64,000 bases of DNA, from the NCBI RefSeq assembly GCF_000235885.1, contig NZ_JH379375.1:1-64000 (forward strand), read 5' to 3'. Origin of the DNA: Leyella stercorea DSM 18206. GTDB taxonomy: Bacteria; Bacteroidota; Bacteroidia; Bacteroidales; Bacteroidaceae. Positions within the stretch are counted from its first letter, which is position 1. Every line of letters begins with the position of its first letter. This document shows positions 1 through 64,000 of the stretch, one piece after another. A program made the position numbers and the translations under genes. Below the pieces are notes generated by a model. That model saw only the letters and a program-made list of their open reading frames with translations. It was not told the origin of the DNA and made no database searches.

Positions 1-106
1 ATAGCCTGACACAGTTTATTTTACACTCTCGAATTGTGCAAAATCTTTGCTCGTAATAAAGGTGCCATTAAATCAAGAATTAAAAAAATAAGTCAATAAG
101 TGCCTA

Positions 107-150
107 GAAGAAGTTCTGCTTACAATAGAGGGTGTAAGCAGTACTTCTTT
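107..150. terminator. Intergenic hairpin, probable terminator
   Basis: A long inverted repeat (arms about 107-123 and 134-150, core CTGCTTAC/GTAAGCAG, 10-base loop) lies just downstream of the minus-strand deiminase gene. A T-run follows the plus-strand copy, so it could end transcription in either direction. Nothing else is recognised in bases 1-190. Confidence 0.5.
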
Positions 151-190
151 TACAATCTTAGAGGATGATATTTCACGGCTCACTTATGTT

Positions 191-1270
191 CTAAAACCCA
201 AAATATAAACGATCCAATTCCCTACTATAATTCTCAAGTTTTCTAGGATAATAGTCACCAAGGAATCGAATTTCATCAAAGCATACACTATTAGAGTCTT
301 TCTGATACTTCTCTATGATAGAAATGAATCTTTTATCATTCTCTATATCGTGATGCAATTTGGACATATCTTCACTAATTGTCCATGAACAACAATTCAA
401 AGCTCCACCCCATTTCTCGATAAATTCTTTCATCTGAACTTGAAAAATCCTTCCTCTATAATCAGGATATAAAGCAATAAACTGACCCATTGCTTCATTA
501 TCAAGTTTTGTATTGCCAATTCCTGGAACAATAATAACATCACGTGTCTGAAGAGCGTTGATATATGCCCAACTTAATTCGTTATATTCAGAAAGATTCA
601 ACTCTATAACATAAAAATGTTCCATCAAGATATTACGCATTTGAGTAGCAATACCATCATCATATACTGAAAGATTAGTTAACACTACAGGTTTGCCATC
701 TTTTTGTGCGCCGACAAATCTTAAGATACCATCCGTATGCCCACAAACATCCTTTTTATCCCATGGCAACCATACTATAGTTATTTCATCAATAGTTGAA
801 TTACATTCTTTAGGTTTGAAAGAATCCCGAATTTTAGATTCTATCTCCTTTTTAGATAATCCTTCATTTTCTATCATCACCTTGTCTGTCATTACAATAA
901 AGGATTTAGTGGTGTAAGTATCTGGTTGTTCTATTTCGCCAACAACAATATTTCCACCATCAATAACCAAAGAAGAATGATTGATGATAAAATTCTTATC
1001 TTCAATCTTATTCATCACTTTATCTACATCAGTAATGTATTTTTCCTTACCTTTCAGATAGTCGGGATTGTAGACAAATTGGGAGAAATAACCACATGCA
1101 AATTGTATCGGCATATAATCACGACACCAATAATCCTTAGTTAAAGGAAGCGTTTCATGCGCTACGTTATTAGCATCCAGAATTTCACAAACATCCTTAT
1201 AGATATTGGGATAATCTGTACGTAGCAACTGTGAAAAAAACACTTTGTCTTTATATTGTTCTGTTATCAT
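191..1270 (-). CDS. Agmatine/peptidyl-arginine deiminase family protein
   Basis: A 359-residue protein of the guanidino-group modifying (pentein) superfamily. Visible landmarks in order are RDYMP near residue 50, DGGNIV near 104, GHTDG near 177 and the C-terminal GGALNC near 293, whose Cys is the expected nucleophile. Family members hydrolyse agmatine or arginine side chains, releasing ammonia. The length fits agmatine deiminases, but the sequence is divergent and the substrate cannot be told. Its start overlaps the stop of the upstream gene by 4 bp (ATGA), so the two are probably translationally coupled. The family call is firm; the substrate is open. Confidence 0.75.
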   Translation of the reverse strand: MITEQYKDKVFFSQLLRTDYPNIYKDVCEILDANNVAHETLPLTKDYWCRDYMPIQFACGYFSQFVYNPDYLKGKEKYITDVDKVMNKIEDKNFIINHSSLVIDGGNIVVGEIEQPDTYTTKSFIVMTDKVMIENEGLSKKEIESKIRDSFKPKECNSTIDEITIVWLPWDKKDVCGHTDGILRFVGAQKDGKPVVLTNLSVYDDGIATQMRNILMEHFYVIELNLSEYNELSWAYINALQTRDVIIVPGIGNTKLDNEAMGQFIALYPDYRGRIFQVQMKEFIEKWGGALNCCSWTISEDMSKLHHDIENDKRFISIIEKYQKDSNSVCFDEIRFLGDYYPRKLENYSRELDRLYFGF

Positions 1271-1842
1271 AGCTTTTCAACTCGTTTAAATCCCCATAAT
1301 CTGTTGTCGTTTATATTGATTCGTTGCATAGGTTCTGCATGGCCCAGCGTTTCATCAGACTCATCTATCCATTCTATACTAAACTTGCCATTGCTTAGCA
1401 TATTTGCTCCACCATATAAATCATACCAAAAATCATGAGGAGCCCAATTTTTTCTTTTTTCATTATTCTCCCATTCTTTTTCCCCAGGCACAATAGCTTT
1501 ATAGCCTCTAATCAAGAAAGACGCATGATATTTCTTTTGTGGATCATCAAACAAAACATCAACGCCCGATGGATTTGGACATACAGCACCTAAAGCATAG
1601 CCAAATTCATCTTCCCCTTTCAGATATTTTTTTTCATCTTTAATATTGCCATCATCCTCGTGGTAATAAAATTCGATGCAGGTCAACTTTAGTTTATACG
1701 CATCCTTACAACCGCCATTAACAAGAAAATAGCCAGAGAAGAATGCTGCTTCAGCAATTTTCTTAAACTCTTCAAACAGGTTTGCTTCGCAACCATCAGC
1801 GCCTTTGAAAGCCTTTAAGGCTTGAAATAATCTTGATTCCAT
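1267..1842 (-). CDS. Conserved hypothetical protein
   Basis: A 191-residue soluble protein that I do not recognise with confidence. It contains an aromatic stretch (IEFYYHEDD, near residue 57), a GVDVLFDD segment near residue 93 and an LIRGYK segment near 110. The pattern vaguely recalls base-excision glycosylase-like proteins, but that is only an impression. No signal peptide or membrane segment is seen. It overlaps the downstream deiminase gene by 4 bp and probably forms an operon with it. Confidence 0.6.
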   Translation of the reverse strand: MESRLFQALKAFKGADGCEANLFEEFKKIAEAAFFSGYFLVNGGCKDAYKLKLTCIEFYYHEDDGNIKDEKKYLKGEDEFGYALGAVCPNPSGVDVLFDDPQKKYHASFLIRGYKAIVPGEKEWENNEKRKNWAPHDFWYDLYGGANMLSNGKFSIEWIDESDETLGHAEPMQRININDNRLWGFKRVEKL

Positions 1843-1858
1843 ACTTATTGAATTATTT

Positions 1859-2353
1859 TTATTTGTAAACTTCTATTGTTTTCTCCAACCATTTATATAT
1901 CTTCTCCTGAAGACTTTTGGGCTCTAACACTTTTATCATATTGCCAAAACTCATCAACTTCATATAGAAGTCATAGGTAGGACGCAGTGCCAATTCAAAA
2001 TCGGCATAATCATCACATGCATAGATTTCTTTTTGCGAGTGATGCAACGGCAATGTGCGCATATAGTGCTGATGGCATTTGTCTGCCCTTAACACTATTC
2101 TCTGAAGCGGTACAGATTCATCCAATACAATACCAAAGTATTCTGCAAAATATTCTTTTGCACAAAAATCTTTTGGCAAGACAAAATGAGCATCTGTTAA
2201 GTTAACACCTTCTATTCTATCAAGAGAATACAAACGCAAGTAGTTATAGTCTACATTTCTTGCTAACAATAAGTTCACAAAAGAGTTTCTTTGATTCTTC
2301 CATAATAGTAGTATAATTAATTCAAATGCAAAGATACGCATTAGGTGTCTCAA
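1859..2353 (-). pseudogene. Truncated WYL-domain regulator (C-terminal part)
   Basis: From about residue 25 the translation matches the end of a WYL-domain regulator: a remnant of the WYL core (LLLARNVDYNYLRLYSLDRI) is followed by a WCX-like tail with LPLHHSQ and LRPTYDF. Intact members are roughly 300 residues and begin with a winged helix; that helix and most of the WYL fold are missing. A good -7 box (TATCTTTGC on the minus strand, near 2338) and an out-of-frame ATGGAAGAATC lie directly upstream, so an internal deletion probably joined the original start to the 3' part. Treated as a decayed regulator. Confidence 0.65.
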
Positions 2354-2376
2354 TATACGTTACAGGATAAAGAAAA

Positions 2377-2413
2377 ATGGTCTGCAACTCGTGCTGAACG
2401 AATTGCAGACCAT
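2377..2413 (-). terminator. nuo operon terminator
   Basis: An 11-bp inverted repeat (ATGGTCTGCAA at 2377-2387, TTGCAGACCAT at 2403-2413) lies downstream of nuoN. On the minus strand it is followed by TTTTTC, a typical intrinsic terminator for the operon. The stem extends outward through AGGATAA/TTATCCT. Confidence 0.7.
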
Positions 2414-2462
2414 TATCCTTATTGTCGAGTTATTGAATTGCAAAACTCCTAACTCCTATATT

Positions 2463-3893
2463 CTACATCGCTGTAGCCGCTACGAGCCATCCGTAGACGC
2501 AGCTGCATACACCGAAGAGGAGTACGCCAGCGGTGCAGAGTGCGAGGGCTGTGCGTGTAGCGCAGTCGCTCTTGAACGGAGCGAGCGGAGCATCGGTCTT
2601 GTTGATGTACATGCACTTTACAATCTTCAGATAGTAGTAGAGTGACGGTACGGTGTTGATCAATGCGAGGAACACTACTGCGTATGCGATGTTAGAGCCC
2701 TGCTCGGCTGCTGCCATGAACACGAAGAACTTGCAGAACATACCTGCGAACGGCGGGATGCCTGCGAGCGAGAACAGAGCGAGTGTCATGAGGAACGAGA
2801 GCTTCGGGTTGGTGGTATAGAAGCCGTCGAATACAGACATCTCGGTGTTGCCCTTGCCGCGTGTCTCAACAACGTTGATGATGGTGAACACTGCCATGTT
2901 GGCTGCTACGTAGATGAGCACGTAGTACATGAGCGCCGGCAGACCCATTGCGCCGTTGCCTACCGCTGCAAGCATGATGTAGCCTGCCTGCGAGATAGAG
3001 CTGAACGCCATGAATCGCTTAAGCTCTGTCTGGCGGAGTGCGAAGAGGTTAGCGATGGTGATGGTGAGGACGATGACGATGTACATCAGCATCTCCCAGT
3101 ACTCTACCATCGGTGCGAACACCTTGGTGAGGATTGTCATCAAAGCGAACGCTGCTGCGCCCTTAGACACTACGCTCAGATAGCCTGTTACGGCTGTAGG
3201 AGCACCCTGGTATGTGTCGGCTGTCCAGAAGTGGAACGGCACGAGCGAAATCTTGAAGCCGAGGCCGCTGAAGAAGAACACGAGGCCCATGATGGTGAGC
3301 GGTGTAGCTGTGATCTGCGCCATTACGTCGTCGAAGTAGAGTGTGCCGCAAGCTCCGTAGATGAACGAGATGCCGTAGAGCATCACGCCGCTTGAGAATG
3401 TAGCGGTGAGCACGAACTTGGCTGCGCCCTCTGCCGACTCCTTCTTGAACTTGTCGAAGGCAACGAGACATGCCATAGGCACTGATGCCATCTCCAAGCC
3501 GAGGAAGAACATGAGGAAGTGGCCCGACGAAATCATCATGTACATACCGAGCAAGGTAGAGATGATGAGCTCATAGAACTCGCCCTCCTTGTTCTGCACG
3601 TCCTTCTGCTCGAGCCACGACTGTGCCATCACTACCACGATGAACGCACCGGCTGTAAGGATAACCTTCATCACCTGCGCTGCTGCTGTGGCGGTGTAGA
3701 GTCCGGCGAAAGCCTCTGCAGGCTCTGCGGTGAAGCAGACTGCAATCTGAGCAACCAACAGCAGACCTGTCAGCAGGCTCAAGGTAGTATGTTTCTTCTC
3801 GCCCTTCAGGATGAGGTCGGCGAGGAATACTATCACGAGGGCTGCCATGAGGCCAGCCTCGGGTATCATATTAAAAAACTGACTATAATCCAT
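2463..3893 (-). CDS. nuoN: NADH-quinone oxidoreductase subunit N
   Basis: A 476-residue polytopic membrane protein, last gene of the operon. It is one of the three Mrp-antiporter-like subunits (L, M, N) that carry proton channels in the membrane arm of complex I. The sequence is mostly hydrophobic helices, with the antiporter core around FKISLVPFHFWTADTYQGAP (about residues 213-232), whose Lys and His are typical of the proton path, and RQTELKRFMAFSSISQAGY after it. Length is normal for NuoN. It follows nuoM by 20 bp. Confidence 0.95.
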   Translation of the reverse strand: MDYSQFFNMIPEAGLMAALVIVFLADLILKGEKKHTTLSLLTGLLLVAQIAVCFTAEPAEAFAGLYTATAAAQVMKVILTAGAFIVVVMAQSWLEQKDVQNKEGEFYELIISTLLGMYMMISSGHFLMFFLGLEMASVPMACLVAFDKFKKESAEGAAKFVLTATFSSGVMLYGISFIYGACGTLYFDDVMAQITATPLTIMGLVFFFSGLGFKISLVPFHFWTADTYQGAPTAVTGYLSVVSKGAAAFALMTILTKVFAPMVEYWEMLMYIVIVLTITIANLFALRQTELKRFMAFSSISQAGYIMLAAVGNGAMGLPALMYYVLIYVAANMAVFTIINVVETRGKGNTEMSVFDGFYTTNPKLSFLMTLALFSLAGIPPFAGMFCKFFVFMAAAEQGSNIAYAVVFLALINTVPSLYYYLKIVKCMYINKTDAPLAPFKSDCATRTALALCTAGVLLFGVCSCVYGWLVAATAM

Positions 3894-3913
3894 TTTTTAC
3901 TGCTGAACTGTTA

Positions 3914-5401
3914 TTAAAGTGTTGGAATTACGCTGAGGATTGGTACTACGGCATCGCTGATAACATGGCTTGCCCAGATCGGGAACGAACCCAGACCTGC
4001 AACGCAGAAGATGAGGCAGCATACAGCGAAGCGCTCGTCCCATGTAGCGTCGGTGAGCTCCTCGAAGTGCGGGTTCTTCACCTTCTCGAAGAGGATGAAG
4101 CCCACGGTACGGAGGATGTACACAGCGGTCACAACGATTGAGGTGATAGCGATGACAGTGCAGCAACGGTGGAATGTGTCGGCATTCTCGAACGAACCGT
4201 TGAAGATGGTCATCTCGGCGATGAAGCCTGAGAAGCCCGGCAAACCGAGGTTAGCCAAACCTGCAATCACGTAGCCTACAGAGAGGAACGGCATAATCTT
4301 CATCAAACCGCCAAGCTCACGGATGTCACGTGTGTGTGTACGACCGTAGATCATACCGATGAGGGCGAAGAAGAGGGCTGTCATCAAACCGTGAGAGAGC
4401 ATCTGGAGGATAGCACCCGTGCAGCTCACCTTGGTCATCATCAAGAGTGCGAAGAGCACCAAGCCGCAGTGAGACACTGAAGAGTAAGCGTTGATGAACT
4501 TCAAGTCGGTCTGTACGCAAGCCGAGAACGCACCGTAAACGACAGAGATGGTTGTGAGGATAAGGAATATCCAAGCCAAGTCGTTAGCTGCCTGAGGCAG
4601 GAGGAACATTGCGATGCGGAAGCAGCCGTAGCCGCCAAGCTTCATGAGCACACCTGCGTGGAGCATAGACACTGATGTCGGGGCGCAACCGTGACCGATC
4701 GGAGACCATGTGTGGAACGGGAACAACGCGCCGAGCACGCCGAAGCCGATGAACACAAACGGGAACAGCACGTTCTGAACAGCTGCCGGGATGTGGTTGT
4801 TGTGCGCAATCTCAAGGATGCTCATTGTAGAAGCACCGTTGAAGAAGTAGATGCCTACCAAGCCCAGGATGATGAGCGCAGAACCGCCCATAAGCATCAA
4901 CGTAAGCTTCATGGCTGCATACTCCTTGCGACCCGAACCCCAGAAACCAATGAGAAGGTACATCGGGATGAGTGCCACCTCGTAGAACATGAACATGGTG
5001 AAGAGGTCGATCGAGATGAAGAAACCGTAAACACCTGTCGAAAGCAGAGTGAACCACATGAAGAACTCCTTTGTGAGGGGCTTGAGCTTCCATGAAGCGA
5101 ATGTACCGGTGAAGACGATGATGCTCGAAAGCAGCAACATCACAACAGAGATACCGTCTACACCAACCTCATAGTTGATGTGCAAAGCCGGGAACCACGC
5201 AGTAGAGGCATGGAGAATCATCTCCTCGGTGTTGCCGCCAGCGCGCTCGCTGATGAAGTGGAGCGTGAGCCAAATGCTCATTGCCAAGAGGCAAGATGAA
5301 CCGGCAACCATCACACCACGCACCTGATTGACGTTGCGTGCGATCCACAGACCGAGCAGCATCAACGCAGGGATTACTACGAATAAACTTAATATATTCA
5401 T
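3914..5401 (-). CDS. nuoM: NADH-quinone oxidoreductase subunit M
   Basis: A 495-residue antiporter-like membrane subunit of complex I. Recognisable segments include FYEVALIPMYLLIGFWG near residue 139, with the conserved transmembrane Glu, the core FPFHTWSPIGHGCAPTSVSM near 225, where NuoM proteins usually have PDAH, and QTDLKFINAYSSVSHCGLV near 300. It forms the middle proton channel between NuoL and NuoN. It lies 7 bp after nuoL in a tight operon. Confidence 0.95.
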   Translation of the reverse strand: MNILSLFVVIPALMLLGLWIARNVNQVRGVMVAGSSCLLAMSIWLTLHFISERAGGNTEEMILHASTAWFPALHINYEVGVDGISVVMLLLSSIIVFTGTFASWKLKPLTKEFFMWFTLLSTGVYGFFISIDLFTMFMFYEVALIPMYLLIGFWGSGRKEYAAMKLTLMLMGGSALIILGLVGIYFFNGASTMSILEIAHNNHIPAAVQNVLFPFVFIGFGVLGALFPFHTWSPIGHGCAPTSVSMLHAGVLMKLGGYGCFRIAMFLLPQAANDLAWIFLILTTISVVYGAFSACVQTDLKFINAYSSVSHCGLVLFALLMMTKVSCTGAILQMLSHGLMTALFFALIGMIYGRTHTRDIRELGGLMKIMPFLSVGYVIAGLANLGLPGFSGFIAEMTIFNGSFENADTFHRCCTVIAITSIVVTAVYILRTVGFILFEKVKNPHFEELTDATWDERFAVCCLIFCVAGLGSFPIWASHVISDAVVPILSVIPTL

Positions 5402-5408
5402 ATTCTAA

Positions 5409-7421
5409 TTATAAGCAAAGTAATAATAATGTTAAAGCTACCGTACCTGTGATGAACCAAACGGCATACTGGCGAACGTCGCCGCTCTGCCATGGGCGGA
5501 TGGTCTCACCTGCCTCGTTAGCACCCCAAGCAGTGAAGTCGATAAGACCATTGATGATCTTCTCGTCGATCCACTGTACCGGACGGCTGACGTAGCGGAA
5601 CAGAATCTTGTGAGTAACGAACTGGTAAACCTCGTCCATGTAGAAGCGCTTGTAAGCCCAACGATGCAGACGCGGGAATGTAGCGTACAGCTTGTCGGCG
5701 ATAGGCTGCTTCTCACCCTTGTAGATATATGTGGCAAGGGCGATAGAGAGGATAGCGATCACTGTAGAGGTGGCAGCTACCTGCGGGTCGAAGTGAACGG
5801 TGTAGGCTGTGCCTGCTGCGCTCACGATAGAGCCGAAGCTTGCCCAGCTCCAGTCGCAGAAACCGCCGAGTGTTGTAACAACACCTACGCCTACTGTAAC
5901 GATGCTCAGGAACACGAGCGGGAAGGTCATAGTAACCGGAGCCTCGTGCGGTGTGTGGTGAGCGTGCAGTTCCTTGTTCTCTGTACCCCAGAAGATGCCG
6001 TAGTAGAGGCGGAACATGTAGAACGCTGTCATAGCGGCAACGCCTGTCATCCACCAGCCGCAGAGCGGTGAGTACTCGAAGCAAGCAGTGATGATCTCGT
6101 CCTTAGAGCTGAAGCCCGAGAAGAACGGGATACCTGCGATAGCGAGGCAAGAGATGAGGAATGTGATGTGAGTGATAGGCATGTACTTGCGCAGACCGCC
6201 CATTGCAGACATCTCGTTAGAGTGAACAGCGTGGATGATGCAACCGGCTCCGAGGAACAGACAAGCCTTGAACATGGCGTGTGTGAACAGGTGGAACATA
6301 GAAGCCATGTAGCCAAGCTGTGCGTGGTTGTCAAGAGCCGCACCGTGATGACCCGGCAGACATACGCCGAGCGCTACCATCATGAACGCAATCTGAGAGA
6401 TTGTAGAGAAGGCAAGCACACGCTTGATGTCGCTCTGTGCGCAAGCAACGGCTGCTGCGTAGAAGGCTGTGAAAGCACCTACGATAACGACTACCTCAAG
6501 AGCCTGCGGAGCGTACTCGATCCATACCGGGAAGAGACGTGCAATCTGGAACACACCTGCAACGACCATGGTAGCGGCGTGAATAAGTGCAGATACCGGT
6601 GTCGGACCTTCCATAGCATCCGGCAACCAGATGTGCAACGGGAACATAGCCGACTTACCTGCACCACCGATGAACATAAGCACGAGGGCTGTAGGCAGAA
6701 TCATGCCGCCTGCAGCAAGAGCGCGTGCGCTGTCAGCAACGGTGAAGGCAGAAGCACCTGCGCCGTAAGCAATCTCTGTTCCGGTGAACGAGAAGTTGTA
6801 GCTTCCTGTGTAGTAGCCAAAGATGAGGATACCGATGAGGAAGAACATATCGGCGAAGCGTGTCACGATGAACGCCTTCTTAGAAGCGTGAACGGCTGCG
6901 TGCAGAGTGTAGTAGAAGCCAATGAGGAGGTAAGAGCTTACACCCACGAGCTCCCAGAACATGTACATCTGGAAGATGTTGGTAGCAAGCACGAGTCCGA
7001 GCATTGACATCGTGAAGAGAGAAAGGAAAGCGTAGTAGCGCTGGAAGCCTTTCTCGCCGTGCATATAGCCGAACGAGTAGATGTGCACCATAAGGCTGAC
7101 CGTTGAGATGACGATGAGCATCATCACCGAAATCGGGTCGAGCAGCACACCGAGGTCGAAGTGCAGATGGCCCAGCGGCAACCATGTCACGTTGTAGGGA
7201 ACGAAGGTTGCGAAGGTGCCGTCAGCAAGACGGTCGGCTGTGAAATACTGGAACGCTGTGTAGTAGCTGAGTACTGTCACCAAGCCCAAAGAGCAGGTGC
7301 CAATCAATCCAGCTGTCTTGTGCGACCAGGAATACTTCTTATTCACGAATTCTGGCAGACCGATAACCAGGAAGCTGATCAGCGGCAACAGAAGAATCCA
7401 TATTGAATATGTAAAATCCAT
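5409..7421 (-). CDS. nuoL: NADH-quinone oxidoreductase subunit L
   Basis: A 670-residue distal antiporter-like subunit of complex I. The core contains MFWELVGVSSYLLIGFY near residue 153, MFPLHIWLPDAMEGPTPVSA near 260 and CAQSDIKRVLAFSTISQ near 327. The C-terminal extension beyond residue 500 is the part that forms the long lateral helix and last transmembrane segment in NuoL. Length is within the usual range of 600-700. It sits 7 bp downstream of nuoK. Confidence 0.95.
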   Translation of the reverse strand: MDFTYSIWILLLPLISFLVIGLPEFVNKKYSWSHKTAGLIGTCSLGLVTVLSYYTAFQYFTADRLADGTFATFVPYNVTWLPLGHLHFDLGVLLDPISVMMLIVISTVSLMVHIYSFGYMHGEKGFQRYYAFLSLFTMSMLGLVLATNIFQMYMFWELVGVSSYLLIGFYYTLHAAVHASKKAFIVTRFADMFFLIGILIFGYYTGSYNFSFTGTEIAYGAGASAFTVADSARALAAGGMILPTALVLMFIGGAGKSAMFPLHIWLPDAMEGPTPVSALIHAATMVVAGVFQIARLFPVWIEYAPQALEVVVIVGAFTAFYAAAVACAQSDIKRVLAFSTISQIAFMMVALGVCLPGHHGAALDNHAQLGYMASMFHLFTHAMFKACLFLGAGCIIHAVHSNEMSAMGGLRKYMPITHITFLISCLAIAGIPFFSGFSSKDEIITACFEYSPLCGWWMTGVAAMTAFYMFRLYYGIFWGTENKELHAHHTPHEAPVTMTFPLVFLSIVTVGVGVVTTLGGFCDWSWASFGSIVSAAGTAYTVHFDPQVAATSTVIAILSIALATYIYKGEKQPIADKLYATFPRLHRWAYKRFYMDEVYQFVTHKILFRYVSRPVQWIDEKIINGLIDFTAWGANEAGETIRPWQSGDVRQYAVWFITGTVALTLLLLCL

Positions 7422-7428
7422 AATCTAA

Positions 7429-7737
7429 TTAATATTTCATGTTTTCAATACTGTTCACCTGATCGCTGTGGAAATTGCGGTAAACGTTAATAATAATCGC
7501 GATAGCTACGGCGCTCTCTGCTGCGCTCACACCGATTGAGAAGAGGGTCATGAAGAAGCCCTCGAACTCGCCGGGGAAGAGCAGACGGTTGAAAGCCGCG
7601 AAGTTCAGGTCTACGGCGTTGAGCACGAGCTCTATAGAGACGAGCATGGCTATCAGGTTGCGGCGTGTCACGAAGCCGTAAACGCCGATGAAGAACAGAA
7701 GTGCGCTAAGCACGAAATAACATTCTACTGGTACCAT
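7429..7737 (-). CDS. nuoK: NADH-quinone oxidoreductase subunit K
   Basis: A 102-residue, three-helix membrane protein. The second helix carries the conserved acidic residue in AMLVSIELVLNAVDLNF, and the third carries a further Glu in GVSAAESAVAIAI, both typical of NuoK. Together with NuoJ and NuoA it forms the E-channel region next to the quinone site. Only 3 bp separate it from nuoJ. Confidence 0.93.
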   Translation of the reverse strand: MVPVECYFVLSALLFFIGVYGFVTRRNLIAMLVSIELVLNAVDLNFAAFNRLLFPGEFEGFFMTLFSIGVSAAESAVAIAIIINVYRNFHSDQVNSIENMKY

Positions 7738-7740
7738 AAT

Positions 7741-8259
7741 TTACTTGTCCTCCTTTTCTTTACGTGCTACAACGATTGCGCCAATGATACATGCCAGCAG
7801 GAACACTGAGATGAACTCGAAGGGCAATACATACTGATACTTTTCCGAACCGAGAAGAGCCTCGCCGATGGTCTGCATGGGCACCTCTTTGCCTTCAACA
7901 AGGACAGAGATGAAACCATTCTTGAGCTGTACGCCGGCTACGGTAGCCAAACCTACGAGGCAGATGAGTGCGTAAGAGAGGGCACGGCAGCCCTTAACGC
8001 GCTCTACCAATCCCTGGAGTGTGCGCTTGCTGACGAGCTGCACGGCGAAGATGTACATCATCACCATACCGCCAGCATAAACGCTGATCTGCGCTGCACC
8101 AAGATAGGTGTAGTCGAGCAGGAAGTAGAGGCCTGCCACTCCGAGGAGTACGAAAAGCAGGAATGTGACCGAACGCATGATGCGCTTTGTGGTCACGCAC
8201 ATGACAGCCGATCCGAGGATTACTGCTGCCAAGATGCAAAACATTACTATACTTGCCAT
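7741..8259 (-). CDS. nuoJ: NADH-quinone oxidoreductase subunit J
   Basis: A 172-residue membrane protein with about five hydrophobic helices. The segment YTYLGAAQISVYAGGMVMMY near residue 50 is the hallmark helix of NuoJ, which contains the pi-bulge in known structures. The tail is basic and acidic (VARKEKEDK). Position between nuoI and nuoK is the standard one. Confidence 0.92.
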   Translation of the reverse strand: MASIVMFCILAAVILGSAVMCVTTKRIMRSVTFLLFVLLGVAGLYFLLDYTYLGAAQISVYAGGMVMMYIFAVQLVSKRTLQGLVERVKGCRALSYALICLVGLATVAGVQLKNGFISVLVEGKEVPMQTIGEALLGSEKYQYVLPFEFISVFLLACIIGAIVVARKEKEDK

Positions 8260-8272
8260 ATTTTCTTACTCC

Positions 8273-8809
8273 TTATTTTGTTTTGGTGTTAAACGTTCCG
8301 ATTTCGAAGTCTGCGCCGCCGTCGATGATGTTGGGCAGCGAGCCGCCCTCGTACACTTCCTTGTCGAGGTGAAGCACGAGTGCTTCGCGGTCGAATACCG
8401 AGTTCTCGAAATCGTTTACAAACTTGATTGCGTCGAAGTTGCAGGCGTTCACGCAAAGCTCGCAGAACATGCAGTCGCCGAGGTCGTACTGGTAGTCGAC
8501 GAGCTGCTTTTTCTTCTTGCCTGTCTCCGGGTTCTCAACCATCTGCGACACAATCTTGATGGTGCCGTTCGGGCAAGCCTTCTCGCAAAGTGTACAAGCA
8601 GTACACTTCACGACGCCGTTCTCGTCGCGGTTCATCACCAGACGGCCGCGGTGGCGTGCTGCTACGTGCAGTGTGGTCTTGCGGTTCTCGGGATACTGCT
8701 CTGTGCTCTTCTTTGTGAGGAGCTCCTTCCATGTGGTCTTCATACCAATGGCGAGGGTTTTCATAGCCGACCCGATTTCTCCGAAATATGATTTTTTGTT
8801 TTCTTCCAT
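8273..8809 (-). CDS. nuoI: NADH-quinone oxidoreductase subunit I (2 x 4Fe-4S)
   Basis: A 178-residue ferredoxin-like subunit. Two 4Fe-4S motifs are visible, CTACTLCEKACP near residue 69 and CMFCELCVNACNFDAI near 112. These correspond to clusters N6a and N6b, which pass electrons to NuoB. The C-terminal tail after residue 135 is rather long. A 137-bp gene-free gap separates it from nuoH upstream, unlike the 3-20 bp spacing elsewhere in the operon. Confidence 0.95.
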   Translation of the reverse strand: MEENKKSYFGEIGSAMKTLAIGMKTTWKELLTKKSTEQYPENRKTTLHVAARHRGRLVMNRDENGVVKCTACTLCEKACPNGTIKIVSQMVENPETGKKKKQLVDYQYDLGDCMFCELCVNACNFDAIKFVNDFENSVFDREALVLHLDKEVYEGGSLPNIIDGGADFEIGTFNTKTK

Positions 8810-8946
8810 TGTTTATTATTATTAAGAATTCAGAAGTGAGAAGTTATCGTTCCCTTTGGTCACTTGTAGTTAAGCCATAACCTTTTTTCCATATCAATCA
8901 GTACATTTGGCTTAACTCCTTAACTTCTTTACTCCTTAACTTCTAA
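8810..8946. other. Gap between nuoH and nuoI
   Basis: No gene fits here. The stretch contains an inverted repeat (GTTAAGCC and GGCTTAAC, on either side of a 45-base AT-rich spacer) and short direct repeats of the type CTTAACTTCTTTACTCC. It may be an mRNA processing or stability element inside the operon; nothing more can be said. Confidence 0.35.
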
Positions 8947-10032
8947 TTAAAAGTGCCAACCGAATGCCACAACTACAGTCATGAGAATCAAGTTGATAAG
9001 ACACAAAGGCATCAAGTACTTCCACTCGAGCTTCAGAATTTGATCGACACGCAGACGAGGGAATGTCCAGCGCACCCACATAAGCAGGAACACTATGCCG
9101 AATGTCTTGCCGAGGAACCACACGATGCCCGGAATCATGTCGAGCACGCTGTCAACGCCGGCAACACCGATGTTGAACGGAGCCCAACCGCCAAGGAATA
9201 CTGTGGCAGCGATACCTGAAACTACAAAAAGGTTGAGGTACTCGGCGAGGTAGTAGAAGCCGAAGCCCATACCCGAATACTCGGTGTGATAGCCGGCTGT
9301 AAGCTCCGACTCAGCCTCAGCCAAGTCGAACGGGCCACGGTTTGCCTCGGCGTTGCCTGCTACGAGGAACACGAGGAAGGCGATGATAGCCGGGATGTGT
9401 CCCTTGAAGATGAGCCAACCGAAAGCACCGGTCTGTGCATCTACGATGCCCGATACCTTCATTGTGCCGGTGAGCACAACGGCGGTGATAAGGCAGAGGG
9501 CGAGCGACATCTCGTATGAGATGAGCTGCACGGCGCCACGCATAGCCGAAACTACCGAATACTTGTTGTTAGAGCCCCAACCTGCCATGAAGATGCCCAC
9601 GATGCCGATACTTGAGATTGCCGACATGAGGAACAGACCTACATTGAAGTCGAGCACCTGAGCACCATTATTCCACGGGAGGAACGAGAAGGTGCCTACG
9701 GAAGCTATAATCACGAGGAACGGAGCGATGTAGTAGAGCACTTTGTCGGCACCGTCAACAGAGAAAATCTCCTTGATGAGCATCTTCAGCACGTCGGCGA
9801 ACACCTGGAATATGCCCCAAGGGCCTACGCGCATCGGGCCAAGACGGCACTGGAACCATGCGCACACCTTGCGCTCCATGAAGATCAAGATGATGGCGAG
9901 GATGGCGTAGCCTGCGAGGATGCAGACACCAACCAGGATGCACTCGATCAGTATTGTCCAGAAATCTCCAAGACCGCAGGTCACTGAGAGGAGATTGTGG
10001 AGCCAGCTTGTTATGTTACTAAAGTCAAACAT
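8947..10032 (-). CDS. nuoH: NADH-quinone oxidoreductase subunit H
   Basis: A 361-residue membrane subunit that anchors the peripheral arm and forms much of the quinone chamber. Typical segments are ERKVCAWFQCRLGPMRVGPW near residue 53, ANRGPFDLAEAESELTAGYH near 229, with the acidic quinone-site loop, and YSGMGFGFYYLAEYLN near 250. Length is slightly above the 325 of E. coli NuoH. It follows the nuoCD fusion by 21 bp. Confidence 0.95.
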   Translation of the reverse strand: MFDFSNITSWLHNLLSVTCGLGDFWTILIECILVGVCILAGYAILAIILIFMERKVCAWFQCRLGPMRVGPWGIFQVFADVLKMLIKEIFSVDGADKVLYYIAPFLVIIASVGTFSFLPWNNGAQVLDFNVGLFLMSAISSIGIVGIFMAGWGSNNKYSVVSAMRGAVQLISYEMSLALCLITAVVLTGTMKVSGIVDAQTGAFGWLIFKGHIPAIIAFLVFLVAGNAEANRGPFDLAEAESELTAGYHTEYSGMGFGFYYLAEYLNLFVVSGIAATVFLGGWAPFNIGVAGVDSVLDMIPGIVWFLGKTFGIVFLLMWVRWTFPRLRVDQILKLEWKYLMPLCLINLILMTVVVAFGWHF

Positions 10033-10053
10033 TTCTTTTAATTTATGATTTCG

Positions 10054-11625
10054 TTAACGGTCGATGTCAGGAATTACGAAGTCGATAGCTGCACCGGTTG
10101 TGATGAGGTCGGCAATCTTCTGTCCGCGAAGCATCGGGTCGAGAGCGCCGGTCAGTGTCAGACCCATCGGGCGCATCTTCATACGGTAAGGACTCTTGTC
10201 GCCCTTAGAGTCGAGATATACGCCGAACTCGCCGCTGGCTCCCTCTACAGAGAAGTACCACTGTCCCTCGGGCACCTTGATGATTGGCTTCTGCTTAACG
10301 TAGAAGTCGCCCTCCGGAATGTTGTCGATGAGCTGCTCGATGATGTTAAGGCTCTGATAGAGCTCCTTGATGTGACAGTAATAGCGGTCCATAGAGTCGC
10401 AACCGGTCATTGTAATCTCCTCCCACTCTACCTTGTCGTAGAGGTCGTACGGGTGGCGCTTACGTGTATCGTTCTTCCAGCCTGCGGCACGTCCTGCCGG
10501 ACCTGTCACGGCGTAGTTGATACAGTCTTCGCGTCCCATCGGGCCTACGCCAACCAAGCGGTTGTGTGTGATTACGTTGTCGCCGAACACGTCGAGATAC
10601 TCCTGAATCATCGGACGCAGATACTTGCAGAGCTTCTTGGTGTTCTCTACGAACTTCGGGTCGATGTCTGCCTGGCATCCGCCGATGCGGTAGTAGTTCT
10701 GGATGAGTCGTCCGCCGGTGGTCTCCTCCATCACGTTGAGCACATGCTCGCGGTCGCGCATGCAGTAGAGGAACGCTGTGAGGGCGCCCAAGTCCTGCGC
10801 TGTACAGCCGAGGTAGAGCAAGTGGGAGTCGATACGCTGCAGCTCGTCCATGATGGTACGGATGTAGTGGATGCGGTCTGTAAGCTCAATGCCCATACCC
10901 TCCTCTATTACGCCTACGAGAGCGTGGCGGTGCATCATTGCCGAGAGGTAGTTGAGACGGTCGGTAAGAGCGAGTGTCTGCGGATAGGTCATGCCCTCCC
11001 ACATCTTCTCGATGCCACGGTGGATATAGCCCAGGTGCGGGTAGATGCGCTTCACCTTCTCGCCGTCGAGAACGGTCTGCAAGCGGAGCACACCGTGTGT
11101 AGACGGGTGGTTCGGACCGATGTTCACTACGAAGTCGGTGTCCTCGAAGAGGCGCTTCTTTGTAGCTACGAGGCGGCCGTCGGCGTCGAGACTGTACACA
11201 ACGGTGTAGTCAGACTCGGGCTCGTCGGTAAGTGGGAACTGGTTTGCCTCGGGGCTCATGTCGAAGTCCTTGCGCAACGGGTAGCCGTTGAAGTCGGTAC
11301 GCAGGAACAGACGGCGCATGTCGGGGTGGCCCAGGAACTTGATGCCTACGAAGTCGTACACCTCGCGCTCGAGCAGCTCGGCTGCCTTCCAGAGCTCAAC
11401 GACGGTAGGAATCACATCGCTGCCGTCCACCTTCTTTGCGATGGTGCGTACAGAGCAGCGCTCGTTGTTGTCGGTGTTCTCAAGAATGTAGATACATCCC
11501 AAGCCTTCCTCGCCGAAGTCCTCGCCGATGATGGTAACAAGGTAGTCGAAATGTTTCTGGTTCTTCAGTTTCGACATCTCACTCGCGAAATTGTCGAATG
11601 AGAGTTCTATGTTTTCAAGTTTCAT
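10054..11625 (-). CDS. nuoCD: NADH-quinone oxidoreductase fused subunit C/D
   Basis: A 523-residue fusion. Residues 1 to about 160 are the NuoC part (AAELLEREVYDFVGIKFLGH, HPDMRRLFL); the NuoD part begins near 165 with VVNIGPNHPSTHGVLRLQT and ends in DFVIPDIDR. NuoD lines the quinone cavity through its HPSTHG loop and a conserved Tyr (LNYLSAMMH). The C-D fusion also occurs in enterobacteria and is usual in Bacteroidales. A long open frame on the opposite strand (10045-11601) is only its shadow. Confidence 0.95.
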   Translation of the reverse strand: MKLENIELSFDNFASEMSKLKNQKHFDYLVTIIGEDFGEEGLGCIYILENTDNNERCSVRTIAKKVDGSDVIPTVVELWKAAELLEREVYDFVGIKFLGHPDMRRLFLRTDFNGYPLRKDFDMSPEANQFPLTDEPESDYTVVYSLDADGRLVATKKRLFEDTDFVVNIGPNHPSTHGVLRLQTVLDGEKVKRIYPHLGYIHRGIEKMWEGMTYPQTLALTDRLNYLSAMMHRHALVGVIEEGMGIELTDRIHYIRTIMDELQRIDSHLLYLGCTAQDLGALTAFLYCMRDREHVLNVMEETTGGRLIQNYYRIGGCQADIDPKFVENTKKLCKYLRPMIQEYLDVFGDNVITHNRLVGVGPMGREDCINYAVTGPAGRAAGWKNDTRKRHPYDLYDKVEWEEITMTGCDSMDRYYCHIKELYQSLNIIEQLIDNIPEGDFYVKQKPIIKVPEGQWYFSVEGASGEFGVYLDSKGDKSPYRMKMRPMGLTLTGALDPMLRGQKIADLITTGAAIDFVIPDIDR

Positions 11626-11643
11626 ATCTTATACCTTATTATA

Positions 11644-12357
11644 TTAATCAGTTAGACCTTTCTTTGCATCGAAGCCTTCCGGCACCTCGTTCACTACGAT
11701 TGTCTCGCGCTTTGCTTCGCTGGCGAGAGCCTCGTTGCTCAAGCCGTGCAGACCACCCTTCGACATAGAGAGTTCTTTCTCCTCATGTGTCATCTTGTGG
11801 TTTGCTCCACCGAAGAACTTCTCGACCTTCACCTTGCGCTGCAGCTGCATCATGCCGTAGAGGATAGCCTCCGGACGCGGAGGACAGCCGGGCACGTACA
11901 CGTCTACTGGCACAATCTCTGAGATGCCGCGCACTACGTTGTACGAGTTCTTGAACGGACCGCCCGAGATGGCGCAACCGCCCACTGCCACAACGTACTT
12001 AGGCTCAGCCATCTCGTCGTAGAGACGCTTGAAGACTGGCGCCATCTTGTTGGTGATGGTACCGGCACACATAATCAGGTCGGCCTGACGAGGAGAGTTA
12101 CGTGTCACCTCGAAGCCGAAGCGAGAGAAGTCGTAACGGGCGCAACCTACTGCCATGAACTCAATGCCGCAGCATGATGTACCGAATGTTAATGACCACA
12201 AAGAGTTGGAACGACCCCAGTTGATAGCCTGGTCGAGTGAGCCAACCACTACGTTGACGCCGCCCTCATGGAGCTCGTCTACGATTGTCTCAAGGCCCTT
12301 GTTGTCCTTGAACTCATCGTAAGGAATACTCTTGATGACAGGTTTTCTTACTTCCAT
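11644..12357 (-). CDS. nuoB: NADH-quinone oxidoreductase subunit B (N2 cluster)
   Basis: A 237-residue subunit that binds the terminal 4Fe-4S cluster N2. The ligands are visible as the tandem Cys in FGTSCCGIEFMAVG, the Cys of VAVGGCAISGG and PGCPPRPEA. I start it at 12357 (MEVRKPV): the frame is open further upstream, but that part overlaps nuoA and is not NuoB-like. This start gives a 10-bp overlap with the nuoA stop, consistent with coupling. The roughly 55-residue tail after the family core is rich in charged residues. Confidence 0.93.
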   Translation of the reverse strand: MEVRKPVIKSIPYDEFKDNKGLETIVDELHEGGVNVVVGSLDQAINWGRSNSLWSLTFGTSCCGIEFMAVGCARYDFSRFGFEVTRNSPRQADLIMCAGTITNKMAPVFKRLYDEMAEPKYVVAVGGCAISGGPFKNSYNVVRGISEIVPVDVYVPGCPPRPEAILYGMMQLQRKVKVEKFFGGANHKMTHEEKELSMSKGGLHGLSNEALASEAKRETIVVNEVPEGFDAKKGLTD

Positions 12358-12698
12358 TCCAACGCTCCTTTCCGCCAAGCGTATGCAAGGCCAAATACCA
12401 ATACCAGCATGAAGAAACCAACGCTCGCAAGCGCCATTACTCCAAACTGCTTGACAACTACTGCCCACGGGTAGAGGAAGAGGGTCTCAATGTCGAACAT
12501 AAGGAAAAGGATAGCAAAGAGATAGTAACCTACATGCACCGGAATCCAAGAAGATCCGCGTGTAGGAATACCACACTCAAAGGGCTGACCCTTAACCGGG
12601 TTGTACGAACGAGGACCTACGAGTTTCGCAACTACGTACGCACCTACTACCAATACAACAGCCGTCAAGATGACTGTGATTAATAAAATAGAATCCAT
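12348..12698 (-). CDS. nuoA: NADH-quinone oxidoreductase subunit A
   Basis: A 116-residue protein with three transmembrane helices, first gene of the operon. The loop PFECGIP (near residue 40) and the helix YYLFAILFLMFDIETLFLYP are diagnostic of NuoA; the loop carries the Cys that in complex I lies near the quinone site. The operon then runs B, CD, H, I, J, K, L, M, N and contains no nuoE, nuoF or nuoG, so there is no NADH-binding module. Confidence 0.95.
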   Translation of the reverse strand: MDSILLITVILTAVVLVVGAYVVAKLVGPRSYNPVKGQPFECGIPTRGSSWIPVHVGYYLFAILFLMFDIETLFLYPWAVVVKQFGVMALASVGFFMLVLVFGLAYAWRKGALEWK

Positions 12699-12772
12699 AA
12701 AAATTTTTAAAACAATTTGTTTCTTTTTCTACGTAGAATACCGCTAAGTATTCGAATTGCAATTTTCAGTTT

Positions 12773-12781
12773 GCAAAGTTA
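12773..12781 (-). promoter_or_regulatory. nuo operon promoter (-7 box)
   Basis: The minus strand reads TAACTTTGC, the Bacteroidales -7 consensus TAnnTTTG followed by C. It lies about 75 bp upstream of the nuoA start in an AT-rich region. A -33 element is not clear. Confidence 0.6.
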
Positions 12782-12883
12782 GCAATAATAATTGGATTGT
12801 TGAGGGTTTTTACTTAAAAATATGTAAAGAATAAATGCATAGACTCTCCGCTTATGTCATCGTGCACCGAACGCAATCCAATC

Positions 12884-13120
12884 AGACAGCGGACGGAAAC
12901 CGATCAGACGGCGGACGGAATCCAATCAGACAGCGGACGGAAACCGATTGGACGGCGAACGCAAACGGTAGGGGGTGCAGCTGTCTCAGCTGCACCAACC
13001 AAGCAAACTGGCAATCTATTGCAGCTGTCTCCACTGCACCAACCAAGCAAACTGGCAATCTATTGCAGCTGGCTCCGCTCGGCTTTGCCGCTTGCCAGAG
13101 CAAGAAGTGCACCAACCAAG
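12884..13120. repeat. Short tandem repeats downstream of the nuo promoter region
   Basis: Two repeat types lie side by side. At 12884-12960 a unit of about 22 bp (core CAGACGGCGGACGGAA) is repeated about 3.5 times with small changes. At 12976-13075 a unit of about 49 bp (containing CTGCACCAACCAAGCAAACT and GGCAATCTATTGCAGCTG) occurs twice almost unchanged, with a third partial copy ending near 13120. No gene is convincing here. The units are contiguous, without spacers, so this is not a CRISPR array. Confidence 0.6.
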
Positions 13121-13680
13121 CAATAAAGCCAACGATACTAATGTAGGAGGCTACGGCATTCCTGCCGTAGTCACGCAGTCCCTCAATACGAATATCCTTC
13201 CACTGATTGCTGATTTACAGCAGATTATTATGGTGCGAAAAAATAACAACGGATTTATCGGATTAAACGGATTCGCTGGGTGCGTTGAATCCGTTGCTAT
13301 TTTACGCATTCAAATATAAAGTATATTGATAATCAGTTAGTTACTGTTATCAAGATACAAATGATATGCAAATGTAAGTATAAAACCATATAGAAAAAGT
13401 ACAAATGGACATTACTTTGTATGATAACATCCTTTTCTACAGATTAAGGGTTAACACAATGTTATACTACTGATATTCAGCATATTGAAGCTGTTCTTCC
13501 TTGCATTCAACAAAGAGTGTTAAATTATATTAAATCCTACAGGGCAATTATGATTCGTGCAAAGATAATATTTTGCAGTCAAAGGAAGAAAGACTTCTTG
13601 AACCACTTCTATGGTTCTATACTTCTGTTTCTGACGTAAGCTGACCCGTACGGTTTTCGGGTTTTAGACGGACATATATA
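13121..13680. other. Gene-free stretch, probable junction of chromosome and mobile element
   Basis: No plausible gene. The first part to about 13320 resembles chromosomal intergenic sequence. From about 13330 the DNA becomes AT-rich and then carries a 23-bp motif (13571-13593) that recurs in the element, and a small hairpin (CCCG...CGGG, about 13645-13661). The element boundary probably lies here, but I find no clear att repeat. Confidence 0.35.
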
Positions 13681-13681
13681 C

Positions 13682-13728
13682 AGTTTACTTTAGGTTAGCA
13701 TATATATAAGAGCTAACCAAGGTAAACT
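13682..13728. terminator. Large inverted repeat, terminator-like
   Basis: Arms AGTTTACTTTAGGTTAGC (13682-13699) and GCTAACCAAGGTAAACT (13712-13728) pair almost completely around an AT-only loop. GTTTTTG follows at 13733. It could be a bidirectional terminator or a recombination site near the left side of the element. Confidence 0.45.
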
Positions 13729-13889
13729 AAAGTGTTTTTGTCCTGTAGATACTGCACTTTGTGGACTCTTTTCTCCTTTGACTGCAAAAACCTCTTATAG
13801 CCTTATCTCCACCTATAACGTCACTTCACACTGCTGTACCATGCAGTCTGCCATGTACCACCCCATCGGGCTTTGATAAGAATTGTGTT

Positions 13890-14098
13890 GCAAAGGTACC
13901 TGTCATGGCGTTCATCCTGCAAGGTCGGTGCCTGTGGTTTGTCCGTGAAATCTCCACGCTCTGATTGTGGCAGAGGTAGTATTTGACGGCAAAACCTTGC
14001 ATTGATGAGCCATAACACCTTTTGGGGCAACATAATTCTTTAATCAATCCCGATGGTAGTTGGTTCTACATAAGGGAAGAAAATAAAAATTTTATCTT
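13890..14098. promoter_or_regulatory. Leader of the 14099 gene with divergent -7 box
   Basis: GCAAAGGTA at 13890-13898 is the reverse complement of the -7 box TACCTTTGC and so would fire on the minus strand. The stretch up to the next gene carries AAGGGAAGAAAATAAAAA just before the start codon, as in the leaders at 17.7, 19.5, 23.0 and 37.5 kb. Confidence 0.4.
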
Positions 14099-14683
14099 AT
14101 GGCTAACATTTGCGACACTCAGTACAAGGTGACAGGCTCACGCAAAGCCGTGGCAGACCTTTGGAACACACTCCAAGAGTTGGAGGTGAACAGTAATAAT
14201 GTGTATCTGTATCTCTTGGCAGAACACTATGGCATTGACTACGAGAAGAAAGGCATCTCGGTGAGAGGACACATCTATTGGGCAGAGTATGAGGAGAACG
14301 TGGAAGACGATTATGCCCTCTTGTCCTTTGACACCGAAAGTGCTTGGTCTTCATGCGACTTGTTCTTTGAGGAGGTGAACAAGGCACTTGGCGATGAACT
14401 TTCAATCAGTTGGCGAGAGGTTGAGCCAGGTTGCGACATCTTCTATACGCACGATGAGAACGACTTCTTCCCCGAAGAGTGCTACGTCACTGCATACGGA
14501 GAACTCTTTGAGGATTGTGAGGGTGCTTACTCCACCTTTGGTGATGCTATCAAGTTGTGGTGTGAGAAGACTGGTGTCTCACAGGACGGAAGAAGCGAAC
14601 AGAAGATGATTGACTTCATCAATGAATACGAGTATGAGGCAGAGGACACGAATTTCTGCATCAATCCAATCACATTCGGCTAA
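14099..14683 (+). CDS. Hypothetical protein, mobile-element type
   Basis: A 194-residue acidic, soluble protein I cannot assign. It begins MANICDTQYKVTGS and is rich in Asp, Glu and Tyr, with no signal peptide or membrane helix. The opening resembles small proteins of plasmids that start MANxCxN and describe a numeric or ferredoxin-like fold, but this is only a resemblance. Preceded by AAGGGAAG, a plausible ribosome-binding site, and followed 15 bp later by a small gene in the same direction. Confidence 0.6.
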   Translation: MANICDTQYKVTGSRKAVADLWNTLQELEVNSNNVYLYLLAEHYGIDYEKKGISVRGHIYWAEYEENVEDDYALLSFDTESAWSSCDLFFEEVNKALGDELSISWREVEPGCDIFYTHDENDFFPEECYVTAYGELFEDCEGAYSTFGDAIKLWCEKTGVSQDGRSEQKMIDFINEYEYEAEDTNFCINPITFG

Positions 14684-14698
14684 CAAGGAGGAACGGAT

Positions 14699-14881
14699 AT
14701 GGCAACGATAGACATGGAGCAGTTGGACGGCGTTGTAGGGTGTTTCTGCACCTTGCTTTATCCCCGAAGAGGTCAGACAGAGGGAACGATTGTCGAGGAC
14801 TTGGGTTGTGAGGTCATTGTCCAGCTCATCAACGGCAAGGAAGTGACGGAGTACAAGGATGATGTTGTCATCTGTGAATAA
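14699..14881 (+). CDS. Small hypothetical protein
   Basis: A 60-residue acidic protein. AAGGAGGAACGG lies directly upstream and is a strong ribosome site for Bacteroidales. The sequence looks like a small beta-barrel (alternating hydrophobic and polar, GTIVEDLGCEVIVQLINGK). Function unknown; probably co-transcribed with the gene at 14099. Confidence 0.55.
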   Translation: MATIDMEQLDGVVGCFCTLLYPRRGQTEGTIVEDLGCEVIVQLINGKEVTEYKDDVVICE

Positions 14882-15145
14882 TCAGGAGAGAGTCTGTTGG
14901 CTATGTGGCTTGCAGACTCTTTCTTCCTTTGACTGCAAAAACTCTTTTAGGACAATCCTCCAATGAGGTTATGGCTGTTGTAACTGAAATACCTTGGGAG
15001 CAAGTTGTGCGGTTTGCTCACTTGCTCCAGTCCTGTTATAGAAGCGATGCTTCGACACCTGTATAGCGATACGTCGCCAAAGTCCCTTCGCCGTTTTAAG
15101 CGTCTCTGTACCTTGTTATAGGAATGGTCATTTCGCCTTTTGGTT
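14882..15145. other. Gene-free stretch with repeat motif
   Basis: No convincing gene. It contains a minus-strand copy of the 23-bp TTTTGCAGTCAAAGGA motif (14915-14940), a hairpin AGCGATGCT (about 15043-15055) and, near 15064-15082, a GCGAT/GTCGC hairpin like those in the repeat units at 18.4-19.5 kb. Confidence 0.35.
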
Positions 15146-15292
15146 TTACTCGTCTGTCTTTTGCGACTCTTCCTTGTCGGACACAGAACTTGGTCTTAGC
15201 ATGATGACAGTGCTATCGCCAATCCTCTGATGTCTGTCCTCTTTTGGCTTGATGCCTCTATTGCTAAGCTGACCCTTAGGCTTGTCGTTCAT
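15146..15292 (-). CDS. Small hypothetical protein downstream of interrupted ORF
   Basis: A 48-residue polar ORF (starts MNDKPKGQLS, contains DSTVIMLRPS). It lies 6 bp downstream of the ORF interrupted by the group II intron, so both would be read from the promoter at 17.69 kb if the intron splices. No family recognised; moderate to low confidence that it is translated. Confidence 0.35.
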   Translation of the reverse strand: MNDKPKGQLSNRGIKPKEDRHQRIGDSTVIMLRPSSVSDKEESQKTDE

Positions 15293-15493
15293 CGTGCATC
15301 AGTGTTCATGCTCCTCACTCTTCTGATGATACAGCTGTAAGGTCGGATTTCCCGCTTCGTTTCTCCAGGCATACAGCCATAGCAGTGCCCCTGTCTGTTG
15401 CATACGGATTGCCTCCTTGCTTACAACCTTTGTTCCATTGTTTGGCCCCGTCTTTTTCTGAATTGAGCTATTTGAAAGCCACTTATTTTCTAA

Positions 15494-17599
15494 GTAGGTC
15501 TGCGGGGTTTCCCCCGCTTTCCCCTTCAAGAACCGTGCATGCGACTTTCACCGCACACGGCTCGTGTAATTCTTTTAATTATCTCTCGTTCTAAATAATC
15601 GGCTCTGTGTGCTGTCATGCACTGCATTTGAGCGGGCGTGTACGGCTTTTTGTTTCTTGCCGTTGCTTGAAGTATTCGTCGTATCGTGGGTCAAACGGAT
15701 TGGCTTTCGACCTTATCTTCGTGTAGCGGAGTATCGGTGTGTGGGTCAGTTGGATAAGGCGATAGATTTTCTCCTTGCCTTTCTTATCCTTGCCCTTTGT
15801 TCCAAATATCCATCCACGTTTCCCGTCGTGTTGCCAATACTTCTTCTCTATCCACTTCAACGACTTGTCATGGTGTCTTCTTATCGACCATCTCCTCAGT
15901 TGGAGGAAGATTATGTGGTCGAGCTTGGAGAACACCTCCTTCGAGGACACATATCTGTAATAGTTCGCCCAACCGCTTATCTTGGGGTTGAGTTTGCCAA
16001 TTACATCCGTCTGCTTGGCTGAGCGCATTTTGTATATTACTTCATGTGTCGACTCCGCAAACTTCTTCTGATTCTTCTTGCTCGGTTTAATCAGCAACAT
16101 GCCGTTGCCATATTTCCGTATGTTGAAACCGAGGAAGTCAAAACCATCCTTGATATGTGTTATCAGCGTCTTTTCCTCTGAGAGTTCCAAACCTCTGTCC
16201 TTTAGGAATACGATTAGCTCTGACTTTATCTCTTCAAGTACCTCCTTCGTATCGCCAGTGACGATGAAGTCGTCTGCGTAGCGTACGAGGTTTACCTTGT
16301 TGGAGTAGGTCTTGCCGTTGTCCCTTCGGGTTGAGTGTTTGGCTACCAATGCTTCCATCCCATCAAGTGTGATGTTCGCCAATGTCGGGGAGATTATTCC
16401 GCCTTGGGGTGTCCCCTCGTCGGTCATGTGGAACACATTCTTTTCTATCACTCCCGCCTTAAGCCACTTGCGGAGCATTTCCTTGTCGATTATGACATTG
16501 TCAAGCAACCATTCGTGGCTGATATGGTCGAAGCATCCCTTTATGTCACCCTCAAGCACCCATTGAGCCGAGGTCTTCTTGTGAAGGCACTTGTATATCT
16601 GGTCTGTCGCATCCGCACATGAGCGGTATTTGCGAAAACCATAGGAGTTGCCGTCGGCAAGTGTCTCTGCTATGGGTTCAAGTGCCATTAGGAAGAGGGC
16701 TTGCATAGCCCTGTCCTTGATGGTAGGGATTCCGAGCGGGCGCATCTTGCCGTTTTTCTTCGGGATGAAGACACGGCGAAGAGGCTTTGGCTTGTAACCC
16801 CTCGTTGTCAAAGAGCTGATGGCTTTGTAGCGTCTTATGGGAGTGAGCCAGGTTTCCTTGTCAACCCCAGCAGTGCTACCGCCCGAGTTTGATGTCACGC
16901 GTCTCACTGCCAATGCCTTGGCGGAGAACGAGCTAATCAAGATGCGTTGGAGAGATTTCACCTTTCCAATGCGGTTTGCCTTTAGAGCCTCTACTATTCT
17001 GACTTGCAGCTTGCGTACCTCCTTCTCACACGACACCCAGTTGATGGTCTGCCATGCGGTCAGTGCGGCTGAGGATGCACACTTGGCTTGCGCCTCGTCC
17101 AATTGTCGTTTCTTCATTTACACAAGTTCTACATTTCATTTCGTAGCGAATTACCTGATGGAAGTCTGCCCGCTTTCGCGTGGGGTGATGTCCCAACCCC
17201 TATCCCCGCCATTACAGAGGGGCATTCGCTTTCTCCATCGTCATTTACCTACAAGCCGTTCGGTTGCTCTTGCGATTGACTTACCTGTTCCCATAATGAG
17301 ATGAGGAGACCTATAGGCTTACCATGTTCCGTACGGATAACTTCGACTGATTTAGGACCCGCCTATCCACCGGTGGAGCGACATCCGTGTGGCTATTAGA
17401 TAAACATAGCCAACCTATCCACTTGCCGTTTTGGCATGGCTCATAAACATCCGTGAGCCAATTCTTTGTCACGATGGTTGGTAACGGCGGTTACTTTACG
17501 TTGTCCTTGTCAGTCAGCCTAACAGCTGCGTCTTGTGATGTTCAAGACCTCGCCATATTGTCCCGAAGGCTTCGCACCCAGTCGTTGCCAACTACGCAC
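15494..17599 (-). mobile_element. Group II intron
   Basis: The minus strand starts at 17599 with GTGCGTAG, matching the 5' consensus GTGYG, and encodes a reverse transcriptase. Near the 3' end it carries a domain V hairpin (GAGCCGTGTGCGGTGAAAG...GCACGGTTC, about 15533-15567), a domain VI-like stem with a G-rich/C-rich pair, and an ending GACCTAC at 15494. About 2.1 kb in all. GGTTGGCTA in the 5' part of the intron could pair with TAGCCTACC in the 5' exon (EBS2/IBS2-like, one mismatch). Ends are inferred by eye, good to a few bases. Confidence 0.8.
15615..17117 (-). CDS. ltrA: Group II intron reverse transcriptase/maturase
   Basis: A 500-residue intron-encoded protein that helps splice the intron and copies it at new sites. 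The RT core contains LGIPTIKDRAMQALFLMALE, GDIKGCFDHISHEWL, GTPQGGIISPTLANI and the catalytic NLVRYADDFIV; the maturase (X) region follows (KISGWANYYRYV). The tail (SKANPFDPRYDEYFKQRQ) is where an HNH endonuclease would start in related proteins, but no Cys/His zinc motif follows, so the endonuclease domain is absent. Confidence 0.92.
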   Translation of the reverse strand: MKKRQLDEAQAKCASSAALTAWQTINWVSCEKEVRKLQVRIVEALKANRIGKVKSLQRILISSFSAKALAVRRVTSNSGGSTAGVDKETWLTPIRRYKAISSLTTRGYKPKPLRRVFIPKKNGKMRPLGIPTIKDRAMQALFLMALEPIAETLADGNSYGFRKYRSCADATDQIYKCLHKKTSAQWVLEGDIKGCFDHISHEWLLDNVIIDKEMLRKWLKAGVIEKNVFHMTDEGTPQGGIISPTLANITLDGMEALVAKHSTRRDNGKTYSNKVNLVRYADDFIVTGDTKEVLEEIKSELIVFLKDRGLELSEEKTLITHIKDGFDFLGFNIRKYGNGMLLIKPSKKNQKKFAESTHEVIYKMRSAKQTDVIGKLNPKISGWANYYRYVSSKEVFSKLDHIIFLQLRRWSIRRHHDKSLKWIEKKYWQHDGKRGWIFGTKGKDKKGKEKIYRLIQLTHTPILRYTKIRSKANPFDPRYDEYFKQRQETKSRTRPLKCSA

Positions 17600-17685
17600 G
17601 CTTCGGTAGGCTACTCTTAACGGAATAAGAGGTTCATTAGTTTCAAAGAACAATTATCTGTACGACTTCATGTCGCAATTACCAT

Positions 17686-17694
17686 GCAAAGGTA
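17686..17694 (-). promoter_or_regulatory. Promoter of the intron-interrupted transcript
   Basis: TACCTTTGC on the minus strand, divergent from the ssb gene. Transcription from here would cross the short 5' exon and the group II intron. The region between this box and ssb (17695-17900) is a leader containing AATCTTCCT and AAAAGAGTATT, shared with leaders at 19.6 and 23.1 kb. Confidence 0.5.
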
Positions 17695-17900
17695 GCGTGA
17701 TGCTGCGAAGGACTTCCTCCTTCTTGTGTGGCCGCTATCGCTGTGACCAATAAAATAGTGCGTAATCTTCCTTTTTCTCCCTTACCGCCAACGACAAAAA
17801 GAGTATTGCGAACGATTTTCATGGTGCTTCCCACATGGTGCCACATCCCTGCTTTTGAATGCATGTAAAAATTAAGTTTCACTTTTAAATTCAATTCAAA

Positions 17901-18287
17901 ATGAAAAAGATCGAGAACAACTTCACAGTTTCAGGTTTCGTAGGTAAGGATGCAGAAATCCGTCAGTTCGCAAACGCCAGCGTAGCACGCTTCTCATTGG
18001 CAGTAGGCCGTCAGGAGAAGAACGGCGAGGAAACCAACCGCGTATCGGCTTTCATGAATATGGAGGCATGGCGCAAGAACGAGCACACCGAATCATTCGA
18101 CAAGCTCACCAAGGGCACGTTGCTCACCGTCGAGGGTTTCTTCAAGCCAGAGGAGTGGACAGACAAGGATGGCGTGAAGCACTCCAGAATCATCATGGTT
18201 GCAACCAAGTTCTACGAGTGTCCCGACAAGGAGGAGACTCCTGCGGAAGAGCCGGCCAAGCCAGCAACCAAGAAAGGCAAGAAATAG
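17901..18287 (+). CDS. ssb: Single-stranded DNA-binding protein
   Basis: A 128-residue SSB of the OB-fold type. FTVSGFVGKDAEIRQF and VARFSLAVGRQEKN match the start of the fold, KLTKGTLLTVEGFFKPEEW the later strands. The C-terminus is lysine-rich (PATKKGKK) and lacks the acidic DDIPF-type tail that chromosomal SSBs use to bind partner proteins. It is one of two SSB genes in the element; such copies protect transferred single strands. Confidence 0.85.
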   Translation: MKKIENNFTVSGFVGKDAEIRQFANASVARFSLAVGRQEKNGEETNRVSAFMNMEAWRKNEHTESFDKLTKGTLLTVEGFFKPEEWTDKDGVKHSRIIMVATKFYECPDKEETPAEEPAKPATKKGKK

Positions 18288-18303
18288 CCTTTCCTCTCCA
18301 TAA

Positions 18304-18332
18304 CAAGGCGACCTTCGGGTCGCTTTTGTTTT
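18304..18332 (+). terminator. Terminator after ssb
   Basis: GCGACC-TTCG-GGTCGC hairpin followed by TTTTGTTTT, 17 bp after the ssb stop. The UUCG loop and T-run are classic for an intrinsic terminator. Confidence 0.8.
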
Positions 18333-18359
18333 GCTCAGGGACATCAATCTGCTGTTATA

Positions 18360-19526
18360 GCGTGTGATAATCTTCTCTAATAACAACCATGTGCATTTAT
18401 TAACCATAACGGCAACGCCGTCTTCCTTTATTCTAACCACTTCGTCCCTCACCATTTGCGAAACGTCACCAAGATGGTTGGCATACAGATATTCCCGGCT
18501 GATGGCGACAAAGTCGCTATTAGCCAAGAAAGACAGTATGCCAAGGTCTGAACGCGAGAGGACTGCCATCTATGCCACAAGATGCCGAAGCCGAGGCTTC
18601 TGATAATTGTGTCCTTTACTGGCTATCCACTCGCCTTGATATTCAGACCGTCAATCTTGCGACAGCTTCACTACCCACCCACACCTGCTTTACTATTCTT
18701 CTTCTCTTTGACTGCAAAATATTTTCTGTTATAAGCGGTGGTTTCGTCCAAGTGCGTTGTATCGCTTCGCCCCACACCTTCAGAACGGCATTACTGTACG
18801 GACACCGCACGAATCCCATGTGACAGGCAGCCAACAATGTCACTATCAGAAACTGACACTTCTGATAACTGCCTTTATTGCTGTCTGGCTGTCCCATTAT
18901 CGGGCTTCGGCAATGTCCGTGTAATGCCATTCTGCCCACCCATACCACCTTTACCACTAATCAACTGTTTTACAATTTCTCTTCTGCTATACAAGAGGCA
19001 GTTCTTGTCCACTCAGGCATATTGAATGTGGCAGACATGTCTGCTACGTCCAATCTGCCTCAGTGTCCTGCGGCAAGGACAAGGCACATTTGTCATGCTG
19101 ACAGGAGTGCCCGATTTGTCCGTTGCGCAACTGTCTCTTCTTGCCTGATATACGTTACTATCTACTTCTAAATTATACTGCTTTGCCCCACGCCTTTGCG
19201 AAGCGTTACATGGTCTGTCGTCATACAGACATCCTTGGCTGATGGCAACACGTTGCTATTAGCCAAAGCTGACAGTATGCCGAAGTACCGACGCGAGAGA
19301 ATTGTCTGTCCGTGCTACAAGCTATCAAGGCTGAAGCTTTGATGACTTGCATCCCGGTCAGCCAACACACTCGCTTTATGTCGGTACAGCAGACCTGCAA
19401 ACACTTCACTGCCCACCCTTACTGTTTCAATCTTTCTTCTTACCTCTTTATATATAACACATCATTCCTCTTGCAGCCAATATCAATAATCTTCTTCCAA
19501 TCAGCGCAGTGGTAGGCATATTTCCT
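18360..19526 (-). repeat. Three diverged repeat units with conserved hairpins
   Basis: Three units of about 270-370 bp, similar but much diverged, lie head to tail on the minus strand (about 18720-18360, 18995-18740 and 19455-19180). Shared marks are GGGTGGGYAGTGAAG near the beginning of each and, in two, a long hairpin with outer stem GGCTGAT/ATTAGCC. The inner stem changes together on both sides: GCGAC/GTCGC at 18505-18517 and GCAAC/GTTGC at 19245-19256. Parts remain open as short ORFs (SRSDLGILSFLANS against SRRYFGILSALANS). A minus-strand -7 box lies at 19527. Either structured RNAs or decayed small genes. Confidence 0.5.
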
Positions 19527-19535
19527 GCAAAGTTA
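19527..19535 (-). promoter_or_regulatory. Minus-strand promoter of the repeat units
   Basis: TAACTTTGC on the minus strand. It points into the repeat units at 18.36-19.46 kb. The plus-strand side (19536-19839) is the leader of the next gene. Confidence 0.5.
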
Positions 19536-19589
19536 GCCGCGTCTGAGACAATCGTCAAATTCTGCTTGAGGTCTTGTGACTGTGAACAA

Positions 19590-19839
19590 TCTTCCTTTTC
19601 CTCGGAAAAGAGTATTCTTCACACATAATTTGTCTTTATGTCTTTTCTTGCGGCTTGTGGGAGCAGAAAATATCCCTCCACAGGCTGAAAGGTCTCGAAA
19701 GGAGGGAAGAGAAAGAAACGGTTAAGCGAACGCAGAGGGAATTTATTCACTATGCTGAGCGTAAGTTTCTTCAACGTAGTTAAACAAGTCCAGCGACATG
19801 GGCGACAAACTTATTTGTATCACTAAAAATAGAAAGGCA
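19590..19839 (+). promoter_or_regulatory. Shared leader element ahead of the 19840 gene
   Basis: Contains AATCTTCCT, AAAAGAGTATT and AAAATATCCCT, then CAGGCTGAAAGGTCTCG, a small hairpin with a GAAA-type loop, and AAAGGAGGGAAGA (19681-19710). The same order occurs before 23229 and, in its last part, before 37765. Probably an mRNA leader or regulatory site common to several operons. Confidence 0.5.
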
Positions 19840-20394
19840 ATGAAGATTATCATCCTGCATGATGCTGACGCACGCATCGAGTATCTTGACGTAGCCGACC
19901 ACCTTCTCGGCTCAGACATCGAGGAGTTCCTCACCAGACAGGGCTTCTCAGTGAACAACATCACATGGCTTGTCACATCGGCAGACCATATCCCAGTGGT
20001 TTACCACAAGTATGACATCGACTGCAAGACCGGCGAGGCAACCCACACCAAACGAGAGGCAGAACTGCAAGACCTCACTATCCACGGACAACTCCAGGCA
20101 TTGCAGCACCGGGAGCAGGACGAGCTGAAAGCGGCTCTTCGCAAGTACGGCACGGAGGTGGACGGAGGCTTTGAGGTGCATTTCGAGGGAGAGCAGCCCA
20201 TCGTGGCAGGTTATCTCTTTGACGAGCCTCGTGACATCGTCATAGACGCAGCACGTTTGGATGCCGACGGAAACTTGTCGCTTCTTGGAGAGGACAAGGA
20301 AGTGAGGGATGGACAATACGACATAGAGCCAAGCGACATATTTGGCGGTCAGTTGGACTATGTCACGTCGAGTATAGGTGCATGGATGAAGTAG
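19840..20394 (+). CDS. Hypothetical protein
   Basis: A 184-residue acidic protein starting MKIIILHDADARIEYLDV. The open frame extends to 19798, but 19840 is preceded by AGAAAGG and gives a clean start. The C-terminal half looks like beta-rich and acidic (DEPRDIVIDAARLDADG). No known domain is recognised. It is the first gene of a small plus-strand operon leading to the second ssb and parA. Confidence 0.55.
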   Translation: MKIIILHDADARIEYLDVADHLLGSDIEEFLTRQGFSVNNITWLVTSADHIPVVYHKYDIDCKTGEATHTKREAELQDLTIHGQLQALQHREQDELKAALRKYGTEVDGGFEVHFEGEQPIVAGYLFDEPRDIVIDAARLDADGNLSLLGEDKEVRDGQYDIEPSDIFGGQLDYVTSSIGAWMK

Positions 20395-20402
20395 GAGCAT
20401 GT

Positions 20403-20633
20403 ATGACCCAGTGCATCGTATATGACGAGACGACCAAGGAGAGCGAGACCTTTTGCTCATTGACCGCAGCCAAGAAGTGGATGCGAGAGCGCATCAAACA
20501 GAAGCATGAGGTAAGCGGACAGAAGTACAGAGTCTATTCCGACGGAGAGTTTGTTAATTGCGGCTCTATCAGTCTCACAGGCAGCAACAAGTCTTTTGTC
20601 GCCAATACAAGGCAGACGAAGAAAGGATATTAA
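20403..20633 (+). CDS. Small hypothetical protein
   Basis: A 76-residue basic protein. TAGGAG just upstream of 20403 supports this start; an earlier in-frame ATG at 20382 would overlap the previous gene. It contains a likely helical middle (TAAKKWMRERIKQKHE). Function unknown. Its stop codon lies in the 37-nt hairpin repeat. Confidence 0.5.
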   Translation: MTQCIVYDETTKESETFCSLTAAKKWMRERIKQKHEVSGQKYRVYSDGEFVNCGSISLTGSNKSFVANTRQTKKGY

Positions 20634-20668
20634 TAACAAGGTAACGGCAAGCCTAACCAACTTGCCAC
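20632..20668 (+). repeat. 37-nt intergenic hairpin repeat, copy 1
   Basis: Begins at the stop codon of the preceding gene (AATAACAAGGTAACGGCAAG) and contains GGCAAG...CTTGCC (20646-20666). An almost identical copy (one difference) lies at 21037. It may be a processing or attenuation site that sets relative expression within the operon. Confidence 0.6.
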
Positions 20669-20680
20669 ACATATATTGAT

Positions 20681-21037
20681 ATGGAAAAGCAAATATTGAG
20701 TTTTAATGACTTGCCATCAGCATTGTCATTAGTAATAAACAAGCTGGAGATTTTAGAAGAAAAGTTTTCCACACTAATGACTCAAATTCAGCCCGATAAG
20801 GGATTGGAATGGCTTAGTGTTTCCGAATTGAGTGAGTATCTCCCTACCCATCCAGTTGAACACACAATCTATTGTTGGACAAGCAATAAACAAATACCAT
20901 TCCATAAGAAGGGGAAACGTATCATGTTCCTCAAATCTGAAATTGATGAGTGGATGCAAGATAACAAGAGTAGGTCACGAGCAGAAATTATGAATGAAGC
21001 AATAGCTTATGTTCAATCAACAAGAAAAGTCATTTAA
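20681..21037 (+). CDS. Helix-turn-helix (excisionase/MerR-type) protein
   Basis: A 118-residue protein with an N-terminal coiled segment and a C-terminal DNA-binding domain of the excisionase type: WLSVSELSEYLPTHP, then IYCWTSNKQIPFHKKGKRIM and a final LKSEIDEWM. Such proteins bind DNA in mobile elements as recombination directionality factors or regulators. No integrase is present nearby, so regulation is as likely as excision. Flanked on both sides by the 37-nt hairpin repeat. Confidence 0.65.
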   Translation: MEKQILSFNDLPSALSLVINKLEILEEKFSTLMTQIQPDKGLEWLSVSELSEYLPTHPVEHTIYCWTSNKQIPFHKKGKRIMFLKSEIDEWMQDNKSRSRAEIMNEAIAYVQSTRKVI

Positions 21038-21073
21038 ATAACAAGGTAACGGCAAGTCTAACCAACTTGCCAC
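21037..21073 (+). repeat. 37-nt intergenic hairpin repeat, copy 2
   Basis: Same sequence as 20632-20668 except for one base in the loop (GTC for GCC). It starts at the stop codon of the HTH gene and ends 17 bp before the second ssb. Confidence 0.6.
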
Positions 21074-21090
21074 TATAACATTTTCACATT

Positions 21091-21516
21091 ATGATTTACA
21101 CTCACACTATCGGACGCATCGGAGCAAAGGATTGCCGCGTCATCACAGGTACACACGGAACATTCATGGCTGTTGACATCGCAGTGGACGACTACAGTAA
21201 GGGCAAGCAAATCACCACTTGGGTAAGGGTGAAGAGCAGCAAGGAGAACCATATCCGTTTGGCTGAATACCTCACCAAGGGTCGTATGGTGCTTGTGGAA
21301 GGCACACTGACTTCTTCCATTTGGACAGACCGCAACGGAGAGAACCACATACAGCATAGCATCATAGCTGACTCCATCGCCTTTGTCAATGCAGGGAAGA
21401 AGGATGCAACCGACACACCTGCAACAAAGGCACGCAAGGCAGCCAAGGCAGAGGGCGAGGCTCCCGTACCGCCAGCCGATGCACCGCAGGACAAGAGCGA
21501 AGACCTTCCCTTCTGA
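21091..21516 (+). CDS. Single-stranded DNA-binding protein 2
   Basis: A 141-residue SSB-like protein. The OB fold is shown by GRIGAKDCRVI, FMAVDIAVDDYSKGKQITTW and RMVLVEGTLTSSIW. An Ala/Pro/Lys-rich linker leads to a C-terminal KSEDLPF, an acidic tail of the SSB type used to recruit other replication proteins. It is quite different from the first SSB and lies directly upstream of the partition locus. Confidence 0.8.
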   Translation: MIYTHTIGRIGAKDCRVITGTHGTFMAVDIAVDDYSKGKQITTWVRVKSSKENHIRLAEYLTKGRMVLVEGTLTSSIWTDRNGENHIQHSIIADSIAFVNAGKKDATDTPATKARKAAKAEGEAPVPPADAPQDKSEDLPF

Positions 21517-21521
21517 GGGTA

Positions 21522-21635
21522 GTATCAACTGAGAGTAGTACGTACTAATCGTAGTAAATCCGCTTTTACTATGGTTAGTATGTACTATCAGTAGTAGAAT
21601 AGTAAAGTAGTATTCACTAATAGTAGTATCATGTT
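21522..21635. repeat. TAGTA repeats upstream of parA (candidate centromere)
   Basis: Over 110 bp the sequence is filled with TAGTA and TACTA pentamers, several as inverted pairs (AGTAGTACGTACTA, TTAGTATGTACTA). Such iterated sites next to parA are usually bound by the small centromere protein and also repress the operon. Similar clusters occur at 22740-22827 and 38476-38535. Confidence 0.65.
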
Positions 21636-22391
21636 ATGACACAGATAATTGCAGTATTAAATCACAAGGGTGGTGTAGGGAAAAGTACGACCGCAGTAAG
21701 CCTTGCGGCAGCTCTGCAACTGAGTAAGAAGAACGTCTTGGCTATTGACATGGATGGACAAGCCAACCTCACGGAAGCCTTGGGATTGTCCATCGAGGAA
21801 GAACAGACAGTCTATGGCGCAATGTGTGGACAGTACACCTTGCCGTTGGTCAAGTTGCACAACGGCATCACCGTCTCACCCTCATGCCTTGACCTGTCTG
21901 CGGCTGAGTTAGAGCTTATCAGCGAGCCGGGACGGGAGCTTATCTTGAAGGGACTTATCACCAAAGCCATCGCCAAAGAGCATTTCGACTACATCATCAT
22001 CGACTGTCCACCGTCATTGGGCTTGCTGACCTTGAATGCCCTCACCGCAGCCGACTACATCATCATCCCTGTTCAAGCGCAATACCTTGCCATGAGAGGT
22101 ATGGCAAAGTTGATGGACATCATCCGCATCGTTCAGGAGCGGCTCAACTCCAACCTTAAAGTGGGCGGCATCGTCATCACCCAGTTCGATCGCCGCAAGA
22201 CGTTGAACCGAAGCGTGAGGGAAATCGTCAATGACAGTTTTCACGAGAAGGTTTTCAAGACCGTCATCCGTGATAATGTGGCTTTGGCAGAAGCACCCAT
22301 CAACGGCAAGACTATCTTTGAGTATAATCCCAAATCCAATGGTGCCAGTGATTATATGTCTTTGGCAAAAGAAGTGTTAAACTTAAAATAG
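21636..22391 (+). CDS. parA: ParA-family partition ATPase
   Basis: A 251-residue deviant Walker ATPase that drives segregation of plasmids and elements. The P-loop is NHKGGVGKSTTAVSLAAAL near residue 9, the A' motif AIDMDGQANLTEALG near 37 and Walker B YIIIDCPPSLGLLTLNAL near 118. There is no N-terminal HTH extension, so it is a type Ib-like ParA. Followed 7 bp later by a small ribbon-helix-helix gene. Confidence 0.9.
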   Translation: MTQIIAVLNHKGGVGKSTTAVSLAAALQLSKKNVLAIDMDGQANLTEALGLSIEEEQTVYGAMCGQYTLPLVKLHNGITVSPSCLDLSAAELELISEPGRELILKGLITKAIAKEHFDYIIIDCPPSLGLLTLNALTAADYIIIPVQAQYLAMRGMAKLMDIIRIVQERLNSNLKVGGIVITQFDRRKTLNRSVREIVNDSFHEKVFKTVIRDNVALAEAPINGKTIFEYNPKSNGASDYMSLAKEVLNLK

Positions 22392-22398
22392 CATAGCC

Positions 22399-22677
22399 AT
22401 GAGCAAGAGCAGTATGTTGAAAGAGGGAATGAAAGGCGGTCTCAACGGACTCCTTTCTTCCACAAAGAAGCCGAGTAAGGAGCAGATAGTCACAGAAACT
22501 ACACCAGCACCACCTGTGTCTGTTTCTGAGACTACCGAAGTGCCGGTGCATTGCAATTTCCTTATCAACAAGAGCATCCACACGAGGATGAAGTACCTCG
22601 CCATCAAGAAAGGGATGTCCTTGCGTGATATTGTCAATGAGGCAATGACAGAATACCTAAAGCGGCATGACACATGA
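22399..22677 (+). CDS. Ribbon-helix-helix centromere-binding protein (ParB/ParG-like)
   Basis: A 92-residue protein with a disordered N-terminus (Ser, Thr, Pro-rich) and a C-terminal ribbon-helix-helix (HCNFLINKSIHTRMKYLA, then SLRDIVNEAMTEYL). This architecture is that of ParG/ParR-type centromere binders that partner small ParA proteins. Flanking TAGTA repeats are its likely sites. Confidence 0.7.
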   Translation: MSKSSMLKEGMKGGLNGLLSSTKKPSKEQIVTETTPAPPVSVSETTEVPVHCNFLINKSIHTRMKYLAIKKGMSLRDIVNEAMTEYLKRHDT

Positions 22678-22684
22678 GTGCCGC

Positions 22685-22717
22685 GCGGTATCATCGCCGA
22701 ACAGACGATGATACCGC
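22685..22717 (+). terminator. Terminator after the partition operon
   Basis: A perfect 12-bp stem (GCGGTATCATCG at 22685-22696, CGATGATACCGC at 22706-22717) begins 8 bp after the stop codon. Confidence 0.7.
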
Positions 22718-22739
22718 TATCTCTTCTATAAACAGACTT

Positions 22740-22827
22740 TACTATCCGTAGTATGGTAGTAAAAACTATTCGACTATTATACTATTCGTAGTCGATACTA
22801 CTTTTAGAAAATACTATCCAACTCATT
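22740..22827. repeat. TAGTA repeats downstream of the partition operon
   Basis: TAGTA/TACTA pentamers again in dense array (CGTAGTATGGTAGTA, CTATTATACTATTCG, CGTAGTCGATACTAC). Second copy of the candidate partition site. Confidence 0.6.
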
Positions 22828-23228
22828 TTTAGGGCAATAGTTTTCTCTGCTTGTAGGACTGTCTCCATGCTGATAAAAGGCAATGTCGTTCCCTATTACA
22901 AGATTTTCTCTTTTTCCCTCATATCAACTATCGTCCTTCCCCATATACAGCTTCGCCCCACGCCATCCCGCCCGTTTCCTCTTTTACATAACAGATTTCT
23001 TTTCGCCTGCCTTGCCGCTGCGGATATTGTTTTGCAAAGGTAATGCTGGCGATTGTTCAAACACCAAATCGTCCATTGCATTTGACCGAAAAATCTTCCT
23101 CTGCGTGCAGAGCGTATTTTTCGCTCCCGATTTGGCTTTTTGATCGCCATCACTCTTGGAAAGCAAAAAATATCCCTTGGGCAGGCAGGAAAAGCCTCCG
23201 AAATAAGGGAAGAAAAAACATAAGAGCA
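22828..23228. promoter_or_regulatory. Leader region ahead of the 23229 gene
   Basis: No gene. GCAAAGGTA at 23034-23042 is a minus-strand -7 box pointing back towards the partition locus, with no clear gene in its path. The plus-strand part shares AATCTTCCT, GAGCGTATT, AAAAATATCCCT, a GGAAAAGCC hairpin and AAGGGAAGA (23184-23213) with the leader at 19.6 kb. Confidence 0.45.
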
Positions 23229-23795
23229 ATGGCACACAAGAATGACTATCAAATCCAAAAGCAGTTAGACAAGCCTCAGACTTGGTTCTGCAAATACTAT
23301 CCCGCACGCATCCGCAATGTGGGTGAGAAGGAGATTGCCGACAGACAATTAGTGTTTGACTTCAAGGACGGAAGAGCCTACGAGGAAGTGGCGCAGCGCA
23401 CCGCAGAGAATATGCTGACACTCTACGGCAAGGGTTGCGTGAACATCGTCTTCGCCCCCGTTCCAGCATCCACAAGCGAGAGCAACGAACTCCGCTACAA
23501 GGCTTTCTGCCACAGGGTGTGTGAATTGACAGGAGCGGAAAACGGCTACGAGCACGTGAGGGTATGCGGAGAGCGTAAGACCATCCACGATAACCGCAAG
23601 AACGAGGATGAAGTCCGCAAGGCGAATGTCGTTGAGTTTGATGAGCCGTTCTTCGACAACAAAATGGTGTTGGTCTTTGACGATGTGATAACCAAGGGTC
23701 TCAGCTATGCCAAGTATGCCAACCAACTCGAAAGGCTCGGGGCATGTGTTATTGGCGGTATGTTCCTCGCACGCACACATTATAAAGTAAGGTAA
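23229..23795 (+). CDS. Phosphoribosyltransferase-like protein
   Basis: A 188-residue protein of the ComFC/PRTase type. The PRPP-binding motif is seen as MVLVFDDVITKGLSYAKYAN near residue 155, with acidic pair and a following Thr/Lys/Gly loop. ATG at 23229 follows the shared leader. In plasmid context such PRTases are uncharacterised. It is followed 3 bp later by a SLOG-fold protein; both folds handle nucleotides or ribose phosphates, which suggests one pathway. Confidence 0.6.
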   Translation: MAHKNDYQIQKQLDKPQTWFCKYYPARIRNVGEKEIADRQLVFDFKDGRAYEEVAQRTAENMLTLYGKGCVNIVFAPVPASTSESNELRYKAFCHRVCELTGAENGYEHVRVCGERKTIHDNRKNEDEVRKANVVEFDEPFFDNKMVLVFDDVITKGLSYAKYANQLERLGACVIGGMFLARTHYKVR

Positions 23796-23798
23796 AGT

Positions 23799-24290
23799 AT
23801 GACAAAGTACGACAAGGCAGTGTCCGTATGCTTCAGCGGACACCGCAGCGTACCTTTCGCCAAGCGGAGGGAGTTGAAGCAATGTCTCAAATCGGAGATA
23901 GCCAAGGCGTATGCCGACGGCTACCGGTATTTCTATTGTGGCATGGCAATGGGATTTGACCTGCTGGCGGCAGAAGCCGCCCTTTCGTTGCAATGCGAGT
24001 TGAAGGACTTGCAGGTGATAGCCGTTGTGCCGTTCCGTGGTCAGTCTGACCGGTGGAGCAAGGAAGAGCAAGCCAAGTATGATGCCATCCTGCGCATCGT
24101 GGATGACGTGGTCGTATTGAGCGAGCAATACTACAATGGCTGCCTTCTGAGGCGCAACGACTATATGGTCAACCGCAGTTCACGTCTCATAGCCTACTTC
24201 GATGGCAATCCCAAGGGCGGCACGTTCTACACCGTCAGAGAAGCCAAGAGGCAGGGATTGGACATAGTGAATCTTCATAATAGTGTATAA
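23799..24290 (+). CDS. SLOG-family (DUF1273/YpsA-like) nucleotide-binding protein
   Basis: A 163-residue Rossmann-like protein. Typical signatures are VCFSGHRSVP near residue 9, YFYCGMAMGFDLLAAEAAL near 46, VIAVVPFRGQSDRW near 74 and NRSSRLIAYFDGNPKGGT near 125. SLOG proteins bind nucleotides or their derivatives, and some act as sensors or effectors in defence systems. Here it forms a two-gene unit with the PRTase-like gene; the ligand is unknown. Confidence 0.7.
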   Translation: MTKYDKAVSVCFSGHRSVPFAKRRELKQCLKSEIAKAYADGYRYFYCGMAMGFDLLAAEAALSLQCELKDLQVIAVVPFRGQSDRWSKEEQAKYDAILRIVDDVVVLSEQYYNGCLLRRNDYMVNRSSRLIAYFDGNPKGGTFYTVREAKRQGLDIVNLHNSV

Positions 24291-24305
24291 CCCATAAAAC
24301 AGAAA

Positions 24306-24425
24306 ATGCTTATGGACGATATTGTTGCAATCATCGTTTGCTACTTCGTGTTCGGAGCTTTGGGCAATGTGCTCAGAGCTTTGTTCGGCGGAGAGAGACG
24401 AAACGACTTCCGCCGTGACCGCTAA
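24306..24425 (+). CDS. Very small membrane protein
   Basis: A 39-residue ORF (MLMDDIVAIIVCYFVFGALG, then a basic tail ending FRRDR). One transmembrane helix with positively charged C-terminus. It lies 15 bp after the SLOG gene in the same direction. Translation is plausible but not proven. Confidence 0.4.
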   Translation: MLMDDIVAIIVCYFVFGALGNVLRALFGGERRNDFRRDR

Positions 24426-24553
24426 GCGTCTTTAAACCAAGATACGCTGACAGCCATACGTCTGCACCTTACCCCAAAAAGATGCAGCGGATAATTGTGT
24501 CCGTAGGCAAGGATATTCAGATTCCTCACCTTAACATTTTGATAAAAATAAAG

Positions 24554-24585
24554 ATACTGCTGCCTATATTTCAAGACAGCAGTAT
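24554..24585 (-). terminator. Terminator of the minus-strand cargo operon
   Basis: ATACTGCTG (24554-24562) and CAGCAGTAT (24577-24585) form a 9-bp stem; on the minus strand CTTTATTTTT follows. It ends the run of small genes between 27.0 and 24.6 kb. Bases 24426-24553 show no gene. Confidence 0.65.
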
Positions 24586-24590
24586 AAACC

Positions 24591-24770
24591 TTACTCTGCA
24601 GGTGCCCATTTGCAACGCACAGGAGAGACGATTGCACCCTCTGCTTTCAGCTGCTTCATGGCTGCATCTACCTCTTTGCGGTCGAGACCGCTGAGTTCTG
24701 CGATTTTACCTGCGTTGAGAGGCTGACCAGCCTCTTTCATTGTTGCCAATACTTTTTCTTTTGCGTCCAT
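24591..24770 (-). CDS. Small winged-helix protein
   Basis: A 59-residue ORF starting [20 protein letters not shown], with [20 protein letters not shown] and [10 protein letters not shown]. The pattern of helix, turn-helix and beta hairpin matches a minimal winged helix of the kind found in short MarR/ArsR-like regulators. Its GC content and codon use resemble the chromosome. Last gene of the minus-strand run. Confidence 0.6.
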
Positions 24771-24794
24771 TGTTTTGATGATTTGATGTTTTGT

Positions 24795-25031
24795 TTATAA
24801 TCTTGTTATTAACTCTTGTATTTTGTCTTCCCTTATAATCTTCGGTTGTGCCTTACCTGCCAGAACGAGAATTTTCTTCCCGTTTCTGTAGATGTGCAGC
24901 TGTCTGCTTCGTACCACTGCTGTCAAGGTCTCATCATCCTGCATGGCTTGCCATATAGGATAATACACACCTTCTGGTTCAAACAACTTCTTCTGAAGGT
25001 GTGAGCACATGTTGGTTGTATCTATTGTCAT
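24795..25031 (-). CDS. Small hypothetical protein
   Basis: A 78-residue protein (MTIDTTNMCSHLQKKL start, IYRNGKKILVLAGKAQPKII in the second half). No domain is recognised. It sits in a tightly packed minus-strand operon, 9 bp after the preceding gene. Confidence 0.5.
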   Translation of the reverse strand: MTIDTTNMCSHLQKKLFEPEGVYYPIWQAMQDDETLTAVVRSRQLHIYRNGKKILVLAGKAQPKIIREDKIQELITRL

Positions 25032-25040
25032 ATCGTTACG

Positions 25041-25247
25041 TCATATCATTAACATGATTCTGCCAGCTTCTTTTGTGAACATTTCAGGGAAACGGCAGAT
25101 TGTTGCATACACCTGCTTGCTTGTCACAGGCTGACCGTCCTTTCTCAGGTGCAGCCTATGACGATTGATGGCATCGGCAATCTGGTCGGTTGTCATGCCG
25201 CCATTTCGCTTTACCATCACATATACTATGGCTTCTTCTATCTTCAT
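25041..25247 (-). CDS. Small winged-helix-like protein
   Basis: A 68-residue protein. MTTDQIADAINRHRLHLRKD followed by PVTSKQVYATICRFPEMF looks like a helix-turn-helix with wing. It overlaps the upstream DUF4186 gene by 4 bp (ATGA). Likely a regulator or DNA-binding accessory protein; role unknown. Confidence 0.55.
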   Translation of the reverse strand: MKIEEAIVYVMVKRNGGMTTDQIADAINRHRLHLRKDGQPVTSKQVYATICRFPEMFTKEAGRIMLMI

Positions 25248-25681
25248 CCTTTATTCATCTGTTTTTCAATCCATGCCATCAATACGGCAACAGCATATTC
25301 CTGTTCTTCCTTGGTCAGTGCCCTGCCTGCTGAGATGTGATGCCACTTGAAGAAGCATCCCCGGCAACAACAGCCAGTGGCATGTTGAGCCAGGAAAACA
25401 GGATGCCCACGCATGGGAGTCTGCTTGCCGTCGTTCGGTATGACAGCCGGAGCAAGTCTTTTTGCCACAAAGTCCTCTGCGTGTTTTCGTATCGTCGGCA
25501 ATCCCTTTTCCATTACATACTCCCTGTCTTGCTTGGACAGATGGAACCGGCTGCGAAAATCAGACTTTGCCAATCTCTCAAAGAGATTCGTCAGGTCATA
25601 CTCTTTCTTATCACCAGGAACGCTTTCTTGCGGCTCTTCCTCTTGGAACAACGATGGATATATGTATTTCTGTGACATCAT
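25244..25681 (-). CDS. DUF4186 family protein
   Basis: A 145-residue protein. The second half carries the family signature: NDGKQTPMRGHPVFLAQHAT, then GCCCRGCFFKWH, a Cys-rich metal-binding-like site, and YAVAVLMAWIEKQ. I start it at 25681, where ATG overlaps the upstream stop (TAATG); a second ATG follows directly. The molecular role of the family is not known to me; it is common in plasmids and elements. Confidence 0.65.
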   Translation of the reverse strand: MMSQKYIYPSLFQEEEPQESVPGDKKEYDLTNLFERLAKSDFRSRFHLSKQDREYVMEKGLPTIRKHAEDFVAKRLAPAVIPNDGKQTPMRGHPVFLAQHATGCCCRGCFFKWHHISAGRALTKEEQEYAVAVLMAWIEKQMNKG

Positions 25682-25884
25682 TATCTGTTGCTTCTGATTT
25701 CTAATGTTATATCCATATATGACCGCTTGCCGTCTATATAGTCTGCATAGAGTATTTCTTCGCTTCTGCCTTTCAGAATATGGCACTTACCGCACAGCTC
25801 ACAGTTGTGCAGACATCTCCATTCATTCAGAACGTAATCCAAACGTTCCTCTCGTGTAGATGATTCAATAGAGGGTGTGCTCAT
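25681..25884 (-). CDS. Small hypothetical protein with CxxCGKC motif
   Basis: A 67-residue protein with CLHNCELCGKCHIL in the middle, a likely zinc site. Start chosen at 25884 (MSTPS), which overlaps the upstream gene by 20 bp. It ends in TAATG shared with the DUF4186 start, indicating coupling. Confidence 0.45.
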   Translation of the reverse strand: MSTPSIESSTREERLDYVLNEWRCLHNCELCGKCHILKGRSEEILYADYIDGKRSYMDITLEIRSNR

Positions 25885-26110
25885 AATCAGTGTCTCCCAC
25901 AGCGTGGTCAATCAGTGCCTGAAACTCTTCTTCCGTATAGTCTTCTTCCCAACCATACGTTACGTCCTTTATGCCCAAAGTAAACCCTAATGCCTCAGAA
26001 TAGGATATGCCAATTTCAGCTGCAAGGTCTCTTGCCGCTTGAAAAATCTGCTCTTCTTTGCTTAAGGGCAGTTGTTTCGCTTTCTTATGTTTTTTCTTTG
26101 GTTTCCCCAT
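25865..26110 (-). CDS. Small hypothetical protein
   Basis: An 81-residue protein with a very basic N-terminus (MGKPKKKHKKAKQ) and an acidic C-terminal half. The middle (LAAEIGISYSEALGFTLG) is predicted helical. No family recognised. Lies 14 bp after the DUF6155 gene. Confidence 0.5.
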   Translation of the reverse strand: MGKPKKKHKKAKQLPLSKEEQIFQAARDLAAEIGISYSEALGFTLGIKDVTYGWEEDYTEEEFQALIDHAVGDTDYEHTLY

Positions 26111-26124
26111 TTGAGTATATTCGT

Positions 26125-26700
26125 TTAATAATCAGCGTTGATGGGCATCTTGAAATTCCTGTATTTCTTTCGGAGTTCCTCATTTTGCGCCTTCATTTCC
26201 TCATACATATCATTCAGTGCGTCAGGAAATCCCCATCCACAAGGGCTTGCCCAACGAAGGCATTGCTTGATTCGGGAATCATACTTGTCCCAAAGGTCAT
26301 AAAGCACGATGTGGCGCAATGTCTTGTCGAAATTACTCTCAACAGAATCATAGAATTGCTCCCACATGTCTCCATAGTCATAAGTGAACTGACAGGCATT
26401 CTCCATATAGAACACCATCAATTCTGCGACTGAATCTTCCGAAGGCTTCAGTTTCTTGAAGTCGGACAATGCCTTGCGGCACACTGAGAAGCGTGTCTTT
26501 GGCTCTCTGTTTCTGCTCGGATAGAACTCTTCCCGTATGATGTGCTTATACTCTTCCAGCTTCTGGCCCTCATTCGGCTCTGCATAGAAGTCAAGATATT
26601 CCTTTGCCTCTTTCCGTGCAGAATAAAGTTCCAATACCATTTTTATTATTTCACTCTTGTCCATGGACATGAGGACAGACTTTAATTTAGATTTTGACAT
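26125..26700 (-). CDS. DUF6155 family protein
   Basis: A 191-residue helical, charged protein. KSKLKSVLMSMDKSEIIKMV at the start, then EYLDFYAEPN and a region of aromatic residues (FTYDYGDMWEQFYDSVE) are typical of this Bacteroidales family. Function unknown. It follows the thioredoxin gene by 10 bp. Confidence 0.6.
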   Translation of the reverse strand: MSKSKLKSVLMSMDKSEIIKMVLELYSARKEAKEYLDFYAEPNEGQKLEEYKHIIREEFYPSRNREPKTRFSVCRKALSDFKKLKPSEDSVAELMVFYMENACQFTYDYGDMWEQFYDSVESNFDKTLRHIVLYDLWDKYDSRIKQCLRWASPCGWGFPDALNDMYEEMKAQNEELRKKYRNFKMPINADY

Positions 26701-26710
26701 TTCTGCTCTT

Positions 26711-27010
26711 TTATCTTAAAAACGGGTCAATCGTTGCCAGCAACTCTGATTTCTGCATCACACCGCTCGTCCTCCACAACACTTCGCCGCGTCTGAACAG
26801 CATCAATGTGGGCACAGACTGTATGCCATACTGACTTGCAGTCACCCCATACTTGTCCACATCTACCTTGATGATGCGGATTCTGTCACCCAACACTTCC
26901 TTCACCTGCTCAAGGATGGGGTGCATCATCTTGCATGGCTGGCACCAGGTGGCGAAGAAATCGACCAAGACAAGTTGGTCACTTGATATAACGTCTTTGA
27001 ATGTTTCCAT
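26711..27010 (-). CDS. trxA: Thioredoxin
   Basis: A 99-residue thioredoxin with the whole fold. The active site is ATWCQPCKMMHPI, a CxPC variant with Gln instead of Gly in the second position (WCQPC); the cis-Pro region is QSVPTLMLFRRGE. It reduces protein disulfides in the cytoplasm. First gene of the minus-strand cargo operon of the element. The CQPC variant differs from the usual CGPC and could change redox potential. Confidence 0.85.
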   Translation of the reverse strand: METFKDVISSDQLVLVDFFATWCQPCKMMHPILEQVKEVLGDRIRIIKVDVDKYGVTASQYGIQSVPTLMLFRRGEVLWRTSGVMQKSELLATIDPFLR

Positions 27011-27127
27011 TACGATTTTCTGTAAAATTATGCTATTTTCTTTCCTGTTATCTTACAATACTGCCCTGCAAATGTTAAAATCGAGAAGAATTCAATGAAA
27101 AACCTTCGTTATTTCAAAGAATATTCG

Positions 27128-27207
27128 TACCTTTGCAGCGCTCATCTATAGATAGAAGGAGTTTCGAGACCCGGTTGCCTTTGATGCAATTCGGGTCTTG
27201 CGTTTTA
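27128..27207 (+). ncRNA. Candidate small RNA between convergent and divergent genes
   Basis: A strong -7 box (TACCTTTGC, 27128-27136) on the plus strand is followed only 30 bp later by a terminator-like hairpin (AGACCCG at 27167-27173, CGGGTCT at 27192-27198, then TTGCGTTTTATAG). There is no room for a gene. It predicts a transcript of about 60-70 nt. The hairpin also sits at the end of the minus-strand gene at 27205. Confidence 0.45.
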
Positions 27208-27741
27208 TAGTGGTGTCTGCAATCTCTTTTTCATCTTCTTTTCCAAAGCCTTTAGTCCATACTCTTTGTTAAGATGGTATGCTGTCAACAGATAGAATCC
27301 GTTGCTACGTTGTTGTTCCAAGACAATAACATACTTTTCCACTTTATCATAGATGTATGTTTTCTTGACCTTACGCTTTTTGCCGTCCCTCTCTTCTATG
27401 GTAAATACATCCAGATTGTCTGGTGTCAATTCTCTCACATGGTGATTTATCCAATGAAGCCTTTGTGAACGAGCCATCTCGAATACTCGCTTTGGATAAG
27501 TCGTACCGTCTTCGTTCTCAACCATGATTTCTTCACAGGTAAGATGCTTGAACAATCTTGCCATGTCAATCTCGCCATCTGTCTTTATAGGATAGATGCG
27601 CCACCCTCTGAATGAGAATTGACAGTTATCTTCTATATCACGCTTGAATATTGCATGAAGATCATGCTCTCTTTCTCGTTCACTGAGATATGCCAGTTCC
27701 AGCAGCTCAGGGTATTTCTTGATAATATTCAAACTGCTCAT
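27205..27741 (-). CDS. Hypothetical protein, possible RelE/PBECR-like fold
   Basis: A 178-residue protein. The C-terminal part (IYDKVEKYVIVLEQQRSNGF, then YLLTAYHLNKEYG) resembles the end of RelE-like nuclease folds found in phage and MuF-type toxins, where the substrate-related His/Arg and final strand are similar. The middle holds RSQRLHWINHHVRE. The similarity is weak and judged by eye. It is the distal gene of a two-gene unit with DUF3800, 3 bp apart. Confidence 0.45.
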   Translation of the reverse strand: MSSLNIIKKYPELLELAYLSEREREHDLHAIFKRDIEDNCQFSFRGWRIYPIKTDGEIDMARLFKHLTCEEIMVENEDGTTYPKRVFEMARSQRLHWINHHVRELTPDNLDVFTIEERDGKKRKVKKTYIYDKVEKYVIVLEQQRSNGFYLLTAYHLNKEYGLKALEKKMKKRLQTPL

Positions 27742-27744
27742 TGG

Positions 27745-28428
27745 CTATTTCAGTGCGATAAAAAACAAATTAAACTTCTTTCTAAATTTGGGAGTTGTGG
27801 TGTTGAGACTGATATTACTGTGTTTTTTTATCTTTTCAATCAGCTTCATTTTGGCTCTCACCCTTCCTTCAACTTCTCCCTTTTCATATCTAAGGTTGTA
27901 GTTGATGGCTCCCATTAGAACATCTGCCAATTGGATGAAGACACTTTCGTGTGAACGTATAAACTGAAACCTGCCAATGGAAGAGTTGTATTCCATTATT
28001 TTTCTGAGCCTCTCCAGCTTATCGCTACTGCATGTGTCCTTGATATCCATATATATGTTATATGTATAATCCATGTCCATCTTGTGATGCAGCAATTGGT
28101 AGTACATGCGAAAGTAGAAATCATTAAACGTATAGTCTTCTCGTTTCTCGTCAATCTGACTCTTGTCAACAACCACAGCCCTAAATTCCATGTCATTCAT
28201 AAAGAACCAGTCTATAAGCTCTGCATAGACTTTATACGTGGCCTCGTGGACATTTGTCCATTTCAGCTCATCACTATAGCCGTGCTTCTTCTTAATATCT
28301 TTTATGGCATCTTTTGCCATGCGGATTTGTGTGTATGCTATACTTGTACATCCCAAAAGCATGTAGGGATGACCGTCATGCACCATGTGGGTGCTTTCAT
28401 CACAGTAGATGTTGAATGTCTTATTCAT
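27745..28428 (-). CDS. DUF3800 domain protein
   Basis: A 227-residue protein of the RNase H-like DUF3800 family: NIYCDESTHMV at the start carries the first acidic residues, VVVDKS in the centre and HESVFIQLADVLMGAINYNL near the end carries the later Asp. DUF3800 proteins are frequent in defence islands and next to prophages; their substrate is unknown. Lies between the inactive serine recombinase and the RelE-like gene, same strand. Confidence 0.7.
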   Translation of the reverse strand: MNKTFNIYCDESTHMVHDGHPYMLLGCTSIAYTQIRMAKDAIKDIKKKHGYSDELKWTNVHEATYKVYAELIDWFFMNDMEFRAVVVDKSQIDEKREDYTFNDFYFRMYYQLLHHKMDMDYTYNIYMDIKDTCSSDKLERLRKIMEYNSSIGRFQFIRSHESVFIQLADVLMGAINYNLRYEKGEVEGRVRAKMKLIEKIKKHSNISLNTTTPKFRKKFNLFFIALK

Positions 28429-28444
28429 TGTATCTGTTTTTTGT

Positions 28445-29068
28445 TTATTCTTTATTCCTTTTCTTCAGCGGTCCACTATGAGGTCCACGGTTCAGCGTCA
28501 CACCATGCTTGTTGAGTATGCGGAACACGGAACTTCGGCTTGTGAAGCCGCTGATGGCAAAGATGTCATCTATGCTGTGCCCCTCGTTGTACATGTTCAC
28601 GATATTCTTCTCACGCTCCAGTTTCGACAGTGCCCTTTCCGACTTCTTGGGCGGCCGGATATTCTGTTGCAGATGGATGATGTGTGCCGATGCCTTGCGC
28701 AGCACGGCACACTCCTCAGAGAGTGACCCGAACATACGGATGACCTGTGAGGGCTTGGTGTCGGGGAAAAGTTCGTCAAACGTATCGATGCGGTCTTGGA
28801 TGGAGATGATGCGAACCACCTTCACACGGCAGTATTCTATGAATGTAGCCAGTTCACGGGTGCCACGCAGTGCGTTACTGAACCTCGACACCACCAGCTC
28901 GTCGCCGCGCTCCAGACTCGATATGAGCTGCTTCCACATCGGGCGCAGCCTCTCGTGTTCGGACAGTTCCTCTATCACCTGAACACAGCCGTATTGCTGC
29001 ATCCAAGCCTTGTCTTCTGCATACTCTTCGCCATTGGTGGCGATAAAGATGTAACCTACTTTTGCCAT
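28445..29068 (-). CDS. Serine-recombinase homologue lacking catalytic residues
   Basis: A 207-residue protein with the layout of small resolvases: N-terminal catalytic fold, long helix, C-terminal HTH (SIDDIFAISGFTSRSSVFRI). The catalytic core is degenerate. Where active enzymes have YARVST, this has YIFIAT, so the nucleophilic Ser is Ala and the Arg is Phe. LDRLGR is replaced by FSNALR, losing another Arg. It should bind DNA without cutting it, as a repressor or architectural protein. Its own promoter region (29099-29313) is full of operator-like repeats. Confidence 0.75.
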   Translation of the reverse strand: MAKVGYIFIATNGEEYAEDKAWMQQYGCVQVIEELSEHERLRPMWKQLISSLERGDELVVSRFSNALRGTRELATFIEYCRVKVVRIISIQDRIDTFDELFPDTKPSQVIRMFGSLSEECAVLRKASAHIIHLQQNIRPPKKSERALSKLEREKNIVNMYNEGHSIDDIFAISGFTSRSSVFRILNKHGVTLNRGPHSGPLKKRNKE

Positions 29069-29087
29069 ACTGTTGTACGCTATTAAA

Positions 29088-29219
29088 TGAAATCAAGTGC
29101 AAAGGTACACTATTTTTCCGAGAAACAATCATACTTGAACGAAAAATCATACTTAAACACGATAATTTGCCATTTTCTTTTCACTTGATTTCATTGAAAA
29201 TCATACTCGCAAGTATGAT
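29088..29219. promoter_or_regulatory. Divergent control region with operator-like repeats
   Basis: The minus-strand -7 box TACCTTTGC is at 29099-29107. Around it lie a 12-bp inverted repeat (TGAAATCAAGTG 29088-29099, CACTTGATTTCA 29182-29193), two direct repeats ATCATACTTRAAC (29128-29140 and 29146-29158) and a palindrome ATCATACT-CGCA-AGTATGAT (29200-29219). Probably the binding sites for the neighbouring recombinase-like protein. Confidence 0.6.
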
Positions 29220-29274
29220 ACACAAATAAGATTAAACTTACTGTCATTCTTGCAAATATATCGCTGAAACGCAT

Positions 29275-29283
29275 TAACTTTGC
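29275..29283 (+). promoter_or_regulatory. Promoter of the mobilisation operon
   Basis: TAACTTTGC on the plus strand, the -7 consensus, about 90 bp before the lipoprotein start. It is followed by TTTCAAAATCAGACTC (29291-29306), a possible operator also seen in related form near 54.83 kb. Confidence 0.6.
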
Positions 29284-29370
29284 ACCGTCAATTTCAAAAT
29301 CAGACTCAAAATAATGACAACAATGAAATATGAAACCCAACTTTTCGGAGGACAAACCAACCTCCATTGC

Positions 29371-30435
29371 ATGAAGCAAATATTGCATAATGCAAAATCA
29401 AACTCGCATGGCTGTATCAGACTTGCCATTTGTATTGCCACTGCGTTTGCCGTAGTCATGCTGACAGCATGTTCAGACGGAAACGGCACGAAGTCGTTCC
29501 ATTCGAGCGATGAAGCCATCAGAGAGTATCATGGCTTTCTGACCACTCTTCGACAGAACGGCAAGGTCTCAATTCAGACATTAGTTAAGATTGTCAACGA
29601 ATGGCGCGTGTTGGACGATTCCGTGACATCGTGCATCTCACGTGACACTGTCAGGAAAGCCCACTCATACCCGTTCACGGTATATCATGAGTTGAACGAC
29701 TCCATCCACATCGAGCTGTGCCGTATGGCGATGTCTAAGCAACGCACCTTTCACGACCTGCTCTATCTCAGAGAACAGACCTCTTCCCATGTTGGTGATG
29801 AGGAACTACAGCAAGCCGTGAAGGAAGCACAGCCGTTCTTCGCTTCCTTGGATAGCCTGCCTATATATAATAAAGGTGGTAAACAGGCGGTACTGAAGCG
29901 TTACCTGCTGTTCCTGCAAAAATCCGCCAAGCAAGGCATTCACGGCAAGGAAGACCTGCTCGCTTTCATCAAGGAAGAGCATTTGTATTTCAAATCCTTC
30001 CTGCAATACCTGCCGGATTTTGCTGACGATGACATCGGTGACATCAGACGAAACACCGAACACTGCTGTCGGGAGATACTCCGTGCCGCCGACCGCAAGG
30101 ATTTGTCCCACAAGGATGCAATGATATACCTCTCCATGCGCACCAACCACCGTCTGCTGCGCAACGCACAAGCGGCTATCGAGGATCTGAATAGTGGCAG
30201 GGTAAAGGACGAGCACACCATGCACGCCTACCTCCTGATGATGATGCAGCCGTTCATGACGATGGATGACCTTTCCGTGAGCGTGCTCTCCGACAAGGAC
30301 AAGGCAGACCTCTACAAAATAGCCGATGCGCTCCCCAAGGAGATGGACGGTCTGGCCAAGAAACTGCACCTCGACAAGCAACGCCTGTCGGATATGCCCA
30401 TGCTCATGATGAAGATTTATGTCACAAGATTATAA
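29371..30435 (+). CDS. Lipoprotein, mobilisation operon
   Basis: A 354-residue protein with a signal peptide and lipobox: a basic start, a hydrophobic stretch (LAICIATAFAVVML) and TACSDG, where Cys would be lipidated. I start it at 29371, the ATG that gives a normal signal peptide; the frame opens at 29314. The remainder is helical and charged, with no recognised domain. First gene of the operon that includes the relaxase, so it may act at the cell surface in transfer. Confidence 0.6.
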   Translation: MKQILHNAKSNSHGCIRLAICIATAFAVVMLTACSDGNGTKSFHSSDEAIREYHGFLTTLRQNGKVSIQTLVKIVNEWRVLDDSVTSCISRDTVRKAHSYPFTVYHELNDSIHIELCRMAMSKQRTFHDLLYLREQTSSHVGDEELQQAVKEAQPFFASLDSLPIYNKGGKQAVLKRYLLFLQKSAKQGIHGKEDLLAFIKEEHLYFKSFLQYLPDFADDDIGDIRRNTEHCCREILRAADRKDLSHKDAMIYLSMRTNHRLLRNAQAAIEDLNSGRVKDEHTMHAYLLMMMQPFMTMDDLSVSVLSDKDKADLYKIADALPKEMDGLAKKLHLDKQRLSDMPMLMMKIYVTRL

Positions 30436-30459
30436 ACACCCCAAACAGAGAATACGATT

Positions 30460-30906
30460 ATGTTAGAACAGTTTTGCGATGATTTCCTTGCCGTCGTGCC
30501 TTTGCAGTTGCCAGAACTGCTGGACAAGCGCAAGATGGAGAAGCCTGTCAAGTATGACGATTACGTGCTTCTTACTTTCCAGTTGAACACCCCTTTCACG
30601 ATAGAGGAGGTGATGGATATGCTCGAAGACGAGATGGAAATGATAATCCTCTATCACCACATTCCAAGCCGTCATACGGAGTTCGGACACAGCTGCTGTG
30701 CCTATTCCAACCCTTCTTTCGGACGGATGTTCAAGGTCAACGGCTCCACAGATGAGCGTGGCATGGTCAGCCAGATAAAAGTGACCATCTATGACTCGCT
30801 GGAGCACATGTCGGCAGATGTATGCCTCGACCTCAGTCTGCATTGCAAGAACGGGTTCTTCAAATACATGAAGCCCAAGGAGGAAGTCCTGCTCGACTTC
30901 ATTTGA
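30460..30906 (+). CDS. Hypothetical protein
   Basis: A 148-residue acidic protein without membrane segment. It has a mixed alpha/beta look (EEVMDMLEDEMEMIILYHH, then a His-containing loop SRHTEFGHSCCAYSN). No family recognised. Located 24 bp after the lipoprotein gene in the operon. Confidence 0.5.
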   Translation: MLEQFCDDFLAVVPLQLPELLDKRKMEKPVKYDDYVLLTFQLNTPFTIEEVMDMLEDEMEMIILYHHIPSRHTEFGHSCCAYSNPSFGRMFKVNGSTDERGMVSQIKVTIYDSLEHMSADVCLDLSLHCKNGFFKYMKPKEEVLLDFI

Positions 30907-30984
30907 AAGTTACATTTGCCAGATGACAGTCCTGTTCTACCGCAACAACGCTCCATTCTGTTGTCCACAACAAAGGCCAAAGTC

Positions 30985-31398
30985 ATGCCACAAGCTCCCG
31001 ACCATCTGATGAAGGAAACGCTTTACATGAAGATTATCCATCTTCTCGACCGTCACCGCACATGGCTGGAGATTGAGAGCATCGCCACTGTCCGCAACCA
31101 CACGATAGTCAGGAACGGCAGAATGACCGACATCCTCAGCCGTGTGCTTGTGGTCAAGGCCATCCACCATCATTTCCCCTACACGAGAGGGCAAGTGTGG
31201 CAGATAGCCGAGTACGACTTGGAACAGGCTATCAAGAGCCTTCGGACAACCGACGGAGCTTTCCGTCAGAGAATAATCAAGGGAGAACTGACACTGGAGG
31301 ATGTGGAGCGTATCATATCCACTGCCACACACGGTGTCGTCCAGCCCGACCTGAGTCCACTTCCATTATTCACATGCTATACATATTATGACAAGTAA
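30985..31398 (+). CDS. Hypothetical protein
   Basis: A 137-residue protein rich in His, Arg and Ile (IIHLLDRHRTWLEIE, KAIHHHFPYTRGQVWQ, LTLEDVERII). Start is uncertain; the frame is open to 30916. I took the inner ATG at 30985. Its stop overlaps the start of the next gene by 11 bp, which suggests coupling. Confidence 0.4.
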   Translation: MPQAPDHLMKETLYMKIIHLLDRHRTWLEIESIATVRNHTIVRNGRMTDILSRVLVVKAIHHHFPYTRGQVWQIAEYDLEQAIKSLRTTDGAFRQRIIKGELTLEDVERIISTATHGVVQPDLSPLPLFTCYTYYDK

Positions 31399-31882
31399 GA
31401 TACTGTTTCTCATCCTGATGTCAGCGTTCTTCTTTGTGACGATGATTCTGCACAGAAGCCGCAGACAGTTTATGACACGGTTCTATCTGCGCATGACCGC
31501 GCTTGTGACAGCAAGGAAGCTCTACCGGTTGATGCTGCTCATCCTGCTGTACGTGTTCCACTTCCTCTACCTCTGTGTACACTATAACGACATAGGCGTA
31601 GTGGCTTCCACCATAGCGTTTGCCATATTCTTTGTCTTTATGGATGTGGAGAGGTGGCTACAGCGTCTGCACGAGGAGCGGACACCCTTCTGCATCGCCG
31701 CGTTGGCGGCAGTGGTGTTTGTCTTCACTCCTCATCTGTTCACGCTTGCTGTCACCATCTCCTTTGTCCTTCTGGCATCACTGTTCTATCCCTCGCGCAT
31801 AGTCATATCGCTGTGGAAGAACAAGGCTGACCGCAAGATGCTCCTCGAAGACACAGAAATGCTCATCATATACTACTATTAA
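31388..31882 (+). CDS. Membrane protein
   Basis: A 164-residue protein with about four to five transmembrane helices (ILFLILMSAFFFVTMILH, LILLYVFHFLYLCVH, STIAFAIFFVFMDV, ALAAVVFVFTPHLF). The tail is acidic and aromatic. No known domain. It lies in the mobilisation operon two genes upstream of the relaxase. Confidence 0.55.
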   Translation: MTSKILFLILMSAFFFVTMILHRSRRQFMTRFYLRMTALVTARKLYRLMLLILLYVFHFLYLCVHYNDIGVVASTIAFAIFFVFMDVERWLQRLHEERTPFCIAALAAVVFVFTPHLFTLAVTISFVLLASLFYPSRIVISLWKNKADRKMLLEDTEMLIIYYY

Positions 31883-31961
31883 GTATCACCTGTATCATGC
31901 CGTTCCTTTTGTATAATGGAGCTGGCGACAAACAACAGTATTCACCAAACAGATTATTGAA

Positions 31962-32846
31962 ATGAAGAAACAGAAACATAGAACGAGTTCCGGCAAGATG
32001 TCTGAACGGATGTCCCTGTTGGAGTTCTTGAAAGAGAGGTCCGGGATAAGGCTGTCGAAGCTCGAAGCCTACCTTGACCTTGTAGACAAGGCTTCTGTAC
32101 AGTACATCCCCAAGGATCTGTGCAAGCAGGAGTTCAGCCTGTCCAACGGGCAGTTTGTAATCACCATTACCGAACTGGCAGGATGCTGGCATTGGCACCG
32201 CGCCACTGTCCGCACCTTCATCGAGCAGTTGGAGAAGATGAACCAGATTTCCGTCACCCGTCTCACGAAGAGCCAAATCATCACCATCCCGATGTTGGCT
32301 GAGACACCTGCCGTTTCTCCGATTGACGCAGCCTTGGATGTGTTCCGCCAGAAGATGTGTACCGCATTGGACGAATGGCGAAGCGGCAAGATGTCCGCAT
32401 CGGCTTGCGCCTCGGAATGTGAACAACTCTACGAAGATGCAACAGAGGAAGTAGCCATTATCTTGCAGAAAGCCGACAATGGCAATTCAATTGGCAAGGT
32501 GCCATGCGGAAGAAACATTCCCGAATCTGTAGGACACGCCTTTTGTATGACTGCACTCACAGCTGTCTGCGAAGCCACCTTCCATCAGGTGCTTTCGCAG
32601 GAAACAGATAACGCCCTCGTTACCTCCCTTCTTCCCTTCTTTTACAAAGACCTGGGAGGAGACTGGCTCTCATTCATCGAGGCGGCAAAGGCAATATCAG
32701 AATTGGCATTGGATGGCAGCTCACCAGCCTTGCATCAGGAAAGCGCAGCCATCAAGTCACAGTTTCAGTCACTCTGCCGACCGTTCCTTGCCATTGTAGC
32801 CAACCAAGAGGGCTCCTGTCCATCAAAAGGCTGTATTAACCTCTAA
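31962..32846 (+). CDS. Hypothetical protein with winged-helix-like N-terminus
   Basis: A 294-residue protein. Residues around 50-100 (SNGQFVITITELAGCWHWHR, TVRTFIEQLEKMNQISVTRL) look like a winged helix. The second half is helical and Ala/Ser-rich (MSASACASECEQLYEDATEE). Position directly upstream of oriT and relaxase suggests an oriT-binding accessory protein, an inference only. Confidence 0.5.
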   Translation: MKKQKHRTSSGKMSERMSLLEFLKERSGIRLSKLEAYLDLVDKASVQYIPKDLCKQEFSLSNGQFVITITELAGCWHWHRATVRTFIEQLEKMNQISVTRLTKSQIITIPMLAETPAVSPIDAALDVFRQKMCTALDEWRSGKMSASACASECEQLYEDATEEVAIILQKADNGNSIGKVPCGRNIPESVGHAFCMTALTAVCEATFHQVLSQETDNALVTSLLPFFYKDLGGDWLSFIEAAKAISELALDGSSPALHQESAAIKSQFQSLCRPFLAIVANQEGSCPSKGCINL

Positions 32847-32917
32847 TAATCACCGTACAACGCTTCTTCTTTTCTACTGGCACAGTGTTTACACGTCTGC
32901 CATTGCTGTAAAATAAT

Positions 32918-32983
32918 CGGGCTTGCCCGTTGGTCGGAAATGAGGGAATTTGGGTAGCCTAATACCCCTCTTGGTCTCCGACC
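32918..32983. other. oriT: Candidate origin of transfer (oriT)
   Basis: Between 32847 and 33054 there is no gene but a nest of inverted repeats: CGGGC-TT-GCCCG (32918-32929), an outer pair GGTCGGA (32932-32938) and TCCGACC (32977-32983), and inside it GGGTA (32952-32956) and TACCC (32963-32967). MobV relaxases nick at sites just upstream of their own gene, as here. Confidence 0.55.
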
Positions 32984-33054
32984 ATCGGGAGGCTGTCCTT
33001 ACAAGCAGCAAGCTGGAGACAGGAGAGTTGTACACACATAAAAGGAAATAGGTT

Positions 33055-34506
33055 ATGGCAACACCAAAACAGGTTATGGATTTCCGACCATCTAAGGGAA
33101 TCACCACAGCACAGAGCAACGAGCACCAACGCCGTTGGACGGAAAAGGGTTGGGGATCCGCTGAATCAACAGGCAACTACGACCGCAGCCGTGAGCGGCT
33201 CAACTTCGAGGTTCGGGGCGGCAAGGTTTGTCCTATAGACAAGAGCCGAAGCATCCCGGAGCGCATGGCAGACATCCTGCGGAGCCGTGGAATCAAAGAC
33301 CCCAACGAGGGACTGGCAGAGCCACGCTTCCGCACAGTGGTCAATTTCATCTTCGGAGGCTCACGAGAACGTATGACAGAATTGGCATTCGGTGACCAGA
33401 AGGTGAATCTCACTCACGGAGCGGACAATTCGCATCTAACCCGATGCAAGGACATTGAGGAATGGGCAAAGGATGTTTACCGCTTTGTTGCGGACAAATA
33501 CGGTGAGGAGAACATCGTCGCTTTCATCTTACACTTGGACGAAACCAATCCGCACGTTCACTGCACCCTCTTGCCAATCAAGGACGGCAAGTTTGCATAC
33601 AAACAGATATTCGCCGGAAAGGACAAGTACGAGTTTTCTGCCAGGATGAAAGCCCTGCACAGCGAATTTGCCGATGTCAACAAGCGTTGGGGCATGGAGC
33701 GCGGAACTTCCGTCTCAGAGACGGGAGCACGCCACCGCACCACCGAAGAATACCGCCGCCAGCTGTCAGAACAGTGCACCACCATTGAGCAGTCCGTCGC
33801 CACCCATCAGCGGACACTCGCCTCGCTCCAATCGGACATCCGTCTGGCAGAGCGGAGAGTAAAAGGACTCACCTCAATGGTCAACAACCTCTTGCAGGAG
33901 AAGGCTGAGAAGGAGGCGGCACTTGCTGAATTGCATCGGCAGATTCTTGCAGGTCACGACAATCCTGATGCTCTCCGTCAGCAAGTCCAAGAGCTGGAGC
34001 AGGAACTGTCCGCTATCCAGTCGAAACTGGACGACAAGCAGGAGAAGCTCTCAGAGGCTGACCGCAAGCTCGATGCCCTGCGTGAGGAGATGACCGCCAT
34101 GAAGGAGCGCACGGAGGAGTTGCGGCAGGAGGCACACAGATATTCCGATACTATCCGACAAGGTGCGGACACCGTTCTCAGAAATGCCCTTCTCGAAAAC
34201 ATGGTCAGCGAGTTCTCCGAACGTGTGGCACGGCTTTCCAATGAGGGCAAGGACGTGTTTGACGGTTCCCTGCTTCAGGCCTTTGCGGAGAATGGAACGG
34301 AGGTGATGTACTGTGCCACGCTTCTATTCCTCGGCTACGTCGATGATGCCACCACCTTTGCCGAAGGTCATGGCGGTGGCGGCAGTTCGTCCGACCTCAA
34401 ATGGGGACGTGACGATGACGAGGATGAACGCGCTTGGGCACGCCGTTGCATGATGAAAGCTGCACGCATGATGCGCCCCTCTTCCGGCAAAAGGAAGAAA
34501 CGATAA
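33055..34506 (+). CDS. mobV: MobV-family relaxase (Pre/Mob)
   Basis: A 483-residue relaxase that nicks oriT and pilots the strand. The MobV signature is clear: HLDETNPHVHCTLLPI (about residues 162-177, the metal-binding His residues) preceded by RTVVNFIFGGSRERM. Residues 235-395 form a long coiled coil (repeats of leucine and charge). The tail is Arg/Lys-rich. Start ATG follows AAAAGGAAATAGGTT. The element is therefore at least mobilizable. Confidence 0.88.
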   Translation: MATPKQVMDFRPSKGITTAQSNEHQRRWTEKGWGSAESTGNYDRSRERLNFEVRGGKVCPIDKSRSIPERMADILRSRGIKDPNEGLAEPRFRTVVNFIFGGSRERMTELAFGDQKVNLTHGADNSHLTRCKDIEEWAKDVYRFVADKYGEENIVAFILHLDETNPHVHCTLLPIKDGKFAYKQIFAGKDKYEFSARMKALHSEFADVNKRWGMERGTSVSETGARHRTTEEYRRQLSEQCTTIEQSVATHQRTLASLQSDIRLAERRVKGLTSMVNNLLQEKAEKEAALAELHRQILAGHDNPDALRQQVQELEQELSAIQSKLDDKQEKLSEADRKLDALREEMTAMKERTEELRQEAHRYSDTIRQGADTVLRNALLENMVSEFSERVARLSNEGKDVFDGSLLQAFAENGTEVMYCATLLFLGYVDDATTFAEGHGGGGSSSDLKWGRDDDEDERAWARRCMMKAARMMRPSSGKRKKR

Positions 34507-34560
34507 GCGGCACTGTCACGTATCACCTGTTATAGTATTCACCAGATTAAATTGAACAAC

Positions 34561-35967
34561 ATGAGAAAAATACTTATTCTATCCCTTGGCTTCGCCCTTT
34601 CATTGGGTGCGCAAGCCAAAGACTATCACCGCACGGCGGACACCACCACCGTTGTATGCAGACTTTCGGCAGACGGTATGCTTCGTCCGCTTAAACCTTC
34701 CTACATGAAAGGGGCATTGGTAGCTTCGCCATGGACGGACAACTGGTTTGTCCAAGCGGCAGGAGGAACTACGGTCTTCCTCGGCAAACCGCTCGGATGC
34801 AACGACCTATTCGGTCGCATGAAACCGGCATTCTCCGTGTCGATCGGCAAATGGTTCACACCTTCCGTCGGCGGTCGTCTGAACTATGGCGGTATGCAGT
34901 TCAACGACTGCAACAACTCCTCGCAGGACTACCAGTACCTGCGTGCTGATTTCATGTGGAATGTCCTCGGCAACCTCTACAAGGACGATGTACACACTCT
35001 TGCCAGATGGAGTGTCATTCCATACGTGGGCGTGGGTATGCTGCACAACAAGGTGAATGCCCACAAGCCCTTTGCCATTTCCTACGGCATACAGGGGCAG
35101 TATCATCTCTCCCCACGCATTGCTGTTACGGCAGAGATAGGCAACATGACCACCATGCAGGATTTTGACGGCTATGGCAAGGCACACCGCCTTGGCGACC
35201 ATCTGCTGTCCGCATCCCTCGGCCTCTCTGTCCGCATCGGCAAGACTGGCTGGAAGCGAGTGATAGACGCTCGCCCGTACATCGCACAGAACGAATGGCT
35301 TTCGGCATACGCCTCATCCCTTTCTGACAGCAACAGCCGCTATCACGCCCAGCACGATCGAGATTGTCAGACTCTGGAGCAGCTGCGCAAGATTCTTGCC
35401 ATCGAGGGACTTCTGGACAAGTACGGCCACCTCTTTTCTGACGATGCCGCTTCTTCCGTCACAAATGGCTATCCTCGAAACGACTACAGCGGTCTCAACT
35501 CGCTGCGTGCAAGAATGAGAGACAAGTATGGTAATGGTCAAAAGACAAAGGTCATGGAGTCCGCCTCTTGTACAGAAGAATATGGCAATGCTGAAGGTGA
35601 GCCGGAAGACGATTACCTATCGCTCATCCACTCAGGAAAGGCTTGCATAGGTGCGCCCATCTATTTCTTCTTTGAACTTGGCACTGACAGGTTGCTCAAC
35701 AGGTCACAGCTCGTCAATCTCGACGAAGTAGCACGCATCGCCAAGAAATATGGCTTGAAAGTTAAGGTCATCGGCGCTGCCGACAGTGCCACAGGCAGTG
35801 AAGCCATCAATGATAACCTCAGCCGTTCCCGTGCCAGATTCATTGCAGAGGAACTGATGAAACGTGGTATGGAAAATGGCACCATCTCTCAGATTTTCGA
35901 TGGCGGCATTGACGATTACTCGCCCAATGAGGCGAACCGCCATACCAGAATCCTGCTGTATCTATAG
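34561..35967 (+). CDS. OmpA-family outer membrane protein
   Basis: A 468-residue protein with a signal peptide (MRKILILSLGFALSLGAQAK). Residues 60-220 have the alternating pattern of an outer-membrane beta barrel (WTDNWFVQAAGGTTVFLG, SIGKWFTPSVGGRLNYGG). The last 120 residues form an OmpA-like peptidoglycan-binding domain (VKVIGAADSATGSEAINDNL, SRSRARFIAEEL). It directly follows the relaxase gene and ends the operon; a surface role in transfer or mating-pair contact is likely but unproven. Confidence 0.75.
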   Translation: MRKILILSLGFALSLGAQAKDYHRTADTTTVVCRLSADGMLRPLKPSYMKGALVASPWTDNWFVQAAGGTTVFLGKPLGCNDLFGRMKPAFSVSIGKWFTPSVGGRLNYGGMQFNDCNNSSQDYQYLRADFMWNVLGNLYKDDVHTLARWSVIPYVGVGMLHNKVNAHKPFAISYGIQGQYHLSPRIAVTAEIGNMTTMQDFDGYGKAHRLGDHLLSASLGLSVRIGKTGWKRVIDARPYIAQNEWLSAYASSLSDSNSRYHAQHDRDCQTLEQLRKILAIEGLLDKYGHLFSDDAASSVTNGYPRNDYSGLNSLRARMRDKYGNGQKTKVMESASCTEEYGNAEGEPEDDYLSLIHSGKACIGAPIYFFFELGTDRLLNRSQLVNLDEVARIAKKYGLKVKVIGAADSATGSEAINDNLSRSRARFIAEELMKRGMENGTISQIFDGGIDDYSPNEANRHTRILLYL

Positions 35968-36028
35968 CCAGACATACAGCTCCGAACAAGAGCACTAAAA
36001 CTTTTTTTTCATTGATAAATTTTAGAAA

Positions 36029-36061
36029 GGGAGGGCTTGTCCGTGATGGATAGGCCCTCCC
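36029..36061 (+). terminator. Terminator of the mobilisation operon
   Basis: GGGAGGGC (36029-36036) and GCCCTCCC (36054-36061) form a strong GC stem 60 bp after the OmpA-type gene. It may serve the convergent ATPase gene too. Confidence 0.65.
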
Positions 36062-36107
36062 TTAATCATATATGTATTAACGCATATTCTATGCGCATAT
36101 CTTTTTT

Positions 36108-37370
36108 TTATCCGTGTTTCTCAGTACTTGACCAGTCAAGCAGGAAGTCATATATACTCATTATCTGTATGCCGTTTTCGTCGCTCCACTGCTTGGTATG
36201 TTCTCCCACGATCAGCAGTTTGCGGAAAGAGTCATCTACAAGACGCAACGACCGTTTCTCCTGTTCCATCTTTTCTGCATCGGGCATACGCCACGCCGAC
36301 TGGATGTAGATCCGCTCGCTCCCTTTGTTGCAGACAAAATCCACTTCCAATGTCACCCTCTGCTGCTTTCCTTCCGTATTCCTCACTCGATGATAGACGT
36401 TACCCACATCCACGAGCCATCCTCGCATACGCATCTCATTGTAGATGACGTTCTCCATGATATGTGTCGGCTCGCTCTGACGGAACGACAGAATAGCATT
36501 CCTCAGACCTACGTCCTGGTAATAATACTTGGACAACGAACCTATGTATTTCCGTCCTTTGATGTCGAACCTTTCGGATTTTTCGATAAGGAAAGCATCC
36601 TGCATATATTCCAGATAAGCCGACACTGTCTTGTCGGTTATGCTCTGCACATTGCTTACGGACTTGAACGTATTGGCTATATTCAGTGCATTGACAGGTG
36701 CTCCTATACTGGATGCTACGGTCTTCGACAATTCTTCAAATTCAGGTCTCAGTTCTATGTTGTTCCGCTCGTAGATGTCACGTAGATATACCGTGCGATA
36801 AAGGCGACGCAGGAAATCAGCCTTCTTCTCATCCCCAACCTGTGTAAGTAGTTGCGGCAAACCTCCGTACAGTCTGTATTCAGCCCAACCGTCTTCTTTC
36901 GAACCATCATACACCGTCATGAACTCCTTGAAGGATAGTGGCCACACATGTATCTCGTCACCTCTGCCTCGGAATTCCGTCACCAGGTCAGAGGACAGGA
37001 AACGCGAGTTGGAGCCTGTGACATACACATCCGCCCCTTCGGTAACTGACAAGGAAGAGAGCACCTCTACAAAGTCTTCCACCTCCTGCACCTCGTCGAT
37101 GATGATATAATAAGTCTCATAGTCAATCATCATCTTTTCCACCCAGTCCAACAGGTAGTCCGGGTTCTTGAACTCTCTGTTCTTCCTACTCTCCATGTCG
37201 ATGACGAGAATATGGTCTTCTCTCACGCCCTCATCCAATAGATGCTGATGAAAGAGTTTCTTCAGAAGGAACGACTTGCCTGAACGTCGCAATCCTGTGA
37301 TTATCTTTATGAGCCCGTTGTTCTTTGAACGGCTCAACTGTTCTATGTATCTATATCTGTTTACTATCAT
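36108..37370 (-). CDS. AAA ATPase with DUF4143 domain
   Basis: A 420-residue protein with an N-terminal AAA_14 module and C-terminal DUF4143. The P-loop is GLRRSGKSFLLKKLF near residue 27, Walker B TYYIIIDEVQEVEDF near 91 and sensor YVTGSNSRFLSSDL near 116. The C-terminal part has LEVDFVCNKGSERIYIQ, a restriction-endonuclease-like core that lost part of its catalytic pattern. Such single-gene ATPases are very common in Bacteroidales; their role is unknown. A moron-like cargo gene on the strand opposite to its neighbours. Confidence 0.8.
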   Translation of the reverse strand: MIVNRYRYIEQLSRSKNNGLIKIITGLRRSGKSFLLKKLFHQHLLDEGVREDHILVIDMESRKNREFKNPDYLLDWVEKMMIDYETYYIIIDEVQEVEDFVEVLSSLSVTEGADVYVTGSNSRFLSSDLVTEFRGRGDEIHVWPLSFKEFMTVYDGSKEDGWAEYRLYGGLPQLLTQVGDEKKADFLRRLYRTVYLRDIYERNNIELRPEFEELSKTVASSIGAPVNALNIANTFKSVSNVQSITDKTVSAYLEYMQDAFLIEKSERFDIKGRKYIGSLSKYYYQDVGLRNAILSFRQSEPTHIMENVIYNEMRMRGWLVDVGNVYHRVRNTEGKQQRVTLEVDFVCNKGSERIYIQSAWRMPDAEKMEQEKRSLRLVDDSFRKLLIVGEHTKQWSDENGIQIMSIYDFLLDWSSTEKHG

Positions 37371-37409
37371 ATTTTACGAAAAACTGTCACTTGTGACACT
37401 TTTTCGGAG

Positions 37410-37418
37410 GCAAAGTTA
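37410..37418 (-). promoter_or_regulatory. Promoter of the ATPase gene
   Basis: TAACTTTGC on the minus strand, 40 bp before the ATG of the ATPase gene. A second minus-strand -7 box lies at 37526-37534. Confidence 0.6.
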
Positions 37419-37525
37419 TATATTTTATCCTAAATCAAAGAAAGAAATAAAGAAAAATGCACTAAAAATCAATGATTTTCCTGTTTTGTAGTGTCTATTC
37501 CACTTGCCGATGCCCATTTTTCTTT

Positions 37526-37764
37526 GCAAAGTTACTGCCCGGGCGAATGGTCAAGTACCGCCATGCTAACAGGCAGAGGACTGAACGACAGCTTTCCGCA
37601 AATCAAAGATTTGGGTATTTCATTAACTCCTCCGTCTGTTTTCTTGCCTTATCGCCCTCATTCCGCAGTCTTTTGATGCACGAAAAATCAGTTCCCGACA
37701 AGAGGAGCCGAAAGGCTTCAAAAGGAGGGAAGAAAAACAAGTTGAACAAATAATTTCTTTGCGT
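37526..37764 (+). promoter_or_regulatory. Shared leader element ahead of the 37765 gene
   Basis: Starts with the inverted -7 box GCAAAGTTA (37526-37534) and ends with GAGCCGAAAGGCTTC (37705-37719), a GAAA-loop hairpin, then AAAAGGAGGGAAGA (37719-37732). The same end is present in the leaders at 19.68 and 23.18 kb. A weak plus-strand -7-like TTTCTTTGC is directly before the ATG. Confidence 0.45.
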
Positions 37765-38058
37765 ATGGAATTACACAGATTATCAGAAAACGAGCAGGCA
37801 TTTGTCGAGTGCTTCTCACGGTTCGTAAACGGTCAGATGGGGTCAGCCGCCAAGGTAGGCAATGCCCTTGCAGATGACCATCGCTATCTTATCAACGAAA
37901 AGGGCAAGGTGGTGTTTGCCTTCTTGGAACGCCTTGCCAACGACTATCAAAAAGGTCGTTATGACCAGCGTGACGAGTGGGTGTGCCGATTGGCAGCAGA
38001 GGCCATCGAACACCTTGTAGAGAACAGAATGTATTACAGAACACTTAACAACGATTGA
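37765..38058 (+). CDS. Hypothetical protein
   Basis: A 97-residue helical protein (MELHRLSENEQAFVECFSRF start). It has no signal peptide. No family recognised. The stop overlaps with the region just before the next start (38061), so the two genes form one unit. Confidence 0.5.
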   Translation: MELHRLSENEQAFVECFSRFVNGQMGSAAKVGNALADDHRYLINEKGKVVFAFLERLANDYQKGRYDQRDEWVCRLAAEAIEHLVENRMYYRTLNND

Positions 38059-38060
38059 CT

Positions 38061-38426
38061 ATGGCAAGCAGATTGATTACACCCGTATTGGAGGAGATAC
38101 TGAAATCCTATCCTCTGTATTCACAGGACGGCAAAGGCAAGGATGCCGTTTGTGTGGCAATATTCTTCATCGGACACGTCCGTTGGTTCGTACTTGAAGG
38201 ACAGCCGGAAGGTAACGACACCACGTTGTTCACCATCGTATGCGGTCTGCATGAAACGGAGTATGGCTATACCTCCGTCAATGAAATGGAGAGCGTAAAG
38301 GTGGATGGCTCCAAATATGGAGTGGACGAGATATTTCAAGTGGAGCAGTTGGACGGCTTCAAGCCGGTGAAACTGAAGAGCATTCCAGACGAGGATTTAC
38401 AAGCATTCCTTCATAATATGGAATGA
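38061..38426 (+). CDS. DUF2958-like protein
   Basis: A 121-residue protein resembling DUF2958: LITPVLEEILKSYPLYSQDG, then AIFFIGHVRWFVLEGQPEGN and CGLHETEYGYTSVNEMES. Family members are common in plasmids next to antirestriction genes; their role is unknown. Here it lies between the shared leader and a terminator, convergent with an ArdC-like gene. Confidence 0.6.
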   Translation: MASRLITPVLEEILKSYPLYSQDGKGKDAVCVAIFFIGHVRWFVLEGQPEGNDTTLFTIVCGLHETEYGYTSVNEMESVKVDGSKYGVDEIFQVEQLDGFKPVKLKSIPDEDLQAFLHNME

Positions 38427-38438
38427 CCCCAAATTAAA

Positions 38439-38470
38439 TCAGCCGCAGGGACATTACTCCTTGCGGCTGA
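38439..38470 (+). terminator. Terminator between convergent genes
   Basis: TCAGCCGCAGG (38439-38449) and CCTTGCGGCTGA (38459-38470) form a strong stem 12 bp after the DUF2958-like gene. Confidence 0.65.
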
Positions 38471-38475
38471 CTATT

Positions 38476-38535
38476 GTTAGTACCTACTATGAGTAGTAAA
38501 GCCTACGATTAGTATATACTACGATACTACTCTCA
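38476..38535. repeat. TAGTA repeats, third cluster
   Basis: GTTAGTACCTACTATGAGTA, then TTAGTATATACTACGATACT: the same TAGTA/TACTA pentamers as around parA-parB, 16 kb away. Possibly a second centromere-like site. Confidence 0.55.
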
Positions 38536-40455
38536 TCTTCGGAAAGCGGACTTGGCAACGTGCTCCTCTTGTACCTCTTCCTTCTGGTACTCCTCCATGT
38601 CAAGCAGTTGCTCATACGCAGAGCTGATGTTTGCGTCCATAGAATGGTTGTGGCTGAAAGGGAAGGTATGCTTCACAGAGAGTCCTGCATTGGTCACAGT
38701 CCCCACATCCAGGCTATCCTTATCCTTGTTATATTGCAGGTTCAGCAAACCACCATTCGGCATTTGGAATATCGGCATTTTTCGCTGCGCCAATTCCGAA
38801 AACTCTTCGGCGGTCATCTCCCTCGCCACAGCCTTCACGTCCTCACTGGCACGTCCTATGCCATAGCGAGTGATATGGTCACGCACTTCTTGCTCCGTAT
38901 GCTTCAGGAACACCTCATACGTACCGCCGACACTCCCGTTATAGACCACTGCAAAGTCCTTGTCCTCTATTAGCAGGTCATCGCCTCTGTTCTGGCACGG
39001 CTTCCTGTAGGTCTGCTCCTCGTCCATGCCGTTCCCGTCATAGTATTCCTTGGCAAGCGTCAGCAGTCCTTGATAGTCACCTTTCTCCTTTAGCTTATCC
39101 AGTTCCGATGTGTCATCCGTTGATTGGAGATAGGCGATGGAGGCATAATAGACGTTTTCTTTCGATTGTGAAGGCTCTGTCAGGCTTTTGTACTGGGCAA
39201 AAGCCTCCTGATAATTGGTGTCAAGGTCTTTGCCGTGGTCGTAAGGAACAGAGAGTTTCACTTCCAGACCGTTACTCGTCGGCACAGCAATCTTTACAGA
39301 GTCCTCCTTCTCATGATGCTGGATATATACAGCAGAACCATTATATGCCAAGACTGCATGGTCGCCGTCATCTATGGATAGATAACTTTTCCCTTGCCCG
39401 TTTTCCTGCTCAGCCTTTTTCTCCTGGTCTATCTCCATAGCAATCTTGTCGATATGCTGCGTGAGCATTGAGGTAGCTTTTTTCACATCGAGTAGCGTGG
39501 TCTTGATGAACTGCGGCGACTCCTTCAGCGAATCCAGCCAAGACTTCAAATAGGCAGCCGAATCTCCTTTCAGATGCTTTGTCATGCCATACCGCTGAGC
39601 GGTCAGCGCAGCCGTCAGTTCTGCCACCAGTTCCTCGCGTGCATACTCTGCCGAGCCGAAGGTAGCGGGCTTGATGCGGTCTAACTGTCCCTCCGCACCC
39701 GTGGAGTGTCCCATCTCGTGGAAAAGGTTCGAGTAGAAAGACTCCCCATCCTTGAACTGCCTTTTCTCAGGCATCACAATCTCATTCTTGCTGATGGAGA
39801 AATAGGCGGAATCACCGAACATCGGTTTGATGGGACATATCCAACGGTTGTCCGCTATCATCCTATCCACGGGTTCAAAGGCAAACTGCTCGTCCTTCTC
39901 TACCTTGGGCATCGAGTATTCCTGTTCCAGTTTCTCCCAAAACTCTGGTCTGACCTCCTTCAGGTTGGTCTGCGCCACATTGAAGACATGGTAAGTCTGA
40001 AGCTTTGGATATACATTGTACTTTTCGCGCTCTTCCTGAGAGAGCAGTTTGTAGTCCTCCCACTTGATGTGTTCCTTTGTTTCCTTATTGACCACCGTAA
40101 ACGTGGTGAGCATCACGGGGAAAGAATGCTCACCTTTCAGTACTGACACACGGGGCTTCTGTTCCTCGTCTTTCTTGCCAGTTTTGTTAAACTGCTGTAT
40201 GCGGTCGAAGGTACAGAAGCGAGGAATCTTGTAACCCTCCTTCTCGCAATGCAGGAGCAACATCATAGCGTTCATGCCATTATATTCTCGTCCGTTCAGG
40301 TTTTTCGGCCATTGCAACGCACCTTCAGTAAACCAGGGCTTTTTCCATCCGTCTTTGCCCGACAGCGACTGAATACGCTCAATCATCATATCGGCAAACA
40401 GGTCGAGTGCCTTGTCTTCGGCACTCGGACCTTCCTTAGCATAAGGCTTTCCCAT
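38533..40455 (-). CDS. ArdC-like antirestriction protein with zincin domain
   Basis: A 640-residue protein. The N-terminal ssDNA-binding (DUF1738) part shows MMIERIQSLSGKDGWKKPWF and NLNGREYNGMNAMML; the zincin-like peptidase part carries LFHEMGHSTGAEGQLDR with an intact HExxH. Related ArdC proteins coat incoming single strands and protect them from host restriction. The C-terminal 300 residues contain two related segments (YNGSAVYIQHHEK, YNGSVGGTYEVFLKHTEQE), perhaps DUF-type repeats. I start at ATG 40455. Last gene of the long minus-strand transfer operon. Confidence 0.75.
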   Translation of the reverse strand: MGKPYAKEGPSAEDKALDLFADMMIERIQSLSGKDGWKKPWFTEGALQWPKNLNGREYNGMNAMMLLLHCEKEGYKIPRFCTFDRIQQFNKTGKKDEEQKPRVSVLKGEHSFPVMLTTFTVVNKETKEHIKWEDYKLLSQEEREKYNVYPKLQTYHVFNVAQTNLKEVRPEFWEKLEQEYSMPKVEKDEQFAFEPVDRMIADNRWICPIKPMFGDSAYFSISKNEIVMPEKRQFKDGESFYSNLFHEMGHSTGAEGQLDRIKPATFGSAEYAREELVAELTAALTAQRYGMTKHLKGDSAAYLKSWLDSLKESPQFIKTTLLDVKKATSMLTQHIDKIAMEIDQEKKAEQENGQGKSYLSIDDGDHAVLAYNGSAVYIQHHEKEDSVKIAVPTSNGLEVKLSVPYDHGKDLDTNYQEAFAQYKSLTEPSQSKENVYYASIAYLQSTDDTSELDKLKEKGDYQGLLTLAKEYYDGNGMDEEQTYRKPCQNRGDDLLIEDKDFAVVYNGSVGGTYEVFLKHTEQEVRDHITRYGIGRASEDVKAVAREMTAEEFSELAQRKMPIFQMPNGGLLNLQYNKDKDSLDVGTVTNAGLSVKHTFPFSHNHSMDANISSAYEQLLDMEEYQKEEVQEEHVAKSAFRR

Positions 40456-40461
40456 AGTCAA

Positions 40462-41067
40462 TTAACCATTATAGGGCTGCGGAACATATTCGCTCATTTC
40501 AGACACTCGGCAGGAGAAGTCCAGTTTGTCATTGAAGACACTGACAGACAATGCCCCTTTGATGTTCGCTTTCACGCCTGGTTGCAGCCATGCCTCGCAT
40601 TTGCCATCGAATAGGAAGAAACTTACCCAGATGTATTCAAATCCGTCCTGTACTTTCTCTGCGCTGAAAGCGGAGAACTGGCAGTACGGCACACCATTCT
40701 TGTCCGTCTTGTCCTCAATGCTCTTGCCCACCTTGCCGCGGAACTCCATCACGCCCTTGATGCAGTCCTCTGCCTCGTCAGGCTGGTGGCTGATGCTGCT
40801 TGCCGACAGGTTGAAATAAAGGACATCGCCCCATTTTCTTGGTACCAATACACCGGCTACCTCAATGCGTTCGCCGATGTTGCAGCTGCCCACCTCCGTC
40901 AGTGTCCCATCTTTGATGACCGACACCTCGATGGTCTTGTTAATCCCGCTCTTCGCTGGAATGACTACGTTCATGGCAAAGCTCACGAATGCCTTGCCCT
41001 CCTTGTTCGTGCGGCAGGTCGCAGCCTTGCTGACCGTTCCGCACACTGTTACATTACATTTGATCAT
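40462..41067 (-). CDS. OB-fold single-strand-binding-like protein
   Basis: A 201-residue protein with two probable OB folds. The first has VTVCGTVSKAATCRTNKEGK, FVSFAMNVVIPA and GERIEVAGVLVPRKW; the second repeats this plan (VMEFRGKVGKSIEDK, VKANIKGALSVSVFN). It resembles SSB/primosomal-type binders rather than canonical SSB. It lies directly upstream of the ArdC zincin gene (7 bp). Confidence 0.6.
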   Translation of the reverse strand: MIKCNVTVCGTVSKAATCRTNKEGKAFVSFAMNVVIPAKSGINKTIEVSVIKDGTLTEVGSCNIGERIEVAGVLVPRKWGDVLYFNLSASSISHQPDEAEDCIKGVMEFRGKVGKSIEDKTDKNGVPYCQFSAFSAEKVQDGFEYIWVSFFLFDGKCEAWLQPGVKANIKGALSVSVFNDKLDFSCRVSEMSEYVPQPYNG

Positions 41068-41139
41068 TGCTCGATACTATTTGAATTATACATATCCATC
41101 GTCCAAGTGAAATGTCTTAGCAATGACAATAATCTCTTT

Positions 41140-41322
41140 TCAATCATCATATACTAGCGCATGTATCAGTTCATAGACTATCCACGCTGCTATGATAAGT
41201 TGGAAGCCGAGATAGATGATGGCCACGGTCTGACCGAAAAGCCATTGGGTAAGCATGAAGTGTCCTGCCACAGCTACCATACCCACCAGCAATGTACACA
41301 GATGACTTGCTATCCTTTTCAT
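41140..41322 (-). CDS. Small two-helix membrane protein
   Basis: A 60-residue protein with two hydrophobic helices (LLVGMVAVAGHFML, QLIIAAWIVYELIHAL). It overlaps the peptidoglycan hydrolase gene by 4 bp. A paralogue with the same layout sits at 57744-57932 (shared WxVYExxHA near the end). Might act as a holin-like or immunity partner, an inference. Confidence 0.5.
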   Translation of the reverse strand: MKRIASHLCTLLVGMVAVAGHFMLTQWLFGQTVAIIYLGFQLIIAAWIVYELIHALVYDD

Positions 41323-42875
41323 TTCCTTTGCAGATTTTGTTGTTGACTCTCAGCCTCCATCCCTTGCTCGAAGTTCTGCGAAGCCTGCTGTGTCGCCACG
41401 ATGCCTGTCACCATTCCCGCAATCTTCGTCCGTTTGCTTTCTTCCGACAGATTGGCATTGCCCAAAATGAGCGACAGGCGGTTCATCTCCGAGGAGGTCA
41501 GTTCACGGTCAATCTTCACCGTACCGCTCTCTGCATGAAGCACAGTCTTGCCGTTCTCACCCACAGTAATGGTGCATTGCCTCATGCCTGGAACAAGCGA
41601 GGTCAAATCTACGAGCCGGTTGGCTGCCATGGCAGAGATAAGTCCTTTTTGTCGTTCCTCATCATTGCTGTCAATCTGCGCTGCCAACATCATCAGCGAC
41701 ATGAAGGTGGTCATCGCCATGTCGAGTATAGGGTCATTCGTTCCCGAAATGCCCACGCCGCTGTCCTCCGAGGAAAGGATTTTCTTCATCCAGTCCTCCG
41801 ACGAAACCTTCTGCTCCTGTGGCGCATTGCTCTTGTATTTTGCCAACAGGTCATTGCCGTTATGCAGGGCCTGTAGCTTGATGTTGCCTTTCTGTCCGAT
41901 TTCTGCCAGATAAGCGGCTGGATCCATATCCCTTTTTGAGCCGTCAGCCGATACACTCTTCACTCCGAAATGCAGATGCTCGCCAGTGGTTCTGGTGCCG
42001 GTATTTCCCGACACCCCCAACTTCTGACTGGCATTAACCACGTCACCTACCTTTACTGCTATGTCAGACAGATGCAGGTAGGAGCATTGCACCTTGCTGC
42101 CATCCTCACGGCTGTATTCCACGGTGACGGATTTCCCTCCTGCCGTGTTCGCATTATGGTTCACCGCCACCACCTTGCCGCCGTTCTCCGTGGCCAACAC
42201 CGCCTCATGGTTCGTCTTGATGTCAATGCCCTTGTGCATCTGCTGCTTGGTGGCATCCATCGGATCCTGGCGATTGCCGAAAGGCGAGGTGATGAAGAGA
42301 AACTCCTCTCGCTCCACAGGAAAGGAATACCCGGCAGACTGCGGTACATGGGCAGCAGGCATTTCTCTACGAGGATTATTCTCCACCCCGAACGACCGAC
42401 CTTCTGCCCGCATCTCAGCCATCACCTCACTGTCATACTTGTCCAGTCCGTTGGCTTCAATGATGCGCTGCAGACTTGCAGCATAACCGCCGCCCGTGGC
42501 ATAGCCGGCACGCTCAATGCCCTTCGTCCAACCCTTGTAGTCGTCAGGCGACAGCGTGAAGCACTGCGCATAACGCTTGTTCTGCTTCAGGAACTGCGAG
42601 TGATGCTCATAACTGTCACCCACGCTTTTGTACTTACAGAATTTCTCGTTGGGCCTATCATCCGTATAGACTCCATACTCTCCGCCATTCTTCAACCACG
42701 ATGCCGTAGCCTTGATGCCAAAGTGGTTGTTGCATTCGCGCGACAGTTGGCTCTGTCCGTTGCTGCTCTCCAGTATGGCTTGCGCCAAGATGACGGAGGC
42801 AGGAATCCCATACATCCGCATCTGTTCTTTGGCTTCCTCCGCATATTGTGCGGCATACGCTGCGTTCTTTCCCAT
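41319..42875 (-). CDS. Bifunctional peptidoglycan hydrolase: GH73 glucosaminidase and M23 peptidase
   Basis: A 518-residue protein. Residues 1-150 form a GH73 glucosaminidase (VILAQAILESSNGQSQLSRE with the catalytic Glu, CNNHFGIKATASWL). Residues about 190-345 form an M23 peptidase (ITSPFGNRQDPMD, QMHKGIDIKTNHEA, GTRTTGEHLHFGV). No signal peptide is visible, so it must be exported by another route or with the transfer machinery. It would open the cell wall for DNA transfer. Four bp downstream of the ArdC-like/MutS gene. Confidence 0.85.
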   Translation of the reverse strand: MGKNAAYAAQYAEEAKEQMRMYGIPASVILAQAILESSNGQSQLSRECNNHFGIKATASWLKNGGEYGVYTDDRPNEKFCKYKSVGDSYEHHSQFLKQNKRYAQCFTLSPDDYKGWTKGIERAGYATGGGYAASLQRIIEANGLDKYDSEVMAEMRAEGRSFGVENNPRREMPAAHVPQSAGYSFPVEREEFLFITSPFGNRQDPMDATKQQMHKGIDIKTNHEAVLATENGGKVVAVNHNANTAGGKSVTVEYSREDGSKVQCSYLHLSDIAVKVGDVVNASQKLGVSGNTGTRTTGEHLHFGVKSVSADGSKRDMDPAAYLAEIGQKGNIKLQALHNGNDLLAKYKSNAPQEQKVSSEDWMKKILSSEDSGVGISGTNDPILDMAMTTFMSLMMLAAQIDSNDEERQKGLISAMAANRLVDLTSLVPGMRQCTITVGENGKTVLHAESGTVKIDRELTSSEMNRLSLILGNANLSEESKRTKIAGMVTGIVATQQASQNFEQGMEAESQQQNLQRK

Positions 42876-42879
42876 AAGC

Positions 42880-45336
42880 CTATCTCCTTAGACTGGTGTG
42901 TTGTTCTGTTTCTTGACTTTCCTGTGCCATCTGCTTTCCTGTCTCTTTTCCAGGTGACACCATCTCCGTAATTCCACGCTTCGATGATGTTGTCTGCTTC
43001 GGCATTTCCAACTGGTCACAGATGGCCACCCGTTCACCAGCACGAATGAGCTTCGGCAGATAGGTGTCGAGGGCATGATATGGGAATCCTGCCATTGCCA
43101 ACGGCTTGCCTTCATCATCCTTGCGCCCATTGCTCTTTGTCAGCGTAATACCCAATATTTTGGATGCCTTCACCGCATCATCCTTGTAGGTCTCATAGAA
43201 GTCACCGCAGCGAAACAAAAGAATGGCATCAGGATGCTTCTTCTTCAAGTCAAGATATTGTTGGACAAGGGGAGAGACAGCAGCCTTGACAGCCTTTTCA
43301 TCCTTCTTTTCTTCTTTCTTTTCCTCTTGTTTCTTCTCTTCCCTTTGTTCAGAGCTTTTATCTTCCTTAAGTACCACTTCCTTCTGTTCATCATGCTTAT
43401 CGACAATTGCCGTCTCCGCTTGCTTCACCTCCGTCGCTTCTTCCTGCTTCTCTTGTGTACTTTGCTCGACATTGTTGTCTTTCTGCAATACATCAGCAAA
43501 CAGCGAGGCGGCAAGGTTCTGCTTGTAGGAATCCCTGTCAGGAGCCACCCACAATCGTTGCCATTGTGACGGACTGACACTTCTCGGCTGCAACTTCTTG
43601 CCGTCAATAGTGGCTGCACACAGGCATTCGCCCGATTTGGCACGGAATACTGCCACACGCTGGATGCGGTTCAAATCAACCTCCTGCTCATTACCTCCGA
43701 AGATGTCCACCTTCAGGTCGGGTTTCGCCTCTGCCATAGCATAATACTTCTGTGCCAGTTCCTCACGCACACGCTCGATGTTGTCCATCGACTGCTTCAA
43801 GGTGGTGAAGAAATGATTGAGGTCTCCTTTGTCGGGATAGACGGCAAAGCCCTCCTTACCTTCGGGCTTGATGTACAATGCCCACCGCTCCTTGTCATCC
43901 TTTACCAACTGCACATTGTCGAAACCGATGTCACGGCTGTGGGTTACGGCCTCAGAAGCATCCAACGAGGATAGGTCTTCGATAGACCAGTTGCTCAGTC
44001 TTGATACCGTGATTTTCTTGTCGGCGAAATAACTGTCGTCGGGACGGAAGCCCAAGGCTCCGTCGGGATTGTAGAAACGCACGTTGTCATAACCCTCTTT
44101 CTGCAAGGCATTGGTGAAGCGTTGCTTGTTCATGCCCTTGATCTCGTTGTTCACCTCCAACGATGCACCCTGTGGCAGCACCACATCGGCGGTCTTGCTG
44201 GCATCATCACGCACGATGACCACAGTACGCTGCTCCTCGTTGGGATGCTGCTTGATTTCGTCTGCTACGAAGTAGTGGTTGGGCAACTGCACCTGTATCT
44301 GCGCCGTCTCTCGCTGATGCTGGTCGGTGGCATACTCCACCTTTTCACCCAGTTCGGCTTTCTTCAACACCTTCAGCGCACCGTTCACCTCACTCTCGAT
44401 GGCATCAATCAGACAAGGGTCTTCCTTCAGTTCCCTCGTCCAATAGTCCACCATGCTAAGGCTGTCCTTTGACAGACGGGCAGGCAGTCCCAGTTCGAGC
44501 ATCTTCACGCCCGAAGCTATCTCAGTGATGAGTCGTTCCTTCTTCACGGCATCCTCCGACGGGGCTTTGCCGTTCTTCATGACCATGCCCTCACGTGCCA
44601 ACCGCTGCTGATGACCGGTGGCAGACACCAACTGACGCATCATCTCCTGTACATAGTCATTGTAGTGCTCGAAGTCACGCTGCCGTGGCAGGTAGATGAC
44701 ATCCTTCTCGGTGTCGTAGTGCGCCACACCCGTGCCGTCCTGACGTACATTCACGAGGTTGTCCTTCATCTTCTGAAGGAATCCGTTGACGCACCCATGC
44801 AGCTGCTTGTCCTCCTTGTCGCCATAACCTCTATCCTCCACCGTGCCATCCTTCTTCAATGCCGTAGTGTAGGCTGTTTCGTTAGCCATAGGCAGTAGCG
44901 TCTGGTCGATATTGAACAGCACACGGATCTCACGGTTTTTCACTCCCTTGTACTGCTGTTTGTCCTGTTCCGACAGTTCTGCGTATGCCTCCTTGGTGAT
45001 GACATCGTCGGGATTGTTGCGGTTGACGTACTTATTCCAATTGTAATACAGGAACGGCACACCTTTCTCATGCTCCCTCACGCTCTCACCCCGTGCCTTC
45101 GCTTCGGAGAACTGCGTAAACAGATTGCTCTTGCAACCCTTGGCATCGGAGTCAAGGGCAAGGACAAGGGCATTGAACGGACTGACCGAAAAGCCCTTGG
45201 GATAGAGCTTCGGATAGAGTTTGCCGCTTGCATTCAACCAATGTCCCTTGGCATCCACCGCACTCGTCAGTGCCTCAGTGAGCAGCGACACCTGCTTCTC
45301 CGCCGTCCGCTTCTCAAATTCTGATTTCTCTTTCAT
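42880..45336 (-). CDS. ArdC-like protein fused to a MutS mismatch-recognition domain
   Basis: An 818-residue protein. The N-terminal part resembles ArdC-like DUF1738 proteins ([38 protein letters not shown]); at the zincin position it reads [19 protein letters not shown], so HExxH is lost. A highly charged linker (residues about 630-685) leads to a C-terminal MutS domain [56 protein letters not shown] and VSPGK. The Phe-x-Glu mismatch motif (FYE) is kept, while all other MutS domains are missing. It could sequester or sense mismatched DNA. Confidence 0.75.
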
Positions 45337-45418
45337 GCTTTTATCTTTTTGTTTATCTCAATCACATTCTATAATTGGCTTACCAAGCCACCGTTCCCGA
45401 CAATTTTGTTGTCGGGCT

Positions 45419-47218
45419 TCACTGTATTCCCCTCGGTCGCACCACGCTCTCCCGTGCCTGCTCTTCGTACTGCATTGCTGCCATCTGTCGCATCTGGTCG
45501 TTCTTGGCAAGTATGGCGTTAGCCAATGTATTCAGCGGCAATGCCCCCGACTGATGCGCCCCAATCACACTGTCAGGCAGTTGAATGGTACAAGGCACAT
45601 GGTCAATGTTGGCAACGAGACACCGCCCTTGCAGCATCGGGTTGCTGATACGAGGATTGAGTGGTTCATCAGGATATTGGCGGTACTGAATGCGAGATGC
45701 AGCAGGACTAACTGTAGGTGCAATGCCTTCCTGCTGTTTCCTGCCCAGCACCTCATGTCCCGCTTTGTTGAGCAGATTGGCACCTCCCATACCCATCAAC
45801 AGCATCTTCAGTATAGGATTCTTCACGAACATTCCAGCCACGATAGAGGCCAAAGGAAGGAGGCTATTGTCCATATTCAGCGATTTTGTCTTGCCAGTGA
45901 ACAGTCCCACCAGTACATCGGGCAGCATCGCCAACACATAACCAAGGTTCTTGCCGATGTCTGAAAAGCCGTTCAGTCCAAAACTCTGCAACAGCCCGTC
46001 CCATCCATTTTCGTTTGTTTGTAAGGCTGTTTCCTCCTGCTGGACTACAGATGGTGTTGCCTCTTCAGTCGATGAATCAGGAGTTTCTTTCGGTTCTGCC
46101 TTCTTCTCCTTCTCAGCCTCTGCATCCAGTCTCGCCTTAACCTCCAGATACTCGTCTTCCTGTCCAGGCGCAACTATCAAGGGCACATCCTTGTACTTGC
46201 CTGTACGTTTGGTTGCTTCGTTTCTCTGAGGGTCAAGGAACGTACCTTTGTTCCAAGGAAAAGAGGTCTGCTCGGTTTGTTTCGTCCAATCCATAAAAGT
46301 GATATTGCTCGTGGGAATCTTGTTCTTGAAATGGCTGTTGGTAGCCTTGATATAGCTGTTCTCGTGGTTCTTGATGACTTTTGCCTGTTTGCGGAATGAG
46401 GCGAAGACGTTGGTGCCCGTACCGAAAACTCCCTTGCTGATACACTCCTCGACACAGACCTCTTGGCTGCTACCTTTCTTGCTTAGGTGCTCCATGCCGA
46501 CATTCATCACCATATCGATACCGACAAACTTGGCGAAGGTTGCCCATGAGCCAATCCCTCCCATGGCCACGACATCGGCACCCGCTCCGGCTGCCCATCC
46601 CGCTGCCTTCTCTGTTCGAGAGGGCTTATAGGCTGCCTCTCCTTTGGCTTCTATCTCTGCGGCAAGGGGTGACTTGTTCAGTTCGTAGGGCAGACCGAAC
46701 AGACTGCTTTGTGCCGCCTTGCGGATGATATAGTCGGCAGAAGATGTTGGCATACGGTCTTTCACCATTTTTTCTATCATCAGCTGCTCCATGCGGTGAT
46801 CGATATAGGCGTATGCCAAATCACAACCGAGTTGTTTAGAGAGTGCATCGTACCGCTCTCGTCCTATCTCCGTCACCACCGCCTTGCGCCATTCCTCAGC
46901 CATCACGGCAAGGTCACGCTGCATATCCTTGTTGCCGACAATAGCCTCCTTGCACATCGCCAGATAGTCTTCGGTGGTCTTGCTGTTCCACTTGCCTGTA
47001 ATCTTCAGCGTGGCGTATGGGTCATCACCAGGCATATTGGCAGTGGCCAATGAGCGTAGGATGCCAGCCGTACTGTTGGAGTAGGCTCGCATCTCGTCTG
47101 CCTGTCTGTTGGACAAGTCCCGTTGCACCCTGCCCATCACGGGGGCAAGGTGACACCCGAAGTAGTCGCCCATCAGACGCTCTATCTCTGCGAATCGCTG
47201 ACTGTTCTTAACTGCCAT
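45419..47218 (-). CDS. Hypothetical transfer-region protein
   Basis: A 599-residue protein. The first 250 residues are helical and charged, then a Gly/Ala-rich hydrophobic segment (GWAAGAGADVVAMGGIGSWA), a charged low-complexity linker (AEAEKEKKAEPKETPDSSTE) and, near residues 430-500, a further hydrophobic region (MLPDVLVGLFTG, LASIVAGMFV, LLMGMGGANLL). This resembles large membrane-associated proteins of Bacteroidales conjugation loci. No family assignment. It lies in the transfer operon with 9 bp to the next gene upstream. Confidence 0.5.
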   Translation of the reverse strand: MAVKNSQRFAEIERLMGDYFGCHLAPVMGRVQRDLSNRQADEMRAYSNSTAGILRSLATANMPGDDPYATLKITGKWNSKTTEDYLAMCKEAIVGNKDMQRDLAVMAEEWRKAVVTEIGRERYDALSKQLGCDLAYAYIDHRMEQLMIEKMVKDRMPTSSADYIIRKAAQSSLFGLPYELNKSPLAAEIEAKGEAAYKPSRTEKAAGWAAGAGADVVAMGGIGSWATFAKFVGIDMVMNVGMEHLSKKGSSQEVCVEECISKGVFGTGTNVFASFRKQAKVIKNHENSYIKATNSHFKNKIPTSNITFMDWTKQTEQTSFPWNKGTFLDPQRNEATKRTGKYKDVPLIVAPGQEDEYLEVKARLDAEAEKEKKAEPKETPDSSTEEATPSVVQQEETALQTNENGWDGLLQSFGLNGFSDIGKNLGYVLAMLPDVLVGLFTGKTKSLNMDNSLLPLASIVAGMFVKNPILKMLLMGMGGANLLNKAGHEVLGRKQQEGIAPTVSPAASRIQYRQYPDEPLNPRISNPMLQGRCLVANIDHVPCTIQLPDSVIGAHQSGALPLNTLANAILAKNDQMRQMAAMQYEEQARESVVRPRGIQ

Positions 47219-47227
47219 ATACCTTGT

Positions 47228-47551
47228 TTATATATTATACTGCTGTAATATCTGTTCCTTTGTCTGCTCGATGGCATTGTGATATATCTCCATCTGCTTA
47301 GGATAGTGTTCCTCCAACCATGCGTCCTTGTCCACTTGGCAGTGGATGAACTGCACGGCCATACGTTCCTCAATCTCCACGGAGGGTTCCCCCTCTTCCT
47401 TACCATTGAACCATGCCTTTGTCCACCATCTCACGCCAGCCCGGTCGGGATAGACGCTCACTATCCTCGGAATGTCGAAGCTCTGGATATCCACGTCCAA
47501 GTCGGCAAGAGGGTCGATGATGCCGTCATGCGTCAGGGCTTGCTCTTGGAG
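47228..47551 (-). CDS. Downstream frame, probable -1 extension of the M23-like gene
   Basis: An open frame of about 105 codons that has no ATG near its beginning (first plausible start is TTG at 47500). It is continuous, through a -1 shift at the A9 run 47552-47560, with the preceding gene, giving KKLQEQALTHDGIIDPLADL and so on to the end EQILQQYNI. Acidic, helical C-terminus (MEIYHNAIEQTKEQ), no known domain. Either a programmed frameshift product, a mutated gene or a homopolymer sequencing error. Confidence 0.5.
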   Translation of the reverse strand, partial: LQEQALTHDGIIDPLADLDVDIQSFDIPRIVSVYPDRAGVRWWTKAWFNGKEEGEPSVEIEERMAVQFIHCQVDKDAWLEEHYPKQMEIYHNAIEQTKEQILQQYNI

Positions 47552-48354
47552 TTTTTTTTTAACACCTCGTCCATCGTGGAGAGATATACCTGATGTCGCA
47601 TGGCAAGATAGTTGAGAAAGTCGGCAATGAGCAGGTTCTGCACCTTAGTCGCCAAAGGCATACAGCGGTTGCCGATGCCCAAGGGATTAGCCATGCTCGG
47701 CATGGTCTCGTAGAAATAATGCTTGCTCGCTCCCAACGAGAAGATGTTTCTCAACGACTGCTCCGTATGTTCGGGCAGAGAGTATGCTCCTTGTTGAAGG
47801 TCCTCGAAGTAGGAGGGAAGGAAGCGGAGCATCAATGCCTCTATCTCCTGACGGTCGGTGTCGTAGGGTGAAGGGATGTTCATGTCCAGTTCATTGATGC
47901 CCATTTGGGAATTGTGCTCCAATGCCTTGATATTGCCGTAGAGCATGGTGAGGAACTCCAACGGATTGATTTCCTCTCCGTCAAACCTCACCTCCATGTG
48001 CAGCAGGTCGCCACTGATGGCGATGGTCTGACCGGCCTTGACGCTTTGGGAGAAGTTGGCGAAGACATTGGAGAGATGCCTGTAAGTCACTTCGTATTTG
48101 CCGTAGCGGATGGTCTGGTAGATGCCATGCTCCGCGTCCGACCCAATGGCAGAGACGGTTCCCGTTGCCACCGCCGACAGCAGGTAATGGTTCACTGAGA
48201 AGTCTATGCCGTGATGGAAGAATGTTTCTCCCGTCACGGGATTTTTCTGCTCTCCGTAACCCAAGGACATCTGCACGTCCTGCTTTATAGGCTCCTCAAA
48301 CGGCATACAGTAGCCGCTCGATGAGCGCAGTATCATTTCTTCTGTATATCTCAT
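47533..48354 (-). CDS. M23-peptidase-like protein (degenerate), ends in A9 run
   Basis: A 273-residue protein. The N-terminal 140 residues match the M23 fold: QMSLGYGEQKNPVTGETFFH, HHGIDFSVNHYLLSAVATGT and SGDLLHMEVRF. Of the metal-site residues the first His/Asp (HGIDF) is retained, while the second site reads LLHMEVRF instead of HLHFE, so zinc binding is partial. No signal peptide. The last codons run through TTAAAAAAAAAC into a stop; see the frame at 47228. Third cell-wall-related gene in the transfer region. Confidence 0.6.
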   Translation of the reverse strand: MRYTEEMILRSSSGYCMPFEEPIKQDVQMSLGYGEQKNPVTGETFFHHGIDFSVNHYLLSAVATGTVSAIGSDAEHGIYQTIRYGKYEVTYRHLSNVFANFSQSVKAGQTIAISGDLLHMEVRFDGEEINPLEFLTMLYGNIKALEHNSQMGINELDMNIPSPYDTDRQEIEALMLRFLPSYFEDLQQGAYSLPEHTEQSLRNIFSLGASKHYFYETMPSMANPLGIGNRCMPLATKVQNLLIADFLNYLAMRHQVYLSTMDEVLKKNSKSKP

Positions 48355-48369
48355 ATCACTGTATATTGG

Positions 48370-49032
48370 TTATCGTTTCATCCCTCTGCTTTGGGTCTCT
48401 GCTTCTTTCATGTTCTGCCCATGTGAAGACGTACCGCCTCTGTTAGGCAGAGTTTGCGCCACCTTAGAATTGTTCCCGATGATCATCGCTCCAAGCAGGG
48501 CACCCGCAATCTTGCTCATCCAACCAAAGCGTCCGAATACCATGAAGGCGGCAGCCACCAGTCCGACGATGCTCATACCCGACACGTTGCCCTTGCCGAT
48601 ATTGCCAAAGAGATTGCCTATCATGTCGCATCCTACGCCTCCGAACATATTCCTAAAGAAATCACTGATGCCGCTGAACTGGGTGTCCATCTTTCCGGCT
48701 ACAGTGTTCACCGCATCAACGGCTTCACCAGCCTTGCCCGTCAGACGTTGCACATCGTTGGCGGTTTGTGCCACCGCTTCCGTGGCATTCTCGCCGATGA
48801 CAGCATCACCTACGATGCGTGCCACGCTCTTGTCTGTGGTCAACTTCTCCCATGTCACATAGCCTGCGGCACTACCCACTGCGGCCGTCTGCATAGCCTT
48901 GCCGGCTCCCATAAGGGTGCGTTGCGGGTGGAGTGCCGCACTGCCTAAGGTCTTTCCAGTTACTCCGATGACATGGCCAGTACCTCGTGCCGCCTTGCCA
49001 CCATATTTCAATAATGAACTCCAAAATCCCAT
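48370..49032 (-). CDS. Hypothetical membrane protein
   Basis: A 220-residue, Gly/Ala-rich protein. The N-terminus is basic (MGFWSSLLKYGGKAARGTGH), the middle (residues 85-125) amphipathic (AVAQTANDVQRLTGKAGEAV), and near residue 150 there are two hydrophobic helices (MSIVGLVAAAFMVFG, IAGALLGAMIIG). Suggests a small inner-membrane component of the transfer apparatus. No known family. Confidence 0.5.
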   Translation of the reverse strand: MGFWSSLLKYGGKAARGTGHVIGVTGKTLGSAALHPQRTLMGAGKAMQTAAVGSAAGYVTWEKLTTDKSVARIVGDAVIGENATEAVAQTANDVQRLTGKAGEAVDAVNTVAGKMDTQFSGISDFFRNMFGGVGCDMIGNLFGNIGKGNVSGMSIVGLVAAAFMVFGRFGWMSKIAGALLGAMIIGNNSKVAQTLPNRGGTSSHGQNMKEAETQSRGMKR

Positions 49033-49125
49033 ATCTTATCGTTTTTTAATCACGGTTTGACTTCGTCTTCTTCTGTCACGACTCGGCATAGCTCGAACAA
49101 GTTCGGCTCTGCTCTCGCTGCTCCA

Positions 49126-49809
49126 TCAGTTTACGTTCTTGCCCACCTGCTTCCACCGCCTCTTGGCAGCCGCTGCTATCTCGGCTTTGTTCGCTTTGGT
49201 GGGTCTTGCCCCTTCGTCTATCTCCATCCAAACATCGCCCATGGTGGTGTATTTCACCGCCCTCGTCAGTCGCTTCAACTGCTTGTTCATCTTCTTCAGT
49301 TTGGGTCGGATGCCGAAGACTATCTCCACACGCTCCTTCTCGGTCATCTTGTTGCCCGACAGGCATACCGTGCGTATGTCATTAACTATCTCGATGCTGT
49401 TCATAATCAGCTCGCGGTATATCTTGTTGCGCTTGGCTGACAGGGCTACGGCAAGTCCGTTGGCAGGATGGGCATCCAACTGCGCCACCAATCCACCCAT
49501 ATTGTCCACCAACTGACCTATCTCGTGATAGAAACCATATATCTGTGCGGCATAGCTGACGATGGAACGGAAGGAGTCCAGATAGTTGTTGAACTCCCGC
49601 TGCAGGTCGGTAGTGGCTTCCACTTCCTCCTTGGTCCAGATATGGCCGGTGGATTGTAGCAGCATCACTTTCTCCTGATTCTTCAGTTCTTTCTCCGCCT
49701 TGTTGGTGTACATCAGAATCATCCCCGCAAGAGTCGGGTCGTTCTGCGCCCGCACTCCTGCAAAAGATGATATAAACATAAAAATGGCAATTGATATGAA
49801 ATACTTCAT
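49126..49809 (-). CDS. Secreted transfer-region protein, paralogue 1
   Basis: A 227-residue protein with signal peptide (MKYFISIAIFMFISSFAGVR, then AQ). The rest is helical and ends with a basic motif: VKYTTMGDVWMEIDEGARP...AEIAAAAKRRW. The same end pattern (YYTMTDVW...GEIATQALSRWRR) is in the adjacent gene at 49827, so the two arose by duplication. Possibly periplasmic parts of a transfer machine. Confidence 0.55.
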   Translation of the reverse strand: MKYFISIAIFMFISSFAGVRAQNDPTLAGMILMYTNKAEKELKNQEKVMLLQSTGHIWTKEEVEATTDLQREFNNYLDSFRSIVSYAAQIYGFYHEIGQLVDNMGGLVAQLDAHPANGLAVALSAKRNKIYRELIMNSIEIVNDIRTVCLSGNKMTEKERVEIVFGIRPKLKKMNKQLKRLTRAVKYTTMGDVWMEIDEGARPTKANKAEIAAAAKRRWKQVGKNVN

Positions 49810-49826
49810 GACTGATTCCTTTATCG

Positions 49827-50528
49827 TTAATCACTGATGGTCATACGTCCTGCTCTGCGCCATCTGCTAAGGGCTTGGGTGGCTATCTCTCCATTGCTTC
49901 GGTCTATCATCCCTGCCGTCACGCCGTTCCACACATCGGTCATGGTGTAATATCGTATAGACAGATAAAGACGATGCAGCTTCTTGCTGAAGGCACTCAG
50001 CTTGTCGTTCAGTGCCCACAGCGTCTTGCTCCTTTCCGCACCAGTCAGCATGTTCTCTTTGCCTCCTTTGGCGACTGCATCTTTCAGCAGTGTGAAGACG
50101 GACACCAATTCCGTGGCGGTCTCCATATACAGGTTGTTCATCGAGAGGGTGGCAACGATGCCTTGCGGATTATTGTTGATGGCCTTGCGCATCTTACACA
50201 AGGTGATGAATATCTTCACTCCATCGTCGTACAGATAGGTACAGGCTTTGAGGGAAGAGGCATAACCACTGGCGGTTTTCAGATAACTGTTGTACTTCTT
50301 CTCCCATTCGTGTATCTTGGTGAACTCTGCGGCGATGGTATTCTGCAACAGGGCAGTCTTGGTCTGACCTTTGATTTCCTTCTCTATCTCACCGTTGATG
50401 GCTTCGTTGCCCTCTGCTAATGCCATCCATTCCAAAGGGTTGGCAGTCACAATCTGTGCATGGGCTGACGGCACGCTCAGTACCAATGCCACGACAATGA
50501 ACCAAATCTTATCTATTCGTAATCTCAT
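49827..50528 (-). CDS. Secreted transfer-region protein, paralogue 2
   Basis: A 233-residue protein with signal peptide (IWFIVVALVLSVPSAHA, then Q). Similar in size and plan to the next gene, with helical middle and the C-terminal IRYYTMTDVWNGV and GEIATQALSRWRRAGR. It overlaps the bPH membrane protein gene by 20 bp. Function unknown. Confidence 0.55.
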   Translation of the reverse strand: MRLRIDKIWFIVVALVLSVPSAHAQIVTANPLEWMALAEGNEAINGEIEKEIKGQTKTALLQNTIAAEFTKIHEWEKKYNSYLKTASGYASSLKACTYLYDDGVKIFITLCKMRKAINNNPQGIVATLSMNNLYMETATELVSVFTLLKDAVAKGGKENMLTGAERSKTLWALNDKLSAFSKKLHRLYLSIRYYTMTDVWNGVTAGMIDRSNGEIATQALSRWRRAGRMTISD

Positions 50529-50994
50529 ATACGCCCTTTCTTCGTTTGTTCGTTTCTACTCTTGTTCGTATCACACTCACCACGTCATAGCTGTTGCTGA
50601 TGCCGGTCATTTCCAGTTTCGGTGTCGTTCTATCCATCGACAACACGGTCACGCTTTTCAGTCCGCATAACTGTTGTATCAATGTCTGATGCTCGGCAAA
50701 GTCCACCACTCGGTACAACTCCATGTAGTTCACGCTCCGCTGAAACACTCCGTGCTCACAGATGAGTTGCTCGCTCCCGATATGGTAGCGGATACTCCTC
50801 AGATAGATGAATCGGTAGAGTAAACAGAGGGAGAACAGGAGGCTGAAGACAAGCAACAGGGTACTATATGCACAACCGGGCAATCCTCCGATTAGGAGCA
50901 TTGCCACGCACAACAGCAACAGAGGCAGTTCGTTGATGAAAAACTGTCCGATGCTGGGGCACAAGGTGATGATGCTATTATCTTCTTGTCTCAT
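50509..50994 (-). CDS. Bacterial PH-domain membrane protein
   Basis: A 161-residue protein with two close transmembrane helices (LLLLCVAMLLIGGLPG, LLLVFSLLFSLCLLYRF) followed by a bPH2 domain (RYHIGSEQLICEHGVFQRS, MELYRVVDF, LKSVTVLSMDRTTPKLEM). This is the YdbS/YdbT architecture. It is translationally coupled to the primase-like gene (overlap of 4 bp). Confidence 0.7.
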   Translation of the reverse strand: MRQEDNSIITLCPSIGQFFINELPLLLLCVAMLLIGGLPGCAYSTLLLVFSLLFSLCLLYRFIYLRSIRYHIGSEQLICEHGVFQRSVNYMELYRVVDFAEHQTLIQQLCGLKSVTVLSMDRTTPKLEMTGISNSYDVVSVIRTRVETNKRRKGVYEITNR

Positions 50995-52133
50995 ACGCTT
51001 CTATGATATGTGTTCTTTTCTTCTTTTTCCCTTTGTTTCTCTGCCTTGCCGGCTGCGATAAACTCGGCATAGTCGAAGGTATCTGGTTCGCCCTTGGCAA
51101 TCAGTTCTGCTGATTTCTTGTTGAGCAGCGCATCGTTCCAGTCCTTGTAGCAACCCAATGGATGATAGGCTTGCACATGCTCGTGACGGAAGCCCATCTC
51201 TGCTGCCACCTTCCTGAAGTTTGCAACAAACTGCCGCCCTGCATCGTCCTTGTCAAAACCCAAATAGTGCCGTGCGTTGGGAGTAACGGACAGAAGTCCT
51301 CGCATCTGTCCCTCGGTGGGTGTGCCGCCCGTAGATACATACACCATCTTTACAGGATTTATCTGATACTCTGCCATGGCATCGTAGGCACTCTCAAACC
51401 ATACAATTTCGCTTGCTTTATCCAACGGCTCGCCCGTGAGGTTGGCAATCCACAGTCCTTCACTGCTGTTGCTTCCTTCTGCCTTGCCCTTGTAACCGCC
51501 GCTACCGTCCATCTTCGGTCGTCCTCGTTCCTCAAAGCCCACAGTCTTGTCGGGTGTCTTGGGCAGTACAAGCGGAAAGGCAAGGTTGGCAAAGGTAAGT
51601 CCATCCGTCCGATGCTTAGTAGCCAGACAGAAATGCCGATGAAAAGCATACTGCGTATAGAGGTCGATGCCTCGGAACTTAAAATAGGGATAAAACCTTT
51701 TCTGCGTTTCCCTGTCCTGCGGATTGAACTTGTGGATGTCGTAGTCATTCAGGTTGAATGGCTTTCCGTCCTTTCTTGGTTCTGTAATCTTCGATGGTCT
51801 GTCCTCTATGGGTTGGTTGAGCAGTCGGTTGCAGACGAGGTTGACGAGTCGGTCAGGAGACATTCCCACCTTGTTCTCTGAAAACATTTCTGGATGCTCC
51901 TTGATGAACGAAATGACATTATACACCTTCTGCTGCGGTGGTTGGAAGCAACATTTCCCATTCTGCGTGACAATGAACTTATCACCACGCACCCGTCTGC
52001 CCTCACTGTCAGTACGCACATACGACGGATAACGCAAGCCATCTCTCTTGTTCAGATGATACCCTGCGTCCACCAGTACTTCCTGTATGCTCAACCTGTC
52101 CAGAAAGTCATCGTATGTCAGTTCACTACTCAT
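50991..52133 (-). CDS. Toprim/CHC2-like primase-related protein
   Basis: A 380-residue protein. The N-terminal region (LSIQEVLVDAGYHLNKRDGL, FIVTQNGKCCFQPPQQKVYN) resembles the DUF3991-type head of mobile-element primases. The Toprim domain follows at about residues 235-340: EIVWFESAYDAMAEYQ supplies the catalytic Glu and YLGFDKDDAGRQFV the DxD. It may prime the transferred strand in the recipient. No helicase or RNA-polymerase basic domain is present, so it is a short form. Confidence 0.7.
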   Translation of the reverse strand: MSSELTYDDFLDRLSIQEVLVDAGYHLNKRDGLRYPSYVRTDSEGRRVRGDKFIVTQNGKCCFQPPQQKVYNVISFIKEHPEMFSENKVGMSPDRLVNLVCNRLLNQPIEDRPSKITEPRKDGKPFNLNDYDIHKFNPQDRETQKRFYPYFKFRGIDLYTQYAFHRHFCLATKHRTDGLTFANLAFPLVLPKTPDKTVGFEERGRPKMDGSGGYKGKAEGSNSSEGLWIANLTGEPLDKASEIVWFESAYDAMAEYQINPVKMVYVSTGGTPTEGQMRGLLSVTPNARHYLGFDKDDAGRQFVANFRKVAAEMGFRHEHVQAYHPLGCYKDWNDALLNKKSAELIAKGEPDTFDYAEFIAAGKAEKQREKEEKNTYHRSV

Positions 52134-52163
52134 TATAAATTATAAATTGTAAATTATACATTG

Positions 52164-53759
52164 TTAATATCCTCTCCTTATCTCCGTGGCAACATGATTT
52201 GCTTCTGCCTCAAAGTACCTTGCCGCAATCTCCTGTGGCGAATCCACTCCCGGTTTGAAGTAAGGACGTGGACCGCCATGATGCTCTGCATAGAACTCCG
52301 GGGCTGGATGGTGATGATGGTGGCTTATGTCATGCGCCACCTCTGCTGTAACGACTGCTCCTGCCGTCAGAGCCGCCAATATCTTCGTGCCCAGTCCGGC
52401 GTTGGTTTCGGGGCGTGTCTTCATATCCACTTCACTGAAAACCTTGGAGAAGAGTTTCATGCGATGGTAGTCATCCACCGCCAAGAACTTGTCGTAGTCC
52501 TTCTGCTTGATTTCGTGCGTGATGGCTTCTCCATTGATAATGGCGGTCATGCGATACTTATCTTCGCCTTTCTTATCTCCCTCCATCGGAGGCACTTTCT
52601 CCACCATGATGTCACCGACTTTCACTTCACGCCCATGCGCTCCCTCACGATACCAACCCTTGTTCTCATTAATCAAGGCAAGGTCTTCACCTCTCACCAT
52701 GGCATCGCCTTGCAACACGTCACGTCTGACAGTCTCGTCCTCTTCCAACGGAAGCAACCGTTCCTCGTCTTGTTGCTGACGCTGCTGCAACTCCTGTTCA
52801 AGTTCGGGATGCAGATGCAGGTCGATGCGCTCCTTGCTATTCAGTGTGTCCATCAGGATTTTGTCAGCAAAGTCGTCCTTGATGATGCCATTCAGCAGTT
52901 CCAAGCGTTGAACGACGGGCACTTCCTTGATGGAGTTGGAGGTGAGTTTCTTCAGTTCCTCATCTGTCAGGTCATACACCATGTCGGCATTGACGCTGTT
53001 CGACTGAATGGTCAGCGTCTTCGCATTCTCATCAATGATGATGCCATGCGATGCCAGACACTCCTGCCACTTCTCATTGGTGAAATAGACAGGCGAGGTA
53101 ATCAGTTCCTTATAAGGCTTGGCTGGCTCCGTGCTTCTCGTGCGGCTGATGGAAGGCATTATGATTCCCTCCAAATCTTTCAGCACATCCTGTTGCTGAG
53201 GGCTATAACTCTGTTGCTGTCCCTTATAATAGAACCCATAACCGCCGCTCTGCAATTCGCCAGGCTTCATTCTGCCGTCCCAACGTTCAGGCACAATCGG
53301 GGCTTCGGGGAAGAACAATCGTCCTCCAACTCTGCGAAGATGGAATCCCTCCTGACTGCGTGGTGTCCAACCTAAAAAGGGTGGTGGCATATCGATGCGC
53401 CCCATCCGTCCATACTCGCCGATACCAACACGATAGCCGTGCAGCCCCATAGCTACACGACCGTTGGCATTGCGTGCATGAACGAAGTTCTTGGGCATAT
53501 AGAAGTCGTTGCCCACAATGCCCGTAAAGGTATTGTAGGCTAACTTGTTGGCATGATTCGTACCCCAGTCGGTCAGAGCCAACATCTGCTTCTCGGTGAT
53601 GTTATAGGTAAGCAGCGGACTGTCATGCCCTTGCACCACAAGCTGATAGCCGCTGCCATTACTCACCACATGAGCCTGCATACCATTGCGCATGAGCAAG
53701 TCACGCATCTCTGGTTGCAGGTCCATCTGTTGGGGATTCGTATTCTTTCTTATCGCCAT
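52164..53759 (-). CDS. Hypothetical protein, DUF3945-like transfer-region type
   Basis: A 531-residue protein. Its N-terminal part has YNITEKQMLALTDWGTNHAN and FYMPKNFVHARNANGRVAMG, patterns seen in large proteins of Bacteroidales mobile elements; near residue 400 is a segment (GEAITHEIKQKDYDKFLAVD) followed by HRMKLFSKVF. The C-terminal part has a His-rich stretch (HDISHHHHHPAPEFYAEHHG, about residues 485-504), possibly metal binding. No catalytic motif seen. Function unknown. Confidence 0.5.
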   Translation of the reverse strand: MAIRKNTNPQQMDLQPEMRDLLMRNGMQAHVVSNGSGYQLVVQGHDSPLLTYNITEKQMLALTDWGTNHANKLAYNTFTGIVGNDFYMPKNFVHARNANGRVAMGLHGYRVGIGEYGRMGRIDMPPPFLGWTPRSQEGFHLRRVGGRLFFPEAPIVPERWDGRMKPGELQSGGYGFYYKGQQQSYSPQQQDVLKDLEGIIMPSISRTRSTEPAKPYKELITSPVYFTNEKWQECLASHGIIIDENAKTLTIQSNSVNADMVYDLTDEELKKLTSNSIKEVPVVQRLELLNGIIKDDFADKILMDTLNSKERIDLHLHPELEQELQQRQQQDEERLLPLEEDETVRRDVLQGDAMVRGEDLALINENKGWYREGAHGREVKVGDIMVEKVPPMEGDKKGEDKYRMTAIINGEAITHEIKQKDYDKFLAVDDYHRMKLFSKVFSEVDMKTRPETNAGLGTKILAALTAGAVVTAEVAHDISHHHHHPAPEFYAEHHGGPRPYFKPGVDSPQEIAARYFEAEANHVATEIRRGY

Positions 53760-53796
53760 ACTTATTCTTCACTCTTCATTCTTCACTCTTCATTTA

Positions 53797-54021
53797 TCAT
53801 GCTTCACCGTTCTCTATTGCCTTCTCCAGTTCCTCATCTTTGTGATGGACAAACTGCTCCGCACTCTCTTCACAAATGCAGAGTCCGTTGTTCAGACAAT
53901 AGCTCTCATATTCTTCCTGCCATTCAGCAGAATGATGGTTGACATACTCCAACCAACCGTACTCGCCGCTCTGTATCTTCTCGACGAGCACATCCTCTGG
54001 ATAATATTTATTTGATGCCAT
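53797..54021 (-). CDS. Small hypothetical protein
   Basis: A 74-residue acidic protein (MASNKYYPEDVLVEKIQSGE, ending EELEKAIENGEA). It resembles small acidic proteins next to transfer genes. Located 37 bp upstream of the 531-residue protein gene. Confidence 0.5.
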   Translation of the reverse strand: MASNKYYPEDVLVEKIQSGEYGWLEYVNHHSAEWQEEYESYCLNNGLCICEESAEQFVHHKDEELEKAIENGEA

Positions 54022-54044
54022 ATACTTATTATATTATGTGTAGA

Positions 54045-54806
54045 TTATTTGTGCATGGAAAAAGAGGCGCGGTTGCGCTCTCCATTCTTCTTCTGCTCAT
54101 TCCAAAGTTCTTCCGTGTATTCCTCTTCAGGCACATAGTCAAGATTACCGTCATCGCCCATTACCCAACAGCCATAGCACCCGAAGGTGTATTTGTCCCA
54201 CTCTCGCTTGGTGTTCTCCTTCCACTTCTGACTGTCGCCTTGATTAATCCTTATGCCGGTCTTATCGTTCAGGTCAATACCCACCGTCACCTGTTCGTCC
54301 TCCATGATGAGCGTGAGCGGCTCACCCTTCTGCATCACGGTCAGTTCTGCCGAACTCAGTTTCAGTTCATCCTTCAGCACCTCCAAGTTGCGCCCGATGA
54401 CAGGCGTAGGTACCGACATCACCTGATTGGTCTCCGTGTCAATCTGCACGAAAGCCTTGCTGCTCCTGCCATCAGCATCCTTAACATCGGCAAGGATAGC
54501 CTTTCCAGCCAGCAAGTCCTCCTGCTGTTCCTGAGTAAAAGCCTCCAATGGTGATTTCTCCAACTGCGGATAGAAGACCACATCCACCTTGCCGTCCTCC
54601 ATACGGACCAACGCAAATCGGGTGCGGCTCTTCAATGTCTCGCCCTCATCATTATTCACCTGAATGGGCAGCAACGGTGAACGTCGTCCCTGACCAATAT
54701 CTTCCAACGCCCACATGGGCAGGTCTTCAATCTTCTCTTGTGTGAGACCAAAACGAGCCAGTGTCTGATAAGGCACCTCGCTCTCTTCAAATCGTACTTG
54801 CTTCAT
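54045..54806 (-). CDS. DUF4099-like protein, first gene of the transfer operon
   Basis: A 253-residue protein. The beginning, VPYQTLARFGLTQEKIEDL and MWALEDIGQGRRSPLLPIQV, matches DUF4099 domains of Bacteroidales conjugation regions, with a second segment (FTQEQQEDLLAGKAILADV) of the DUF3945 type. Acidic, soluble. Role unknown. It is the promoter-proximal gene of the minus-strand operon that runs to 38.5 kb. Confidence 0.6.
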   Translation of the reverse strand: MKQVRFEESEVPYQTLARFGLTQEKIEDLPMWALEDIGQGRRSPLLPIQVNNDEGETLKSRTRFALVRMEDGKVDVVFYPQLEKSPLEAFTQEQQEDLLAGKAILADVKDADGRSSKAFVQIDTETNQVMSVPTPVIGRNLEVLKDELKLSSAELTVMQKGEPLTLIMEDEQVTVGIDLNDKTGIRINQGDSQKWKENTKREWDKYTFGCYGCWVMGDDGNLDYVPEEEYTEELWNEQKKNGERNRASFSMHK

Positions 54807-54820
54807 ACTTTAACTTTGAA

Positions 54821-54846
54821 TTTGAAATTAAACTCATGCAAAGTTA
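54821..54846 (-). promoter_or_regulatory. Promoter and possible operator of the transfer operon
   Basis: The minus strand has TAACTTTGC (54838-54846). Directly downstream of it lies the complement of TTTGAAATTAAACTC (54821-54835), related to TTTCAAAATCAGACTC that follows the other transfer promoter at 29.28 kb. Confidence 0.5.
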
Positions 54847-54915
54847 TATACCTATTCAGAGACAAGCAGAATTGCATAAGATAATGCGTGTTATTTTTGA
54901 CGATTATTATTATTT

Positions 54916-54945
54916 GAGTTTGATTTCTGCTCAAAAATCAAACTC
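54916..54945. promoter_or_regulatory. Palindrome between divergent genes
   Basis: GAGTTTGATTT (54916-54926) and AAATCAAACTC (54935-54945) form an 11-bp perfect inverted repeat with 8-bp spacer. The half-site AAAATCAAACTC occurs again at 29396-29407. Probably an operator for a transfer regulator. Confidence 0.5.
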
Positions 54946-55014
54946 GATTGCTATATTATGTTACAATCTTCTTGTCTTCCCTTTGTTCTTTATGCCAGTC
55001 AAAGAATTGCTTGT

Positions 55015-55022
55015 TACTTTTG
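55015..55022 (+). promoter_or_regulatory. Promoter of the secreted M23 gene
   Basis: TACTTTTG fits TAnnTTTG, and the ATG follows after only 4 bases. Transcription would start at or within a few bases of the start codon, suggesting a nearly leaderless mRNA. There is no ribosome-binding site. Confidence 0.4.
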
Positions 55023-55026
55023 CACC

Positions 55027-55656
55027 ATGAAACGATTTCTACTCATCACAATAGCAGCAATATTCTGTTCATCAGCAACAGTATGCGCTCAGTTCAATAC
55101 CGTCACACAGACTAAGGTACACCGCAAGGCTGTGCCAAAAACGACGCAGTCCGCAACATCCGAACAACTGCCTCCGTGCTCGCCGCATCAGCGGCGAGAC
55201 TCTCTTGCCTTTGCCCCATTACAAACCCAAACGGAGCAGACCGACCGCCACACGGCACTTGTCAGTCCACTCCGTCATATCTCTGTCACCAGCCCTTTCG
55301 GCTACCGCAGAGACCCATTTACAAAAAGAAAAGCCCTACACAACGGGCTTGATTTGAAGGCAAATTACGAACCCACATACGCCATGATGCACGGCGAGGT
55401 CATCAAGGTAGGCAAGGACAAACGTTCAGGCCTCTATGTCACCCTCCGTCACGGCGACTTCACCGTCAGCTATTGCCACCTCTCCCAAACTCTCGTCACC
55501 AAAGGCACCCACGTCCGTCCCGGCATCATCATCGCGCTGACAGGCAACAGTGGTCGCAGTACTGGTCCCCACCTGCACCTCACACTCAAAGACACAAAAA
55601 AAGGACGAGCCATCGACCCGTCCATTCTTCTCAATCTTATCAAGCATCCACTCTAA
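55027..55656 (+). CDS. Secreted M23 family metallopeptidase
   Basis: A 209-residue protein with signal peptide (MKRFLLITIAAIFCSSATVC, then AQ). The M23 domain starts near residue 95: ISVTSPFGYRRDPFTKRKAL, HNGLDLKAN and SGRSTGPHLHLTL contain the zinc ligands and catalytic His. It cleaves peptide cross-links of peptidoglycan in the periplasm. Divergent from the transfer operon, and thus likely to help transfer. A relic of the 3' end of a similar gene lies at 57.66 kb. Confidence 0.8.
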   Translation: MKRFLLITIAAIFCSSATVCAQFNTVTQTKVHRKAVPKTTQSATSEQLPPCSPHQRRDSLAFAPLQTQTEQTDRHTALVSPLRHISVTSPFGYRRDPFTKRKALHNGLDLKANYEPTYAMMHGEVIKVGKDKRSGLYVTLRHGDFTVSYCHLSQTLVTKGTHVRPGIIIALTGNSGRSTGPHLHLTLKDTKKGRAIDPSILLNLIKHPL

Positions 55657-55818
55657 TAGAACGCCTTGTCTTTTGTCGTTCACATCACCCCTTCCGCATT
55701 GCAATAATGTCTTAAATATCTAATCCTCAACAATTTCTATTCTTGAAAAACAAGTGTTTTATTCACGAATATAATATGATTTCGTGAAAGATGTCATAAG
55801 ATGATACTAATATCTATG
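55657..55818. other. Intergenic stretch after the M23 gene
   Basis: AT-rich, no gene. Contains TTTATTCACGAATATAATATGATTTCGTGAAAG, an imperfect inverted repeat around CACGAA/TTCGTG that may act as terminator between the convergent M23 and PIN-domain genes. Confidence 0.3.
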
Positions 55819-56376
55819 CTATTTGTCAATAAAGAACCCGTTTCTATGCAGATATTCTGAAACGGTTAGTGTTCCAATCCCTATCTGCTCACACAACAAA
55901 GGAAGTTTCTTGAACAACTTACCGTCATTCTGCTGCCTTGTTTCCTCCGTCATTACTTGCATCTCTTCCAGATGGATAGCGTCCGAGTGTCGTACATTCA
56001 GTGCATAAATGATAATCTTAGCATCACCTGTTTTAAGGTATTCTTCCTTTTGCTCTATGTATTCTTCTTCAGTCAGTTCCTGCTTCTTCAGTCTTACACA
56101 GAAATTGTTGTCTATCATGTTGCTGAATCTCTCTGGGGCACATGGAAATAGATCCTTTGTCGGAATGACCAATTTCTTGTCTTTGAGGAAAGGCATCTTT
56201 TCAACTGCAATTCCTTTGGAGGTGCGTTTTGATTCATCCAGAATCACATCAAGTAGCATCAAATCCTTGCGGGAGAACGCCTCTTCCAGGAATGAGTACA
56301 ACTGTCCGTCCTTATCCAAGGGAAGATAATTCTTGGCAATCATCACCAATGAGCATGTATCAACAACTATCGCCAT
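55819..56376 (-). CDS. PIN-domain toxin-like protein (DUF4411 type)
   Basis: A 185-residue protein with a PIN-like fold: VVDTCSLVMIAKNYLP at the start gives the first Asp, ILDESKRTSKG the Glu, and GDAKIIIYALNVRHSDAI the later acidic residues. PIN proteins are Mg-dependent RNases; DUF4411 members pair with an HTH-ImmA/IrrE gene. It overlaps that gene by 10 bp, the usual toxin-antitoxin arrangement. Likely a stability cassette of the element. Confidence 0.7.
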   Translation of the reverse strand: MAIVVDTCSLVMIAKNYLPLDKDGQLYSFLEEAFSRKDLMLLDVILDESKRTSKGIAVEKMPFLKDKKLVIPTKDLFPCAPERFSNMIDNNFCVRLKKQELTEEEYIEQKEEYLKTGDAKIIIYALNVRHSDAIHLEEMQVMTEETRQQNDGKLFKKLPLLCEQIGIGTLTVSEYLHRNGFFIDK

Positions 56377-57509
56377 AACTCCCTCTCAAAATTTGCTGGT
56401 TTGACATTGAGTCTCGAACAGAAAGTGGTCTCGTTGACCACTCCATTGAAATAGGCATATTGCATGGTTTTCAAGAATAGCGGAGAAATGATGGGCTTTG
56501 GTGTTCGCCCGCCTCTCTTCTCAGAGTTTTTCAACTTTTCCTGTTCCTCTCTTCTTCTGTATTCCTCTGCCAATTCACTCTTGACATTGCTGTAGCTCGA
56601 ATAGCTGATTTTCCTGTCGATATACATCCTTGTATATAAGGCAAGACGGCTAATGTGCGTCCGTGCACTGATAGCCTTGAAGAGGTCAATGCAGTAGTCG
56701 TTACGGGAATCTACACATGCTATGTTAGCAAGTGTTTCTGCTTCTTGTCCCATAATGAACTGATATGCAAAATCATTGCACCATCTTTCGACATCACTGT
56801 ATGAAGTCTGTGCCGAGATGTCCATCATGTCCACCGACTCCACTTCTTCAATCCCCAATAGACAATGCCCCAATTCATGCGCCAGAGTGAATATTTCTCG
56901 CTTGTAATGCTTATGATGCTTAAGCACTATCACATTGGGCTTAAGGTAAAAACCGTCAATGTTGGTTTTCTCTTTCTTGTTCCATGTCTCTATGTATTCA
57001 AAGACAAAAATGCCATGATCGGCGATTTTTTCTATCATCTTCACAAGAAACTGCCTATGATTGACAGTTTCCCCGGGATAAAAAAAATCTCTTGCACGTA
57101 CGGCTACTGTCTTAGGGTCATCTTGTAGGGTGTAGTGTTCTATGTCAAACTTCACATCCAGTTGCGACAGTTTGTTGTATGCATCCAAAGCGTTTTTCAG
57201 ACTCTCGAATCGGTTTACAGTACGGATCGACTCCAAGTTCAGCTCTGTTCCGAATGAGGTCTTGCGGAAGAAGATACTGCTGCTTGCATTGGTTGACAAC
57301 TTAGAATAGTCTTGAAAGAAACTGACTTCTTTGTCGAATATCTCACCTATACGCTTCAACACCCCCAAATCAATAGAATCTCCACTGATGTCTGCGGCTC
57401 CTGTTATCCGTTTCCTGCCTTTGTTCAGAAGAGACAACAAGTCATCCACCGACATCTTGTATAATGCCAGCAGGTATTCTAAACGTTTCTTGTTAATCTC
57501 TACTTTCAT
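56367..57509 (-). CDS. ImmA/IrrE-family metallopeptidase with HTH-like N-terminus
   Basis: A 380-residue protein. Residues 1-70 are helical and resemble an Xre-type head (RLEYLLALYKMSVDDLLSLL, LGVLKRIGEIFDKEVSFFQD). The peptidase part has IFTLAHELGHCLLG (HExxH type, HELGH) near residue 215 and a further Glu/Asp-containing helix (ERWCNDFAYQFIMG). In the PIN-containing pairs it is taken as antitoxin or regulator. I start at 57509 (MKVEINKK); the frame is open to 57572. Confidence 0.75.
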   Translation of the reverse strand: MKVEINKKRLEYLLALYKMSVDDLLSLLNKGRKRITGAADISGDSIDLGVLKRIGEIFDKEVSFFQDYSKLSTNASSSIFFRKTSFGTELNLESIRTVNRFESLKNALDAYNKLSQLDVKFDIEHYTLQDDPKTVAVRARDFFYPGETVNHRQFLVKMIEKIADHGIFVFEYIETWNKKEKTNIDGFYLKPNVIVLKHHKHYKREIFTLAHELGHCLLGIEEVESVDMMDISAQTSYSDVERWCNDFAYQFIMGQEAETLANIACVDSRNDYCIDLFKAISARTHISRLALYTRMYIDRKISYSSYSNVKSELAEEYRRREEQEKLKNSEKRGGRTPKPIISPLFLKTMQYAYFNGVVNETTFCSRLNVKPANFERELWR

Positions 57510-57639
57510 ATCAGCCTCGATTGAACTATTGTTGTTTTGATGCAAATGCTTAGGCACAATTTTGCGTTGCAAAATTACACATTTTCACTTAAATGGGCGA
57601 ATTTTCATGCTGAATATCACTGGAATTTATGTTTATTTT

Positions 57640-57712
57640 GCTAAATCGCTACATTTCGCCACCAAAAAGACACAAAAATAGGACGAATCATCGACCCGTC
57701 CTTTTGTTTTTA
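57640..57712 (+). pseudogene. 3' remnant of an M23 peptidase gene
   Basis: AAAGACACAAAAATAGGACG and what follows repeats the end of the M23 gene at 55587-55623 with about three changes in 36 bp; its translation KDTKIGRIIDPS matches KDTKKGRAIDPS there. So the PIN/ImmA-IrrE cassette is bracketed by two copies of this 3' end. Confidence 0.55.
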
Positions 57713-57743
57713 GCCTTTTTCGTTCTAACCACAGCCTGCAATG

Positions 57744-57932
57744 TTATTCATCAACTGGTTCATCACTCGCATGTCTCATTTCGTAAACTGTCCATAAGGC
57801 TAACACACATTCAATGGCTATCACGGTAATGGCCGCAGTCATGCCCCACCAGTGGGCAATAAGCATAAAGATGCCAGCCTCAATGCACAACGCAAAGAGG
57901 ATGGTAACAATAAGTGATAATATTCTATTCAT
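57744..57932 (-). CDS. Small two-helix membrane protein, paralogue of 41140 gene
   Basis: A 62-residue protein (LIVTILFALCIEAGIFMLIA, ECVLALWTVYEMRHASDEP). Same length and layout as the protein at 41140-41322, with a shared W-x-VYE-x-x-HA motif. Its ATG overlaps the glmS stop (ATGA), so translation is coupled to glmS. Function unknown. Confidence 0.5.
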   Translation of the reverse strand: MNRILSLIVTILFALCIEAGIFMLIAHWWGMTAAITVIAIECVLALWTVYEMRHASDEPVDE

Positions 57933-58470
57933 TCTACGGTAACTGATTTAGCAAGGTTTCTTGGCTGGTCAACATTCCTATCCTTGTTGATGGCGATGTA
58001 ATAGGCCAGCAACTGCAATGGGACGGAAACAACGAGAGGTGTAAGGCATTCGGGTACGTCGGGCACTTCAAGGCAATGGTCGGCGATGTCCTTCATTGCG
58101 TCATTGCCCTTGGTAATGATGGCGACAACCGTACCGCCACGCGCCTTCACCTGCCTTACATTACTGATTATCTTGTCATACAGCGAGTCCGTTGGAGCAA
58201 TGACCACCGTGGGCATCTCGCTATCTACAAGTGCAATCGGTCCATGCTTCATTTCCGCAGCAGGATAACCCTCCGCATGGATATAGGATATTTCTTTCAG
58301 CTTCAACGCACCTTCAAGGGCGGTGGGGTAGTTGTACCCACGACCGAGATAAAGGAAGTTGCGGGCATAGGTGTATATCTTCGACAAGTTCTTGATTTTG
58401 TCAGCAAGTCCCAACACATCTTTTATATACCTTAATTCCGCAACACTATTATAAATATAACTTTTTAAGT
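57929..58470 (-). pseudogene. glmS: glmS 3' fragment cut by an insertion sequence
   Basis: The frame encodes the last 165-180 residues of glucosamine-fructose-6-phosphate aminotransferase, i.e. the second SIS sugar-isomerase domain: YLGRGYNYPTALEGALKLKE, SYIHAEGYPAAEMKHGPIAL and the terminal DQPRNLAKSVTVE. The glutaminase half and first SIS domain are missing and do not reappear on the other side of the IS, so more than a simple insertion took place. A nonfunctional remnant. Confidence 0.85.
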
Positions 58471-59926
58471 ACCTGAGCAACAAAAAGTTGCTCAGGATTT
58501 TGTCATGTCAGATTTTTCACCTATCTTAGTGTTGCAAATCAAAATATGTATCAAACCCGACAGACATGGCAAAGAAAGCAATAAAATCTGAGAAACTCAC
58601 TCCTTTTGGAGGAATATTTGCAATGATGGAGCAATTTGACTCCACATTGTCATATGTAATTGACACAACCCTCGGTCTAAGATGCAGGCTGTATGGTTAT
58701 CAATACAGCGAAATCATCCGTTCTCTCATGAGCATCTACTTCTGTGGCGGCTCATGTATTGAGGATGTCACAACTCATTTGATGCCCCATCTCTCGCTTC
58801 ATCCGACACTTCGTACCTGCAGCTCTGACACTATCCTCAGAGCGATAAAGGAACTGACGCAGGAGAACATTTCATACACGTCAGATACGGGTAAGAACTA
58901 CGATTTCAATACGGCTGACACCCTCAATACCTTACTGCTCAATTGTATGTGTGCAGCTGGTCAGCTGAAAGAGGGTGAGATGTATGATGTTGATTTCGAC
59001 CACCAGTTCATAGAAACAGAGAAATATGATGCAAAGCATACATACAAGAAGTTCCTTGGTTATCGACCAGGTGTGGCGGTTATTGGAGATTTGATTGTCG
59101 GCATTGAGAACAGCGACGGCAACACAAACGTCCGTTTCCATCAGAAGGACACGCTGAAGAGATTCTTCGAAAGGTTTGAACAGAACAATCTTGTTATCAA
59201 TCGTTTCAGAGCTGATTGCGGCTCGTGCTCTGAAGAGATCGTGGAAGAGGTTGCCACCCACTGCAAGACCTTCTATATCCGTGCCAACCGCTGTAGTTCG
59301 CTCTACAATGACCTCTTCGCTCTCAGAGGCTGGAAGAGGGGAGAAATCAACGGCATTGAGTTTGAGCTGAATTCCATTCTTGTAGAGAAGTGGAAAGGCA
59401 AGACATACCGGCTTGTGATTCAAAGGCGGAAACGGATGGACGGTGAGCTTGACCTCTGGGAAGGAGAATACACATACCGCTGCATCCTGACCAACGACTA
59501 CGAGCCTTCCGTAAGAGAGATTGTCGAGTTCTATAACCTCCGCGGAGGAAAGGAGCGCATCTTCGATGACATGAACAATGGTTTCGGATGGTCCAGATTG
59601 CCCAAATCCTTCATGGCAGAGAACACAGTGTTCCTTCTTCTTACAGCACTTATCCGTAACTTCTACAAGGTCATTATCCAAAGACTTGACGTAAAGAGGT
59701 TCGGACCCAATAAAACAAGTCGCATAAAAGCGTTTGTCTTCAGATTTGTCTCTGTACCAGCCAAATGGATCAGAACATCAAGGTGGTATGTGCTGAATAT
59801 CTATACCTGTAATAATGCTTACGCAGATGTATTCCAGACTGATTTTGGATGACGACTACAACTTATGGGTATGATACTGCTGCGTATTGTCTCAAGTCGC
59901 ATTGTGGGGTAAGGGGGTATTGTAGG
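58471..59926 (+). mobile_element. IS1380-family insertion sequence
   Basis: Holds a single transposase gene. The left end is probably near 58471-58473, where CCTGAGCAACAAAAAGTTGCTCAGG (a palindrome at 58473-58497) begins and where the glmS frame stops. The right end is unclear; GTAGG near 59926 is one possibility. Ends are tentative. Confidence 0.55.
58566..59852 (+). CDS. IS1380-family transposase
   Basis: A 428-residue DDE transposase of the type found in Bacteroides IS612-IS615/IS942. Segments: MYDVDFDHQFIETEKYDAKH with the first Asp, NRFRADCGSCSEEIVEEVAT with the second, and VEFYNLRGGKERIFDDMNNG with the Glu of the YREK-like region. The frame is full length and uninterrupted, so it may still be active. 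In Bacteroides related ISs activate resistance genes through outward promoters. Confidence 0.85.
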   Translation: MAKKAIKSEKLTPFGGIFAMMEQFDSTLSYVIDTTLGLRCRLYGYQYSEIIRSLMSIYFCGGSCIEDVTTHLMPHLSLHPTLRTCSSDTILRAIKELTQENISYTSDTGKNYDFNTADTLNTLLLNCMCAAGQLKEGEMYDVDFDHQFIETEKYDAKHTYKKFLGYRPGVAVIGDLIVGIENSDGNTNVRFHQKDTLKRFFERFEQNNLVINRFRADCGSCSEEIVEEVATHCKTFYIRANRCSSLYNDLFALRGWKRGEINGIEFELNSILVEKWKGKTYRLVIQRRKRMDGELDLWEGEYTYRCILTNDYEPSVREIVEFYNLRGGKERIFDDMNNGFGWSRLPKSFMAENTVFLLLTALIRNFYKVIIQRLDVKRFGPNKTSRIKAFVFRFVSVPAKWIRTSRWYVLNIYTCNNAYADVFQTDFG

Positions 59927-60008
59927 CAGAAGTGGGTATTTCAGCCTCAATTTATCTAATAATTCAGTAATGAGAGAACGTGTACACGTAAATAGGACGA
60001 TGAAGGAC

Positions 60009-60209
60009 TTAGTTGCGGATTTGAGGCTTATGAAAAGCGTATTGCTTTCTCAATACATGCCGTTCCTCTTCGCTCAGCGACAGGAAATAGGCTTTCCATC
60101 CCGGACAGAAATTGATGTGCCATCGCCAAAAACGACCCAACAATGACTTGGGTGAACGGTCGTATCGCCGCCTCAGTGGGCACTGCTGACAGTTATGTTT
60201 CTTTTCCAA
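60009..60209 (-). CDS. Small conserved Bacteroidales protein
   Basis: A 66-residue protein with CQQCPLRRRYDRSPKSLLGR and HINFCPGWKAYFLSLSEEER. The Cys pattern suggests a metal site. I recall such short proteins in Bacteroidales but know no function. It lies between the IS1380 element and a set of palindromic repeats. Confidence 0.5.
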   Translation of the reverse strand: MEKKHNCQQCPLRRRYDRSPKSLLGRFWRWHINFCPGWKAYFLSLSEEERHVLRKQYAFHKPQIRN

Positions 60210-60332
60210 TACTTTATCTATTTATCTTTCGTAAAACTCTCGTGGCAAAAATAAGGATTATTTTCAGTGATCAAGCACACAGTTCATTAAAAAAGAGAGG
60301 ATTTGCTAAGATTCAGAATAACGACGAGCCAT

Positions 60333-60465
60333 CGACCCCAACGGGAGTCGAACTTCAAGTAACCGCACATGATACAATGTGCGGGTCGAAGTGCCTTCCC
60401 AATCCACGACCCCAACGGAGGTCGAACCTTTCTACAGATTATATGGTTCGACCCCGTTGGGGTCG
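60333..60465. repeat. GACCCC palindromic repeats
   Basis: CGACCCCAACGGGAGTCGAA (60333-60352), CGACCCCAACGGAGGTCGAA (60407-60426) and, inverted, GTTCGACCCCGTTGGGGTCG (60446-60465). Between the first two is a hairpin CCGCACAT...ATGTGCGG (60363-60384). REP-like dispersed elements that resemble tRNA T-arms only by chance. Confidence 0.6.
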
Positions 60466-60523
60466 GATGTATAGGAGTCATCTGGCCATCCGCAAGTCTT
60501 TGACATTGCGGTTAACGGGGGTG

Positions 60524-60541
60524 AGACCCTTTTCAGGGTCT
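60524..60541. terminator. Terminator-like hairpin
   Basis: AGACCC-TTTTCA-GGGTCT followed by GTTTGTTTG. It may terminate a plus-strand transcript, though no gene precedes it closely. Confidence 0.4.
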
Positions 60542-60587
60542 GTTTGTTTGCACACCTTCATTCTACATAAACGGCTAAATTCAAATA

Positions 60588-60747
60588 TTAAAAGCGTTTA
60601 CATATTGCAACGTATTTATCTGTTATGCTCCTATTAAATTGTTCTATATCCTTATACTTTTCAACTAAATCCTTTATCACAGGCGCATTTAAATCGACGT
60701 TTAGGGTATATTGAACAAAAGCACGTAGCATCTCATAATTATAATTT
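60588..60747 (-). pseudogene. ORF fragment cut by the IS4-type element
   Basis: An AT-rich frame that runs from the IS boundary to a stop at 60588 (contains LRAFVQYTLNVDLNAPVIKD and DKYVAICKRF). It looks like the C-terminal end of a protein with Firmicutes-like composition. A possible start (ATGTATTTT) lies on the other side of the IS at 61803-61811. Not recognised. Confidence 0.35.
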
Positions 60748-61802
60748 ACTCAAGTTTCGGATTTAGGTTGAGAGGATAGATTTGGGCATAAAAAAGGCTT
60801 TGAGGATTTCCGTATGTCACGGAAATTTAGTAATTTAGAGGTGCCCAAACAACTAATTACAATCACTCAAAGCCATGAGCAAAATTACAAAAATTCCATC
60901 GGAGATCCGCAACTTTTTCACGGGAAAACGAATCAATCCCGCATTTTCCAAGTTTATGACCCTCCTTGAGGGGATGAGGATTTCAGACAAAGATCTCGGA
61001 GGGAAAAAACGTGAGAACTGTCAGCTTACCAACCTTCAACTTTTCCAGATCATATTGATTCTGCCGTTTATGGCCGTCCCGGGTTTTTCTCATTATGCCG
61101 GATCGTCAATCTCGAAACTGTTCGGGGGTAAGAAGGACCTACTCTATTCGTTTATGGCCAAGGACAATATAGACTAGCAACATCATCTGGCACATCGCCT
61201 GTCATCTCATCAAGGCCGTGACCATAAGGAAAGACTATCAAAAGAGCCATCTTCCGGCAGTGCTTATTGTGGATGATTCCGACCTGCCGAAGACCGGATT
61301 GAGGATGGAGTGTATTGGCAAGATATTCTCGCACGTGTTTCAGCGGTGCATTCTCGGCTACAAGCTGCTGGCCCTGTGCTGGAGCGACGGCCGCTCTCAA
61401 TTTGTCGTGGACTTCTCGATTCACGGCGAGAGAGGGAAGGTCGATGGCAAGGAACAAGGTCTTACGGCCCGGCAGCGCGAGAGGCGCTACAACCGCAAGC
61501 GTGACAGAGACTGCCAGACCGAAAAACGCAAGGAAGAGTATTTCGTATCCAAGCTTGAGCGCCTGAAGAGCATGGTGAAGAGACCATTGGAGGATTGTTC
61601 GCCGATATATATGAAGGCGTACACGAGCTCACCGTCGTGGAAAAGATCTGGTCAATCATTATTGATGTAATAGCAATCGTGGCTGAGATTTTTACCATTG
61701 ACGAGAACGAATTGATGGAGCAAATTATACGGGATAACCGCAGGTTCAAGGCCATGCAACTGATCGCTCAGACTGCATAAAACCTAAATCCGAAACTTGA
61801 GT
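60748..61802 (+). mobile_element. Internally deleted IS4-type insertion sequence
   Basis: Bounded by perfect 22-bp inverted repeats, ACTCAAGTTTCGGATTTAGG (60748-60767 plus TT) and its complement at 61781-61802. Total 1055 bp. No clear target duplication. The transposase inside is shortened and out of frame. Confidence 0.8.
60875..61780 (+). pseudogene. IS4-family transposase, frameshifted and deleted
   Basis: Three pieces in different frames: 60875-61177 (MSKITKIPSEIRNFF start, LFQIILILPFMAVPGFSH), 61178-about 61590 (VLIVDDSDLPKTGLRMECIG with the first catalytic Asp, then QRCILGYKLLALCWSDGRSQ) and about 61595-61780 (LFADIYEGVHELTVVEKIW). The junction near 61590 lacks the region expected to hold the second Asp and the Glu, so perhaps 500 bp were lost besides the frameshifts. 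It cannot be active, but its ends could be mobilised by a related transposase. Confidence 0.75.
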
Positions 61803-61829
61803 AAAATACATAACTGTAATAATCTACTA

Positions 61830-62324
61830 CTAATCTAAAATAAAGCGATTATAAGCTATCCTTTTTCCTGTGTTTGTTTTAAAGTTTTCACCTATACACT
61901 TTTTTATCTTTTCCTGTTCTTTTTCTTTATCCATAACCGTTAAATTTTCAAGCAAATCAGCTTCCCATTGTATTTGAAAATCAAGTCCATCAATTTTAGA
62001 TGGAGTATGATGGTTGCCTATTATAAAGCATATTCTATCAATATTTTTGTTATAGCCTACCTTTTTTAATATTTCTTTCGCTACTGCTGGTCCTTCCTTT
62101 TCTTGATAGACACCATCAATAGAACCGTATTTTTTTTGTGCTTCAACCGCACCAATATCATGTAGTATAGCAATAATACTGATGAATTCTTTTTCTTCCT
62201 CTCCGATATTTTCTCCGTTCATTATATCTTCTGCATTTTTCAAAACTTTAAGAGTATGCTCTATGCCAAAAGGAATTTCTTTGAATACTTCTTTCATCTC
62301 TATAATAATTTTTTCTTTAAACAT
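61830..62324 (-). CDS. HD-domain phosphohydrolase
   Basis: A 164-residue protein of the HD superfamily. Visible metal ligands are His of IEHTLKVLKNA near residue 22, the pair in IAILHDIGAVE near 55 and the His pair of IIGNHHTPSKI near 103, and an Asp in WEADLLEN. Substrate unknown, probably a nucleotide. AT-rich, with GGAGG 7 bp before the ATG, unlike the Bacteroidales genes. Confidence 0.75.
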   Translation of the reverse strand: MFKEKIIIEMKEVFKEIPFGIEHTLKVLKNAEDIMNGENIGEEEKEFISIIAILHDIGAVEAQKKYGSIDGVYQEKEGPAVAKEILKKVGYNKNIDRICFIIGNHHTPSKIDGLDFQIQWEADLLENLTVMDKEKEQEKIKKCIGENFKTNTGKRIAYNRFILD

Positions 62325-62361
62325 AAATTACCTCCATTTATACCTTATAGGTGTTTTAGTT

Positions 62362-63102
62362 CTATCTATCCATTTTTTTGTTGGCCGCTACAATCAGCAT
62401 CATGGGACGGCGCATTTCATCCTGCATCCCCGGAATATCCATCATGTTTTCCGGCGGCTGCGGCTCCACAATCTGATTTATTATAAAACCATTTGAAAGC
62501 AGTGTATTTAGATATGTGGTCAGTGTTCTATGATATTTTGTAACCTTTTCTCCCAAAAACACAGCTGTCCGTTTGCCCTCATAATAATAATTATCCACCG
62601 GAAAATGCAGTATTTCTCCTTTTTCGTTATAATGCCAGTCTTGTGTTCCATAGGCAGTAAAAACAGGATGTTCAACCGTAAAAACTAGCTTACCACCAGA
62701 CTTCAGTATTCTATATATCTTTTTTACTAAAATCTCATAATCTGCTACATAGTGAAACGCAAGTGAACTTAATATTACATCAAAACTCTCCTCTGGGAAT
62801 TCCACATCTTCTATAGCACAGCATTTATATTCAACCTGTGGAAAATGTGTTTTTTCTTTGGCTACCTCGAGCATTTTATGAGAAATATCAACACCTACAA
62901 CAGAAGAAGCACCGTGTTCCATCGCATAAATACAGTGCCATCCATAGCCGCATCCTAAATCAAGCACACGCTTATCTTTAAAATCCGGCAGCAGCTTTCT
63001 CAATGTTTCCCATTCTCCTGCACCGGCTAGTCCCTGCTGTGAGCGACTCATTTGACTGTATTTTTGAAAAAATATATTATCATCATATTTGTTTTCTTTC
63101 AT
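62362..63102 (-). CDS. Class I SAM-dependent methyltransferase
   Basis: A 246-residue methyltransferase. Motif I is VLDLGCGYGWHCIYAMEHGA near residue 44, motif II VVGVDISHKMLEVAKEK near 68, motif IV ESFDVILSSLAFHYVADY near 105; ILKSGGKLVFTVEHP follows. The C-terminal part (PGMQDEMRRPMMLIVAANKK) is typical of small-molecule methyltransferases. It overlaps the upstream nucleotidyltransferase gene by 20 bp. In Firmicutes similar pairs lie near aminoglycoside resistance genes. Confidence 0.8.
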   Translation of the reverse strand: MKENKYDDNIFFQKYSQMSRSQQGLAGAGEWETLRKLLPDFKDKRVLDLGCGYGWHCIYAMEHGASSVVGVDISHKMLEVAKEKTHFPQVEYKCCAIEDVEFPEESFDVILSSLAFHYVADYEILVKKIYRILKSGGKLVFTVEHPVFTAYGTQDWHYNEKGEILHFPVDNYYYEGKRTAVFLGEKVTKYHRTLTTYLNTLLSNGFIINQIVEPQPPENMMDIPGMQDEMRRPMMLIVAANKKMDR

Positions 63103-63952
63103 CTGAATTCCCCTCGTTTAAAAAGTTATTTATCTCCGTTGCAATTTTTTTCACTTCTTTATAAAGCTTCTCGGTCATATCGTAGCATTCAAAAAGTGAA
63201 AGACCGAGTACTTCAAAAATATGATTAACCCTTTCGGCATATTTTTCAGGTTTATATTCAAAAGTTTCAAGCAGTTTTATAGCTTTCTTTTCGTTAATGC
63301 AATAAGCATTATTGCATGCAAATAGTACTTGATTTAAGCATGAAATAATACGAAAAACATGGCCTGCAATATAATATTTATCCTCTGCTCCCGCATTTGC
63401 TTTTACAAACATTAAAGAGAACTCTGCTTCAAATATAAAAAAGTTTATCAAGCTCTTCTTTAGAGCACCAGGGTAAATTTCTGCCTGATTTTTTAATTCG
63501 CATAAGCTTTCATTCTTAGCATATTGTATCTTGCTGATCGCCAATTCTCCACGATACATAGCACTTATATAACCATGGGGATGCCCAGTCTGATAATTGG
63601 CAGTAACAATTCCTTGCTCCGTATCTTTGATTATTTGTTCCACCCGTTTTATATCACGTAAAATCAAGTCAACATGATACCCGTTTATAACTAACCATCC
63701 GCCGCCATTAACCCAATCCCCCCACGCTCCGGGAGGTACAACAAGGTCGTTTCTATTCTCATCATCCAATTCTGTAGCAATTTGATTAATCGCTGTCAGG
63801 TCAAATGATTCTGAATTGTAATAGATTCCGATATCTATATCAGAATCCTCTGTATGGGTGCCTCTTGCACGTGAGCCCCCTAATACAATGCCTTCTATGC
63901 AAGGCAAAGAAGATAATTTCTCTGTTACTATTTGAATTACATTATCTACCAT
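63083..63952 (-). CDS. Nucleotidyltransferase (aminoglycoside ANT-like)
   Basis: A 289-residue protein with the polymerase-beta type nucleotidyltransferase motif IVLGGSRARGTHTEDSDIDI (GS-x-RG and D-x-D) near residues 22-42. The following WLVINGYHVDLILRD supplies the third Asp. This is the arrangement of ANT-type resistance enzymes, but it is not a known ANT(6) or ANT(9), and the substrate is open. ACTCCTTTT before the start gives AAAGGAGT on the minus strand, a strong ribosome site of Firmicutes type. First gene of the cluster. Confidence 0.75.
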   Translation of the reverse strand: MVDNVIQIVTEKLSSLPCIEGIVLGGSRARGTHTEDSDIDIGIYYNSESFDLTAINQIATELDDENRNDLVVPPGAWGDWVNGGGWLVINGYHVDLILRDIKRVEQIIKDTEQGIVTANYQTGHPHGYISAMYRGELAISKIQYAKNESLCELKNQAEIYPGALKKSLINFFIFEAEFSLMFVKANAGAEDKYYIAGHVFRIISCLNQVLFACNNAYCINEKKAIKLLETFEYKPEKYAERVNHIFEVLGLSLFECYDMTEKLYKEVKKIATEINNFLNEGNSDERKQI

Positions 63953-64000
63953 ACGAACACACTCCTTTTATCGATTAAAGACAAAATACTTTCTTTCCGT

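Follow-up and report, generated by a model that had tools for sequence, protein, structure and literature searches.

An ArdC-like protein without its zincin motif and with a C-terminal MutS domain I, encoded beside an active-type ArdC on an integrative conjugative element of Leyella stercorea

Introduction

The closest described relatives of the protein studied here are the polyvalent proteins of Iyer et al. 2017 (PMC5512222, text available in part), among which the three-domain architecture of ArdC-N, an MPTase and MutS domain I (MutS-I) is already published. According to the available text, MutS-I is accompanied by ArdC-N in about 80% of cases, and polyvalent proteins are called the sole site of MutS-I outside MutS. 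ArdC of R388 binds ssDNA and duplexes with ssDNA overhangs, and its protease-dead form still overcomes HsdRMS in the recipient (PMC7213743, available in part). In E. coli MutS, Phe36 and Glu38 contact the mispaired base in a duplex by stacking and hydrogen bonding, and mismatch discrimination is abolished by F36A or E38Q (PMC3848065, available in part). In MSH3, swapping domain I swaps DNA specificity, and the fold reads loops and junctions without Phe-x-Glu (PMC11912836, available in part).

Here we analysed a gene from a window of Leyella stercorea DSM 18206, that is, the whole 64,000-nucleotide stretch of DNA under study, whose 818-aa product joins a MutS domain I to an ArdC-like front part. 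We describe its domains, its operon, its host element, its homologs and the occurrence of MutS-I in viral contigs, and weigh several explanations of what the MutS-I domain does.

Results

Domains and motifs of the 818-aa protein

The gene and the parts of its product are as follows.

42880..45336, minus strand: dead-ArdC/MutS-I gene, 818 aa with an ATG start, encoding ArdC-N, a dead zincin (MPTase-PolyVal), a middle region with no assigned domain, a charged linker and MutS domain I
44959..45285, minus strand: ArdC-N, ssDNA-binding-type domain, aa 18-126 (Pfam PF08401 ArdcN, E 4.2e-7, 30.6 bits against a cut-off of 22.6)
44407..44754, minus strand: MPTase-PolyVal zincin fold without HExxH, aa 195-310 (Pfam PF18818, E 1.4e-13; motif check)
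44623..44637, minus strand: RQLVS (aa 234-238) in place of the HEMGH of active ArdC (motif comparison)
42946..43272, minus strand: MutS domain I, aa 689-797 (Pfam PF01624 MutS_I, E 2e-35; PDB MutS; model and fold search)
43192..43200, minus strand: Phe713-Tyr714-Glu715, the Phe-x-Glu mismatch wedge (alignment to E. coli MutS)

All three Pfam domains scored above their curated cut-offs, MutS_I reaching 121.8 bits against 20.6. Two NCBIfam models of full-length MutS matched the protein at profile positions 2-121 only, of 793 and 840, and remained far from significance, scoring 139.6 and 127.8 bits where the cut-offs are 480 and 641.7; none of the connector, lever, clamp and ATPase domains of MutS was found with these models, indicating that there is no MutS domain beyond domain I. 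In a sequence search of the PDB the top matches were E. coli MutS at chain positions 11-130 (2.7e-28). In an AlphaFold2 model, the domain folds into five strands and three helices, ten-residue blocks across residues 11-90 having a pLDDT of 92-98, and all 50 matches listed for this model by Foldseek against the PDB were chains of the MutS family. The protein thus holds MutS domain I and a few residues of the following segment, and nothing further of MutS.

The wedge motif is intact (G711-D712-F713-Y714-E715), F713 and E715 aligning with F36 and E38 of E. coli MutS. In the zincin fold, HExxH is replaced by R234-Q-L-V-S238, and the third-ligand Glu is kept (E272, aligned with the Glu of the active neighbouring ArdC). 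A preliminary description of this DNA, made from the sequence alone, had already proposed a C-terminal MutS domain I with an intact Phe-x-Glu and nothing else of MutS, joined to an ArdC-like front that had lost its zincin motif, next to an ArdC of the active type; the searches bear it out on each of these points, including HEMGH in the neighbouring protein.

Pairing of dead and active ArdC in a conserved operon

The gene lies among the following genes of the same strand.

38533..40461, minus strand: ArdC with intact HEMGH zincin, same operon (Pfam, motif check, conserved operon)
40462..41067, minus strand: SSB-like protein, between the glucosaminidase and ArdC genes (Pfam SSB 23.2 bits, under the cut-off of 26; conserved in the operon)
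41319..42875, minus strand: glucosaminidase and M23 peptidoglycan hydrolase, same operon (Pfam; conserved in the operon)
45419..47218, minus strand: 599-aa conserved protein without significant Pfam match, upstream in the operon (Pfam scan; conserved in the operon)
47533..48354, minus strand: M23 peptidase, same operon (Pfam; conserved in the operon)
50991..52133, minus strand: Toprim (primase-like) protein, upstream (profile match, operon comparison)

The gene order M23 peptidase, 599-aa protein, dead ArdC, glucosaminidase and SSB-like protein was kept in all 28 loci compared, two of which are near-copies of the window and some of which contain split or interrupted genes (L195, L198, L205, L207 and L209). 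In 27 of the 28 loci an ArdC with HExxH comes next, the one in L210 carrying HEMTHSSG. In the remaining locus, L008 of Segatella, the HExxH ArdC is fused N-terminally to the dead unit, and the downstream gene resembles ArdC weakly. In L198 and L209, both from genome G718, about 2.3-2.6 kb separate two parts of the partner ArdC gene, which looks like the effect of an insertion.

Among 63 open frames matching the front part with more than 200 bits, HExxH was present in four (L008, L090, L091 and L087). In L008 and in L090 and L091, the last two being near-copies, the motif belongs to an N-terminal ArdC unit, and this HExxH ArdC forms one polypeptide with a dead unit bearing MutS-I; in the giant frame of L087 it occurs at two places elsewhere. 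Chance decay of the zincin in a single gene was rejected, as the homologous units among these 63 frames are likewise without HExxH. The recurrent dead/active pair, fused in some lineages, argues for the two proteins working together, and on the basis of operon and fusion we infer that the dead ArdC is a partner of the active one. Since the protease of R388 ArdC is dispensable against HsdRMS, according to the available part of that report (PMC7213743), a dead zincin is compatible with an ArdC-like job.

Host element and its spread

The window is part of a contig of 106,628 bases, of which positions 13310-101017 are common to genome G636 from another species with another genus code. The common blocks are long and about 99.9-100% identical, the gaps between them including a stretch with a group II intron and about 63-68 kb. 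A tyrosine integrase, a VirD4-type coupling protein, a TraG P-loop ATPase and TraM are encoded on the same contig beyond the right end of the window, and a relaxase lies within it:

33055..34506, plus strand: MobV-type (Mob_Pre) relaxase, same element (profile match)

The region is an integrative conjugative element. Its size of roughly 88 kb, and with it the position of its ends, follows from the shared extent and not from attachment sites. The reverse transcriptase of the group II intron is encoded at window 15615-17117, and the stretch 15489-17679 is missing from the otherwise near-identical copy in G636, which makes it an insertion polymorphism. Adjoining the ArdC operon, window 36108-37370 encodes a 420-aa protein that matches the PADLOC candidate defence family PDC-S01 (E 6e-113).

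Copies of aa 1-647 of the dead ArdC protein that are 100% identical (rounded) were found in six further species of three further genus codes, and a homolog at E <= 1e-15 was present in 37 of 399 Bacteroidaceae genomes, including that of the window. The genome itself has two further such elements (L010 11261-13510 and L011 11359-13632, on contigs C78 and C147), with Phe-x-Glu lost in both. The window protein was also found unchanged on a 105-kb contig recorded as a virus in IMG/VR, IMGVR_UViG_3300011977_000415 (L109 and L189), which is probably the integrative element of the window rather than a virus; IMG/VR thus includes integrative elements, and some of its records are not phage.

States of MutS-I in sister proteins

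MutS-I is optional at this slot of the operon, where Phe-x-Glu is kept, Phe-x-Glu is replaced or the domain is absent. The motif is kept at the C-terminal slot in the window clade and in L063, L071-L074, L081-L083 and L088, and it is lost in, among others, both further copies of the same genome. The slot proteins of L054, L060/L061 and L066-L069 gave no MutS-I match at E <= 10. With Phe-x-Glu or the whole domain missing in sister proteins, the operon can evidently do without mismatch reading. Prevotella-type proteins (L008, L009, L087 and L089-L091) have an internal MutS-I between ArdC-N and MPTase. The giant protein of L087 (5559-17000; open frame of 5505 aa) carries two copies of MutS-I, one with Phe and one without, and a second, very weak MutS-I-like copy (16 bits) lies behind the first in L080 (4246-6909).

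We compared column entropy between 12 slot domains with Phe-x-Glu and 14 motif-free ones, the latter including L078 and L080, which keep Phe without Glu, and L086, which keeps Glu without Phe. Left out were near-copies (L003, L047, L059, L072, L075 and L090), both domains of L087, the weak second copy of L080, the short ORFs 10-95 of L090/L091 and the 13-bit remnants of L058/L062. The largest rises in entropy in the motif-free domains were at E. coli positions 36, 74, 55, 75, 38, 16, 35 and 73. Framework columns, among them 21, 24, 25, 32, 37, 44, 51 and 80, were invariant in all 14. A structure model of a motif-free domain took its alignment mostly from Phe-x-Glu sequences, on which its MutS fold leans.

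Conservation in the motif-bearing slot domains falls on the Phe-x-Glu pair and on the AGFPYH loop. This pattern bears on the proposal, put forward from the domain company in the available text of PMC5512222, that MutS-I gives a further contact to ssDNA beside that of ArdC-N, and may do so at short ssDNA patches once the DNA has entered (Iyer et al. 2017). As Phe36 and Glu38 touch the mispaired base in a duplex (PMC3848065, in its available part), the conservation of Phe-x-Glu and AGFPYH is not explained by simple ssDNA binding, and we consider this proposal improbable as an account of the domain.

In 10 of 15 motif-free C-terminal slot domains we found the common sequence YR(L/M/I)YN(E/Q)DA, with Tyr-Arg in place of Phe-x-Glu, and Arg occupies E. 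coli position 38 in 8 of 14. These features would suit a reader of ds/ss junctions or loops like eukaryotic MSH3, for which Phe-x-Glu is optional and in which the sister tips have turned to Tyr-Arg. In the available parts of the respective papers, MSH3 is without Phe-x-Glu (PMC3848065), its Tyr-Lys pair works at the ds/ss junction (PMC11912836), and MutS F36A still binds G-quadruplex DNA (PMC3437207). However, Tyr-Arg is likened to the MSH3 pair by sequence, the relaxed constraint in motif-free lineages (see below) fits slow decay equally well, and the window protein itself carries Phe-x-Glu; as an account of the domain as a whole, junction or loop reading therefore seems to us decidedly unlikely. 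Based on loop and junction reading by MSH3 without Phe-x-Glu and on the G-quadruplex binding of MutS F36A, by analogy the motif-free sisters may recognise some other structure rather than being in decay.

Selection on MutS-I and its history

In proteins that keep Phe-x-Glu, MutS-I is under purifying selection as strong as that on the remainder of the chain; in motif-free proteins this selection is relaxed. For three close pairs with Phe-x-Glu, N/S was 9/43 in MutS-I against 47/177 in the front part (p 0.70); for three close motif-free pairs it was 24/26 against 76/288 (odds ratio 3.5, p 8e-5). Where computable, pairwise dN/dS of the domain was 0.00-0.13 in Phe-x-Glu pairs and 0.14-0.29 in motif-free pairs, the latter values suggesting that the motif-free domains are relaxed yet not neutral. 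The domain might instead be a relic that docks another protein, or a passenger being lost, and it is indeed missing or degraded in several operons. Against this, it is under the same purifying selection as the rest of the protein in the window clade and in two other Phe-x-Glu pairs, and it is retained in divergent elements and in phages, which leaves this explanation very unlikely.

In a tree of the front part, Phe-x-Glu forms occur both within and outside motif-free clades, a distribution that points to a probably ancestral motif with more than one loss, although the root is uncertain and one relevant branch has a support of only 81/47. The window MutS-I shares 63% identity over domain I with MutS of its own genome and 41-44% with two paralogues, which raised the question of recent capture or replacement from the host mutS. 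This was rejected as the simplest reading on the basis of the domain tree, in which 36 mobile-element domains stand on one side of a branch and 27 Bacteroidales MutS domains on the other (84/87, not strongly supported), and in which the nearest rows to the window are other mobile-element domains. In the domain tree the window groups with L071/L081/L088; in the front tree it is sister to the motif-free clade. Slow evolution could account for this conflict, as could exchange between elements.

MutS-I in viral contigs and elsewhere

Bacteroides phage B124-14 encodes a freestanding MutS-I of 81 aa with F-x-E (ADFCEMY), ORF064 (CCE45993.1; L096 2543-2788), which is annotated as a 'putative mismatch repair protein' and lies near resolvase and nuclease genes. 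IMG/VR was scanned with seed patterns built on either GDFYE or the GFPxHALD loop, and the best 80 of 568 loci were analysed. Five full-length MutS (later domains confirmed), two edge-cut frames assigned to MutS and the window copy L109 were dropped, and the remaining 72 viral MutS-I formed 42 clusters at 80% identity.

Phe-x-Glu was present in 71 of these 72, a seed-biased sample that overstates conservation; it was present in 57 of the 58 found by the second (loop) pattern and in 11 of the 12 found by the loop pattern alone, the loop itself being conserved together with the wedge. With the window copy counted, 15 of 73 viral MutS-I from these best 80 of 568 loci have an open frame no longer than 160 aa from stop to stop; these we call free. 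ParB-like proteins ending in MutS-I (ParB_N, HTH_ParB and MutS-I) were found in viral contigs L115, L129 and L166, and these together with the freestanding forms contradict the statement, in the available text of PMC5512222, that polyvalent proteins are the only MutS-I site outside MutS. Other fusions are ArdcN, MPTase and MutS-I in L119, an 827-aa protein with an LPD29 match under the cut-off in L147, and, on a Chroococcidiopsis plasmid, MutS-I within a strawberry-notch-type protein. An IMG/VR search with B124-14 ORF064 returned only itself, a search with the PcfK-MutS-I domain found nothing, and query A1 gave two loci, one of them the element of the window. PHROGs held no separate family for freestanding MutS-I, 10 of 10 matching the long phrog_8439.

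Families near the viral MutS-I (loci from the best 80 of 568) include ArdA, DNA methylases, RadC, RecT, PcfK and portal protein. The largest neighbour cluster, with an ArdC representative, covers 15 of 73 loci (L109 counted); since it was built by single linkage and its member L115 has no ArdC-N in the whole record by Pfam scan, proximity to ArdC was judged by Pfam scans of the records instead. ArdC-N was over the cut-off in 9 of 42 records (one per cluster, from the best 80 of 568), absence weighing little as the records are fragments; many viral MutS-I proteins are thus without ArdC in sight, which speaks against a link with ArdC. One of the nine is a fusion. In the other eight, whose records span 36-140 kb, a separate ArdC-N is 1.0-5.2 kb away from MutS-I; with genes placed uniformly, such closeness would be expected in about one of the eight (Fisher combined p 4e-5). 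As phage genes are grouped in modules, the proximity reflects a shared neighbourhood and not interaction.

The viral forms bear most on the possibility that MutS-I is a decoy that covers mismatches and blocks host MutS, so that diverged incoming DNA recombines or mutates, a form of the anti-mismatch-repair function that the preliminary description had suggested for this operon. Such a role would fit the intact Phe-x-Glu and the constraint on the domain in the window protein, the recurrence of the motif in the seed-biased viral sample, the freestanding phage domains and the RecT family among their neighbours. On the other side, the protein has no MutS domain past domain I, sister elements have lost Phe-x-Glu or the entire domain, the motif is missing in two of three copies within the same genome, and the element has its own integrase and no obvious need for homeologous recombination. 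The loss of Phe-x-Glu in sister elements is evidence against an essential anti-mismatch-repair role. What plausibility the idea has comes mostly from the freestanding phage forms, and nothing in the operon requires it; we regard it as unlikely. A narrower role in reading mismatches or DNA distortion is compatible with the data for the window clade, given that constraint on MutS-I matches that on the remainder of the protein in Phe-x-Glu forms and slackens in motif-free ones.

Discussion

The reading that we favour, at about even confidence, sees in the protein a catalytically dead ArdC subunit that belongs to an establishment/antirestriction operon and carries an optional DNA-structure reader. 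Together, operon, domains and constraint, along with the ArdC-N genes near MutS-I in viral records, suggest a protein that binds DNA, acts in partnership with the active ArdC and has an antirestriction role. The dead ArdC paralogue would act with the active ArdC and the SSB-like protein during establishment in the recipient, binding the DNA of the element and shielding it against host restriction. The C-terminal MutS domain I would be a borrowed, optional reader of DNA structure. With the Phe-x-Glu wedge kept, the reader of the window clade is expected to prefer kinked duplex with a mismatch or an extrahelical base, possibly in folded incoming single strands or in fresh second-strand duplex, while the ArdC-N part would hold the adjoining ssDNA.

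A broader and more doubtful, though possible, reading is that MutS-I is a portable reader of DNA distortion in Bacteroidales mobile elements, either freestanding (in phages, roughly 80-150 aa) or joined to ArdC-like or ParB-like proteins. It would have at least two specificity classes, Phe-x-Glu as a mismatch wedge and Tyr-Arg for MSH3-like junction or loop reading, and the freestanding phage forms would blunt host mismatch repair or mark unusual DNA in takeover.

If true, this would mean that the part of MutS that reads mismatches has a life of its own in mobile elements. The presence and absence of Phe-x-Glu within one genome and at one operon slot provide natural pairs for testing the module acting alone, and the recurrent pairing of dead and active ArdC is a direct handle on the mechanism of ArdC-type antirestriction.

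Compared with known systems, the window protein is closest to the polyvalent proteins of Iyer et al. 2017, which in the available text combine the same ArdC-N, MPTase and MutS-I in one chain, in Bacteroidetes and on a conjugative element (PMC5512222). Like that class, which is encoded by conjugative elements or phages, it belongs to an element with integrase, coupling protein, TraG, TraM and MobV. Different from that class, in which a catalytic MPTase releases the domains, the window protein is without HExxH; the zincin is dead across the homologs examined and paired with an active ArdC, and the state of Phe-x-Glu varies by clade. The dead/active pairing, the motif states and the freestanding and ParB-fused MutS-I are new relative to the available text of PMC5512222, and none of them was found in the open-access literature searched. 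R388 ArdC likewise has ArdC-N and a zincin fold, with a protease activity that the available part of PMC7213743 gives as dispensable for antirestriction, whereas the window protein is without HExxH and has about 500 extra residues including MutS-I, its own antirestriction role being putative. With MutS it shares domain I and Phe-x-Glu, and it differs in having no connector, lever, clamp or ATPase. B124-14 ORF064 shares MutS-I with F-x-E, but is a freestanding protein of 81 residues, unlike the 818-aa protein of the window.
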